A DNA stretch of 64,000 nt. It comes from Liolophura sinensis. Its lineage: Eukaryota > Mollusca > Polyplacophora > Chitonida > Chitonidae. The translations under genes were made by a program, and so were the position numbers. The notes beneath the pieces were generated by a model. The model saw only the letters and a program-made list of their open reading frames with translations. It was not told the origin of the DNA and did not search any database. Shown piece by piece: positions 1 through 64,000 of the stretch. Each line of letters starts with the position of its first letter. The stretch's first letter is position 1. The stretch lies in assembly GCF_032854445.1 (NCBI RefSeq), contig NC_088302.1:36338191-36402190 (forward strand). The letters are read 5' to 3'.

Positions 1-303
1 TGGGCTTATATCACGTTTTATTAAACAGCTTCACGTATATTAGAAATAAAAATCCCAGTTTTAAAGACTGATCATCTGATGACCCATGAAATAATACTGA
101 TTTTATTACACTTTGTTATAGATTGTGCAAACTTGGCGGCGTGGAGTGTGAGGCTGCTAGACCAAGCCTATGTAAAAATATACATGTATCTGAACAGGTG
201 TTGGAAGACTGTGTTACAGTTATTCTTGCTGTCCATGATCATGGTATGCATTTTTTTAAATGCTCCGCATTAGTCACAGTTACTGACCACCCTTTTGTGT
301 CTT
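1..303. other. No feature recognised
   Basis: AT-rich sequence left of duplicated block A. Only short open frames occur, with no recognisable protein similarity, splice structure or repeat. Confidence 0.5.
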
Positions 304-570
304 AAAGTCTCATCGGTACTATCGGTTAACTGACATACCAGGATAAACATGCTCGATTTGTTATACGCTGTCTTGGAGATGCCGTACACGCCATAATATC
401 ATGGACTTGTATACCTGACGAGTCGCTGGTGGTTTGTTTTTGAGGTTTTCCATTTCACCTTTATACCGTTAATTGTTTGGGTTATCAGCTATTCTGTGTG
501 GTTAATTATATTATAAGGCAATATTATATGTGATTACTTTTGATTGGTGTCTAGCGCAATATGTTGTCGG

Positions 571-585
571 TTATATAAAATGGAG
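571..585 (+). promoter_or_regulatory. Possible TATA-box in block A
   Basis: TTATATAAAATGGAGCG matches a TATA core and is retained in the block A copy at 19246-19260. No transcript unit can be seen downstream, so this is a weak candidate only. Confidence 0.15.
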
Positions 586-1144
586 CGTTCCAACGAGCAA
601 TTAGAGGAATAAGTCATGTAATGCGTGCATGGTTTATTTAAGCCGTACAAAAGCCTTCTGGGCTATAATATATATACATATCTAATCCTTGCAGGGAACT
701 CAGCCATCATGTAAAGCTTCTACGTGCGTGGGTGCTCAAGCTGAAGGCCATGGTGTGGATGGTAGTTTTAAAAGTCCATCAAGCGTAAACATTTAGAAGG
801 ACTCTGCACTATACCAGCTTTTTGATTTGGATGTTAAGTTCAAAGGAACAATGTATTGGAATATTGTTTTCTTTATTATTTTCGTGTACTCTTCCACGGT
901 TTTATTCCACACGTAACATTACCATATCGTAATCTCCATTCTGCAAATTTCTCTCATTGTAAACACTGTAGGACTCGACGCCTGTCTACGCCTTACGCAA
1001 TCTTTAAGGGCCTCAGGGCGCTCCAAAATGCGCTCCTATGAAACACTCGGTATAAAAATCCTCTCGGATTGGTAAGTCGTCAGAAAGAGAAATGCCATTT
1101 CACACAGGCACAGATGCAATGGCGTTTGCGAGGTATGACTACAA

Positions 1145-1375
1145 ACGTCTAGGAGTCCTGGTGAGCTGAGCCTTCAAATGAGTCGACTTGAAACAGGAAT
1201 GCTTCGTTCACCAATGGGGTCGTGGGTCGGTCCTGACTTTAACACATGAATCTTCAGTTACATGGTCAGGTTTCCCTGAGATTTACTCAGTTTTCTTCAC
1301 AGGGACAAAAATTACCCGTCTGAGGATACCCCGGAATAAAACTCAGATCAAACAAATATTATAAAATCAATAACA
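1145..1375 (+). repeat. SINE-like remnant inside block A
   Basis: The stretch begins GAGCTGAGCCTTCAAATGAG and ends in an A-rich segment. The counterpart in the other A copy (about 19931-20170) retains a B-box-like GGGTTCGAATC at about 19994. That points to an old tRNA-derived SINE that was present before the duplication. It is degenerate here. Confidence 0.4.
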
Positions 1376-2671
1376 AAAACGATGCAAGGCAACAAATCAA
1401 CAAAAACAATCTTGTCATTGCAAAAGTTATAGGCGGCTATCGTGTAGCGTGTCATTATCCTCATGAACTGTGCCATTATAACGGGTCATGGCTCCTTGGG
1501 AAGGGTTAAATGTTATTTGATACAGTCGTAGAAGGAGCAGGTATTGATCACAGCGCTGTGCATTCAACCACCTATATTCTATACGAGTGAGTGCTCTGCA
1601 CATATACGTTAGTGCACTAAAGCAATTCCGCTCTGGTATATGCAGGTCGGGGTGCGAAAAGTTTTCATAGAATTGTATATTGCTTTGTTTGCTGTGATGT
1701 GGCTGTTCAACCTCATTGCGTTTATATCGCCACCGTGCACATATCCTTACAACACAATCCAGATCTATGTATATAGTGTCGCGTCATTGGATGGAACGCT
1801 GGGGACTATGACATGCAGCTGACATGTCATTCGATCAAAGTAACTGTGTACAGTACTGTATACTGATAAAGTCTTTGTAGTGATCCGCCAGGGTCTTGTA
1901 CCAGGTGTTGCTTTTACTCCGTAATTACAATGTGGGCGGAGAGCTTGTATACATACATATGAGGTCAAAATTGTATGATACGCCAATGCTATAGTCCATG
2001 TCTGTGTTCGCAATGTTTTTTTTTTTTTTGTTCTTCAGACATTGTATGGTTGACCGAGACATAACATAGGAATTACAACCTTGGCCAATTATACATGCGT
2101 ATATATGATGATATCACAATCAACCAGACTCGCTGACGTCTAGATGTCGAAAGTGTTGTTCTGAATGTGTCTGACGTGGTTCATTGGCGGTATAACAACG
2201 GTACGGCATCATGCATAAGCTACATCAGGAACGGCGTAGAACAAATGTTTTAATACGTAAACAATGAAAAATGCATGTCAATAACAGCTTCATATACAGA
2301 AAAGCATTGGTGCTATTTATTGAATCTATGCTTCGAAAAAGACATTCGTATACCAGTCAACAACCCAATAAGAATTTTTCAGGTCAGTAATCGCAAGGCC
2401 ACGTTCACTTGCAATATATTTTGAGCTGTGTTGTAGAGAATCACAGTTAGTTTGAAGGGTGCACCTGTACTTATATAACGAAGGCTACAAGTCATGAATT
2501 ATTCATACGAATACTTTAGGCCTACACTGGTCGCAAGATCGAGAGAAAAAAATCATAGTCTTCAACGGTTCTTTATCTTTTGACCTAGGTTTATAACGTA
2601 AACATTTACGTTATACCACGACCTTGTCCTCAGTTTGTCCACTGTACGAAGAGGACATGCGTATGAATATT

Positions 2672-2850
2672 TATTTATTTATTTATTTGATTGGTGTTTT
2701 AGGCCGTACTCAAGCATATTTCACTTATACGACGGCGGCCAGCATTATTTTGGGAGGACACCGGCCAGAGCCCGGGGGAAACCCACCACAATCCGCAGGT
2801 TGCGGGAAGACCTTCCCATATACGGCCGGAGAGGAAGCCAGCATGAGCTG
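2672..2850 (-). mobile_element. SINE-1, 5'-truncated, with target-site duplication
   Basis: Minus-strand element: its 3' (TAAA)n tail appears as TTTATTTATTTA on the plus strand at the left. The body has GGCGGCCAGCATTAT and CCGGAGAGGAAGCCAGCATG, and it stops at the point where the tRNA-derived head would begin. Flanks are GCGTATGAATATT (2659-2671) and GCGTATGCATATT (2851-2863), a 13-bp duplication with one mismatch. Block B copies 2 and 3 carry the empty site, so it inserted after the duplication. Confidence 0.88.
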
Positions 2851-3714
2851 GCGTATGCATATTAATAAGATCTGTTAACATTGCCTGGTAATATTAGCAA
2901 TTTCATGCGGCGTCACTATAGCCCAACAGTCGATTTCTTTATGCATTATTTCATACAAAAGAGATGTCCTAACTTAAGTGTTAAACGTCAGTCACGGTTC
3001 CGAACCTGCCTGAACCGTACCATACTGTTCAGAAAGATCGAAGAGTTAGTCTGTGGCTTCGACAGTTATACTGCATGTGGCCGATTCCGACATTTCTGAC
3101 TTTGTCACAGTGCTTGGTTTTTGGTTATGGAATTTGAGATTTTGACATATATGTCTTAAGATAACATTAGGAAGATGGGCTAAAAATAAGCTCTAAAATC
3201 ATATTTAAATTATGTACCGGTAAATGTACTGTGCAATTACGAGTCTTGTACACATCACTGTGGAAGGACCACACGGTGAGATACATTAACATATGTTCCT
3301 CTGTGGTACCACAATGTCAAAACTGTTTGGTAATTTGCAGGGATATTAACTTGTCGTTGTTCTGTGTCATTCATGAATGCAACGAAACTGCACAGCAGCC
3401 ATGTGTGCAAAGTGTATAGATTGGTATATAGAATGCATTATGTCCGAAACAAAAAAGTCAGTACCAAACGCACACTGACCTTCATAAATAGAAAATGTTT
3501 CACTTATCTCGAAGCGAAAATCAACATGTTGATGTTTATAGTTAATAGGACTGATAAACCAACAATGAAAGTTGATTTTCGTCGCATGTGTGTTTGTGCT
3601 GTGTTGATTCATACATACGATAGCCGAATGTAACAAGTTCGTGTTTAATGTGTTCATCATTAGTTCCTTCCCCCAGGCCATGTGCAATATTATATTATAT
3701 CTTATATCAGTGTC

Positions 3715-3815
3715 AGATATTTGGATTTATTCCACCCATTTAGACCGCCTTCATATAAGTGATAAAGTCTTGAGCACGGCGTCAAACACCGATCAAGCAG
3801 TGATTCCGACCACTC
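3715..3815 (+). repeat. Old SINE 3' tail inside block B1
   Basis: The pattern TTATTCCACCC, then TATAAGTGATAAAGTCTTGAG, then GGCGTCAAACACCGATCAAG matches the 3' end typical of the SINEs in this window. It is also present at 10195-10295 and 13820-13920, so it predates the B duplication. Confidence 0.5.
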
Positions 3816-3948
3816 ACCAGTCACAGATACATCATCAGCTTCAGTCCGAGATCCACCCAAGGTCATGCGTGCGCTCCCTGCAATTCTAAATAGTCCTTCA
3901 TTCCTTATCCCCCGTAGATACCGCTTTCATTTATGTAAACCCCATGCA

Positions 3949-4213
3949 GCTGTATGTCACAGCTGAAAATGCCATCGGGAGTAAACAAAGCGTCTAAGAC
4001 CGCTTAGTTGAGATTGTCAGAACTATATGCGCATGAATAATTAAATGACAACGTGTGTCCAGGCAGAGGCATTTTGTGATGGCAAAATGTCACAGATGAA
4101 AATGCCATCTGGAGGAGACACAGCGTCTAATGCCGCTTAGTTGAGAGAGTCAGACATATATGCGCATAAATATTTGAATGACAACACGTATCCAGGCAGA
4201 GGCATTTTGTAAT
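3949..4213. repeat. 133-bp tandem duplication within block B1
   Basis: Two adjacent versions of a stretch running from GTCACAG(C/A)TGAAAATGCCATC to AGGCAGAGGCATTTTGT. Blocks B2 (about 10430-10570) and B3 (about 14060-14170) have one version each, so this is a local duplication in B1. Confidence 0.7.
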
Positions 4214-4739
4214 GGCCGTATGATTGCATAGATTACCCCGATGAACAGAGAAATAAAACAAATACGACGGAACTGGAATTGCTTGATGGTTTTAAGACTT
4301 GTTGGTTAGAGTTGTGATAGTAATTTATCCATATGCTGCTACATTCTCTTCTGACAAGATGTGAAGTAATGCTTACCTGTGACCCAGATCAGCAGTATCG
4401 GGGGCCTAATATACCGGATCTCTCTTCGTCATGCATATATGGTTTTGGCTATATGGTGATAAACAAACAGACTTCTGTAACCAAACATCTGCATTTCTGA
4501 TGTGGCCAGTGTAAAGATCCATCACTCCACGAAATATGCACGCCTATTCCCAATGACATTCCTTTCTAAGCACTAGTTAGGATTAAATATTACTCTCAAC
4601 TTATGCCGTTTGTGTCTAATTCCTGGAATTTAAAACCGCAGTGCAGAACAGAACCATTATTGCTGGTGTCATGTTTTTGTTGTGTTCTTGATTATATTTT
4701 CCACACGGGTTATTCCCTCACAGCACTATAACAACAACG

Positions 4740-4860
4740 CATGCGTTCTTACGAGACACAGAATGTTATGACTGCCATTTTGCCAGCTATCACACTATCG
4801 TCTCTGCTCTTGTCTTACTCTCTATGCTGTACGACTAATTATATAATAAATATTTCATTG
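4740..4860 (+). repeat. Dispersed repeat family X, fragment
   Basis: Contains GCCAGCTATCACACTATCG followed by TCTTACTCTCTATGCTGTA, the core seen at 30.8-33.5 kb and 52.9 kb. Confidence 0.6.
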
Positions 4861-4879
4861 TCGGATAAGGTAACGCACC

Positions 4880-5185
4880 CAGTTTCCTGAAAACCCAAGG
4901 GCGAAACACTTACCATATACTAGTATATACTTTATCACTATAAAAAAAGCCTTTGTACTATTTGTCCACAAATAACCAGTTACCATGGTAATACAGTGCT
5001 GTAAATATGTTCAACAGGATGTAACGCATGGTACACATAATGGTTGGTTTTACCTTGATACTGACTGGGCGACACGACATGTCGTCCTTTCTGTCAACAT
5101 ATGCTGACTGCCAGACTGAGTATACTCAGAATTAGAATTTAGCCTACAGAATCATCAATAACATTTTTCTTGCCACGAAATGCCA
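4880..5185. repeat. Segmental duplication block C, copy 1
   Basis: Aligns to 17005-17345. Shared strings include GGGCGACACGACA, GTCGTCCTTTCTGTCAACAT and CTACAGAATCATCA / CTGCAGAATCATCA. No coding potential is seen. Confidence 0.7.
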
Positions 5186-5854
5186 ACGAACTTAACTGCA
5201 CTCTTTCCGGTTTCTTTTGTTTTGACTTCCGGTCCGAGTGTGTTGTCAGCGCGCTGCATCAAGCTACCACTAACACTTAGCACGTCACTACACGAGCAAA
5301 ATCAAGAGTGTCGGACTATACTAAATAAAAACAGTCAGTCATACAAAATGGAGAATATTTAAGACTAGTAAGTGGAATATATCATGAAATGTCTGGGTGG
5401 TTTATTTAAGCTGCTAATTTGCTATGTGCAAATGATGGCAATGATGTAAAGTGAACGTAAGAAGTGTGTTATTTATGGGTTCATTGTAGAGGTTTTCGCA
5501 CTTCAAACTATGTTAAAGTCCAGGCAAATTTTGGGGTGTAAGAAAGATTATCGTCAAATGCACGAAGTAAGACGAATTGTTTGTGAGCAGCTGGCAAGAT
5601 TTGGGCTACAATGCTTGCAGAGGTCCCAATAATGCGCGCTCGAAACAGGTGTCGCGTATTGTCGGCACAGCCAGATATTTAAAGGCAAATTTTCTTATTT
5701 TGAAACTACATAGGTATCCTTTTTAAACTTTATGTGGTATAATTTTTAATCAATGTACAGGTGTATAAGTTTGGTCTATAGTGTTGTCTTTCTTTCAACG
5801 TTTATTTGATTACGAAATCTAGAGACTCGGGCAAGATCAATCCCAGGTCGGCTC
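5186..5854. other. No gene; possible block A remnant
   Basis: About 5330-5420 resembles block A at 570-650 (ATGGAG, then TGGTTTATTTAAGC). Nothing else is recognised in the stretch. Confidence 0.3.
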
Positions 5855-6085
5855 GATTTGCATCTCAGCATCTAGAGGTTAAAGCAAGGGTAACAGGACT
5901 AGTTGGCCTGGTGTCATCATAATGTCAGTGAGTGGGGTGTCATGTCTGGTGTCTTAGTGATGATACTTCACTGGCGGAAGCACTTTGGCGTCGTGGACTC
6001 ACCCTGTTGGACAGTCTACGTACAGGCAACTATGGATTTCACGTCGTCATATGACTGAAATTTTTTCATGACGTTAAACCCCAGC
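5855..6085. repeat. Dispersed repeat (family also at 21030)
   Basis: Contains AGTGGGGTGTCATGTCTGGT, then CACTGGCGGAAGCACTTTGG, then CGTCGTCATATGACTGAAAT and ACGTTAAACCCC. The same order is seen at 21030-21310. The ending resembles the SINE 3' region. It is an old transposable-element-derived repeat, and I do not recognise a named family. Confidence 0.6.
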
Positions 6086-7444
6086 ATACATACATACGTA
6101 CGAATTGGACGACAATTGAAAAGCCTGTGTGTTTGTGAATAATTAGTTGTCACATTCGTGTTCACTTTATCTCTTTCCCTGCCCGCTCTATTGCTTAGGC
6201 CTTCGTGTAGCAGCAATAAGGGGTCGAAAAAGCTCGTCTGACCATTTGGATGGTTTTACATGAAGTTCGATTGAAATGTCTACCTTCGATGAATATGTCA
6301 TAGGCCTACAAAGCAATCGTATCAGAAGTTGACTAACTATCATGGCATGTTTGTCATGACGATGAAAATCCGCACATCATTTGCGACAAGTTCGTCAGTT
6401 ATTTGTCATGTAAATTCCTATATGGTTAATTCCAGACACTCCGTTTTCCTCCACTCACGACACAGCATGACCATTGAAGAATAAGTGAAATACTCTCAGG
6501 TGTGTTGTTAAGCCCTCTTGATGAATATATCATTTAATCTTACTCTGTTTAAAATGTGTATGGCACTATATCGGGTAAATTTTAGGCTCAAACATGACAA
6601 ATCTTGAGAGGGTTTTTCTTATTTGGTGTCAATCGATAGAGCTATGTTTGGATAAACTTCCCTTACTTTTGGCATTCGCTTTTCTGTTAGAAAACAATGA
6701 GGTTTGGTGATGACAAGAAGCATGCATCTGATCTGAATATGGGAATAGCTATTTTCTGCCTCGTCGCGGTGCTGACAGAGTGGCGGCGTTTTTGGCAATT
6801 TTGGAATCCCTTAACCGAGTTTTTGGCTGTAGTGTTGGGAAAATGCGTGGGTATTTATTGGTGAGCGAGTGTAGATTTGCAGACATGAATGGCTCATTTT
6901 GTAGATTTAACACGTGGGAAATTGTCTGCCCAGTGGGCGTGGAATGAAACCAGATATAGCTTGGTATTATAATGACATGGAAACTTGTTTTGCTGAAGGG
7001 AATAAGGCTAATCGTAGATTGCTTGGTGTGGATGTTTATTATACGGAGATTTTTCACGGCTGAAGGGAAATGGCTATTCGGGAAGTTAGTGACAGGGTGT
7101 ATTGTCTGTAATAAGGATTAGTAGACACATCTACCGTCAGATTTTCCAAGTGCCATAAAAGTAGTGCATCGACCAAACTTCGTTTAGAAGTTTATTCACT
7201 GATACACTTTTCAGGACTATCTTATTTCCCCTAAATGCGTAGTCTGTTTGAAGACTTTCGTCAGAAAACTCATAAGTGCATATTTAAATTACAATATCTT
7301 GCATTTGATTGGCCAACGTAAAGAATTAAAATATCAAGCAAGTCCACGTTATTATAGGTTTCTTATCGCCGATTCCTTTCTTTATATAGTATACTTAAAC
7401 AAAGCTTTAATGCATTCGTGATCTATATATGACTTAAAGAAAAT
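6086..7444. other. No feature recognised
   Basis: AT-rich non-coding sequence. One minus-strand open frame of about 100 codons (6749-7057) has no recognisable similarity or gene context. Confidence 0.4.
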
Positions 7445-10400
7445 CTATCTATGCAGGTCAAGTGCATGAGAATTCCTATCGCCAGAATATATATAAAGAA
7501 GCTAATACAGATGACTAGCAAAACGATACAATAACAACACTAAATTAACAAGCCACTATTCGATCTAGCCAGCCTTTCTTAATTTTTCTTTATCTCTCAA
7601 CTTTTTAAAATGTTACCTCCAATAATCCTCAATGTTGTCTTTCACCAGATTGCTAAGCGATGATTCGATAATTTTACAATGCTTTGAATGCCAATTAGGT
7701 CGACATATCGGCAGAATATTTCTCAGAAATCAATTTATTAACTTCACCGAAATCAACCAAATTTGCCATTGGACTTATGTGAGAAACCAGTAACTCCAAA
7801 AGCCAAGTTCCAAATGTGACGTAACAGTGTTCACATCTTCTTGGCAAAGACGGGGTGGGATTCTACGTGTCACCCGTCCATTATAAACATGGTACCTGAA
7901 TGTGTGATAAGGGTAGAGATAACCTGGATTATCACACGGTTAATTATGGACGGTTGTGTAATAACGGTCCCAGGTGTAAGCCCAAGCAGTGTGACCAAGT
8001 TCGGCGCAGCGTATGTTGTTATTTTGGGGCAAGAATACACTTCTTTGCATTCGAAATTAAAGATGTATTATGCATAATGGATGATGCATATGCTAAATTA
8101 AGTATCATAAGTTAATGGTTTAATGTAAAATATAATAAAGATAAGAATAATATTTAATATCATGAAAAGGCATGTCGATAAAAGCTTTGTATTTAGAATA
8201 CCTTTTGTGGTGTTTGTTGGATACCAATGCCACTTGCAATGTTTTACGAAGTGATTTGAAGAGAATTACAGTTCGATTGAAAATTGTACCTTTATTTATT
8301 AACAAAGACTTCAAATTATGAATTAACCTGGCGAAATCAGACGCCTGCATCGTTTACATGATCGAGAGTGAAAAAGATCATTGTCATCAGGCAGGCATAG
8401 ATGTCATTTAGAAAGGGGATTAAGTAAGAGTATTGTCGTTATTAGGGATTACACTTTCTGACTATAACACCGATTCTAACGCTGAAAATTGGCTGAGACC
8501 AGTGTGGGATTGGAACCAGCCAATTTTCAGCACAAAAATCTCTGCTATACTCAGAAAGTGACATCCCTAAAAACGATAATAATGTTATCATAATCGTCGA
8601 TGTTTTGAAACGGCTCATTATGTTTTGACCGAGGTTTACCAGGTAAACATTGGCGTTAAATCACGGCTTTGTCCGTCCACTGTGCAAAAAGGACATGCGT
8701 GTGAATATCAGTAAGACCTGTTAACATTGCCTGGTGATATTAGCAATTTCACGCGGCGTCACTATAGCCCAACAGTCGATTTCTGTATACATTATTTCAT
8801 ACAGAAGAGATGTATTAACTTAAGTGTTAGAAAGTCACGGTTAAGTCACGGTTCCGAACCTTCCTGAACCGTACCATACTGTTCAGAAAGATCGAAGAGT
8901 GAGTCAGTGATTTTTGGCAGTTATACTAAATATACCACTCAGGTACTGGGGTCAATATCCACATGTCTCACTTTGTCATAGTGCTTTGTTTTTTGTTATG
9001 GAATTTGAGATTCTGACATATAGGTCTTAAAGCTGTTTGGTAATGTGCAGGGATAATAACTTGTCGTTGTTCTGCGGCATTCATAAAAGCACCGAAACTG
9101 CACAGCAGCCATGCACGATGTCTGGTGTGGTGAAGAGAATTTATTTTGTCCAAAACATAAACGTTAGCACTAAACTCACATTGGCCTTTGTCAACAGAAA
9201 TTGTTTCGCTTATCTAGGAACGAGAATCAGTGTTAAAGTGTTTAACTGAGGATACAGGCTTTCCAATGTCCTTTTGTTGTTTATAGATAACAGGACTGAT
9301 AAACCAACAATGAAAGTTGATTTTTGTCGCATGTGTGTTTTTGCTGTGTTGATTCTATATCATACGATAGCCGAATGTAACAAGCTCGCGTTTAATGTGT
9401 TCATCATTAGTTCCTTCCCCCAGGCCATGTGCAATATTCCTCTCTGAACAAATAATAGAGTTCTCAGAAAGGCTTAATGTAACTGGGATCCACCAGCTGT
9501 ATACAGGCTGTATATTATTGCATAACGGATAATACCGTAGATAAAGTTTCTGATTTCTCCCGGGGAGTGGCTCATGGCTGCACCCTGGATATCCGCTGAT
9601 CACGTGGTACGATCGGCAGGTGAGTGCAGAAAGGAGTGAGCTGTGCATGTGACAAAACTGTTCTACTTATCAAGAGAGAACATCAGGCTGAGAGAAAATT
9701 GATCCAAGGACTCCTCCTGTTCGCAAATCAACAGAGGTAGGCTGCTTGAGGTTCCCAGACTGAGCAAGAAATGTCAGTTTTAAAACATTCATGATTCGAG
9801 GTTTCTCTCATTTACCTCGGCCTTCGAGCACGAAAATTTTGCCTCACCACAAACAGTTAGCGGCAGAATGAACCAAGGACAACATGCAAATCTTCATAAT
9901 CCATCGTAATCACAAAATATAAGGTGAGGGACGAACCTGAAGTCTGCTGCGATGTTTTATGGAATGATACGCCAAACATAGTAAAAAGAATATGTTTCTT
10001 TTTAGCCTAGACCAATAAAGTGATATATCATAAAAAATGACTGGATTCGAGCAAAAAACCTCAATTGGTTAAGAGTAATAACAGAAAGCTCACACCTTGC
10101 ATCTGACAAACCACATGAATGTCATATCAGGTATTTGGCTAAGGTTGATGGGTACCCCTATTACTGCGGTTACCCAGGTTACGTCGATTACACCAGTTAC
10201 CCTGGTTTACTCCACCCAAACTGACCGCCTTTATATAAGTGATAAATTCTTGAGCACGACATCAAACACCGATCAATCAGACAGTCAATCCACTTCAACA
10301 GTCACTTGTACATCGTCAGTTTTAGTCCGAGATCCACACAAGGACATGTGTACGCACCCTGCAATTCTGAATCGTCTTATATTCCTTATGCTCATGGATA

Positions 10401-10985
10401 CTGTATCATTTATATAACCCCCTGCAGCTGTATGTGACAGTTGAAAATGTCTTCTGGGTGAAACACAGCGTCTAAGGCCGCTTAGTTGAGTTTGTCGAAC
10501 TATGTGCGCATAAATATTTAAATGACAAGACGTATCCAGGCACAGTCCTTTCTTAATTAAGTGGAACATTTTCTAATGGCTCTATGGTAGCACAGATTGC
10601 CACGGCGACAGCGAAATAAAACAAGAACGACGGAAGTGGAATTGTTCGATGGTTTTGAGAGTTACTGATCAGGACATATCCTGCTACATTCTCTTCCGTC
10701 AGGAAGTGAGCTGCTGATTACCTGTTACTCAGATGACCACTATCTGTGACTCAGTATACACTGGAGCTCTCCTCTTCATGTATATACATATGGTTCGGAC
10801 TTTTCGACGATCAACAGACTTCTGTAACCAGGCATTTGCATTTCTGACGTGGCCAACATGAAGATCCATGACTCCACAAAAGATGCACGCCTATTCCCCG
10901 TGACCTGCCTTTGTAAGCACGACTTCGAATTAAATATTGCTCCTAACTTATGCCTTTCGTACCTAATTTCTGGAATTTAAAACAG
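7445..10985. repeat. Segmental duplication block B, copy 2
   Basis: A tandem 3.5 kb neighbour of copy 3, collinear from GGTCAAGTGCATGAG (7458; GGTCAAGTGCGTGAA at 10996 in copy 3) to the GGAATTTAAAAC end. The stretch 9290-9650 is nearly identical to 12905-13263. It carries a private 150-bp hairpin (8431-8581) and a private deletion near 9030. Open frames on the minus strand are shared with copy 3 but accumulate mainly replacement differences, so I do not call a gene. Confidence 0.82.
8431..8581. mobile_element. Foldback (MITE-like) hairpin inserted in block B2
   Basis: The outer arms at 8431-8461 and 8551-8581 are inverted copies (TTAGGGATTACACTTTCTGA against TCAGAAAGTGACATCCCTAA). The inner arms GCTGAAAATTGGCTG (8481-8495) and CAGCCAATTTTCAGC (8517-8531) are a perfect 15-bp inverted pair. 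Copies B1 and B3 lack it. The flanks ATCATTGTC and ATCATAATCGTC may be a degenerate target duplication. Confidence 0.75.
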
Positions 10986-13900
10986 AAATACAGGTCAAGT
11001 GCGTGAAACTTCTTATCGCCAAAAATATCAGAATAAGCCAATAAAAATGACCAGCAAAAGAAAACAAGCATAATGCTATTCGGTCTAGCCAACCTGTTTG
11101 CTTAAATAAATCCCTGTAATTCTCCTAAACTCTCAAAATGTTGCTTTCTAAAATGATAGTTTGAATGACAATTATGTCGACACATCGGTCAAATATTTCT
11201 CAGAAATCAATTTATCAGCTGCAACAAAATGAACCAAATTCACCATGGTGCTTATGTTGGAAACCACCTCCACAATTAAAGTTCATGTGACGTAACAGTT
11301 TGAATATCTTCTTGGCAAAGACTGAGGGGTAATTCTACCTGTCACCTGTCCATTATAAACATGCTGTCTGCTCCATTGAGTCTGTGATGAGGGTAGAGAT
11401 AATCCGGATTACCACAATGTTAATTATCGACGGTAGTTTCATCACAACCCAGGTGTAAACTCATGCACCCATGACAAAGTTTAGACCAGCGTATATTTAA
11501 AATATTTTGGTTAGTTTTTTTGCAAGCATAGAATCCTTTGTAGTCATAGTTGAAGAGGTAGTGTAATCATTAAGGATGGTGGTGGTTGATTAATTTAACT
11601 AATGCATGTCGAGGTTGTTGTTCTGACAGAGTCTGATGTAGGCGGTATAAAACGATACAGCATGATGCATACGTTACATCACGAACTGAGAATGATAAAA
11701 AAGAGTTTAACAATACTACTACTAATAATAATTATAATAATAATGACAACAACAACAACAACAATGGTAATCTTTTGAATAGGCATGCATGTCTATAACA
11801 GTTTCGAATTTAGAATAGCACTCGTGTTATTTGTTGAATACAATGGTCATTTGCAACCTTTTACGAACTGCTCTTTGAAGGGAATTACAGTTCAATTGAA
11901 GAGTGTATCTATATTTATTATCAAAGACTTTAAATTATTAATTATTCACACGAATGGCCTACATCGGTTCCATGATGGAGAGAAAAAGATCATAGTCTTC
12001 GTTGTTTTGAAACGGGTCGTTATCTTATCGTCGATGTTTAAACATTGACGGTAAATCACGACTTTGTCCTCAGTCCATCGACTGTACATAGAGGACATGA
12101 ATATTAATGAGGTATGTTAACATAGTCTGATCATATCAGCAACTTCACGTGGTGTCATTATAAGCCACTAGTCGAATCTGTATACATTATTTTGTATAGA
12201 AGAGATGTACTAACTTAAGTGTTGAGAGTCAATCAAGGCACCGAACTATTCAGCACCATACCATACTGTTCACAAAGATCGAAGAGACGGTCAGTGGTTT
12301 TCGGCAGTTATACTGAATATACCACTCAGACACTGGTGCCGATTCCGACATTTCTGACTTTGTCACAGTGCTTGGTTTTTTGGTTAATGAACTTGAGATT
12401 TTGACACATATGTCTTATGATAACATTAAGGCGGTGGTAAAAAAATAATTCACTGGGCTGAAAAATGAGCTTTAAAATTATATTTCAACGTTGACTTAGG
12501 TCAAAACGGGCTTTCTGGAATCGGTTCCTAATTGCAAAGTACATTGCAGTCATCAATGTTTCTATACTGTGCGATACCGACAATAGTACTATGTAATCGT
12601 GAGACACTCGCACACATCACTGTGGAAGAACTACACGGTGAGATGCATTAACATGATATGTTGCTCTGTAGAACCACAATGTTAAAACTTTTTGGTAATT
12701 TGCAGGGATATTAACTTGTCGTTGTTCTGCGCCATTTATGAACGCACCGAAACTGCACAGCGGCCATCACTGCTGTCAAAGTGTCTGGAGTGGTGGACAG
12801 AATTTATTATGTCCAAAACAATTGACCTTTATCAACTTAATTCTTTCACTTATCTCGGAACTGAGAATACAGGCTTCCCAATGTCCATTTGTTGTTTATA
12901 GATAACAGGACTGATAAACCAACAATGAAAGTTGATTTTTGTCGCATGTGTGTTTTTGCTGTGTTGATTCTATATCATACGATAGCCGAATGTAACAAGC
13001 TCGTGTTTAATGTGTTCATCATTAGTTCCTTCCCCCAGGCCATGTGCAATATTCCTCTCTGAACAAATAATAGAGTTCTCAGAAAGGCTAAATGTAACTG
13101 GGATCCACCAACTGTATACAGGCTGTATATTATTGCATAACGGATAATGCCGTAGATAAAGTTTCTGATTTCCCCCGGGAATTGGTTTATGGCTGCACCC
13201 TGGATATCCGCTGATCACCTGGTAGGGTTGGCAGATACATGCAGACGGCAATGAGCTGTGCATGTGACAAAGTTGTTCTACTTAGCGTGCCGATCGTGGG
13301 GGAACACCAGACTGAGAGAAAATTGATCCAAGGACTCCTACTTGCAAATGGACAGAGGTAGGCTGCTTGGGGTTCCTAGACGGAGCAAGAAATGTATTAA
13401 AACATTCATTATCCGGGGTTTCTCTCATTTACCTCGGCCTTCGAACACGAAAAATTTTGCCTCACCACAAACATTTAGCGGCAGGGTGAATCAGGGACAA
13501 CATGCAAGTCGTCATAATCTATCGTAATCACAGAATATAAGGCGAGGGACGAATAGGAACATTGCTGTGATGTGTTGTGAATTGATATACCAACCATAGT
13601 AAAAAAATATCCGCATCCTTTAGGTCTAGACCATTGAAGTGTTATGTTATAAAAGTCACTGGATTCGAGCACGAAACCTCAGTTGGTGACCAGCGAGCTC
13701 ACCCTTTTATCTGACAGTCCAGATATATCTTATATCAGTGTCAGGTATTTGGCATAGGTCGGTGTTTACTCCGGTTACCCCGCTTACCTCGATCACAACG
13801 GTTTCCCCGAGTACTTCGATTACCCTGGTTTACTCCACCTAAATTGACCACCTTTATGTAAGTGATAAATCCTTGAGCACGACGCCAAACACAGATCAGT

Positions 13901-14590
13901 CAGTCAGTCAGTCCACTCCACCACTCACAGGTACATCATCAGCTTCAGCCTGAGATCCATCCAAGGACATGCGTACGCAACCCCGTAATTCGGTATCGTC
14001 CAACATTTCTTATCCCCCGTAGTAAGGGTGCATATCATTTATATAACTCCCTACTGCTGCATGTCACAGCTGAAAATGTCGTCTACATGAAACACAGCGT
14101 CTAAGGCCGCTTAGTTGAGACAACAACTATCCAGGCACTGACTTTTGGTAATGAAATGAAGCATTTTCTAATGGCTTAGATGTCGGATAGTTTGCCAAGT
14201 ACGAAATAAACCAAGGACGAAATAAAACAAATACGAAGGAAACGGAATTGTTTGATGGTTTTGAGACTTATTGATCAGTGTTATGACGTCACAGTGACGC
14301 CATATTCTGTTGCTTTCTCTTCTGTCAGGAAGTGAACTGCTACTTACCTGTGACCCAGTTCAGCAGTATCGGTGACCTAATATACGCTGGAACTCACCTC
14401 TTCATGCATATATGGTTCTGACAACACAAAGATAAGAAAACACACTCCTGTAACCAGATATCTGCACCTCTGGTGTGACCAATATGAAGATGCAATATTT
14501 CACGAACCATACTCGCCTATTTTACATGACCTTCCTTTGTAAGCACTACTTAGGATTAAATATTGCCCCCAAATCAGGATTTTTATGTCT
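10986..14590. repeat. Segmental duplication block B, copy 3
   Basis: Directly follows copy 2. It retains segments deleted in copy 2 (12420-12690) and segments deleted in copy 1 (13050-13720), so all three derive from a longer ancestor. No conserved coding frame is seen. Confidence 0.82.
11715..11764. repeat. Simple repeats (AAT/AAC)n
   Basis: Runs of ACTACTAATAATAATTATAA and then ACAACAACAACAACAAC inside block B3. Confidence 0.8.
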
Positions 14591-14995
14591 GTCTTTTATG
14601 ACTGGATTTTCACACTGTTGTCCAGAATATTTCGCTCATATGATGATGAAGGGATATTTTTTGTTTTGTCCTTGTTCACAATGTCCCACATTTTATTCCT
14701 TGATCAAAAATATAATGACAAAGCATACAATCTCGCGAGAATATAGACAGAAAGTTTTTACCAAACGCAGTCAGTGGTTATGAAGTTTGGTACATATATA
14801 GAGCATGTCTAGCCTTGTACTCAGTGAACGAAACCGAATCTTGACAGTCAGGCATCAGTAAAATATAAGAGCGGCTTCTGTCATTGATTGTAATAAGCTG
14901 GTGGCCAAGGATCGGTTTTGAGCTCCCTAGCGTTTTACTATCGTTTCACGTAATATAAAAAGGAACATGGTTTCAATCCGGCTCCAAAGGCGATG
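14591..14995. other. No feature recognised
   Basis: Non-coding sequence between block B3 and a SINE. A short open frame crosses the B3 boundary but resembles nothing known. Confidence 0.4.
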
Positions 14996-15001
14996 CGATG
15001 G

Positions 15002-15148
15002 AGTATTTATTTATTACTATTTATACTACTATATTTACTACTGAATATTTCACTTAAACGATACGACAGCGGCCAGCATTGTTCTGGGTGGAAACCGGGC
15101 AGAGCCCGGGGGAAACCCACGACCATCCGCAGGTTGCAGGCAGACCAC
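15002..15148 (-). mobile_element. SINE-1, 5'-truncated
   Basis: The T/A-rich tail is on the left. The body follows with GAATATTTCACTTAAACGAT, GGCCAGCATTGTTCTGGGTG and CCCACGACCATCCGCAGGTT. It ends before the tRNA head, and no clear target duplication is seen. Confidence 0.8.
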
Positions 15149-15244
15149 ATCTTAGTCAGACTCACACTTACACTTACTCTGACAACGCTCTTTCAACCTA
15201 TGCGTGTCAATATTTCTTCATCAAATATTCTATTATTTTCTATT

Positions 15245-15762
15245 AAGTCCCCGAGCTATACTAGGTACCCGACAAACATCTTGACTGGTTTATGGGTAGA
15301 CGAAACCAGAGTATAGCTGGATGAAGTCCCCGAGCTATACTAGGTACCCGACAAACATCTTGACTGGTTTATGGGTAGACGAAACCAGAGTATAGCTGGA
15401 TGAAGTCCCCGAGCTATACTAGGTACCCGACAAATATCTTGACTGGTTTATGGGTAAACGAAACCAGAGTATAGCTGGATGAAGTTCCCGAGCTATACTA
15501 GGTACCCGACAAACATCTTGACTGGTTTATGGGTAGACGAAACCAGAGTATAGCTGGATGAAGTCCCCGAGCTATACTAGGTACCCGACAAACATCCTGA
15601 CTGGTTTATGGATAGACGATACCAGAGTATAGCTGGATGAAGTCCCCGAGCTATACTAGGTACCCGACAAACATCCTGACTGGGTTATGGGCAGACGAAA
15701 CCAGAGTATAGCTGGAAGAAGTCTCCGAGCTATACTGGGTACCCGACAAACTTCCTGACCTA
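15245..15762. repeat. 79-bp satellite array, about 6.5 units
   Basis: Units start at 15245, 15324, 15403, 15482, 15561, 15640 and 15719, a strict 79-bp period with few substitutions. Each unit holds AGCTATACT and, near its other end, the inverted match AGTATAGCT. The array therefore alternates between short (about 14-nt) and long (about 47-nt) hairpin loops. The last unit is partial and more diverged. Confidence 0.95.
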
Positions 15763-16305
15763 AAGGCGCAGCCGAATCAGCGATGGCCGGATGTGAGCCG
15801 GCGACCTATTTTGTCAGAAGCAGATCGTCATAAGCTGTTATCTGAGACTACCGCCTACCCAAAGTTTCAGGATGTGGCAGTCTCAATGCAGACATCAGAC
15901 GCTGCCATCTTATCCGTAAATTGAACCCGGAGTGGACGATGGCGTACAGAGTTTTTTCCTTCTCTTTTCTCATTGACTGCAACTGTAACTTTTGGAACAC
16001 ACCTTGGCTAGTTTGTTTTATTTAACCAGATGCTCTGTGCAGCATTCGCTGATTTCACTTTTCTCATGGAAATAGGCCTATATGACTGGCTGCTATCTGC
16101 AGTTTTCGTGCACACTTCGGCTTGTTTGTATATTGGAACCGGTGAGTGGAGACAATGTATATGCATGGACATTATTGTCGAATGCATCTTGTTTATGGTC
16201 ACTTTCATTTCATGCCAAGACTTACTGAAATTTTTCCATGTTCTTAATATTAGGCTTAGCCAAATGGCCGCTGGCCGAGACTGCTCTGGCTCACATATAG
16301 TTATG
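15763..16305. other. No feature recognised
   Basis: Unique-looking sequence. An open frame at 16030-16458 runs into the SINE at 16306 and is not credible as a gene. Confidence 0.4.
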
Positions 16306-16540
16306 GGCATGTGTGGCCGAGTAGTTAGCGTGATAACGCAGCATAATATCCCAACAGCTTCTCGCCAGTGCAATGGTGGCTTCATCTTTGTACGTGGGAA
16401 GATCTGCAACTTGCATGGTCGTGGGTTTGCATGGGTCTCTGTTCGATTTCTACTATAATGCTGGCGGGCGTCATATGAGTGAAATTTTCTTGACGATGGC
16501 GTAAAACAGCAATCGAGCAAAGACACAACAAATCAAACAA
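16306..16540 (+). mobile_element. SINE-1 with tRNA-like head, diverged
   Basis: The head TGTGGCCGAGTAGTTAGCGT matches a tRNA A-box region. The body has TACGTGGGAAGATCTGCAAC and GGTCGTGGGTTTGCATGGG, and the 3' part has ATAATGCTGGCGGGCGTCAT and GGCGTAAAACAGCAATC followed by an A-rich tail. Confidence 0.75.
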
Positions 16541-16607
16541 ATGGTTACTATAGCAATGAGGATCCGGTTTCTGGTATCAGCGGTACTATGGATTCCCGTC
16601 CGAGTAG

Positions 16608-16745
16608 TTCTAATACACATCACCGGGTTTATGACGTGTATAGCTGGCGTGGTGTTTTTCTCCACGGTTACACTCTAGTTCTAATACACATCACCGGGTT
16701 TGTGAGGTATTTAGCTGGCATGTTGTTTTTCTCAACGGTTGGACT
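16608..16745. repeat. 72-bp direct duplication
   Basis: CTAATACACATCACCGGGTT, TAGCTGGC and GTTTTTCTC..ACGGTT occur twice, 72 bp apart. Confidence 0.8.
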
Positions 16746-17004
16746 ACATGCGTTCCCAACCCATAAGAATTACCGATGTTATTAGTGAAATACTTCTGAG
16801 TATAAGGCTTTAGAGGACAATGAAATAAATAAACAAGCACAGTGACTCTGCACTCAGTACGTTGCGTGAAATCTGACTGACAATACACCGATAGACAGAC
16901 CAATAGACAGATTTATAGAGCTGCTACACAGACAAACAGACCAACAGACAGATTTAAAGAGCTGCTTTTCACAGGTAGAATAAATATTTCATTTTTGTCG
17001 GAAC

Positions 17005-17345
17005 GCAGTTCCCTAAACCGAAAGGATAAAATATATATACTTCGCGGTAGAAAAAGCATTTGTACGGTTTGGACATGAACAGCCAGTAATAAAGTGTTAT
17101 ATATGTGTTCATCAGGATGTGACACATGGTTCATATAAGGGTTGGTTTTTCCTTGTTCCAAATGGAAAGTTATTGGGCGACACGACAGGTCGTCCTTTCT
17201 GTCAACATGTGCGTTATCGTGTTTTTCCAGTTGATTAAAACAAATCATGCGGCACGGTTGACAACCGCATGGGATATACACAGAATAGAATTATACAGAT
17301 AGCCTGCAGAATCATCATTAATAATTTTTTTGCCAGGAAATGCCT
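17005..17345. repeat. Segmental duplication block C, copy 2
   Basis: Collinear with 4880-5185 (see that entry). It sits downstream of block B3 as copy 1 sits downstream of B1, so the B-C order is kept. Confidence 0.7.
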
Positions 17346-17921
17346 TTGCCCAGCCTCTTTAAAGCGAGTGTTAATATTGGTCTAAATGTTATACGGAATA
17401 CACTGAAGGGCTTGTGGTTACGTTACTTGTGGCCTTACTTGCCACAGGGCACACGAGTTGTTGGAACAATCGCAAAAGTTTGTTGTAAATGAATTGGTTT
17501 CCAGCAGTACAGCTTGTATTTTATGATCTCTGATTGCGTAAATGTCTGTTATGTCCAACGTGGAAAATATCGTTATATAATTGTCACAGACCGTTGGTGT
17601 GTGGGTTCTTTGGTTTCCAATATGGACTCATTAAACTGCTGTCGTACAGGCCTAAGTGAGGAATTCTTGAATACAGTGTTAGATCACCTCTCGCAAAAAA
17701 AGGACAGCAGTGAGTACATAGAAGAAGTCTTGAGATAATTATTTCCACCTGAAACTAAATAAGTTCACCTTATCAGGTACAATTCTCATTTCGTCTTATT
17801 TTACGCATGCATAAACTAGAAGTCTTGAATCCAGACATGGAGATCGTTGGAAAGTGCTGTTTGTATTTTTTAATCATTACTTCAAGCCATACTCATGCAT
17901 TGCCAAGAAGCTAAGAACCCT
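17346..17921. other. No feature recognised
   Basis: Non-coding. An open frame of 74 codons ends at 17738 but has no known similarity and no supporting splice context. Confidence 0.35.
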
Positions 17922-17933
17922 GAGAGCAGAAGA

Positions 17934-18149
17934 TTTTTTTTTTTTTTTTTTTTGATTGGTGTTTTTACGCCGTACTCAAGAATATTTCACTTATACGACG
18001 GCGGCCAGCATTATGGTGGGTGGAAACCGGGCACAGCCCGGGGGAAACCCACGACCATCCGCAGGTTGCTGGCAGACCTTCCCACTTACGGCCGGAGAGG
18101 AAGCCAGCATGAGCTGGACTTGAACTCACAGCAACCACATTGGTGAGAG
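17934..18149 (-). mobile_element. SINE-1 with target-site duplication
   Basis: Begins at the left with a T-rich tail and TTGATTGGTGTTTTTACGCC, and continues through the full body into the B-box side of the head (GACTTGAACTCACAGC). GAGAGCAGAAGA flanks it perfectly at 17922-17933 and 18150-18161, a 12-bp target duplication. Confidence 0.92.
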
Positions 18150-18195
18150 GAGAGCAGAAGAAACTGGGGAATCTTGAAATCTCTTGTCCTAGCAT

Positions 18196-18512
18196 GCAGT
18201 TGATTGATTTATTTATTTGACTGATGTTTTACGCCCTGATATTTCACTTATACGACAGCGGCCAGCGTCATGGTGGGAATAAACCGGGCAGAGCCCGGGG
18301 GAAACCCACGACCATCCGCAGGCTGCTGGAAGACCTTGCCGCTTACGGCCGGGGATGAAGCCAGCATAAGATGGACTTGAACTCACACGACCGCATTGGC
18401 TCCTGGGTCATTACGCTGAGCATGCAGTTGAACCTACGTCTTGTGTGCAATGGCGATTGAATTAAGCACTTTTGCACGTGCACTTTAACCACTCAGCCAG
18501 AGCCCTCTGCCC
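18196..18512 (-). mobile_element. SINE-1 with an unusual second tRNA-like head
   Basis: The tail and body are as in other copies (TTTACGCCCTGATATTTCAC onward). After the usual B-box region (GTGAGTTCAAGTCC on the minus strand) the element continues into another tRNA-like piece. On the minus strand this has GGCTGAGTGGTTAAAGTGC as A-box and TAGGTTCAACTGC as B-box-like sequence. Confidence 0.7.
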
Positions 18513-18956
18513 ATTTTCCCTCATAAATCCAACTCATGCAGCCATACAGGCTAACAAGTCAGCCATACAGGCTAATGAAATGATAAGCGAATGACTTTCG
18601 TTCTAAGAACCTGAAATTCTTGATTACATGTCTGGTTACGGTTTTTATAAGCTACAACTTGTAAAAAATACATGTATGTATATTTTAAAAAATAAAAAAT
18701 ATATTTATATATTTGGCTGATGATTAACAACGTATTCAAGATGTTTTAGGTGCAGCTGGCAGGTGTAATGGAAGGCGGCGTTGTTGTTGTTCTTGAAATG
18801 AGCTGCAGTAGCTACAGTTTGTGGCGACAGGTTTGTCATGTTTTTCTTGTTCACTTAAACTACCGTGGTCAGGTTCACGGATCGAGGAAAGTTGAGTGCC
18901 TGGGGTAAACCACCGTCTCTTCACCTGTTTTACATATCCCAAACATCTACTTACTT
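18513..18956. other. Mostly unassigned; possible SINE-3 fragment
   Basis: 18870-18930, read on the minus strand, has GTTTACCCCAGGCACTCAAC, similar to the SINE-3 body at 25735 and 27040. A 24-bp stretch around CAGCCATACAGGCTAA is repeated at 18540-18575. The rest is AT-rich. Confidence 0.35.
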
Positions 18957-20939
18957 AAAGTCGCATCTCGCCCACCAATTAACTGAACTGATGTATCAGG
19001 ATTAACATGCTCGATTTGTTATAGGCCAGATTGGAGATTCCGTATATAGTATAATACCACAGTATAATATGTACAAGTATATCTGACTGAAAAAGATTCC
19101 CTTGTGGTTTCTACTGAAGGTTGGAAATTTCACCTTTATACCATTACTAGTTTGGGTTATCGGCTATTCTGTGTGGTTAATTATATTATAAGGTAATATT
19201 GTATATGATTTCTTTTGATTGGTGTCTAGCACAGTATGTTGTCGGTTATATAAAATGGAGCGTTCGAACGCGTAATTAGAGGAATAGGCACGAAAGCCTT
19301 CAGGGCCTGAGCGTTGATAGGTAGGTATGTGTATAGTTATCAGATCCGTGGAGTGAACTCTACCGCCATTATGTAGGCCCTTTCGTCCGTTGGAGCTCAA
19401 GCCGAAGGGCATCGTGTGGATGGTAGTTATAACAGTCCTGCAAACCTAAACATTTAGAAAGATTTAGAAAGACTGTGACAGCTTTTTGATTCAAGGATGT
19501 TAAATTCAGCATGTTGTAACATTTTTTGCCTTTAATACTCTCATGTGCTCGTCCCCAGTGTGCCAGGTCTTTTATTCCCTACATGACATCATCAAATCTT
19601 CATCATCTCCAGCCTGATATTCTTACTTGTACCACAGAGTGGAAGCTAAGGATGTTATTGGAAAACAACCTTTCCTCTCGAGATCTGTGGCTGGAATTTA
19701 CCAGAGCGAGAGCGTAAGCTGTATACAATTCAGAAAAATAGTCACTGAGGATGTTCTTGATAATAATTATTATCATAAGTCTAAAGCTGTATGCAATGTT
19801 CTTTCCTGCTCAGGCTCCTAAACCTGTGCATACATGCGTGAAGCAACAAAACAAATCACTTTAAACATCAATTAATGCGACAGCCACTGTGAAACTAGTT
19901 CTTCTCATTGCCAAAACTGCAACATCCAACGTGAGCTGAGCCTTCAAATGAGTCGACTTGAAACAGGAATGGTCCCCACCAATGGTGTCGTGGGTTCGAA
20001 TCAAGCTCCGGTATGATCGGTCCCAATTTTGACTCATAAGTCTGCAGTTACATGGTCAGATGAGGCTTTTCTCCACGAGATTTGTTCAGTTTTCTTTACA
20101 GTGACCAAGAATACCAATCTGAGGATATACCGAGTAAAACTCATATAAAACAAATATATCATTATTAAATAAATAATAAAAACGATCCATGACAACAGGT
20201 TGCTCCTTGAAAAAAAATCAACAACAACAACAATCTTGCAAAAATAATAGATGGCTATAGCGTGGCGTATCATTATCCTGTTGAGCTCAGCCGTTATAAA
20301 GGGGTCATGGACTGTTTTGAAAGGGTTAAATGTTTCTGATACAGTCGTGGAAGGAGCAGGTATTGATCACAGCGCTGTGCGTTCAACCACCTATATTCTG
20401 TACGAGTGAGTGCACTGTACATATACGTTAGTGCACTAAAGCAATTCCGCTCTGGTATATGCAGGGCGGGGTGTGAAACGTTTTCATAGAATTGTATATT
20501 GCTTTGTTTGCTGTAATGTGGCTGTTCAACATCATTGCCTTTATATCGCTACCGTGCACATATCCTTGCAACAAACCGATCTCAATCCAGATCTATGTAT
20601 ATAGTGTCGCGTCATTGGATGGAACGCTGGGGACTATGACATCAAGCTGACATGTCATTCGCTCAAATAACAGTAAAGTGAGAGTACTATATGCTTATCG
20701 AGTTTTTATAGTGATCCGACAGGGCATGGTACCAGGCGTTGCTCTTACTCCGTACTTAAAATGTGGGCGGAGAGCTTGTATGTACACACGAGGTCAAAAT
20801 TGTATGATGCGTGAAAAGTCTATGCAATATTTTTTCAGACATTTTATGGTTGACTGGGATAAGAAATAGCAAATTCAGCCTTCGCCATTTATACATGCTT
20901 ACATATGTGATGTCTCGATCAACCAGATTTCCTGAGGCA
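18957..20939. repeat. Segmental duplication block A, copy 2
   Basis: Second copy of block A (see 304-2137), somewhat longer through small insertions such as the CAACAACAACAACAA run near 20220. It follows block C copy 2 and a pair of SINEs, which is consistent with an old A-B-C tandem array. Confidence 0.8.
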
Positions 20940-21029
20940 TCCACATGAGTTTAAAATAATTAAGGAGGCTGTTTTAGCCCCTCTTATTTCGATTCAAGCA
21001 AGTCTAATCATGCCCGGTTTGTATAACGT

Positions 21030-21310
21030 TGCTGCCTCGCTTGGCGCTCAACACTGTGAGGTTAGAGCAAAAATACAAACCTCATTGGCCCGGTGTTATA
21101 ATTATAATAATAATAATAATAGTATAATATATAATAATAGTACAATAACGTGACTGGTTGGGGTGTCATGCCTAGTGTCTTCGCCTTGATGCTTCAGTGG
21201 CGGCAGCACTTTGGCGGCATGCACTCGCCCTGCCACAAGATGACAGAGTATATGTACACACTACCAATGGCTCGTCCTCGTCATATGGCTGAAAATTTTT
21301 AAGTACGACT
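21030..21310. repeat. Dispersed repeat (family also at 5855) with (ATA)n
   Basis: Contains CATTGGCCCGGTGTTATAAT, an expanded ATAATA run (21098-21148), then GGTTGGGGTGTCATGCCTAG, GGCGGCAGCACTTTGGCGGC and CTCGTCATATGGCTGAAAAT. The order is the same as at 5855-6085. Confidence 0.65.
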
Positions 21311-21859
21311 TTAAAATAATTAATTTACAAGGCTAATTTCGATATCTTTAGAGCTTCCTTTTTCGTATCATAAAATCTCTATTTCATAAAATCTGTATTC
21401 ACATATTGATGCAGTCAACGAAAAACAACGCAAACTTGCTCTTCAGTTAGCAAGGAATCTAATTTCTATTTTGAATGTCTTGATTGATTCGTAGGTTATT
21501 TTTGGATGAAGATGAATCGATGACACAAAACATATTTTATTTGTCAAACCTTTTATTTATGAGTCATCCGAAATGCTTCCATTTTGGGTCGGTGCAAAGT
21601 AAATTATTGACAAATTTGCAGTCAGATAAAGTCTTTCCTGAGAGGCAACAATCAACTTTAATTCTTATGAATTCCAAATATAGATTGTAGAGAAAGAAAA
21701 GATAATCGACCAAGCAGGTTTATAATGAGCTGAAACACGTCTCCACGTAATAGAATAAAATTGTGACGACAAGAAACCGTTGGAAATAAACATTTATTGA
21801 GTACTCTTATATTGACTGGTGTAATTACTATCATTTCAGGTGATAACAATCAATAGTTT
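21311..21859. other. No feature recognised
   Basis: AT-rich sequence; only short open frames. Confidence 0.4.
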
Positions 21860-21869
21860 CCCGGTATCG

Positions 21870-22345
21870 GGAACCTGACAAGGTGATTCACCAGTTGATC
21901 CAGGTACGTGTTCTGAAAATTTAATTTACTGTTCTGACAACATGATTTAACTGTTCTGACAACACGATTCACCATTTCTGACAACATGATCCACTTTTTG
22001 TGACGGCATGATCCACCTATTCTGAGAATATAATTTACCTGTTCTGACATTATGATTTACCTGTTCTGAAATGTATGACAGTATGATTTACCTGTTCTGA
22101 CAACGTGATTCTCCTGTCTGGACTTATCTGTTCTAACGCCATAATTTACCTGCTTCGTTACTTTGACTCGCATGTTTTGATAATATAATTAGCCTTTTCC
22201 GATAATTTGATACACATCTTCTCACGTCATGCTTTACATCGCCTGACAACATGACTAAATAATTCTGACAACAGTACTCACCTGTACTGACAAATTTCAT
22301 CCAACTGTTAGAACAGCATCATTCAGCTTTTCTGACAATTTGTGG
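21870..22345. repeat. Degenerate tandem array, unit about 27 bp
   Basis: Roughly 17 diverged units of the type TTACCTGTTCTGACAACATG(AT). The clearest lie between 21930 and 22120; units decay toward the right edge. Confidence 0.85.
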
Positions 22346-23880
22346 CATCTTCCACGTGGGTTAAATCTTCCTGATTTCCAGTCTTTCGCATGCTTTGAAA
22401 TGAATAATTGACCCTGTTTTGCTACGATCATTCTACATGACATTTTGCGGCAACATACATATTTCATGATTTCAGCTCTGTAAAACACGAGGAGTATTCC
22501 GGTAATGAGCAAAATAAGAAGAGTATTGTGCGTCAAAATGCGTACGGCTCCAAACTCCACCTGTACATCTTTTTTTTTTTCGATTTTTTTAGAATCCATC
22601 TGGTCAACATGGGTTGTATTCCTGTAGCTGGAGGAAGATTAATGGCACCTAGCTGCTATTCCACAGAGGTTCACGTCTCCATTCTCCCATGTCCTACATT
22701 ACCGGGTTTTATATTAATTATTTTCTTTAGTTATTTTATTATATATTTATGACCTCTGATGTTCTCTGTACTGTACATGAGGTAGATCTTCTTCATAGTG
22801 TATTGGAAAAGGTCGATTTTAGGAAAGAAAAAAACTATATATATCATCCACTGGCACAATTATAAAGAAACCACCGTATCTCACAGACACTTCCTTATAT
22901 ATAAAGCAGCAGTCGGTCAGTAGGAGCTAACCATTTACCTGCTGACCGCCATCGAAAAATGACAATATCTTAACCACGACGGTAAACACCACTGAAATGA
23001 ATAAATATTTTCACGAGCTCTGTACTCAGAGGAGATCGAACGGTTCCGTTAATCCCTATACAACATTAGCCTAGTCAATATGCCTATCAGCCAATTGTCG
23101 TTTGTGTTGGACGTCTTTAAAATCCCTTAATTGTTCCCATGAATCCACGTTTGCCCGAGGGAAGAGCGATAATGTAGAGTGGCTGTTCAGACAGAATCTT
23201 CTTCAAAATCTTTCGAGTGAGACGACAGCTCTAAACCCCTCCAGGGAATGGGTTCACAACAGCATGGTGACGTCACCGCCAGCACGTGACACACGACCGG
23301 GATAACTAACTGTCGTCTGCCCTCGGCCATTTTTGCCCATTTCAGTGAGGCGGTGGAAACTTAGGGCGATAATGTCCATTAATAATTTACTACGGCTGTC
23401 ATGATGGCTGTAAACGTGCCTTGTTCATTTTTGTGTTTTAGTGGCGAGAGAGTCTCGATCTTAGTGGCAACGGATAATCCACTGTATATGTTGATTGCTT
23501 AACGCCGTGTGCCTGTTTTAAAGCTGAAGCTCTATAGATCACCTAACGTTAACTGTCAGACTGTCAGGTCTCACTTGTCTCAGCGGGCTATCCACTGTCC
23601 GCCACAGAGAGCACTAGATGGCGAGGAAACGTGATGTCTGGTTGGTCATCGTATGAAAGCACAGTATGAGTATAATTTACAAGTGTGTAAGCTATTTCTC
23701 CAGAATTACAGGTCTCCGCACATGATGTGCAACAGGGATACGTGTCAGTACATGCACCATCCATCCAGTAGTAGAAACGAAAAGAAACCTTTGAAAATAG
23801 GGACGTACTCAGAAGTCCACCAACTGCTCTCATTGTTTCGGTTGCCGGTTTACGTCTAGAGGATTGTCAGGTACCTATAG
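22346..23880. other. No gene recognised; CRE/E-box palindrome inside
   Basis: Non-coding by eye, with short open frames of no known type. Around 23266-23288 there is a 12-bp palindrome GGTGACGTCACC followed by CACGTG, reported separately. Confidence 0.4.
23266..23288. promoter_or_regulatory. CRE-like palindrome next to an E-box
   Basis: GGTGACGTCACC contains the cAMP-response-element core TGACGTCA, and CACGTG lies 5 bp downstream. No gene start is visible nearby, so function is only a possibility. Confidence 0.2.
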
Positions 23881-23884
23881 CGAA

Positions 23885-23995
23885 TGCCGGTGGTTAACTC
23901 CTGATACTCCGGCATCTTACACTCATTAACCGGACCACCATCACATAAGTGAAAATGATCATACATGGTGTTAAACACCAATTTAATAAAAAAAA
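23885..23995 (+). mobile_element. SINE 3'-tail fragment
   Basis: CATTAACCGGACCACCATCA, then ATAAGTGAAAATGATCATAC and GGTGTTAAACACCAATTTAA, then an A-rich end. This is an old SINE tail. Confidence 0.55.
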
Positions 23996-25630
23996 TAAAA
24001 CAGAAATATGTCAGGAGTCAAGTCGTGTAGAGGATCCCTTCATTGTGAAAAGTATGGAAGTGTGTCCGAAATGTGGTACTGTGAAAGCGGTCCCTGGATG
24101 GATCGATGGAAAGTTAAGAAAAACACGCCATGTGTTCATGTTTATGTGAAGTTATATTAGAAATCCGTATTTTATCAACTATATGGCTGAAGAACGACTC
24201 CCAACTCCTTCTGCTTGCATTTCTGCTTGCATGCACATTCGGCAAAGATAACCAATCGATTTCCAGCGAAACGTTTACTTGAAAAAAATTACTTGTGTAT
24301 TTAATTCAATTCCTTAAACTTCCTTATCAGTTCCTTGAACTTTTTAAATGTCTTTCTTTACCAAAAGTGGTATTACATATGATGGATAATGTGCGTCATG
24401 TACACGGAGTTAGAATGATAAGAGCGGGCAGACAAACCGGTCAACCGGGTAAATATATTGTAGAGTATACAGTATTCGTACGTGAGAACTGAACATCTGG
24501 TCACTTCCGGGTGAAATTGTCTAGGTTGTTTTACAACGCAAACCTTTGTACTCCGTAATAGACACCCACGATAACCTCATTTCTTGTGAGATGAGTCGCG
24601 GGCGGACCAATGAACGGCTGTGAACAGAAAAGGAACTGAGACCAAGATAGACTGGGCAAATTACGGATTTCATTAAGATGCATCAGCCGTATTTAGCTCA
24701 AATTACTTTCCATTCTCGGGCCTCTGTATTTTATAATTATCCTCAAGGCTGGTGACCCGCTACTGCTTCTTGTTCTAACAGATGTTCCTGTAGAAGAATT
24801 TCGTCTGATGACATTGACAAAATAAAAATACATGACGTCATGTAAAACGAGCTCACGTACATGTTCACCTTCGAAGTCTCGCGTCAAGATATCTATGGCG
24901 AGTGCCGGCCATTATGGTTGATAGGCGGGATATCAGTAGCTACAAAAATGAACATTAAACACCTTAGCGTATGTGTGTTCTTACGGCTTTCTATTATGCA
25001 GAATCGAATGAAGGTTAAAATTCAACTCCTCTGCAAAAGAACAAAATGGAAAAAAGGAACATGAGGCTAAACAAAATAACTAGGTGCAAGTGTGTTTAAA
25101 ATGGATGTCTTCATACTCGAACACTCTCGTTTCTATTTATAGCTGTCCATCTATTTTTGTTTTATGCGTATTCTAGATTAAAATGTCACATGTGATATAT
25201 CGTGTTGGCCGTAAATGTCAGCAGATTTGTAACGACGGTTTTCTGTATTTACTGCAATCCGAAGGTTATATTTCTAATAATCAAAGGTTAATCATCTCAA
25301 TGACTGATGCATTTAAACAGCTGATTAGTCAATGAGGTCACACTTTCGAATCCAATTTTTTCGGTGTGGCTGTGACAGTTACCTGACAACGGTCAGTGGT
25401 TTTGCAATGGGGCTGTCCGGTTACTGCTTCCCATAAACTTCACCGTCATCGTATTAGTAAAAGTATTCTTGAATGTTAATTACCAATCATATAAACAAAC
25501 AAGTAAATGGGTAAATTAATAAATAAATTAAAAGACACTAAAAGAAAGGCCAAAAGTACAATGCAAGGCAGTGTGTGTACCAGCTCCGCTCTATGGCCGT
25601 TGTTGGGGAAAAGCGGTCCACAAAGTGTTT
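23996..25630. other. No feature recognised
   Basis: Intergenic-looking sequence. A short frame near 24060 encodes CPKCG, but nothing around it supports a zinc-binding protein. Confidence 0.35.
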
Positions 25631-25639
25631 GTCGATCAT

Positions 25640-26030
25640 TTGTACTCCACCATTGTGTCACATTTAGCACGCTCTGCCGATGAAAATGTGCGGAAAAGTT
25701 CACATCTGGAAAAGTTCGTCAGTTTTCGCCAAGGGTCGGTGGTTTACTCTTGGCATTCCAGTTTCCCCTATCTATTTGAGCCTGAGCGACATAGTGAAAA
25801 CTATAAGTTATACGCAGCTATTAGTTATCTGTCTTTCGATTGGTTGCTTTGTCTGTCCGTTGGTCGGTCGGTAAAATTTTTCACATTCTATCTTTTACCG
25901 TATAGGTCATTTACCTAACGATGAGTGTAAGTCGGAATCTACTTTTTCGAATGTCGTAGCTTTTTGCGAATGTGCGCCTGTTTAGCACGGTGTTGAACAC
26001 CAGTCATTCAAATCAAATAAATTCAAGTAG
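25640..26030 (+). mobile_element. SINE-3 like element, diverged
   Basis: Contains GTCAGTTTTCGCCAAGGGTC, GGTGGTTTACTCTTGGCATT and CCAGTTTCCCC. A tail-like CACGGTGTTGAACACCAGTC and A-rich end lie at about 25985-26030. It shares its layout with 26935-27155 and 57900-58020. Confidence 0.45.
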
Positions 26031-26934
26031 ATTGGTCTTGACAATGTCACGTGATTGAACCCAGTGTCATCTTCTTCGACTACGTAGTTATGTCAGGAAC
26101 TTCTAATAATCTGGGTCAGAGATTCCTAGGTAATTCGTGGAAATTGATCATATATAATTACGTTGTCTACCGGAACTGGGCACAGAAACGCCAATAAATC
26201 TATCCCTTTGAGGTTCACAATATGTGTTGTCATGGTCTGCATACATTCACAGGATATTTTCTTAACCCACATCCAACAAATTGAGAAATGGACCCGAATA
26301 AATTAATCAAGCAAATGAATTAAGATCACTAGAATGAATGGAGGTGCTGAAGTAGATCGATAACCAAAATAACGTAAGCAGCAAAATGTGACGTCATGAA
26401 ACACGAAACTGGGCCAATCGCTGGTCAATCCACAACTTAGCAACTGCTACTTGGATGACATAAGACACAGTATGTTTGAAAACCACATATTACCATCGCA
26501 AAATCTCTTTATGTTTATAAAACTCCAAAGGTACCTTTCTTCATAAAACCCACAAATCGCAGTGATTTACACCAATATAAAAGACTACAGCATATAGCGT
26601 GAAACCAGAGGTTACGGCAGAGTGATTACATGCACTTACAGACCCCTAGCTAGGATTTGGTGAAGGTATGGGAAAGAGCGTCCCAGCCAGATACGGCCCC
26701 CGTCCGCCGGGAAACTTGCATTGCCGGAAATGATCTCGTCGGTTTAAAAGGGTAGTTTTTACATCTAACATCAGGGTAAAGTAAATGGCCTAAAATATTG
26801 TATTTTAGTACGCTTGTAATCCTCATATTCAAACGGGATCCTTAATCGCAAGGCTTGCTGCTGTGCCCGATATGATAGATATCACATCTGACCAATTTTC
26901 TTATTCCACCGCAGGCAGTTTAGTGGTTAATTTC
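26031..26934. other. No gene; possible family X fragment
   Basis: 26575-26625 has ATAAAAGACTACAGCATATA and AGAGTGATTAC, matching the minus-strand form of family X at 32315. The rest is unassigned. Confidence 0.35.
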
Positions 26935-27155
26935 ATAGGGTTTGGTGGGGAGGTGGACGACGACGCTTGTAGAACTGTGCAAACGGGGCTGCTGTAAGAC
27001 AAGTGAGGAAGTTGTCAGTGACTTGCCAATGATCAGTGGTTTACCTCGGTTTCTTCCGGGGGCTACCTCCACCCACCTGACAATACTGACCCACCGTCAC
27101 ATGAGTGAAATACTCATAAGTATGGCGTAAAACAATAATCAGTCAGTCAGTCAGA
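26935..27155 (+). mobile_element. SINE-3 with (TCAG)n tail
   Basis: GAAGTTGTCAGTGACTTGCC, ATCAGTGGTTTACCTCGG, CTACCTCCACCCACCTGAC, CATGAGTGAAATACTCATAA and GGCGTAAAACAATAATCAGT, then a CAGTCAGTCAG tail. The 3' part is shared with SINE-1, but the body differs. Confidence 0.65.
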
Positions 27156-28300
27156 TATATTACAGGATAAACAAAATGTTAATTGAAACTGATTTTTGAA
27201 GCCCACCCTTTCAGTAGTTCAACAGTTGTGACAACAAAATCTTTCATATATTATCACTCCAGCCTTCCAAGATTTATTCTTACTACCTTCTGTGTTCAAG
27301 TTTCTTCAGTTGAAAGGAAATAGGATCAATTACTTCTAAAGTAAATCGGGTTCAACATCGCTCTAAAGCAGCAAAAAATTCCCCTAACATAAAGCAAACA
27401 GTTTATCAGGGGTCATGCACTGTGGCTGTACTGAAAAGAATTTCAGTTCGACACAGCGACCGACCGACACACAAATAGACAGACAGAGCTTGACGCAGCT
27501 AAAATTCAAAGGTTTAATTCACTACTCTAAACACGTATGTACAATCCAAGAGTGTGAGCAAACGCCAATACTCTCTTGCTGGCACCTTACAGAGCGACAA
27601 GCATGACGGCAGTCGTGATAACCTACATTATAGATTTAATTTCGACGATCTATAGCCAAATGTCGGATGTTGCAGGGAAGTGTTTTTTGGATGATTTATC
27701 AGAAGTTAATGGGAGCGATGGGCCAGAGTTGGAGCCTAAGGCTACGTATTGCATGTATGTGTTGCAAATATTAATAATGCTGGCAGACAATAGGTGAAGG
27801 GATAAAGAGGCTTGTGCTTTCTAGCACTACCTCCGCATTAATAGCACGGAATGCATTATTCACGCTGACAAATATCAACTCGCTAGTGACGCACATTTGT
27901 CCCTGAGCTGGATCGGCAGTATAATCCAGTATGATAAGAACTCAAGCGTGGCTAATATAATATAACGTATGAGCCTCTTGGGGAAGTAATTAACTAGGCC
28001 GGTCGAAATATACGTAATTAAGACTAAAAAGCATTTCAATAAAATATGCATCATGTTCAATAGTTGTATGTTTAAAATGCACATATTGAAAAAGAAATTA
28101 TTGCTAACTTTACATCAGCGTAGTAAATTGGAAAACAACCAATGACTTCACGTTTACGAGTTTTAACTCGCATGTTAATCACCAGCTATGGTATGGACAT
28201 TTTGGGCCCCCTAATTAATGACAAGAATAATTTGCGAATATAAACAAAAACTTTGAAGGCAAAATGACCATCGCATCCATTGACAAGGTGGGGAAGCAGC
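27156..28300. other. No feature recognised
   Basis: Low-complexity AT-rich stretches and short open frames only. Confidence 0.4.
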
Positions 28301-28304
28301 CTGA

Positions 28305-28425
28305 AGATTCACGTATTATAAATATGAAAGACTGCAGCATAGATAGTTAAACCAAACGACAGTGTGATAGTTGGCAAATGGTCATTGCGTATTATTATAT
28401 AGGTGAAATCATATCTTGTCAATTT
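28305..28425 (-). repeat. Dispersed repeat family X, minus orientation
   Basis: GAAAGACTGCAGCATAGATA and ACAGTGTGATAGTTGGCAAA followed by TGGTCA. This is the reverse complement of the core at 31230. Confidence 0.65.
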
Positions 28426-28743
28426 TCCTCAATCAGGGGTTTATTCCCACTGTTCATTCATATGCCAAGTAGTAACCGTACCAGGTCTCTAATATTGTGG
28501 CTTAAGCAAAAAATTAGGCAAAGTAATGCAGTGATTTTCGATTCATTTATTGGAGAAGTCACAGAGTCGTAGACTTGTGGACGGCAGTTCTCCAATTTTG
28601 CTCAACTGCTTTCCGCCCTTAGTGAGCACAAAGTGCAAGAAAAGATAACGGGAAAGGATTAATATATCTCTGATAATATATGTATGGTTTTGGTAATCTT
28701 TATCTTAGCTTGGCAGGATACATAATGGTGTCATATTATTATT

Positions 28744-28930
28744 TAGTTTATTTATTTATCTGATTGGTGTTTTATGGCATATCACGACGGCATTGGGGTG
28801 GGAGGAAACCAGGCACAGCCCGGGGGAAACGCACGACCATCGGCAGGTTGCTTGCAGAAATTCCCACGTACGCTGGACTTGAACCCACATCAACCGGTGA
28901 GGAGGCTCCCTAGCGCGGTTCTGGCGTGAT
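28744..28930 (-). mobile_element. SINE-1 with part of head, diverged
   Basis: A TTTATTTATCTGATTGGTGT tail, then ACAGCCCGGGGGAAACGCAC, CCATCGGCAGGTTGCTTGCA, GCTGGACTTGAACCCACATC (B-box on the minus strand) and AGGAGGCTCCCTAGCGCG. Confidence 0.8.
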
Positions 28931-28979
28931 AATCCCCTCGGAGATCCCTGACACTGATAATTACTGCCAGTCCCGGGCG

Positions 28980-29997
28980 TGGCCATTGGATGAGTAGGAT
29001 TGAACACAACTAGTGACTAAAACATCCCCAGCTCACAGGATGGACACAGAGTGAGTGTAATTAGACACAGCGGTGTTTTTAATACCCTCGAGAAACAGTC
29101 AGTGGTCACAGACACCACTTTTCTTATAACGCAACAGACATTCGTATACCAGCTGTCAACAGATATGTGCGTTCCACCTCGCCATGGCCAATACCCAAAA
29201 CACCAAAGAACCAGTACATAAAGTACGAAATTATGACGGAATCATGCGAAAAGAGAAGCAATCAACAGTTTTCAATTGTGATTAGGCACGACTACATGCT
29301 TTAAAACCCGCTATAAACCGGGTGAACACCGGGGGTGGAATTAGACAAGTTATCCTTATACTCATCCTTGGAAAAAGGATAGAGACAGGATGAGTGGGAT
29401 TTACATCACTCTTGAAACAGTGGAAGCAGAGTCTGTGAGAATAATATGCCATATTTTGCAGATGGTCACACATAACCGGTGAAAATCGGTCTTCTCAGTT
29501 TACCTCAGTGATCCTGATACCCCTCTAGAAACAAGGTGGGCAAAGAATGAGTGACATTAGACAAAACTATTGATATTTATATCCTGATAGAAACAGAGCA
29601 AAAAATTTGAGCGGGATTAGGCACTAGTAATGCTTGTACCTGTGAGCAGACTGGGCCCAAAACAAGTGATGCTGACGCTAATACAATAATATAGAAACTC
29701 GGTGGATACAGGATGAGTGACTTTACACAAAATCATTGATGCTGATACCAACACAGAAACAGGGTGGTCACAGTGAGTGGGATTAGGCACTAGTAATGCT
29801 TATACCAATCAACAGGGTAGACACAGTGAGTGGGATTAGACGCAAGTAATGCTTATACCAATCAACAGAGTGGACACAGTGAGTGGGATTAGGCACAAGT
29901 AATGCTTATACCAATCAACAGGGTGGACACAGCGAGTGGGATTAGGTACAGGTAATGCTTATACCAATCAACAGGGTGGACACAGTGAGTGAGATTA
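28980..29997. repeat. Graded tandem array, unit about 53 bp
   Basis: Homogeneous units (CAGTGAGTGGGATTAGGCAC, then TAATGCTTATACCAATCAAC) start near 29771, 29824, 29877, 29931 and 29984. Older diverged versions of the same motif (GATGAGTGGGATT, TGAGTGACATTAGAC, GAGCGGGATTAGGCAC) extend left to about 28980. A family X piece lies at about 29460-29500. Confidence 0.85.
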
Positions 29998-30074
29998 AGT
30001 TGTGGTGGCCCCACTTTTTCCACACTGTTTCTAAGGGATACTTAGCTATGGAAGACAATAAAAGACTATTTTAA

Positions 30075-30576
30075 TACACGTGGGCCCAGAACTCGAGAGT
30101 CGAGATCAAGCAAAAAAAAACCACCGCAAAAAATCACGGTGTTTTGCCTAATCTCGACCTGCGGGTTTTATAACGGGACACGCAAGTCGAGAACTCAAGA
30201 GTGTGAGATTAGACAAACTGCACGATATTATTGCTAATCTCGCGGAGTTTATCAAAAATCGAGCGAGAATGGCTTAAAAACGCTAATTTCACATTCTCGA
30301 GTTTTCCACTCGCGTTTTCCACAAAATTCAGGGGTTGATAACACCAGAGTCGAGATTACAGAAAAAAAATTTTGTAGTTATTCTTGAGCTGTATTTAACA
30401 AACTGCTCGAGATTAGCAATAATATCGCGCGGCTTCACTAATCTCGCATTCTCGAGTTCTCGACTCGCGCGCCCTGTCATGAAACCCGCAGGTCGAGATT
30501 AGGCAAAACGGCGCGATTTTTTGCGATCGTTTTTTTTTTTCTTGATCTCGACTCTCGAGTTCTCGACCCGCGTGTA
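30075..30576. mobile_element. 502-bp foldback element bounded by TTAA
   Basis: The left arm (30075-30245) and the right arm (about 30408-30576) are inverted copies over about 170 bp with few mismatches, beginning TACACG and ending CGTGTA. TTAA sits directly outside both ends (30071-30074 and 30577-30580), as expected of a TTAA-targeting transposon such as piggyBac. Internal motifs such as CTCGAGAGTCGAGATC and CCTAATCTCGACCTGCGGG recur. It is rich in CpG compared with its surroundings. There is no coding capacity, so it would be non-autonomous. Confidence 0.8.
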
Positions 30577-30592
30577 TTAAAAGATGCGGCTT

Positions 30593-30655
30593 CAGAATGC
30601 GAGTGGCCGCATCAGTCTTCCATATCTGAATGGCCGCATCAGTCTTGCATACTTG
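30593..30655. repeat. Short direct duplication beside the foldback element
   Basis: GGCCGCATCAGTCTT occurs twice (about 30604 and 30632), with similar flanks GAATGCGAG and TATCTGAAT. Confidence 0.6.
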
Positions 30656-30779
30656 TGTTTAATTCCGCTCATTTAGTTCCCGATTGGTAGTCTTATAAAC
30701 ATCACTAGCTGTGCTTGATCTAGACCAATGATGTCTAATAATTACAATTATCATCATTTGTTTCATATATTTCTGTTTA

Positions 30780-31080
30780 AGCCAAGATTTTAGGGGTATA
30801 TGAGTCAGTACTATTTAAGCAATTATATGAACAGATAAAATAAAACCGTGGCTATGATAAGGGTCCAGACTTAATTGTTTACGTGTGGCCATTTGCTATC
30901 AGTGTGGTCGCTACTCTGGTTCTACTCTCTATGCTAACGTGTTATACCAGGATTCTGCTTGTGGACTACGAATCCCTGAGGCATGGTCCCTTGTCACTGT
31001 TTTCATGCGATTCTATACTAAATGCATCTCCAACACGGTGTTTTGAGTAATTCTAGATCAATGACGGCTAATAAGCTGTT
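30780..31080 (+). repeat. Dispersed repeat family X, copy
   Basis: Contains ATGAACAGATAAAATAAAAC, GGCCATTTGCTATCAGTGTG, GTTCTACTCTCTATGCTAA, CCTGAGGCATGGTCCC and GTGTTTTGAGTAATTC. It is collinear with 31130-31430. Confidence 0.75.
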
Positions 31081-31129
31081 ATAACATCGTTGGCCTTTTT
31101 TTTCTTACCTACTGGTGCATGGGAACATG

Positions 31130-31435
31130 TCAGAAGCCACCGTTAGAAACATTATATAAACAGCTGGAATAAAACCAAAAATGTGTCAAATTGACAGGAG
31201 GCTGTATTTCAACCGTTACATATTACCATTTGCCAACTACCACACTGTCGTCTCGGCTTTGGCTCTTTTCTATACTACAGTCTTAAATCAGGATTTTGAT
31301 GGTAGACTAAACAGCCCAGAGGCCTGGTCCCTTTGCCATTTGTTTACGTTATTCTGTTTGTAAATGTGATGACGACGCAGCATTTTGAGTAATTCATAAA
31401 CACGTTACATCTACTCAATTGCTCCTATCATAAGT
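31130..31435 (+). repeat. Dispersed repeat family X, copy
   Basis: Contains TATAAACAGCTGGAATAAAA, ACCATTTGCCAACTACCACA, CTGTCGTCTCGG, AGAGGCCTGGTCCC and GCATTTTGAGTAATTC. It is about 350 bp downstream of the previous copy, in the same orientation. Confidence 0.75.
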
Positions 31436-31494
31436 GCATCTGTTTTTTTACTTAATTCTGCTTAAGCATAAGCCATGGTACAGGAGGATGTGTA

Positions 31495-31650
31495 GGGTAC
31501 CACTTTTTAAATCAGTTACATGGACAGTTATAGAATAAAACACAAAGACGCCAGATTTCACCGGTTATGAGTGGGAATTTATCAACTATCACACAGTCGT
31601 TGCTGCTCTGGATTTACTCTCTATGCTGTAGTTTTTTTTAAGCATATTTC
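31495..31650 (+). repeat. Dispersed repeat family X, copy
   Basis: Contains ACATGGACAGTTATAGAATA, TTATCAACTATCACACAGTC and GATTTACTCTCTATGCTGTA, then a T-run. Confidence 0.75.
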
Positions 31651-32284
31651 AAAATCAAATTCTTTATCAATGGCGTATACGTAAGGCATGTTTAATTCAC
31701 CAAATACTAGAATAAATGAATGCAGTTCCTTTCTTAGCTTTTTAATATGAGTTGGTCCACTCGGCCCGAAGAATTCTATAAACGCTATTGTCTAGCCGAG
31801 TCACGGGCATCACAGATTTCAACAGTTTGAAGAGAAATAAGCAGGCTTCTGGCTGTTTCAACATGTTACCTGAAGAACATGTGACGAGGGCATTCTACTG
31901 ATTTACATGCTTTATGACAGAACCGCACGACACAATTAAACAGCTCAGTTAAACTCTGTCTGTTAAGGCAACAAAAAATATAGGCTTAAATGACGGCATT
32001 CTCTACTGTCATGCACACCATGTGTTTCTGAACAGCTGTGTAACAGTATCGACTTTAAATCTGGTAATTTTTGAGCTTTTAAGCATAATGCCTTTATCTA
32101 TTCCGCAAATTTTGCACTGCGCCAAAAAAAAAATGTATTGCACATGGTAAACTACGCTTATAACCCTGAGATGCGCTCTCAGCTAGCTGCTAATAATAAA
32201 GCGCAAAGGTATATAAATGATACAATTCAATCGTACAGAGTAAATTCCATCACCACACATTTGTGAGCTCTCACTAAAATGTCA
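31651..32284. other. No feature recognised
   Basis: AT-rich, no gene or repeat identified. Confidence 0.35.
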
Positions 32285-32425
32285 ACTGTAAACATCGTAA
32301 TATAAAAGACTACAGCGTACAGACAGTAAAAGCAGACCAGTGACGACGGTGCAAATGGTCACACATAACCTGCGAAATGTGGTCTCTTGGCAATTTACTT
32401 TTTATTCTAAGTGCTCATGGAATTT
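32285..32425 (-). repeat. Dispersed repeat family X, minus orientation
   Basis: TATAAAAGACTACAGCGTAC, CAGTGACGACGGTGCAAATG, GTCACACATAACCTGCGAAA and TGTGGTCTC: the reverse complement of the 31500 copy. Confidence 0.7.
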
Positions 32426-33339
32426 TTTTTAAGTAGTAGCAACTTACACACCGCTATCACGATGGCTTAGGCAAAATTAGATAAGAAGGTGCAGTGATGG
32501 TAATTGCAGTATTTTAGACATCGCTGGTTGAGAAATACTCAAACTACTATATTGTCATACCATATAATGAGCAATAAGCATAATAGAAGAAGACACACAG
32601 TATCATAGTCCTTGGAACACTTTGCAATCAAAATGCAAAACAGAACAAAACATAGAAAGTGAACAAAAAACGGCAACTTATTCTCTAAAGCATATGTATT
32701 GAACAAGTACCCGGTTGCTATCCTGACAAAGCTAGCGATGTGCATGCAGTACCGTTCAGTAAGCATATGCCAAGAAACAAAGACTTAAATAGCCATGCAT
32801 AATGTGTAAAGCTGGGAAAGAACAATGGCCTTCGTAGACTACAAACTCACCACTTTTGTTGCATTTTTACATTGATTTCGCATAACAACGAGGCATGATG
32901 ACCGTCATACCGCCATTGTTGAATTTCGAGTACGGAGTATTGTGGCCGTGTCTCGATATATACGCCTCATGTTGTTGCAGAAAAATCGATTACAGAAATT
33001 CTGTTCTTAAGATAAATGAGCGTATGATGTATAAAGAAGACGAACGCTCGAATTTCTGAATGATTCTTTGGTGAGAGAGGAATCACTGATTTGCAATAAA
33101 CTTGCATTTTGTATATGTACTTTCATCTGGGTCATCTTGAGTCATTAGTAGACATAGAAGAGACGATACATAGACACAGCCCAGTGAAAGCTCAACCAAC
33201 TTGAGTAGAAACGTATCTGTAATTTGCGAGTTTTATCACAATTTATGTAGTGTCACTTGGCTTTTATACAATATAACAAAGTAAGCATTTGTGTTTCCAT
33301 GCTCAGACTAACACATTTAACACATAATCACCTGGCAAT
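32426..33339. other. No feature recognised
   Basis: AT-rich non-coding sequence. Confidence 0.35.
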
Positions 33340-33369
33340 ACCTTTCGCAATACCGTGTCCCCATCATCA

Positions 33370-33470
33370 TTTGAGAAAGTTTAGGTGTGACCATTTGCTA
33401 ACTGTCACACTGTTCATACTACTCTGACTTGCCCTCTGTTCTGTATAGTTTTTTTGTATTCATCGCAAAG
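33370..33470 (+). repeat. Dispersed repeat family X, fragment
   Basis: AGGTGTGACCATTTGCTAAC, TGTCACACTGTTC and a diverged TGCCCTCTGTTCTGTATAG. Confidence 0.6.
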
Positions 33471-33821
33471 TATCGTGTTTTCATCTTCCTGATCGGTCAT
33501 GAGAGACGATATGCACTCCAAAAATATATAATTTTTATCAGTTGTGTTAGTATAATTCAGCATGCAATAAACACACTCAATTTGCAGAAGAGAAATGAAA
33601 CAAAGACACAGAGTAACGGGGAAAACCGATAGAATCTGACAGGAAGCAAATATCGCTGTTGGCGTGAAAATGGACAGTTTATACCGTCTACAGAACGACA
33701 TGTGGCTTCGTCAGATCAATGTAGGTCGATGGTTACACAGACATGTTGTCTTTGATGACCAGTGCAACTAAAACTAACACGAAGAGCACGTTCAAGGCAT
33801 GTGTTAATTTGTCGTTCATGA

Positions 33822-33985
33822 ACTTCTTCTCCGGTTGTACGTGGGGAGGTCTGACAGCAACCTGCGGATGGTCGTGGGTTTTCCCCGGGTTTTGCCCGGT
33901 TTCCTCCCACCATAATGCTGGTCGCCGTCAAACAAGTGAAATATTCTTGAGTATGGCGTAAAACACTAATCAAATAAATAAATAC
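33822..33985 (+). mobile_element. SINE-1, 5'-truncated
   Basis: Body from TTCTTCTCCGGTTGTACGTG through GCAACCTGCGGATGGTCGTG, CGGTTTCCTCCCACCATAAT and GAAATATTCTTGAGTATGGC to a (TAAA)n tail. No clear target duplication is seen. Confidence 0.85.
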
Positions 33986-35353
33986 ATAAATGAGCGTCTG
34001 GCGCGATGATATGATTTAAGAAAACAGGGTCCACTCTGTGCACTCCACTCGCTAGATGAACGAATATTTTTTTTCCTTTCACACAAAAATGACCACAAAG
34101 AATTCGAAGTAACAGATAAAATGGCATATCTTAATAAACAATGGTTTACATGAAGAACTCTTAGAAAAGAATGAAATGGAAATCACTTCCAATGAAACAA
34201 TATGCACGGCTATTGTAGCCGAGGGTATGTTACGTTACCGAGTGGTGGAACTTTGATATTTACAACTGTCCGAGTAAATACGATAGCCTATGCATCCCAT
34301 TTAGGGTTTCTTGTGCTGCGTTAAAATGCTGTGTGCCCCCTCGTCTCTCGACCAGGTCATCTAGCGATGGCAACTGGTCGCATGGGAATCGATATGTGTG
34401 GGATTATATGGTAGGGCCGCTGCACAGCGAGCCCAAGTACCAACCGCCAGGGAGAGTTTGTCATATCATAGAGCCCGCACAGATCGATCCAGGCGTCTTT
34501 GTATTGCCTTGCGATCAGCTATCGAGCTAAAGGTATTTACAATATTCCTATGTTTTCCCAGCTCCAGTCGTTTGTACAGCTTGCATTATTAAATGATGGG
34601 ATTTGAGGACGAGAAGCGGATTATGATGACGCCCTGTGATCAGTAATGAGGAAATAGGCTGCTGACCAAAACCCAGCTTTGATATGTCTGCTGCAGACAG
34701 CCACGCCCAGCTTGACGTGAACAACGCACAGAAACGTAGAGCACTCTGCACACGGCCAACTCACAGGATAACAAAGACGAATTTGAAGTCAACACTCTAA
34801 AATCATTAACAAAAAGAAAACTCTTCAATTGTGTAGTGGCGATGTACGTGAAATTTCAAAATAACTCTGACCAGTCAAAGAAATCAACGTTCATAATTTT
34901 CTTGAAAGCAACCTCAGGCACCTGACATCATTCACTGTTTGCGCACCTCCTCCCTCACCTTCTCCTGACCACTCCACGTCCGCCCATAGACACAGGCGTC
35001 AGTGTTGACACGGTAAACAGTCCTCACAGATACATTTTCCATTCAATGACTTCGCAATTATCACCAATCGACTGTACGCCAAAATAAGCAAATCGTTAAT
35101 GTATTTCCAATAATGCAATTTTTTGGCAATAGATGGTACTTACTCTGTTAACATTCCTTTGGTAAAAAATCTGACTATATACAGACATCTTTTCTGTGTG
35201 AATTGTATAACACCGCCAATGAACAATCACTGCGTACAATTCCCCTGAAAAAACACACAGACTAGTAGCACCGCCAACAAATCTCCACATTGGCTCTCAT
35301 GCAGCCAGCCATGCCCACTAACGGGGCATGTAGCTTCATACCTTTCAAAAGGG
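33986..35353. other. Intergenic region 3' of the GPCR gene
   Basis: No exon, repeat or RNA gene recognised. It would include the 3' UTR of the minus-strand receptor gene, but I could not place its end. Confidence 0.35.
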
Positions 35354-35556
35354 TTATACCAAATCCAGTTGAATCTTAATGTTCGCTTTGTTGTCTGACA
35401 ATGCCTTAACGTCTTCTGACCAGCCTTCCGCCACGTTGGTCAGTCTACAACGTTCCATGTCCTTGCACAAATCTTTTTCTATATTGCCCCTATCACTGGT
35501 ATTGAGCTTGTCATCAGGTGGTTTTGCGTCTTTGTCCGAACTACCGGCAGAACTGT
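35354..35556 (-). other. Possible continuation of GPCR C-terminal tail in shifted frame
   Basis: Open frame of 67 codons from DSSAGSSDKD to IKIQLDLV, overlapping the printed stop. It is hydrophilic and rich in Asp, Lys and Ser, as receptor tails often are. It would make a protein of about 545 residues. This is inference from frame continuity; no homologue is recognised. Confidence 0.4.
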
Positions 35557-36716
35557 CCCCCACCCAGTCTTGGCACCGGCCCCACCACCGCCTCGGGAAC
35601 CTGTAAATACTGTCCGGAGGATGCCGGATTGCTTGGGCTAGATTTGGGCCGGCTACTGTTGCCCGGACACTGGTCCCCATCCATATCAACTAGTGCAGCG
35701 CCTCCTCTTAGTGATAAAAGGGATCCGAACGTCTGGAGGCCGAGCTGGCTACGATCATAGGTTGGATCACTAATCACTGACACCGAACGTGGCCGTCTCA
35801 GAATGGCAGCATAGGTCTGTAGACTATTCCGATGTTTCCGCTCCTCGGTGTGACTGTCCGGGTGGACTCGGGTCTTCAGCAGTCTGCGGAACGCCAAGCG
35901 AAAATTCCTGCTAAACACAGCATACAGTAGCGGATTGAGCGCACAAGGAATTAAAGACAGCCAAGTTGTGGTTGTTACGGCGAGGTTTGTGCTGTGCTCA
36001 GCTTCTCCGCTCCAGTCGTGCACAGAGAGCTTGGTGTTTATTCCCATGAAGGGAAGAAAGGCCAGACTAAACACAATAAGCAGACTAACCAACCGCGTAA
36101 TCGCCTTTAGTTGCCTGCTCAGCGGAGACGAGTTACATTCACGGCGTCCATCTTCCAAAGCGTTGTTGTTGAAATACTCAGAGTAAGGATCGGCAAAGCT
36201 TTTGGTGGCGCTGGGGAAACTCAGCATCGACAGCCTCTTGATCGGGGCCATGAAAGCATATGCTACAGGGCCGCTAGCATTCACGGTGTTCGCATTATGA
36301 CAGTCGCTGGCACCCTGTATTGATTTGCCGTTGGCATCTTTGATCTTATTTGCGTGTTCTCGCGCAACTAGTATTATTCTACAGTAGCAGAAAAGCATCA
36401 ATGCCAACGGCAAGATGGAATTAGTTATCATCATGACTACTGTATATTTGGCGTTGCTCTCCCATAGTATGAAGCAAGAAAATCTTGCTTTTTGATAGCA
36501 AATCCCATTCCAGCCCACCAACGGGGGCAGGCTGGTCCCAATGGCGATGCCCCATACCAAAAGCAGCAAGACGGAGGTATACCGCCAGACTGACCAGGAG
36601 GTGTAGCGAAGACACTGGATAATGGCATAGTAACGGTCAAGACTGATGACAGCTGAGCTCAGAGCCGAACTCGTTTGAAACACGCTCGCTAAAAATCCCA
36701 TGGCTTTACACATATT
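35541..36716 (-). CDS. GPCR exon 2 (TM3 to C-terminus)
   Basis: Starts N-M-C-K just after a TTTATTTCAG acceptor and encodes TM3-TM7 plus a basic, Ser-rich cytoplasmic tail (RRPRSVSVIS at about 397-406 is a plausible kinase site). As printed, the frame stops at 35541 after GGGQFCR. Removing one base of the G5 run at 35557-35561 would move the reading into the frame that stays open for 67 further codons, to 35354. The printed end may therefore reflect a sequencing indel or a real frameshift. Confidence 0.88.
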   Translation of the reverse strand, partial: NMCKAMGFLASVFQTSSALSSAVISLDRYYAIIQCLRYTSWSVWRYTSVLLLLVWGIAIGTSLPPLVGWNGICYQKARFSCFILWESNAKYTVVMMITNSILPLALMLFCYCRIILVAREHANKIKDANGKSIQGASDCHNANTVNASGPVAYAFMAPIKRLSMLSFPSATKSFADPYSEYFNNNALEDGRRECNSSPLSRQLKAITRLVSLLIVFSLAFLPFMGINTKLSVHDWSGEAEHSTNLAVTTTTWLSLIPCALNPLLYAVFSRNFRLAFRRLLKTRVHPDSHTEERKHRNSLQTYAAILRRPRSVSVISDPTYDRSQLGLQTFGSLLSLRGGAALVDMDGDQCPGNSSRPKSSPSNPASSGQYLQVPEAVVGPVPRLGGGQFCR

Positions 36717-38035
36717 CTGAAATAAAACAAAGAAAAGAAATAACACATTTTAAACCAAAAAAATTAACTACAAAAAATTCACAGAATGAAAAATGTTTTT
36801 TCTGAGTACTGTAAATAATTAATTTCCACTTAGCACTCTGCACCGAGTGCTTTTATGTCTTAAGCTCATAGTTATTGATTTGAAATTTTTGGACGTGCTA
36901 ATGTTAATGGTTTAGTTAAATGTAACACAAATCGTTCCGCTCATGTTAGCAGATACCCATCGGATTGCTAATCAAGTCTGATCGAATATCTGGGCGAACC
37001 AGTTGGATAGAATAAATAAATTTAAAAAGAGATTTGCTCTGAGATATTTTTATTGTTAAAATTAAGTTGGTTTCTTTCTCAATCCCATAACGAACTGGAC
37101 TTTCACGATCCCGGACGCAATTTATGGCGGTCAGGACAATAATCTATTTGATCAGAATAACGAATGGCGACTGTTCTGATCGCATTACGAGAACAAGGAC
37201 AAAGGGATTAATTTAGTTGAAGATTAAGTGGGATAAAGCTGTCGATAATTCTCCAGGGAATCGACAGAGCGATCGATAAGTTATTTTGAGGAGGCTTTTC
37301 TCTTCATACCGGAGCTGTGATTTCCTTCAGTTAGCGCCTTCACTTAAGGGGGAATAACCCACCAGTAACATCAACGGATGTGAGCTGCCCGAAATTGTGC
37401 TTTACTACTGAGGTTGTCAAGACAATTACTGTGCTCACGAATACACCGAACGAAATGCATACAGCTTTATTGACATTCATATCGTGCTGCCTTCTCTTAA
37501 CACACAAGATCTATATCCAATAATTGGTCTGTATAAGTTTCGTTAAATGACATAACATGTAAATGGCGGAATGATTATTCCATTGTCAAGCCTTAACGAG
37601 ATATCTCCATTGTGATCTCCGCGTATATACTGAGAAAACTATAAGTTGCAGGGAGTGGGTGGCGGAGGACTTGAACACACCATATGTGTGTTCAAAACCG
37701 GCCATTGAAATGGAATTTGCTGACTCCCCATGTGGAGCTTTGGTGACAAGAAAGGGTTCACGGCACCTGCATGTGACGGTTTGCGCAGTCTGACGTTATT
37801 TATTCATTTGATTTGTGTTTAACGCCCTAGTCATGATATTTTCTCTTATGAAGGCTGGACAGTTTATGGATGGAGGAAACCGGAGCGCCCGTTTGAAAAC
37901 TTTGCATGGGGACTTTACAAATCCCCCATGTGAAAGGCCACAGCACTACCAACAAGAGCTCTTGGAACTCTTGGAAGAGCCAGCGAAAGACCCATATCTT
38001 TATTTCAGGGAATATCAGATGCTTGCTCATAATAT

Positions 38036-38066
<31 letters not shown>

Positions 38067-41000
38067 TTATAACTGATGTTTTATTTCACTAATACGACGG
38101 CGGCCAACATTATTGTAGGAGGAAACCCGTCTGAGCCCACGGCAAACCCAAGAATACCCTCAGGCTGCTAGCAGACTTGCCGTGTCCGATCGGAGAGGAA
38201 GCCACCATAAGGTGGAAACTCACCGCGATGGGATTTGGTCTGAGGTGCCTGAGGCATTGTGCTGCCCTCGGCTACCGAGCCTCCGCACGGTCATAATAAT
38301 GAGCAGTATATATCATCACACAAAGGAGACATTCCGTATACACCTCCAAGTCCGATTAAGTCTCCAAGATTAGCAATGTTCCTTCCTCCCATCGTGGATG
38401 ACAACTGAAGCTGAAGTGTTTAAAGGAGAAGAAAACAAAAGAAACAAACAAACAAAAAAGCCTAAATCAGATGAAAGAGCTTGAAACCTTATTGCAAATA
38501 TGGTGATCAATATTTTTGATTTCTTCTTTCAGGAGAAAATGAGTATTTGGAAATATGTTTGAATGTCTAGTAACTGGGACTACAATTTGGTATATATCGT
38601 CTTTGCTTTATAATTCTCTAAATAAGGATATGATGCATACGTAATGAATTTATTGGAATTTAAATGTTATGCCCAAACACAGGCCTTTAATCTGATTTAA
38701 ATATCTTTAATCCGGTAATATTTATGGTTATATTTTTAAAATATAAATATAATCATAATCCAGAATGAGCACATTTATTAGCTGAAAACACCAAATTCTA
38801 GACCAAATATATTTATTAAACATATACTACATCCTTATTTATAACATTATTAAACAAAGACAATATATTCCAAGAGGTGGTCCCAATATACCCACCATAC
38901 AAATATTATTTTTAAATGCCTTTTCCTCTTTAAAGAAAAATCGAGAAAAAAAATTGAAAAAAATACTGAAAACCATATTTACAACTAAATTTTCGCACTC
39001 TTTCATCTTAACTTGACGAAATTTTTATGTTTTCTTCACCTTTAAGGACTTCGCTATTCACCGGGCAAATCAATGAGTTAGACCTGCTTGTTTGACACGA
39101 AAATGTGTAGATGGGGCACAAATATTAAACATCTCTACTCAGCCAAGTTCGAATAGCAGGAATTCACACATTTTGTTAAAAGATCCTTAGTTAAACTGCT
39201 TTCTTCCATCCTCCATAGAACTGTTTCGCATACTCACATACGCTTACCGATAGCGATACGTTATCACTTTATGAGCTTTGTGAACAAGCAACTGATACCA
39301 GCCGCCACACACGTCAGTGCGGATATAGGAATATCTCGTAGATAGTTTAAATTTGCTATCCATGCATGGAATGGAAACTATTGCCTGGAATTTCTGCTCT
39401 TTTAATTGAGACATTTCAGATTGAATACTGAGAAAAAAGCAGAATTTACTATTTAAAAAAAGTGGGGGGAGGGACAGTAGTGTAAAAATCCGAGAATTGC
39501 GGCAAAAACCGCGAAACCTACTTTTCTTCATGTGTGAACGCAAACGGCTGGGGTTCTCATATTCGTATCCCTATAGGTAAAGGTTTCGTCTATAATGGAT
39601 GGATCTCATATGCCCAGTGCTCAACTTCCCCTCCTTGTCACAAGGTTTTTTTTCATTTCTTTCTCGGTGAAACAAATTGTCATGACGCCACACAAATATT
39701 GCACTGTAGTCAATGTGTGAGCAAAAAAGCGAATTTAAATATTGACAAAATATGAAATGTTACATGACCGAGATTCTTTGTGATTCTACTGAGTTTAAAA
39801 TTCTTGACAAAAACTAAAAACAGAACATAGTGCCAATAAACTACAAAATTTGTCTCAACAATGGTCACGCGTATGATGTCTCTTGCTAGGAAATACCATG
39901 GAAATACATGCATGGCGGTATGTAGTCAGAGCAATATAACTGTTGACGACGACATTGTAAACACTGGATACCTCACCTACCTGAAATAACCTATATGTTG
40001 AGTGAGGAAAAGGCCATTTAGAATATCAATAGATGAACGACACAAATAGCCATGACCTTGTAAACATGACTGAATGCCAATGGACAGTTATAGACGTCCC
40101 CAACAAAGAAAATAAGCCTGTTACTATTCTGTACTGTAAATTGTCAGTTCAAAATAGGTACCGGCTTGTTAACTCTCATTTACTTTCACGCACCAATACT
40201 AAACGGAAATTGGCCTATGGCCGGGAAATTGCAGGCTACATCAGGACAAAGGTGGCGTCCTTTCACAAAGTACGAGTGTCCAAACGGGGATATTCAATCA
40301 CCATCCTGGTCATCAATGAATGTCCAATTAGGCAGAGTGCGTTGAGAACTGCGTGTATCATGTGGTAGTGTTGTCCAGACCAGTACCTTAGTGGGATGAC
40401 TTCCTCAAACAAAAAACCTATTGTTCACATTTTGTCCTCATAATGTGTGGTCACACTTGACTCACTATTACATGCTCATAATGTGGTCAAACTTGACTCA
40501 CTATTACATACTCATAATGTGGTCAAACTTGACTCACTATTACATGCTCATAATGTGGTCAAACTTGACTCATTATTATATGCTCATAATGTGGTCAAAC
40601 TTGACTCACTGTTACATGCTCATAATGTGGTCAAACTTGACTCACTATTACATACTCATAATGTGGTTAAACTTGACTCACTATTACATGCTCATAATGT
40701 GGTCATACTTGACTCATTATTATATGCTCATAATGTGGTCAAACTTGATTCACTATTACAGGCCGTTGACCCACTAATTGACCTTTAAGTTGATTCGATT
40801 GGAAGAATTTTATCACTAGTAAATCACTAGAAGAATTTTATCACTAGTAAATTCTACCATAATAAAACGTTTCTATTACACTTTTTGATGAAACATGATA
40901 ACCATAAATAGGCTATACACCTGATAATCCTGCAAGTTTCCATACGATACCTAACACGATATGACAGATACATCGCTGACAGGTGCAATACTCACATTTG

Positions 41001-44000
41001 TTGACAACATTTCTTTATGACAACGTGTTTTCCTGCAAGGTTCTGTATTTGTATACACAGTTTTCGGCTCAGCAAGTAAACAAGTTATGTTTTACACTTC
41101 ATACATAGTAATATGTTTCAAACTGCTGCCTCTGAGTTGACCTAACACAGCTTATGAAGATTGCGAGAGAATCCATTGCGTTATCACCATACATATTTCA
41201 CACCACCTCCGCTGCTGAATTGACATAACAGAGGTAATGAAAAGGGCGAGAAGTTTCTATTATCATTAACACTAAACTATCACGCAGCAGAATTCCTTTT
41301 GCTACAAACACGTCTACAATTAGGGAATCAGAAATTGTTACAAAATACAAAAAGCCTTCACAAATGGTATCGCAGCATTGTTATTTGATTTGATGCCCGA
41401 TCAGATCTAATATATGCGCAGACATTTTGCCATATTCACAAGAAAAACGAACACACGTCTACAGAGATTCGTTGTATTCATATTAGACCTGCAGACTACT
41501 TCATGTACGCGGATCGACTGGAAATTAAATGCGAATATATCAAAGCGTCTATGTCAGCTTGCTAGTTCATTATGAACCCTACTAGCGACGGTGACATGCA
41601 CAATTTGATGAATATACCAAGCAAGACTGATTACTAATTGACTTGAATGTTTCCACGGTTACCATGACAGGCTAATAAAATTATAAAGCTTTATCCATCC
41701 AAAACCATCCAAAAAATCGATAAACTATTAAACCACAGAAGTAAATATACCTATTATAAACGAATGTACACTGAATCCATTGCCACTTTACAGCAACAGC
41801 AGGACCACCTTTGCTTCTTATCTCTATCACAACCGATGGAAATCCCAAACACAATAATGGATGTGGACGTTCAGTTGAGAACGATGGCTAGAGTTTTACT
41901 GCCTGGAACCCTCGAAGTCTGAACTCCTCTTGACGTATGTGAGACAGAAAAGTGCCAGGGAAATGTGACAAATTAGATTTGTGCCCGAAGAGCAATAACG
42001 TCTGAGAAGGTTTCTGACTTATTGGGTTGGGCTTGTCAACAGCCTGCCCAAGAGAAGAAAGTGCTCTTTAAGTTGGCGACTAAGACGTTAGATTGTACAC
42101 ACAGACACTCGTGAGTTGAAGGAGGGCAACTCAAGCATGTCCCCACTATTTATAGGCATTGGGAGTGGAAACCTGCTAGGCGTAATAATTTTCTCACGAC
42201 AGGCAAAAACTGCACATTAAACATAGTGTACCATAAACATCGATATGGGTTCAGCGTGTCTATTCCGGCATACCATCCGACCAATGATGTTAAAGGACGA
42301 TGCTTCATATAACAGTCTAGCTTTTGATGATCGTTGTCACTGTACCCGAATATTTTAGTTTGCAACATGGATAGTATGCCCATTATAAACCGTCACCTGA
42401 TGCTTGTTCTCAAAATTAAAAGTGGTCAATATCTGTGGTGAACCCCATCACTGCCTTATTTAGCAAAGTATTGTCCTAGCACCAGCCGATCAGCCTTTGG
42501 CCAATATCGTTTCAAGATCGAATCCAGTTCACGTTTGTTCAATTGCAGCTTTAAGTTAGTATATTTCTAGAGTGTCTGGAGAAGGGAGGTGTTTTTCAGC
42601 ATTCCGCTGTAGAATATGCGAAATAACCTTGAGCACGTTGTTAAACATAGGCCTTATGCATATTATTCCTACGGAAATATAAAACCTACGAATATCTTAT
42701 TCATTAATTCTTATTCAGTACTCACTTGTCTGGTGTTTTTTTTTAGATAAATATTATGTACCTTTTTTTCCAAAAGATGAAAACAATATTTCTTCACAAT
42801 TTATGAGGTCATGCATTTGGCAAATTAAAATATTTATTTATTTATTTATTTACCTGATTGGAGTTTTACGCCGTACTCAAGAATATTTCACTTATACGAC
42901 TGCGGCCAGCAGTATAGTGGGGGGAAACTAGGCAGAGCCCAAGTGAAACCCACGGCCATCCGCGGGATGCCGTCAGATTTTCCTGCGTGCTAAACACCTC
43001 GGCCACCTTCCTGTGTGCTAACCACCTCGGCCACGGAGGCCCCATCAAATTAAAATAGGTGCAATAAGTAATGTATTTCAGTTTCGTAGTATGGACAGTA
43101 AAGGTCTTCGTTCTTCCCACTGCGATAATGATATACCTGCAGTCTACAACATATGATGGAACGTGAAGGGAACAAGAACACACCTCTCCTCATTGTTCTG
43201 TTTAATAACTTACATGTTTGGTCAACGTTACATGAGTCATATCGCCAGTATGTGATCTTGTGGTAGACTGTCTCCAGTGTCGAGATATTTAAAATGCTGC
43301 ATCACTCAAACACTATGCTTAAGATGCTCTACACATACCACACAACCCACCCACTATCTACTGACACCGAGCTGAACAAAATTTCGCCCATCCCTTAAAT
43401 CTGTGGACATTAAGGGATTTCAGCCAATGAAGTTACAGTGTATAATGATTTCCTGGTCTTAGGTCGAGTAAGTTGCTGAGTTGTTAAATCAGAAAGAAAT
43501 TGATTAGTGTTACATTATTGTACCAAAGCTATTATTCACAATTTGAACTGTGCTTTTGACATGATTGTTCAGTTCATTTTTTTTCTCTGCAAATTGGTGT
43601 TTAACGCCGTGCCCAACAATTTTTCATCTAAATTTATATGACACCCGTTGTGGTTATGGGTGGAGGAAACCTAAACCACCGACCTTTGCCCAGCACCTAG
43701 CACACCTCCTGACTTACAGGCGCAGCTTTTCAGCTAAATCATTTTATTATCATGTTTAGAACAGTTTGTGAATTGAAGATAAACATACACATCAAACTAC
43801 ATCTATTCAGTGTTTGAAGTATTCTGAATTAAAATTCTTCATTATCCCAAGCCTTTGTAATACTATTCGATTTGAGTACATTTGAATATATGTGACACAA
43901 ACATTCACAATAATTTTATCCCTGCTACATTACAAGAACCAGTTTATTTATAAATCAAACATGAGTGATACAACATATAAAATCCACCTGAAAACCAATT

Positions 44001-45316
44001 CTAATAACTGTCTATCGCTTAAAATAGAATAATAAAGTACTGTTACAGAACAAACCAGTTTGCGAGACCTTAGAAGTTACAAGAATAAAAGTGTAATTTC
44101 AAACTAGAATATACAAACTAATTCTGGTTTGAAGTTACAAGTTATAAGTGCGTACTTGTAACCTCTACCTAAAGGTCTCTAATCTTGTAAGAGTTAATTA
44201 TTAACTGTGTCGGCTGAGGGAAATCATGGACTGTTAGCAAGACAGTTCAAGAGCACATAATTGTTAATTGAATATGCATAATTTTCAATTTCTGAAATTT
44301 GCAATGTCTTTTAAAACACTTTTAGTGAGAAAATTATTAATCGTAACTTAAATATAATCTGATACCGGAAAGTGCAGTAAGCTACTATTTAATAATTGGC
44401 AGGCCATTGAAAGGAAGTAAGTTCAAAATCATAAAATTTCTCCGGCAGCAACCTGCGGACGTCCGTTGGTTTCGTCTGGGCTCTGCCCGGTTTCCTCCCA
44501 CCATAATGCTGGCCTTCGTCGTATAAGTGAAATATTCTTGAGTACGGCGTAAAACACCAATCAAATAAATAAATAAATAAATCATAAAATTAGTTGTTTT
44601 GACAACATCTCCTACAGATAAACGAAGAACAAAAATCAGATTCGGAATCACCGAACCGAAATGCATCATTATAAATCGAAGTTATATCAACATTCAAAAC
44701 TTTTTATGACGTCATATATTCGACAAATGAAGAGCTTCTAAAGTTTTAAGGGATTTTAATGTCTTTCTTCCAATGACCTTACAGTGAGAGAAAACTAGGC
44801 AGAGCCCGGGGGAAGCCCACGAACATCCGCAGGTTGCTGCAAGATCTTCACACGTACTGCCGGAGAGGAAGCCAGCATGAACTGGACTTGAACTCACAGC
44901 GACCGCATTGGTGAGCGGATCCTTGGTTATTACGCTGCGCTAGCGCGCTAACCAACTGAGCCACGGAGACCCCGCTTTCAGCTTCCAATACTGTTTCTAT
45001 TTGCTGTAAACACTTACATGTTCAATGTAAAGAAAGTGATACTCACCTTTCCGTGAGTCCATTGCAGTCGGAGGATCCCTTCCAGCATCACTGGCACGAC
45101 CAAGCTGCCCACCAGAAAGTCACTGAATGCCAGATTCAAAAGAAACACGGAACCAGCCGTCCGCATCCTTTTGGTGCGTAAAGTTGTCAAGATGACCACC
45201 AAGTTGACCGCAATGGACACGGTACAAATCAGCACCAAGGACACGAAAAGAACCGTGCTCTCTGTCGCGTTGGGAAATCTGGTCACGTTTCCGTCCGCTG
45301 ATATGTTCACTTCCAT
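35541..45316 (-). CDS. Class A G-protein-coupled receptor, two-exon gene model
   Basis: Joins 45316..45047 and 36716..35541 (90 + 391 = 481 residues). The intron (45046 to 36717) has a GTGAGT donor and a TTTATTTCAG acceptor, and the junction is in phase 0. The N-terminus has three N-glycosylation sequons (N4, N10, N16). Seven membrane segments follow. Class A marks are N38 (TM1), LAFSD with D66 (TM2), C93 at the start of TM3, DRY at 117-119, a cysteine in loop 2, and NPLLY at 351-355 (TM7). The third inner loop is long (about 208-292). Position 3.32 is Ala (A100), which argues against an amine receptor, and TM6 has Phe instead of the usual Trp before its proline (FLP, 310-312). LPPLVGW and DRYYAI resemble GPR161-type orphan receptors from memory, but I do not assign a subfamily. 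It probably signals from the plasma membrane or cilium; the ligand is unknown. The start ATG at 45316 is the first in frame near the exon's beginning. Confidence 0.88.
36747..37790. other. GPCR intron, 3' part
   Basis: AT-rich intronic sequence, nothing recognised. Confidence 0.6.
37795..38030 (-). mobile_element. SINE-like fragment in GPCR intron
   Basis: TTTATTCATTTGATTTGTGT, TTAACGCCCTAGTCATGATA and TGGATGGAGGAAACCGGAGC resemble the SINE 3' region. The remainder is diverged. A second SINE follows at once. Confidence 0.55.
38032..38240 (-). mobile_element. SINE-1, diverged, in GPCR intron
   Basis: (TATT)n tail, then ACTAATACGACGGCGGCCAA, GGAGGAAACCCGTCTGAGCC and CGGAGAGGAAGCCACCATAA. It has more substitutions than other copies. 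Confidence 0.75.
38241..40430. other. GPCR intron, no feature recognised
   Basis: Long AT-rich stretch. A plus-strand open frame of 111 codons (40033-40368) is antisense to the gene and has no recognised similarity. Confidence 0.45.
40436..40765. repeat. 36-bp minisatellite, about 9 units
   Basis: Unit TCATAATGTGGTCAAACTTG plus ACTCACTATTACATGC, period 36 bp (for example 40474 and 40510). Because 36 is a multiple of three, two frames stay open through the array. These open frames are a consequence of the repeat, not a gene. Confidence 0.95.
40766..42820. other. GPCR intron, no feature recognised
   Basis: AT-rich sequence with a short direct repeat (AGAAGAATTTTATCACTAGT region, about 40800-40850). 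No exon or mobile element is recognised. Confidence 0.45.
42833..43045 (-). mobile_element. Full-length SINE-1 with target-site duplication and doubled A-box
   Basis: Runs from a (TTTA)n tail at the left to GGCCACGGAGGCCCC at the right. CAAATTAAAATA flanks it exactly (42821-42832 and 43046-43057). On the minus strand the head reads GGGGCCTCCGTGGCCGAGG, and the TGGCCGAGGTG-TTAGCAC-CAGGAA stretch occurs twice in a row. No B-box region is seen. Confidence 0.92.
43580..43735 (-). mobile_element. Old SINE-like fragment in GPCR intron
   Basis: AAATTGGTGTTTAACGCCGT, CCAACAATTTTTCATC, TATATGACACCCG and TGGGTGGAGGAAACC. The tail resembles that of the SINE at 55511, but it is heavily diverged. Confidence 0.55.
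43736..44425. other. GPCR intron, no feature recognised
   Basis: AT-rich sequence. AACCAGTTTGCGAG and related short strings recur, but there is no defined repeat. Confidence 0.4.
44439..44578 (+). mobile_element. SINE-1, 5'-truncated, with target-site duplication
   Basis: Body from CTCCGGCAGCAACCTGCGGA to GGCGTAAAACACCAATCAAA plus (TAAA)n. The 13-bp direct repeat AAATCATAAAATT flanks it perfectly (44426-44438 and 44579-44591). Confidence 0.92.
44787..44975 (-). mobile_element. SINE-1 with intact tRNA-like head, tail missing
   Basis: On the minus strand it starts GGGGTCTCCGTGGCTCAGTT, followed by GGTTAGCGCGC (A-box region) and GCTGTGAGTTCAAGTCC (B-box). The body then follows, but it stops at about GAGAAAACTAGG without the 3' tail. 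Confidence 0.85.
45047..45316 (-). CDS. GPCR exon 1 (N-terminus to extracellular loop 1)
   Basis: Encodes the glycosylated N-terminal tail, TM1 (about residues 21-46), TM2 (about 57-78) and loop 1 up to RLQWTHGK. It ends GGAAAG with donor GTGAGTAT. A possible acceptor (ACTAATCTCAG) lies just upstream near 45331, so a 5' untranslated exon further upstream is possible. Confidence 0.87.
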
Positions 45317-47073
45317 AACCACAGCTGAGATTAGTAGTAATAACTGTGGATTGTAGGTAGAACAGGTCTAGCGACCGACATATCTGCATCGTTCTCTAAG
45401 CTACAGTCAGTGCAATCCGTCCCAATGGTACTTTGTGAACTTTTCGAAGCACTACACGCTGAAAGGGAATTTATGTAACCCTGAAAATCACGGCTTGAGA
45501 GGCAGAAATATGACGAACGGGCTCTCGACGTCCAGTGGTTTGCACAGGAATAAATCAATTTCGAGATGAATGGATTTTTTCAGATATTCGTGACAACAAA
45601 TTAGCAGCATGTAGGAATGAATATTTGGGTACTGTAGCGAGATTCCAGTAAGCTTTTCGTGGTTAGATTTCACACCGGAAATCGTTACCATTGCCTTGAT
45701 GCTGCAACCGGAAGGCCATTGTCAGAGAAATTCTCCAGGCTAACTGTTGTTTTTTGATGTCCAGAATTACTTCTATGGAGCAGTTGCTCTTTGGCAACAC
45801 TGGGTCTGCAGCGTTGCATCGCCTCCATGCCACCTTGTACGATCGATCTACCAAAAACGAATATCGACAAAATACAAAGATAACCATAAAACTGATGACC
45901 GTCGTCTTAGAGATGTTGGTTCTGAGGCGTGTGTCTTCAATTGTAAGGAATATCACTACAATAATCTGTCAAAAATGGCGTGCAGATAAATCAAAGCAGA
46001 AAACCAGATCAAACGTACAAAATGAGACTGATAAAAAGGTGATACGTCTACAAATAGGATACTGACAGTGCAATCACAGGAGCAATTGCCCTGGTTAATG
46101 AATGGGCCGGTATGTTGGTATGTACAACAGAACGGCGCCATAGGCCAAAACCATGGGCTGGACTGTCAATATCTATCATGCCTCTTAAAAGCACTAAGGC
46201 CCCTGACTATAGTGGTTGTCTGGTTCCCTCTTTGTCTATAACATCCGTATAAATGTTTTTGATGGTCTCGTTATACTGAACGTGTCTTCACGACATGATC
46301 AAAAGCGAATCGAAAACGATCAAAGTCTCCAAGACGAGTGCGCCCACCCGGTGGGGCATCGCGCCAAAAAATCGATGTACTGGACACTATAGAATACACT
46401 TCAAACTGGCTATAGCACCGTTTCCATTCACTTGACAACCAGTCCTTTTGTAAAAAAAAAAGCCTCTGTTATAAGTATGGAGTGATTTGCACTCCTTTTT
46501 TCCCAATTATTTTTTTTTTTACAATTTACTTGGAAACAAATTATCATGCGCGTGACATCGTTACGGTTTACCCTCGGAGCGGCACAATCATTCGTAAATC
46601 ACGTACGCGACGTCACGTGATGTGGAGTGGGAACCACGAGATTTCATATTTGTGAAGTGTTGACTTTACGGCGGGGAACTCGAAAGATCAATAACAGAAG
46701 AACAATGAGGAAAAGACGAGTAGCGCCTGAAGTGAATGAAATCATTCATTAGTGATAAATGGCTGCAAGGCCTGTATTTGAACAGTTAGTTCGGTCAATG
46801 CTGCATTGGGCTGGGTTACTCACTTCTGAGGAGAGGCAGTTTAGTATTTGACAGGAAATGAGATAGCGTTTATTGTTCATGTGCCAAATAACATATAAAT
46901 ACACATAGATTTTCTAATGGTCATTTTTTTCTTCATTTATGCAACATTACAGAGCGATTTTAAGCCTGAATTTTGCCCATTCTGGTTTCGCTATGTTTAA
47001 GTTTGTTAACTTTTCTGAATTTTAGACAAAATATCAAATACCCAGAGAAACGCGTAGCCATAACTATAATTTT
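45317..47073. other. Region upstream of the GPCR; no exon recognised
   Basis: Expected to hold the receptor's promoter and any 5' untranslated exon. A GACGTCACGTG motif lies at 46609-46619. Open frames on the minus strand at 45663-45956 have no known similarity. Confidence 0.4.
46609..46619. promoter_or_regulatory. CRE-like/E-box composite GACGTCACGTG
   Basis: GACGTCACGTG overlaps a CRE-type core with CACGTG, 1.3 kb upstream of the receptor's start codon and in a relatively CpG-richer stretch. A role is speculative. Confidence 0.2.
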
Positions 47074-47085
47074 AAATGCGTAAGA

Positions 47086-47250
47086 AGTCCAGCTCATGCT
47101 GGCTTCCTCTCCTGCCGTATGTGGGAAGGTCTGCCAGCAACCTGCGGATGGACGGGCTCTCCCCGGTTTCCTCCCACCATAATGCTGGCCGCCGTCGTAT
47201 AAGTGAAATATTCTTGAGTACGGCGTAAAACACCAATCAGATAAATAAAT
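47086..47250 (+). mobile_element. SINE-1, 5'-truncated, with perfect 12-bp target-site duplication
   Basis: Starts GTCCAGCTCATGCTGGCTTC, lacks the tRNA head and ends GGCGTAAAACACCAATCAGA plus (TAAA)n. AAATGCGTAAGA flanks it at 47074-47085 and 47251-47262. Confidence 0.93.
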
Positions 47251-47262
47251 AAATGCGTAAGA

Positions 47263-48095
47263 GATAAATAAATCAAGGAGCGATTTAAGCAAACACCTGT
47301 ATTTTAATAGGTTATTTCAATTACTGCAAAAAAGGGAGTCAGTCAATTCTGACACAAAATGTTACTGTCTTGGTTTCTTGCAAACCATCGTTTTGGTTCC
47401 AAGGGTCATATTTTCTAAATATATTAAATATGATTACAACATAAAATCTGTTGCGATGTGGTGTTTAGAGTGATGGTTAGCCTGACCATTACTGGTGCAT
47501 TTTGGTTCCTGTTATACATGGTTCAACTTTGTCCTGCAAATTCGGCACATTAAACTCGCAAGAATAAGTTTATGAATACCTGATATGTTCAGTTTTATAT
47601 TGACTATGTACATGCCCATTGCGAAAAAGGACATGAATAACATTGAGAATTAAACACTAAGAGATCATGCAGATCAATGTATGGATTATATACTATTCTA
47701 CAAGAGTTCAGTGAACGTCTACATGTGTATATGTGTTTCTGAACGCTTCGTTCAGTTATACAGCCATTAAGTTTTGCTATAGAACAAAATGTACCCCTCA
47801 ACGAATCACAAATCTAATCTAGATATGTAGTAATAACTGCATTTTTTTAGGAAGGATGTGAGTGCGGGTGAATATTAATTCCATCCTGAAAGGGAATCGA
47901 CTCCATTGCCTTGCTCGAGATGATGGCTTCAACATTTTATATGGTGAATTTGTTTCCAATGCAAGAAGTTCCTAGAGGAGCCAGGCTATATATCTGATTG
48001 TAGCTCACTGGTCAGATCCGGACACAATGACAGCTTATCCGGTGATATATCGCTCTATTCATTATACCGTTTTTTATTTATTGATACATCATGTA
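47263..48095. other. No feature recognised
   Basis: AT-rich intergenic sequence. Confidence 0.4.
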
Positions 48096-48240
48096 GGGGG
48101 ACTCCGTGGCCGAGCGGTTAGAGCACTAGCGCAACACAATGGCACAGGACCCAGCAAAGCAGTCGCTGTGAGTCCAGACCATGCTTGGTCTCAATACCTC
48201 TGCAGTATTATACGTGGGAAAGAGTGAGTTTATCCCATAA
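48096..48240 (+). mobile_element. SINE head fragment with tRNA-like A-box
   Basis: GGGGGACTCCGTGGCCGAGC then GGTTAGAGCACTAGCG is the tRNA-derived head of this SINE class. GTCGCTGTGAGTCCAGACC is a degenerate B-box region. Beyond that the body is not recognisable. Confidence 0.65.
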
Positions 48241-48369
48241 TGGGACAGGACCCACCAAAATGGCACAAGCCTAGCGATACCTCCATCTGATCAACTCTTC
48301 GCTTGCGTCACAAAATGGTAAACGCAATAAACGAAAGGCCATGGCAAAAATGAAGAAAACAATCTAGCA

Positions 48370-48460
48370 GCACTCTTGAGAATCGAACTCGTCAACAGGC
48401 TTTCAGCCTGCGTGTCGACCATGTTGTCGCTCTAACGGTGGAGGAGCAGAGCCAGGAGCA
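48370..48460 (-). repeat. Degenerate tRNA-like sequence
   Basis: On the minus strand: CCGTTAGAGCGACA, a small stem-loop CAGGCTGAAAGCCTG, and GAGTTCGATTCTC, which resembles a T-arm/B-box. The ends do not pair as an acceptor stem, so this is a SINE head or tRNA pseudogene rather than a working tRNA. Confidence 0.45.
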
Positions 48461-48734
48461 AGTCAATAGTTTATGGCCGTCATTAGACGCACGTTTGGTT
48501 TCTCGTGTTCAAGGCTAATTAAATCTTCTGAGTATAACAGTCATTGCTGCGAGCAGCTTTTACTTTCTGTTATATATATAAATATACATATATAGGCGAT
48601 GGCCAATCGTTCGTTCTTTACATCTGAGTGGTTCGCCTGTAAAATCGCTAAAAGCCCATACGTCGCATCAGCTTGCTCTTACGATTTCAAAGTGCGTTAA
48701 TGCCCTTTTAGGAATGAAGCTTTAATTAAGCAAC

Positions 48735-48814
48735 TGCGCGCGAGAGGGGGAGGGGGAGGGAGCTGTCTTATTCATGTCAGATAATCCTGTTTGTGGGGGG
48801 GGGGGGGGGGGGGG
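48735..48814 (+). repeat. G-rich tract with a run of 20 G
   Basis: AGAGGGGGAGGGGGAGGGAG at about 48742-48760, and an uninterrupted G20 at 48795-48814. It could form a quadruplex and is a place where read errors are likely. Confidence 0.9.
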
Positions 48815-51800
48815 TATAAGCAGTGATATTACAGCATTTATTTCCAGTGCAAGACGTGCGTTCGCGTGCTCGCAAAAACCAAAGCTATATCACCCAAGGC
48901 ACATATTGTCCATCAATCTGGGGATCTAAAGGGGATCGTCTGTACGAGGACATATGACAGTATAAATGGCTTAAAGGCAATGACTTGTTAACCTTAGGTC
49001 TACGTACAAACGTGTTCCTGTCCCGGAAACGCTGTGCTCTGTCTGAAGTTGTACGCTTGTCCGTCGGCACAAATTATACCGGGATCGTATATCAAGAAAG
49101 ATCGACAAATGTCAAAAGTATATAAAAATTGTTCGTCGTCTTATTTTATGTCACGTTCGCTGAAGTGGTTTTACTACAACCGTATCCTCGTGCAGCCGGG
49201 CTGACAGGTTATTGTGATTACTGACAACAGGTAGCCCTCCCAGGTGCAATGCCACCCTCCACCCTCTGGACGCACAACTAACGCAGATGTTCTTAAATTA
49301 AATTTTAGATCCTGCTGAAATATACGTGCACGGTAAACCGTCTATTCTTAGCCATGCATTATGTTCAACTCAGTTCAGACATACTCTAATTTAGATTTGC
49401 ATAATAAAGCAAAAATGCACAGTTTCTATGGGAGACAAGGGAATTACAAAACCAGTGGTTTTAAATGGAACCCCTTTAAACAGCTGTAAATGTTCTCATC
49501 TATATAGACTAGTCATATGGAAAAATCTCGTGTAGAAAAAATGGCAATCTATGGATATTAGTTGTAGATTGATTGTTATTCAAACATTTAAACCATGAAA
49601 CTTACCTTTTGTATTGCTGAATGTGATATCCGAATATTCACCCAATACGGTTCAGTCGAGGTGTGCAATGCATGGGCTGTTCTGTGGAACGTTGTGTCGC
49701 CTTGCCCCGTGAATGTTTTACAGCAGTGTCCAGGTCAGGGGTTCACCGCTGTATAACGGCATCTCGACCATCAGGTGAGCCGCTGACACTGGGTCCATCA
49801 CGTCCCGCTATTATTAGCTGGACAGCAACTTTTACCCAGAACTTCCTCATTCTCGACAGTAGTCGATAATGTTATGTTGAGTTTCCTTTTTAGTTGCCCT
49901 CGCCATGTATACAGTCTTCCTGAGGTGGGTGTATATTTAGAGCAGGCAGATGAGCCCAGTGATCAGGGGAGGGTGCATGGCGTCTGCTCAGGAATCGTGC
50001 GTATTAAGCGGAAGACGAACTTGTGCTTGTTTAAAGCAGTAGTTTTATTAAGCTTAACCACGCCTTTAATAAGGCATTGCGTGCCAGACCGCGGCCGTAA
50101 ACTGATATAGCTAAATCAATAGACCCATCAAATGCATCACTGAGCAATAGACAGGATTTTAAAAGCCATACTAAACTTGCAACACGTCCTTGAAAGAACA
50201 ACTCCCCAAAAATGTGAATGTGAAGTCCACGGTTTTAATTCTGTTAATATTTCTCAGGGAAATAAAGAGTTCTCTTTCGTAAGTATCTGTACATGCCGGC
50301 TGTAATAATCAAACTATAACTCTTTGTTCGCTCATATTTTTTTTATAATTCAGGATCATTATGGTTGTTCGTTCTCCCTAAATACATGTACAGTGGAAAA
50401 TTAATTACGTACTTCAATGTTTCTTGTGGGTGTATGGGGTTTTGTTGTAATCCCATTAAGTACCAGCAGTAATTTCAATTAAATTATCTTGTGTTCAATA
50501 TGACATTGTGACAGATTAGTCTTGTCCGGTCATAAAATATTTTATGCGACGAGAGCTATTTTTATGCTGTATGCTAACATATACCATCGCACGTTTATAT
50601 GACCCATCAAATATGCTTCATGTCTGTTTCCACCACGACAAGGCATTTTCCACATGCAGAGCTTTTTAATAATATGCTCTTAAGGTATGCCCAACATTGG
50701 AATTTTGATCTTGAATAGGAGAGAATATACCATCACATACCGGTACTGATTTAATTACATGAGTGGATATTCATTGAGACAAAATTATTGTCTTTAACAT
50801 AAAGACTGTTTCTGGTGTAGGATATTTAGCATTAGTGAATTAAGCCCCACCCTTCGTGTATTCCAATGGGCTTTGTGAATTCTGCAGAATTGGTCAGGAA
50901 ATGACGACAAACCTTCACATTGTGGCTATGGAGTGGCTGGAAGCGGGAAGAGCCACACCCTGCCTACATTTCTCCGATGTATGAGACCAATGCTTCATCT
51001 ACACACTCATCGATTATTGTTGGAGTGCTCAGATAATTTTGAAATAGATCACCTAGAGCATGCGTTCTAGCTCACGGTGTCCCAAAAGATTTATGGATGA
51101 AAGATGAGAGAGACGAGGACGCTGATAGAAAAACGGTAATGACCGGATTTTCCCCACGGCATTCCTTCTGGCTCTCTGCTAATGCTAGTTCGATCCGAAA
51201 ATCCCGCATATTAAAAGATGCTTTGAGATAGTCTGTGATCGAGATTTTATTTGGATTTCTTTTCAATAGGAGTATACTGTTATGGCCGTGTTGATGTGGA
51301 CAACTACAAATTTCCTTTCAACATAGGAAACATTTTATTCAAATATAACCATGCAGGGTCACGTGTTCGTTACCAGGGGCTCGATTAGTCAGGTATATGA
51401 CACAAGTTGTTGGTTCCATTGACTGTCTGCTTTCCTAGCGCTCAACATCACCAAACCAAAGACGTACACTCTCTTCATGATTTTGTAGCAAATTGCCTAA
51501 GTCTACACAATCGCTATGAGAAAGAAACCCACCAAAAATACGATGTTTTGCGAATGACCGATTGATCGATCGATTGAAATGTATTTAGCTATTTACTTGC
51601 ATGGGGTGGAGCAAGGGGCGGAGCAAGGCTCAGTGGAAGTTTGCGAGACCTCTAACCGGTGACACACGGGATCTTGGACAGTGAGTTTATAGATTTCATC
51701 TCTCTCATTGTTCACATTGGTCTCGGTGACAATTATCAGTTACGGCCTCGTACGTCAACATACGGCCACGTAAGTCAATATACGGCTTAAAAATCTGAAA

Positions 51801-52854
51801 CTTTTAGCCGTAAGAAGCCGTATAAGTGAAAGGCAACCAAAACATTAAACTGACATATATCAGATGAAAGAACATTATTAATGCATAGTCCAGGGAAAAA
51901 AATGCGATTTATTTTTTGTATTTTTATTTTTTATGGACATGGACAATGTTTTGTGGCCTTTCATCTGACGTGTTCTTCATGTTAGTGCTTTCTTTGCCTT
52001 GAAAAATTCTTGAGTCTGGCACTAAAAAGAACAATTTCAATTAATCAATAAGTAAAGCATTTTGGTAAAAAAATACTCTTTGCTAGCTATCTCACAAGTT
52101 TTCTGAGTTAAATTCGCAGCTGGATTTGAGTCTGATGCGTCAGTTTTTTTTTGTTTTTTTTTTTTTTTTTGTGAAAGCGGCCTTTTGTCTGGCTGGCGAA
52201 AGAAACTGGCCAATATACAGGTCAACATCTTCACTTCCGTGAGAACAAATTCAGTCATTAATTTAATCATAGAGCATCTGTTCCATTTGTGTATTAAATC
52301 TGCTTTGTATGTATGATCATTTCAAAGTCTGGGTTTAATATGTATGGTTCGAACGATCTTGGTATAGACCCCCCCCCTCTCTCATCCCCTCCAAACGTAA
52401 CAAATGAAGGAATTCATCATCAGTTTTTTAAGGCAGCCAAAACAAGGCTGCAGTTGTGCCATGGATGATGTCCGCTTCTCGGAATCCACCTGTGGACGAA
52501 ATACAATGAAAAAATAATAAGCAAATTGCTGAATTGATGAAATGTGATATACAAGACTCGCTGTGAAGGCATACTGCAGTCATCAGCTGGGACTGGCTAA
52601 TTACCATGGACACATTACAGACTTCATAGCCTACCCGTCGTGGGGAATTAGCGCTTACTTACGTAATGGCAGAGAAAAGCTGTGTGGATTTATATGGATG
52701 ATTGCGCCTGAGGATGTGGCTTAGTGTCCGTTGGTCGTCTGCTACCCGGAAGGTCAGGGTGGAGGTGAACAATGTAACAGGCAATTACCCCGTCTCGTGT
52801 TTCGTAGGGTTATTAACGCTAAGCATCGAGACATTTCATCTAATTGGAGAAAAT
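48815..52854. other. No gene recognised
   Basis: Four kilobases of intergenic sequence with short open frames only and no recognisable SINE. A short stretch near 51740-51830 repeats TACGGC and TACGTCAA-like strings. Poly-T and poly-C runs occur at 52146-52170 and 52370. Confidence 0.4.
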
Positions 52855-52960
52855 AACCCTCTTTCCAAGAAACACCATACAATAGGCTTACCGGTATGAC
52901 TATTCAGTCGTCGCTGCTTTTACTTTTACTCTCTTTGCTGTTGTGTTTTAAATTGCAAGT
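52855..52960 (+). repeat. Dispersed repeat family X, fragment
   Basis: TATTCAGTCGTCGCTGCTTT and TACTCTCTTTGCTGTTGTG match the core of family X near 31600. Confidence 0.6.
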
Positions 52961-53259
52961 AAATCCATATTGCAATGTCGTCGATAGCATGCAACATAGA
53001 ATATGGAATTTGGAGATGCAACTTTGTTAGTAAATGAAATTAAGTCTCGAAACGCAAGGCCTTAACAGTTTATTGACTGTCCTCTACTGGATTAAACATC
53101 CATGTCATTTCCTGCAGTGACGAAAAACAAGCAAACCAATAAAATCGGGTCCACGCTACCAAAACAACCAGTTAAATATCATATGATCCAGTCGCATGGT
53201 TGGCAGCAGGCAGGCAAGCAGCACGTTCACCCAGATCATATATCAAAACAGGCTGTTAG

Positions 53260-53535
53260 GTTTGTAATTGTAAATAACACGCATGGATATAGGTGCATAT
53301 ATATGCTGATAACTTCCTGGAGTTACCTTTGCTGTTTGGTCGTTTAGGTAGTTTTGCTAAGGAAGCTATATAGTTTAGGTTGGTTGCAAAGACAACTAGG
53401 TTGTAATTGTAAATAACACACATGGATAGGTGCATGTGGCGATCGTTTTGTTGGAGTTGCATGTGTGGGTGGTTTTGCTAGAGGAAGCTAGTTTACGACA
53501 ATTTGGATAGTTCGATGATTGGTTGCACATTTGGT
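53260..53535. repeat. Tandem duplication of about 137 bp
   Basis: GTTTGTAATTGTAAATAACAC, CATGGATA, GGTGCAT, GGAGTT, TTTTGCTA and GAAGCTA occur in the same order twice, at about 53261 and 53399. Confidence 0.8.
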
Positions 53536-53639
53536 GTTCTGGCAACAGTGTCTCTGAACATGTTCTGTGTTTGTTATTTGTGCTCTTTGCACCGATGTAC
53601 TGCAGCTTTTTTGTCACGTTTTCACCGTATCAATGGAGA

Positions 53640-53770
53640 GTGCCCAGAGTAAACAGCGGTCATTAGCCAGGTACCAGCACACATCTTAATTCTGACTTAA
53701 ATCTGCAGCACAATCAGCGGGAGCTGGATTTGAACCTGCTACCTTATTGGTCAGCAACCGATCCAATTTA
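53640..53770 (-). mobile_element. Fragment of a tRNA-derived element
   Basis: GGATTTGAACCTGCTACCTT on the plus strand is a B-box in reverse complement (GGTTCAAATCC), and GGTCAGCAACCGATCC lies beside it. Confidence 0.45.
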
Positions 53771-55498
53771 AGGTTTACTGGTAGATGGTTCCTTTCATAG
53801 TATCCTCAAAACTGTCAAAACCCATGACCACGACCAATTAACGCACATGGTACATGAATATAGAAATGATATCCGAAATAAGCAAATCAACCAGATCCCA
53901 AACAAGCAATCATATATGACTATGCACATGCGTGGAGTGTATCCAAGTAACCATAAATCATATTTATACAAATCACTTTAAAAGAAGCGTTACAAACAAC
54001 TGTAAAAGCAGGCCATCAACTGTCCAAATAACTTAAAATCACTCAATTCGCTGTCCTTTCATGTCATGCAAACGGGTAACCAGTCAATTATCCAGTTTAA
54101 TTAGGCACCCACAGAATCAACGAAGTAGCTAGGCCTCTTTTTGTATCCCAACTATACTTGTTCACGTTTAAGATAGTAGTACTCTCAGCCAAACAACCCT
54201 TCAAGTGCATTGTTGTGGCACTTCTCGACAAATATCACAATCCTTGATCACAACAAATAGGAGCAAACGAATACATATTATGCTTTAAAAGTTTGACAAA
54301 GTAATATACACTCAGTTTATCTATGCTGGTTTTGAGGTCGTCCAAATTAGTTGACAATGGTGGCACGAAAACAATGTGTTCAACGTATCCCACAAGAAAA
54401 AGTCTCATCTCACGGTAGTCATTTGAAACTTTAGATGCCTATCACTTAATTTCAAGTACCGCACTGAGTCAGAGTTTCATTCATAGATTTTGTGTGGTTG
54501 CAGAGATACAGCGATTTCAAATAGGCTCTGTCTTTTTGAAACACCTTGTACGGTATATTATAAAATAGGATCCGGCATTTTCTTCTTTTCACTGATTGAC
54601 ATTGCAGGCCCTGTGTTTTGTTGTTTGAAAAAATGACAGCTAGGTATGTATTAAGTATGATACTGTCGAGTAACTGCGTTGTACCACAGGGATTTTTCCT
54701 TTTTATTTACTTATTATTATTATTATTTTATTTTATTTATTTTTTTGCGTTTTGGGGGGGGGGAGATTTTGGGGGGGGGGTGGGGGTGGCTTGTTAGTGT
54801 GGATAGGCTATGACAAATGTTGGTCATCGCTGGAGAGCAAGATGTACTGAAACGCATGTTCATTGCACACCGGTATATTGGACGTCGCAGCAGGACTGAT
54901 GAAGGTGAATTGCCTCCCCTTACAATGTGGCGAGGGGAATAAACGAGCGCTATAAACAACCGAGGTGAGCGCGAGAAGTAAACCGTGAAGCTCTGCTGGT
55001 AAAAAGTCACTTCGTCAGTGTTTGTGCATTTATGAATTGGTACTACGCAGACGTAGTAAGTAAAGAATCACCCCAGGACATACTGGATAGGCTTAGAGGG
55101 TATGTGTGACATTGGTTTGGTTAGCATTTGATTGTACATGCTGTCAATAGTGTTGTAGATTTGACGTACGTGGTATGGTAGGCATAGAGCCTAAGTATAG
55201 GCTATAATATGAGACGCGGCCTTACGTTCCCCTTATAGTGTGCATATAGGGGCATGGACGAGAAAAGCTGAGTCATTGCCGCTAAGTCGCAGATCTGTTA
55301 TTTATTAATGTGTATATCCACTAATTTATACGAAATGAGCACTCAAAACATCTCACAGTAGGTCTTCTGGCCATAGTCCAGTTTGGTCACTCAGCATATA
55401 GTACCGTGTAGAACAAATGTCTTATATTACATGGACACAAACATATGACATGGCATATAGTATTTTCTGAGAGACCAGACTGGGCTATGGGTAGACCG
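53771..55498. other. Intergenic; possible 5' untranslated exon of pirin
   Basis: Low-complexity T-rich and G-rich runs lie at 54700-54790. A possible untranslated exon ends at 54964 with a GAGGTGAGC donor-like site. The matching acceptor could be TTTTTCAG at 56512. This is a guess from motifs. Confidence 0.3.
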
Positions 55499-55510
55499 CC
55501 TTTGTGATGA

Positions 55511-55887
55511 GTGAGTGAGTGAGTGAGTGAGTGAGTGCTTGGGGTTTAACGTCGTACTCAACAATTTTTCAGTCATATGACAACGAAGGAATCATTAGGG
55601 TGCATGCACGTGTAATGTGCCTCCTTGTTGCAGGACGGATTTCCACCGCTCTCTTATTTAGTGCTGCATCACTGAGACGACTTACCGAAGGCAAGTAAGC
55701 CGCCCCGCCCGAGCCATTATACTGATACGGGTCAACCAGTCGTTGCACTATCCCCTTCATGCTGAACGCCAAGCGAGGAAGTTACAACTTCCTCTTTTAA
55801 AGTCTTAGGTGTGACTCGACCAAGGATTGATCCTGGATCTACCGGTCCCGAAGCGGACGCTCTACCAACTGTGCTATCCGGGCCGGT
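55511..55887 (-). mobile_element. SINE-2, full length with target-site duplication
   Basis: On the minus strand it starts ACCGGCCCGGATAGCACAGT with TTGGTAGAGCG (A-box) and GGATCAATCC (B-box). It ends with AAATTGTTGAGTACGACGTT and a (TCAC)n tail. CCTTTGTGATGA flanks it on both sides (55499-55510 and 55888-55899). It is about 377 bp and different in sequence from SINE-1. Confidence 0.92.
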
Positions 55888-55899
55888 CCTTTGTGATGA

Positions 55900-56512
55900 A
55901 CTAGCTTGTTCGTGTATAGCATGTATAGTGACTGCAATTGCTTTAATTTCAAAGGCCTAGAACATTTACCTGCACGAATGCATGGAAATATGTACTCTGC
56001 CCATAGGCAGAGGCCCTCAGTCTGCCAATTGATAGATTTGAGTTTGACCTATATTATATTGATAAACTGCTTGATATTTCATGATTATATAGTATAAATT
56101 AATTTAATTCCATAATATAACGATATGTGTGTCAATCGTGCCTAGGCTCATGCTGACTTCCTTTCAAGTCCAGCTCATGCTGACTGCCTCTGCAGCTGTG
56201 CATGGGAAGGTCTTCCACAAAGCTATAATGCTTTCTTGAATTTTCTGTGAAATATTTATAAATTTCAGTTTATTTGTAGTGTGGGATTACTTTAAATGCA
56301 GATTACTAGTTATACACAAAATATCAGAGCCTGTCTGCCATAGCCCATTTTAATAACTTTACAGTCATCTAAAAGTTGAAATTAATTAAGCCATTCTAAT
56401 AGGAGGTTTCCTATACATCTAAAATCATGCAATTTAAAGGACTGTCTAAACACCGGCCAATAATTAAACAGTACTGAAAATTAATGTTCATTTATGATTT
56501 CACCTTTTTCAG
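55900..56512. other. Upstream flank of pirin with a SINE fragment
   Basis: 56150-56230 has CCAGCTCATGCTGACTGCCT and GCATGGGAAGGTCTTCCAC, a degraded SINE-1 body, preceded by a partial duplicate (GGCTCATGCTGACTTCC). Nothing else is recognised. Confidence 0.5.
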
Positions 56513-56618
56513 GACTTTGGTTGTTATAACCTAGAGTTTGTTAGCCTTGTCAGGCTGTGCATTTACGCAGTCACAGACAGATAGGGCATCTCTGTGTAAC
56601 ATCTACTCCCTATCAGCC

Positions 56619-56708
56619 ATGTCCCGCTCTGTGGTACAGAGTGTGATAAGTGTCGAGCAGGATGAAGGAGTTGGGGCCAGAGTGCGCAGAAGTGTGGGGC
56701 GATCTGAG
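56619..56708 (+). CDS. PIR: Pirin exon 1
   Basis: Encodes M-S-R-S-V to V-G-R-S-E, including the conserved EGVGARVRRS. The donor is GAG/GTAGGT. An acceptor-like TTTTTCAG at 56512 suggests that this exon begins with 5' untranslated sequence. Confidence 0.93.
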
Positions 56709-59700
56709 GTAGGTCATTTGTTTAAACAGGTAAGGCATGAAAATTGGACCCTCATTGTCTCAGACGATTATAATGTTAACTCCTAATGAGAAGGTGTCAG
56801 CCTTTTGAGCACTAAGTGACTAGGGTCGCTTGTTTAATTCTGGTTTCCTCTCACTGAAAATCTAGCTGACTCAGAGTATCATCAAATAAGTGAGAAATTA
56901 CCTCGATCACCAATCAAATGAATAAAGTTCAGGGAACTGAAATGGCTGGCGAAAGCCTAAATGCAGTATATCAAACCTGACAAATTAAACTGCTGTATAT
57001 TGCAGTGCAAATCTTGTCCCGCTTTTCATAATTGTTACATTTTAATGTAACCATTTACAGATTTCTGCATATGTATGTTTATATACATTTTGATTTGGGT
57101 ATAACACCTCCGACAAGAATGTCTTAATATATGATGGCTGTCAGATTTATGGGTGGAGGAAATTGAACTGAACCTAGCTGAAAAAAAAAAACCCCTAAAA
57201 AACACTGCCATTTTAAAGGATAGATTTTTGGTTTCATTTTTAATCCGCAACAGAAATATAGTGAGGGAATGGTTCACTCCAATTTACATGTTTCAGAACA
57301 GTTGTGTTGGCGAACTGTTGTCATAATGCAGAAAGACAAAACTTATGTAATTTCATTTTTATGTTGTAAGTTGAGAAGCTTGGACCCCTTCCTCATGCTG
57401 GATGAGTTCAGAGTTACTTCCCCTGCTGGGTTTCCTGATCACCCTCACCGAGGCTTTGAAACTGTAAGTAACGTAAATTTTCAACTGTCAGCTTTGTGCT
57501 CACATTGTGTGTGTGAATTTTGGTAAATTTGGATACAGGTTTTTTTTAATACAGGTATCTCATGTAGGGAAATACAATCAAGGCAGTCATGGTTATGATG
57601 ATAATGAAGATGGGGCATGACTGTAATAGAATGAGGTGCCCAACTCCTATCCTTAAGGCACTCTTGGTTCAAGGAAGTTATAGATTTCCCGCTCTCATTG
57701 TTTGAGACCTTTGTAACAATATGCAGTGGATGGTGTTTGTGCATACATGCTGTTTTTTTTATTTTTTTTTCATTTATTTATTATTTATTGGTGCTCTGTG
57801 CCATACTTAAGAATATTTTACTTATATGAGGCCAGCTGTCCACCCTCTATGTGGCATACTGCAAATCTGTACCTTAAAGCAGGGACTGATGTAACTTTAC
57901 TCGCAGGTTACAGTAACATTGAAAAGTTCATCACTAATTTGCCAAAGATCATCAGTTTACTTAGGGCCTTCACAGCTGTATAAGTGAAAAATAATAATAA
58001 ATCAAAAAAAAATAAATAAAATACCCTCAAGTTTGATGTTCACCATGCATATCATAATAGTGATATACATGTATAAGTGTGCATCAGTTCTAAGTTTGGT
58101 AAAATCAAGTTCTAAGTCTGGAGGAATCAAGTTCTAAGTCTGGAAGAATCAAGTTCTAAGTCTGGAAGAATCAAATTCTAAGTCTGGAAGAAAGGTTTGA
58201 TAGTGCTGTGAGTTGCCAGTCATGCCAGTCATATTGGTGTTTGGCCATCAGGATAATCAGGTTGGGCCTGGACACCCAAATTTATGAACTTGCCATACAA
58301 TATTAGGGTTTTGTAGAAAAAATTGTCTTCTTATTGCAGGTGACATACATGTTAAAAGGCTCAAGCAGGCATGAGGATTTCTGTGGACACAAAGGAACTA
58401 TAAAAGCAGGAGATTTACAGGTGAAAATGAACAACTAGTAGATCTTGCCAAAAACTTTATGGACCTGTATGTAAATACCTGTATATAACCATGTGCTGCA
58501 TCAGTAATTTTAATGCAATAATGTGTTATATCATAATCCTTGTACATGTATTTGAATCATTTGAGATCACTTTCACAAAGTTGGTATGGAGACAAATGTA
58601 TAATTAAAACGAATGTATATTCGCACTGTCCATATGCATCATGGTGGTAGAGCTATCATTGGAGGTAGATTCTAACTTCCATTATGTACGTGTCATGTGT
58701 ATATTTTTGGGAAAATATGTGTCTTAAATTTATTGTGTCTGAAAAACAACCTTAACTTTATGTACGATGACATAATTGACAAATATCTGTCTTCTGACTG
58801 ATTTAGTTTTTTTTTGCTAAGTGGATGACAGCGGGGCGGGGTATAGTTCACTGTGAGATGCCTCATGGTGCTGAGGAGGCTCATGGCCTACAACTGTGGG
58901 TGAATTTAGCTCAGAAGGACAAGATGGTCAAACCGGTTTATCAGGAGTTGCTCAGTAAGGATATACCAGTGGCTACTAAAGATGGGGTTACCGTCAAGGT
59001 CATCGCAGGGGAGTCATTTGGAATCAAGGTATAATTTATTACATATTGTCAGAATTGTTTGAATATAGTGGAAATTTTTGTGGAGCATGCTGCACATATA
59101 TACTGTGAATTGACAGTGCTAGTTTATTAGTGGCTAGCAGTTCTGTGCTGGTTAAAATGTTTTTCAAAATTTCCCTGTTTTGATTGTTTTCTGGACCTTC
59201 TTGACTAAAAACATATCATAAGGCTTTGTTGTGGAGTCTTACGTGAAAGAGACGACTTGACTTCTGAGAAATTGTAATGTGTCACAGTTGCGAATGTTTG
59301 CATGGTTTTGCTCTGGGTACTCTGGTTTCCTTCTGTGTCACAGTTGTGAATGTTTGCATGGTTTTTGCTCTGGGTACTCTGGTTTCCTTCTGTGTCACAG
59401 TTGTGAATGTTTGCATGGTTTTTGTTCTGGGTACTCTGGTTTCCTTCTCCCATTAAAGTGGCTGCCATCGTACAAGTGAAAAATTATGCAGTGAACAACA
59501 GTCAGATCAATAAATCTTTTAATCAGTGTGGTAGTGAGTCTAATAGTACACCTTTTTGTATGTACTTGTCAATTATTATGTACTCTTCTTGACTTTGACA
59601 GTATGAAAAATTATTTTGTAATTGATACATACCCCATAATACAGCTTTAACTGGAAGTACATGAGTAAAGAATAACAGTTGCAAATTCATAATAACTGTG

Positions 59701-62700
59701 ACATCCCTCAAAAAGTTAGTGTCATCTTGCACTCAGAAACTCATTAGATGAATGGCAGAATGATCTGTGACTATGTGAAAACTATGACTGATCGATAGAC
59801 AGATGGAAAGAATGACTGATAGAACAGCTACAAATGATGGTTTTGACTTTGCAGTCGCCTGTGTACACAAGAACTCCAACTCTGTACCTAGATTTCCACA
59901 TGTCCCCAGGGTCTAGAATGAGTCAGCCCATTCCCTCAGGGTGGAATGCTTTTGTTTACATGCTCTCAGGAACAGCCCACTTTGGTAAGATTTTTACTGA
60001 GATATGTACATATGTTTGGATTGAAGAAGTTTTAAGCTGTTCTGTACAATATGCTTTGTATTTTAGACATAGTGCGTGTATACATGGATGATGAAGTAAC
60101 CATGGTTACTGTTTTACATAAGATCTAGGATAAAACATAGGTCTCATCTTCAATCCTGAGCGATTGATTTGTCCTTTAAACTTGGCTGACTGACCTCAAC
60201 ATAAGGCAGTCCTTTAGGCCAAATGTCTGTCCTACCTGCAGTATGTACAGAATGACTAGACGTACTGAGCTACATGGACGTCACATATAATTTCTTTGGC
60301 ATATCCTTTTAGTGAGCAGCACTTTCAAATTGTCTGCATGAAACATGCACAAGATGACAGTATGTTAATTGATATGACAGTGATAATGTTGATAAGTGTG
60401 TAGACTCATATTTAAGGTAACAGGCAGAAGCATACATGGTTGTGAATCAGTTGGTACATGTGCTGTGCTTTCACATATTTTAATTTAATTGAAAAGATGA
60501 ATCAAAGGAATAAATGAATGATTGTGGCTTAGGGAGCATTCAGATCCAGCACCCTGATATATTTCCCTGATTATCTACATAGGTACAAACGTTTTATATT
60601 CAACTAATAGCTGTTCATATATGAAATAACTTGTATACACATGCACATTTGCCCTGGACGCGTTGATAATAACAGATCTCTTACCGGGACTACTTCCAAA
60701 GCCGACTGCCTTTTGCCAGTCACAGCACTTCTGCTGAGCAGTCTGCGTTAACAACAGGTCGCTGACCACAGCTAGAGGACGGTAGGTCGGCTATCGTGTT
60801 CTAAAATACAGTGGGTTTCAACACCTGGTATTTTTGAGGTTTCGGCGATATTTTGGTGATGGATGGAAGAAAGTGTATGCACAGATGAGAACAGTCAATT
60901 CTAGGCTGAAATTATATCAGAAAATTAAAATCTTAACTAACAAATTAGTATAAACAACAAATTATAAATATGTTTATGATTCTGTAGTTATAATTATTTT
61001 TGCATTTGAACCAGTAGCCTGATAATATGACACATTGTGAATGTTCAGGTGAAAACAGTAAAGATTGCAAGTACGAGCTACATGTGCGTTAAAACTGTCT
61101 AAACATGATAAAGTTGAATAGAAACTTTATCATCATACCTGTGTGTAACTATATTGTACATCCTGGCTTTTCAACAGGGCCCTCAGAATCTCAGTCAGAA
61201 GGCCTGCCTCATCATACCTTAGTCCTAGGGGATGGGCAGAGACTGGAGGTGGAGAACAAGGTGGGTATGGTCTATAATGGTACCTGTTATTATTTATTTA
61301 TATATTTATTTATATGAATGTTTTTTCTTATGGCATACTACAGAATATTTCACTGACAGCTACCAACATTATGGAGGGAAGAAACTGGGCAGTTAGAGAC
61401 TGAGGGAAACGACCATCCGCAGGTTGCTGGCAGACCTTCCCACTAAAGGAAGCCATCATGAACTGGTCTTTAAGAGAGGCTCCTGAGTTTTTGCTAGGCT
61501 GCACTGCCACCTGGCTGTGGAGGCTCCCAAATGCACTTCAGTCATAGCATGTACATATAATTCATGGAGGTTCTTTTAACAGTGGCTTTTAGAGAAGTAT
61601 CTATACTGTATTTGCCCTAAAAATTTGCATGAACAACACCTTTTTTAGAGGCAGATTTTTAGTGCTGAAGGATATCATAGGCTTCGAAATAAAACTGAAT
61701 TAAGACATCTTTCTAAGATGGCTAGAACTCTCAGAATCAAAAAAAAAATAAAAATAAAAGATGTGGAAGTTGGCCATATGAAATACAGGACATGGAGTAG
61801 GTTTCATAAATGCCATTCATTAATCAGAAACAAACAATTTGTGAGTTAAATACTGGACAAAATATCCAATGACGGCATTGTCAGGCTGCTATCAGTAAGT
61901 CATATAAATTTCTGTTAAAGTGTGGTGTTTTTTTTCTTTAATTTCCAGTCATCAGAGAAATGCCACTTTGTGTTGATTGGAGGGCAACCTTTGAATGAAC
62001 CAGTTGTGCAGCACGGTGGGTATACACTATACTTAACTGTTTGTACCACTGTTGTTCAAAAAATGAATTATATTTTCTCTGAATCTGTTTATCGTTACAT
62101 GTAAATGAAGAATATAAATACAAAGTATTTTCCCCATAAGGATTTATTTCCATATATTTTGACCTGCAGTATTTGGACAGTAAAGAAGTCTTGTTAAACT
62201 TTTATATATACTGGGCCTGGTTGTTTAAAGCTGTTTCTAGTTTTAATACCAGATTGAACTTCAAGTCAAGTGTTCAGTTTAGTATTCAGTCCAAAAATAA
62301 TTGCATAATGGTATTTTAAATGTGAACTGTAAGTCTGCTGCTGTTATACTTTGACTGTGGACAACTGCATTGGCTGATCAATTTGACTGAAATTTAAATA
62401 TAAAAAGTGACTTAATGCCAGTATAAGTTAATACATTTTAGAACAATTGGGCCCAGTGCTTCCAAGTAGTAAATCCTGATCAGCTAATTTACACTCTGAT
62501 CTTTTGTGTCTTGACTGACTGTTATTAGACCAGTTAAACAGTAGCTAAGAGATTGAGAGAGCAGTTCAACATTTATTTAATATTTACTCACTCTTAATCT
62601 GCCTATTTATATCTCTTGTTGTGCGTGGTAAGGTCTGCCATCTACCTGCGGATGGTCCTGGGTTTCCCACAGGCTCTGCCCGGTTTCCTCCAACCATAAT

Positions 62701-63018
62701 GTTCTCCACAATCCTATTAGTGAAATATTCTCAAGTAAGGTGAAAAACACCAATCAAATAAATAAATGAATAAATCTCTATTTATTTATGATGGTGTAAA
62801 TTGGTGAATGATTTGTAAACCCTCTAACATTAAGCCTAATATAGGTCAATTGGTTTTCCACAGTGACATCAAATTTATACATTTTCTGTTTGATTCCAGG
62901 ACCCTTTGTCATGAATACTCAGCAGGAAATTCAGCAAGCCATAGCTGACTACCAGCGGGCTAAAAATGGGTTTGAAAATGCAAAGTCATGGGAATCTGAT
63001 TATGTGAAAAGTCGCTAA
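56619..63018 (+). CDS. PIR: Pirin, eight-exon gene model
   Basis: Joins 56619-56708, 57371-57463, 58340-58420, 58822-59028, 59855-59984, 61178-61260, 61949-62015 and 62900-63018 (289 residues; human pirin has 290). All introns are GT-AG and all phases agree. Pirin is a nuclear bicupin iron protein that acts as a redox-sensing partner of NF-kB in vertebrates; some family members degrade quercetin. Metal ligands are present: H54 and H56 (FPDHPHRGFET) and H98 and E100 (GRGIVHCEMP). The second cupin domain is complete, and the C-terminal helix ends in exon 8. The start ATG at 56619 is the first in frame after a TAG at 56532 and aligns with the vertebrate start. SINE copies lie in introns 6 and 7. 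A second version of the last exon lies downstream at 63663. Confidence 0.97.
57371..57463 (+). CDS. PIR: Pirin exon 2
   Basis: 31 codons, LRSLDPFLMLDEF to PHRGFET. It includes the first two iron-ligand histidines (H54, H56). The donor is ACT/GTAAGT. Confidence 0.97.
57750..57840 (-). mobile_element. SINE 3' fragment in pirin intron 2
   Basis: T-rich tail, then TATTGGTGCTCTGTGCCATA and CTTAAGAATATTTTACTTAT, then divergence. Confidence 0.55.
57900..58022 (+). mobile_element. SINE-3 fragment in pirin intron 2
   Basis: TTTGCCAAAGATCATCAGTT, TACTTAGGGCC, CAGCTGTATAAGTGAAAAAT and an A-rich tail with AATAAATAAAA. Confidence 0.5.
58087..58195. repeat. 24-bp tandem repeat, about 4.5 units, pirin intron 2
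   Basis: Unit GTTCTAAGTCTGGAAGAATC plus AA, repeated with a few substitutions. Confidence 0.9.
58340..58420 (+). CDS. PIR: Pirin exon 3
   Basis: 27 codons with HEDFCGHKG and AGDLQ. It is one residue shorter than the human counterpart in the loop before HEDFCGH. The acceptor is TTATTGCAG. Confidence 0.97.
58822..59028 (+). CDS. PIR: Pirin exon 4
   Basis: 69 codons. It starts WMTAGRGIVHCEMP, which carries the third and fourth metal ligands (H98, E100), and it spans AHGLQLWVNL and KDGVTVKVIAGE. Confidence 0.97.
59275..59515 (+). repeat. 56-57-bp tandem repeat (3 units) running into a SINE tail, pirin intron 4
   Basis: Units start GTCACAGTTG(C/T)GAATGTTTG at 59281, 59337 and 59394, each ending CTGGGTACTCTGGTTTCCTT. 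The third continues into AAAGTGGCTGCCATCGTACA and AGTGAAAAATTATGCAGTGA, which is SINE-3 3' sequence. An internal SINE segment seems to have been amplified. Confidence 0.85.
59855..59984 (+). CDS. PIR: Pirin exon 5
   Basis: 43 codons plus one base: VYTRTPTLYLDF and SQPIPSGWNAFVYMLSG, part of the C-terminal cupin. It ends in phase 1. Confidence 0.97.
60000..61177. other. Pirin intron 5, no feature recognised
   Basis: AT-rich intronic sequence. A somewhat GC-richer patch at 60650-60790 is unexplained. Confidence 0.5.
61178..61260 (+). CDS. PIR: Pirin exon 6
   Basis: Completes a Gly codon, then HHTLVLGDGQRLEVENK. The donor is AAG/GTGGGT. A SINE sits in the intron that follows. Confidence 0.95.
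61288..61530 (-). mobile_element. SINE-1, near full length, pirin intron 6
   Basis: A TTATTTATATATTTATTTAT tail, then CATACTACAGAATATTTCAC, CGACCATCCGCAGGTTGCTG, CTTCCCACTAAAGGAAGCCA, and a head ending CTGGCTGTGGAGGCTCCC. It is diverged, with small deletions. Confidence 0.85.
61949..62015 (+). CDS. PIR: Pirin exon 7
   Basis: 22 codons plus one base: CHFVLIGGQPLNEPVVQH. It ends in phase 1, so it can join in frame to either exon 8 or the downstream exon at 63663. Confidence 0.96.
62618..62778 (+). mobile_element. SINE-1, 5'-truncated, pirin intron 7
   Basis: GTGGTAAGGTCTGCCATCTA, CCTGCGGATGGTCCTGGGTT, GCCCGGTTTCCTCCAACCAT, AAACACCAATCAAATAAATA and a (TAAA)n tail. Confidence 0.88.
62900..63018 (+). 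CDS. PIR: Pirin exon 8 (canonical last exon)
   Basis: The acceptor TTTGATTCCAG is followed by GPFVMNTQQEI, KNGFENAKSWESD and a TAA stop. It is closer to vertebrate pirin than the downstream copy. AATAAA strings in the (AAAT)n stretch at about 63430 could serve as its poly(A) signal. Confidence 0.95.
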
Positions 63019-63662
63019 CCTACCTGTAGGCTGTTTAGTTTTATGGATGAATTGAAACAAAACATGACAGAGGTCATTTGGGGTCCGTAAATACTCATAT
63101 TTATTAACATATATTCCTACATTTATACATGTACGTGCTATTAGAAGCATGGTTGTGTAATGAAAATTTTATGATTCGCTGGATTTCTGTCATAAATGCT
63201 GTTAGACTGATATTTGTCTTGAACATTTTTGAGTGGAGTTTTATTTATGTGATTTAACAAGATTTAAATTACTGTGATAATAATCGTTCTTATAAAATTT
63301 TGACTTATTATGAAGGTCCTTCCATATGTCCATAATGTTCAGTTAAACACGTTTATAGCTGAAAAAAGAAATGTGAACATATACATTAATTGGGCCCTAT
63401 GCATGATATACACTTTTTTAAATATAAGTAAATAAATAAATAAATAAATAAAATCACAGCTGACACATATCCGTTTATTTTCCCATTGTTTTGTGCTTCT
63501 TGTTTAGGGTTTAATATATAGATAGCTCTGGGGTATCAATTTTCAGGCTGTTTTGGATTCTATTGCATTTCTGTTTACATGTGCTTTGCAGTGTATACGT
63601 GGTTTCTGCAGTTTTGTTAATCATATGTTCTTTTAAGTTCGTTTCCTCTTGTCAAGCAATAG

Positions 63663-63784
63663 GCCCTTGTGTGATAAACACAGATAAAGAGATAGCGGAA
63701 ACTGTGAACGACTACATTCTTGAACGGAAGGGTTTTGAAAATGTTCGCAGTTGGAACTCTTTTGTTGTGTTAGAGGATGTATAG
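63663..63784 (+). CDS. PIR: Candidate alternative last exon of pirin (diverged duplicate)
   Basis: After the acceptor GTCAAGCAATAG, the frame completes the same Gly codon and reads PCVINTDKEI, KGFENVRSWNS and a TAG at 63782-63784. It has 39 codons against 38 in exon 8, with about 15 identical positions (P, V, NT, EI, DY, GFEN, SW, S). The DNA is far more diverged than the key residues, which suggests the coding sequence was kept by selection. It would give a 290-residue isoform with another C-terminus. It could instead be the remnant of a second pirin copy, but no other exon of one is seen before the window ends. Confidence 0.7.
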
Positions 63785-63832
63785 TTCGCCATGATCATCA
63801 AGAGAATATATCTATACACATATTCATGTAAC

Positions 63833-63838
63833 AATAAA
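63833..63838 (+). terminator. Poly(A) signal AATAAA
   Basis: AATAAA lies 49 bases after the stop of the downstream alternative exon, a normal spacing for a short 3' untranslated region. Confidence 0.6.
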
Positions 63839-64000
63839 ATAAGAGGTCTTGGTAATTCCTAGGTGAGGAAAATGTATTCATCTTTTGTTGTCATAATGTA
63901 TTTGATGTTTTAGCGTTAAATTGTTCAGCTGATCTTGCCTGCAAGAAAATACATGCCAGCTAAACTTAATATTCGTCATAGTTTTAAACGTATTACTGTG

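Follow-up and report, generated by a model that had tools for sequence, protein, structure and literature searches.

A second, homologous last coding exon behind the pirin gene of the chiton Liolophura sinensis, and its possible use as an alternative C-terminus

Genes that end in homologous alternative terminal exons have been described before, as three papers illustrate (PMC3228551, PMC9013439, PMC10513286). The gene for human capping protein beta is ended by homologous last coding exons (PMC3228551). Drosophila pip possesses mutually exclusive terminal exons, which the source takes up under untranslated regions (PMC9013439). In Pteromalus, duplicated alternative C-terminal exons alter the end of one protein, PpSerpin-1, and 21 C-terminal forms were confirmed by RT-PCR (PMC10513286). 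The pirin gene of the chiton Liolophura sinensis resembles these genes in having two homologous exons that could end its protein. It differs from the first in that capping protein beta is another protein and a known case, and from the Pteromalus gene in the number of exons, which is two in the chiton, both of them predicted from DNA. Another insect serpin-1, that of Manduca, is cited by the Pteromalus paper. The initial annotation of this locus had proposed a switchable C-terminus as something new; with homologous alternative terminal exons already described, that holds at most for pirin.

Pirin is described as a redox sensor that acts through bound iron and binds proteins of the NF-kB family (PMC9362109, PMC10688961). 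The first of these papers numbers the iron ligands of the human protein His56, His58, His101 and Glu103 (PMC9362109), and a review describes the C-terminal domain of human pirin as containing one alpha-helix (PMC7915911). Among the literature matches listed for pirin together with splicing, last exons, molluscs or chitons, none was seen to describe an alternative last exon for pirin, the human protein included. It is possible that pirin isoforms are annotated elsewhere.

The window (the whole stretch of DNA analysed, 64,000 bases of contig NC_088302.1 in assembly GCF_032854445.1, positions 36,338,191 to 36,402,190) holds a complete animal-type pirin gene on its plus strand, with eight coding exons spanning 56619-63018 (Table 1). 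A GT donor directly follows the phase 1 end of exon 7. The predicted spliced products have 289 residues with exon 8a and 290 with exon 8b, and internal stops are absent from both. Residues 2-283 of the product with 8a match human pirin (E 5.4e-129 among PDB sequences), and residues 4-286 of the human chain (PDB 1j1l and others) align with it, iron-ligand positions included; all four ligands are identical in the chiton protein. Both spliced forms exceed Pfam's curated cut-offs for Pirin and Pirin_C, with Pirin_C scoring 115.8 bits with 8a and 93.9 bits with 8b. The Pirin_C match ends at residue 268 in the form with 8b versus residue 274 in that with 8a, and exon 8 codes for the end of the matched part together with the tail beyond it. 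Intron 4 contains a tandem array of period 57 (59278-59448). Elsewhere in the window are tandem arrays of period 79 (15245-15759) and period 36 (40437-40760) and, on the minus strand at 35541-36743, much of a receptor of the rhodopsin family (Pfam 7tm_1, E 1.2e-35). Downstream of pirin, a 395-residue open frame on the plus strand with recurring DHTYA-like motifs (L002:2481-3665) had no match in Pfam up to an E-value of 0.01.

Table 1. Exons and candidate processing signals of the chiton pirin locus (positions in the window)
Feature	Position	Strand	Remark
Coding exon 1, ATG start	56619..56708	+	Protein match to human pirin
Exon 2	57371..57463	+	
Exon 3	58340..58420	+	
Exon 4	58822..59028	+	
Exon 5	59855..59984	+	
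Exon 6	61178..61260	+	
Exon 7, last shared exon	61949..62015	+	Phase 1 end, supplying base 1 of the split Gly codon
Exon 8a, canonical last coding exon with stop	62900..63018	+	Match to human pirin C-terminus
Candidate poly(A) signal for 8a transcript, five overlapping AATAAA; maybe mere simple repeat	63431..63452	+	
Competing AG acceptor upstream of 8b	63655..63656	+	Exon start 63657, in-frame Ala-Ile added
Exon 8b, additional last coding exon homologous to 8a, own stop	63663..63784	+	
AATAAA, candidate poly(A) signal for 8b transcript	63833..63838	+	48 bases past 8b stop

Exon 8b begins 644 bases after 8a, shares its strand and phase, and encodes 40 residues, including the split Gly, ahead of a TAG stop. 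The coordinates that the initial annotation had assigned to exons 7, 8a and 8b were right, as were its observations that an AG precedes both last exons, that each completes the split Gly codon of exon 7 and that each has its own stop. Its estimate of about 15 identities in 38 residues is borne out as to homology, with the count amended to 17 of 36 residues at ungapped codons. The DNA of these codons shows 49 differences in 108 bases, with 14 at first, 12 at second and 23 at third codon positions. The third-position excess is mild (P 0.033), and nine of the 16 identical residues that have degenerate codons are coded by a different codon. Synonymous differences are saturated; since their proportion of 0.77 exceeds saturation, the Nei-Gojobori dS is not computable. 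In a direct DNA comparison the two exons align at 58% over 83 bases with an E-value of 1.2. A recent duplication that carried similar flanks along was rejected, as the DNA comparison of the surroundings gave short matches only; the best two (E 0.008) were one in AAATAA-type repeats and one 36-base inverted match.

Of 34 compared positions, 23 have the same residue in human pirin and 8a; 8b retains 13 of these and departs at 10, and therefore 8b has evolved faster than 8a. At the other 11 positions 8b is identical to 8a at 3 and to human pirin at none; the comparison weakly suggests that the duplication may be later than the split from vertebrates. The extreme ends read DYVKSR in 8a versus FVVLEDV in 8b, and the net charge, by simple count, is -4 for the 8b segment, 0 for 8a and +2 for human pirin. 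Neither GC content nor hydrophobic moment had discriminating power: the GC content of 8b, 0.40, is ordinary for the non-coding DNA nearby, being attained in 19% of 1,062 overlapping windows, and by hydrophobic moment no amphipathic-helix signal was found in the 8a, 8b or human segment, so that the calculation lends no support to exon 8 coding for the C-terminal helix of pirin.

The relationship of 8b to pirin can be recovered from its peptide by itself. Searched against PDB sequences, the 8b peptide has human pirin as its top match (E 0.0036), and pirin accounts for 7 of the 8 matches with E no higher than 10. With the same limit, each exon peptide gave two matches in the 609-Mb assembly, itself and the other exon (8b found by 8a at E 7.9e-4, 8a found by 8b at E 6.5e-4). 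The Pfam model Pirin_C, used alone against the assembly at E up to 1, gave four matches with 8b absent, which is consistent with 8b being diverged and short.

A separate downstream pirin copy to which 8b might belong, which the initial annotation had named among the findings that would speak against its reading, was looked for by protein searches. In the window and the 10 kb downstream of it these gave no downstream pirin gene, and all matches besides the nine pirin exons had E-values of at least 0.30 (matches being reported up to E 50). The search was extended to the assembly, which comprises 632 contigs and 609,464,459 bases, has gaps, and is one in which weak matches can be missed. There the full pirin protein gave 14 matches (E up to 10). 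Nine lie on C8 and correspond to the eight exons plus 8b, four belong to a gene on another chromosome, C1, and the remaining one, on C6, has an E-value of 4.17 and holds a stop. No second set of upstream exons for 8b was found by protein searches in the window with its 10 kb or in the assembly, the C1 gene aside, and 8b is therefore not part of a complete neighbouring pirin gene; a complete tandem pirin gene was rejected on the same ground. Internal mutually exclusive exons were likewise rejected, since 8a and 8b each end in a stop and the protein search of the window and the 10 kb downstream gave no further pirin coding exon. Partial genome duplication has been reported for this chiton assembly (PMC12005716); a second copy of the pirin gene bearing 8a and 8b was not found in the assembly.

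The C1 gene (about C1:75,972,000-75,981,200) is pirin-like in that it has Pirin and Pirin_C matches and a GPFVMNT motif near its end. It differs in being diverged, in its C-terminal sequence (by eye) and in that an intron interrupts the segment encoded by exon 8 (also by eye). Full pirin found it; neither exon peptide did so by itself. We rejected a connection of 8b with the C1 gene on these grounds: a different C-terminus and intron position by eye, and no match from either peptide. The C1 gene has features of its own. At L001:7092-8371 it contains about 14.5 copies, 95% matching, of an 88-base unit arranged head to tail, and this unit comprises the last part of a coding exon together with its GT donor. 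When 14 motif-bearing copies are read in one frame, 7 of them hold a stop. Here the end of an exon and its splice site have been turned into a minisatellite within the gene. The next intron upstream holds another tandem array (L001:4934-5865, period about 78), whose unit resembles, by eye, the end of the preceding exon and its donor; such an event may have occurred twice in this one gene. An array of about 130-base repeats, also recognized by eye, lies downstream of the gene (L003:~3000-5150).

Whether the protein encoded by 8b has been under selection was addressed with two kinds of simulation. In the first, the 49 differences were scattered at random on 8a or on 8b, with 20,000 simulations each way. 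About 9 of 36 identical residues are expected under such placement versus the 17 observed; at least 17 occurred at a frequency of 0.0001 from 8a and 8b alike, and 68-83% of the simulated exons contained a stop. Random placement is too generous a test because constraint on 8a alone also raises identity, and an equal-exposure simulation was therefore added. In it 8a and 8b are given equal mutational time, and 8a is constrained in both of the models compared. Flat priors were used, the 8a sequence served as the start, and runs were accepted if identity fell within 1 and the differences at each codon position within 2 of the data and no stop was present. Indels were left out, and so the neutral model should be favoured. 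With 8b constrained, 1,418 of 349,351 runs reproduced the data, compared with 17 of 377,453 when 8b was neutral; given these priors, the ratio is about 90 to 1. The omega of 8b in accepted runs had a median of 0.24 (5-95% range 0.03-0.70). These simulations favour protein-level constraint on 8b over neutral decay, in agreement with the selection on the protein proposed in the initial annotation.

Processing signals around the two exons were scored with an acceptor matrix derived from the gene's seven acceptors other than that of 8b, the 8a acceptor included. The acceptor of 8a scores 10.2, and that of 8b at 63663 scores -0.95, a value equalled or beaten by 38% of the AGs in the window. The seven other pirin acceptors range from 1.9 to 15.5 and are equalled or beaten by 0.06-16% of window AGs. 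The AG that the initial annotation placed before 63663 is thus present but weak, and an in-frame AG 6 bases upstream scores better. This AG, which would start the exon at 63657, scores 7.5, within the range of the other acceptors, and is the second best of the 34 AGs in 63019-63800; its use would keep the frame, giving H-A-I-G-P-C instead of H-G-P-C. One branch-point-like TTAAT occurs, at 63617. Between 8a and 8b the only AATAAA is the simple repeat listed in Table 1, and the candidate signal at 63833 should be read against the fact that about 9% of window positions have an AATAAA in the next 100 bases. Exon 8a is probably the default, with 8b a minor or regulated choice.

The reading that we favour, with reasonable though not high confidence, is that the last coding exon of pirin, a gene of which the assembly yielded a single animal-type copy, was duplicated in tandem and that the duplicate, 8b, has been kept as an alternative last exon. 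Splicing of exon 7 to 8a, with the transcript ending near 63450, would give ordinary pirin. If transcription instead ran past the site at 63450, exon 7 could be spliced to 8b at 63663 or 63657 and the transcript would end near 63850. The resulting pirin would have its last ~39 residues swapped for a related, diverged and more acidic version. Which tail is made would depend on whether 8a is spliced in and the 3' end forms early, or transcription continues and 8b is spliced in. Judged from its sequence, 8b is real, well formed and probably functional, and changed partner binding or stability would be the most plausible effect of its tail.

Alternatively, 8b could be what remains of a second, tandem pirin gene: its last exon, orphaned by a recent deletion of the other exons after the whole gene had long been under selection, and now unused and decaying. 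Such a history would explain why constraint lasted long and also why the acceptor at 63663 is weak. The equal-exposure simulation covers constant constraint, so that constraint which ended recently lies outside its models, and an exon like 8b stays free of stops for a while, with a chance of about 45% after 0.2 neutral substitutions per site. However, searches of 63019-63662, of the next 10 kb and of the assembly, in which weak matches can be missed, gave no trace of the other exons of a second copy, and 8b would have to have escaped the deletion beside the end of the surviving gene on the same strand. We consider this origin unlikely. Splicing of 8b at a low level as noise, or into a minor transcript that has no function of its own, would fit the weak acceptor at 63663 and the faster evolution of 8b, but neutral drift since the duplication is disfavoured by the simulation ratio given above, and this account is very improbable. 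Chance similarity or an assembly error, for which the shortness of the exon alone speaks, is hardly credible, given that each exon peptide matches only itself and the other across the assembly, that a chance match on the same strand, 644 bases away and in the right phase at this locus is very unlikely, and that the 45% base difference far exceeds allelic divergence. The heterozygosity of this chiton is given as 1.24% in a paper (PMC11068029) that was published under the name Liolophura japonica and renamed L. sinensis in a correction (PMC12441733).

The evolutionary mechanism is in itself not new. If 8b is a mere orphan, it shows tandem gene loss leaving a terminal exon behind. Under the favoured reading, in which 8b is kept as an alternative last exon, a bolder and rather doubtful extension is that chitons, and perhaps molluscs generally, possess a regulated switch that places two conserved tails on one iron-binding core and so makes two pirins differing in partners or stability. 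If one gene does make two tails, the C-terminal segment of pirin would become testable as an element of specificity or stability, with the two chiton forms as a natural variant pair.
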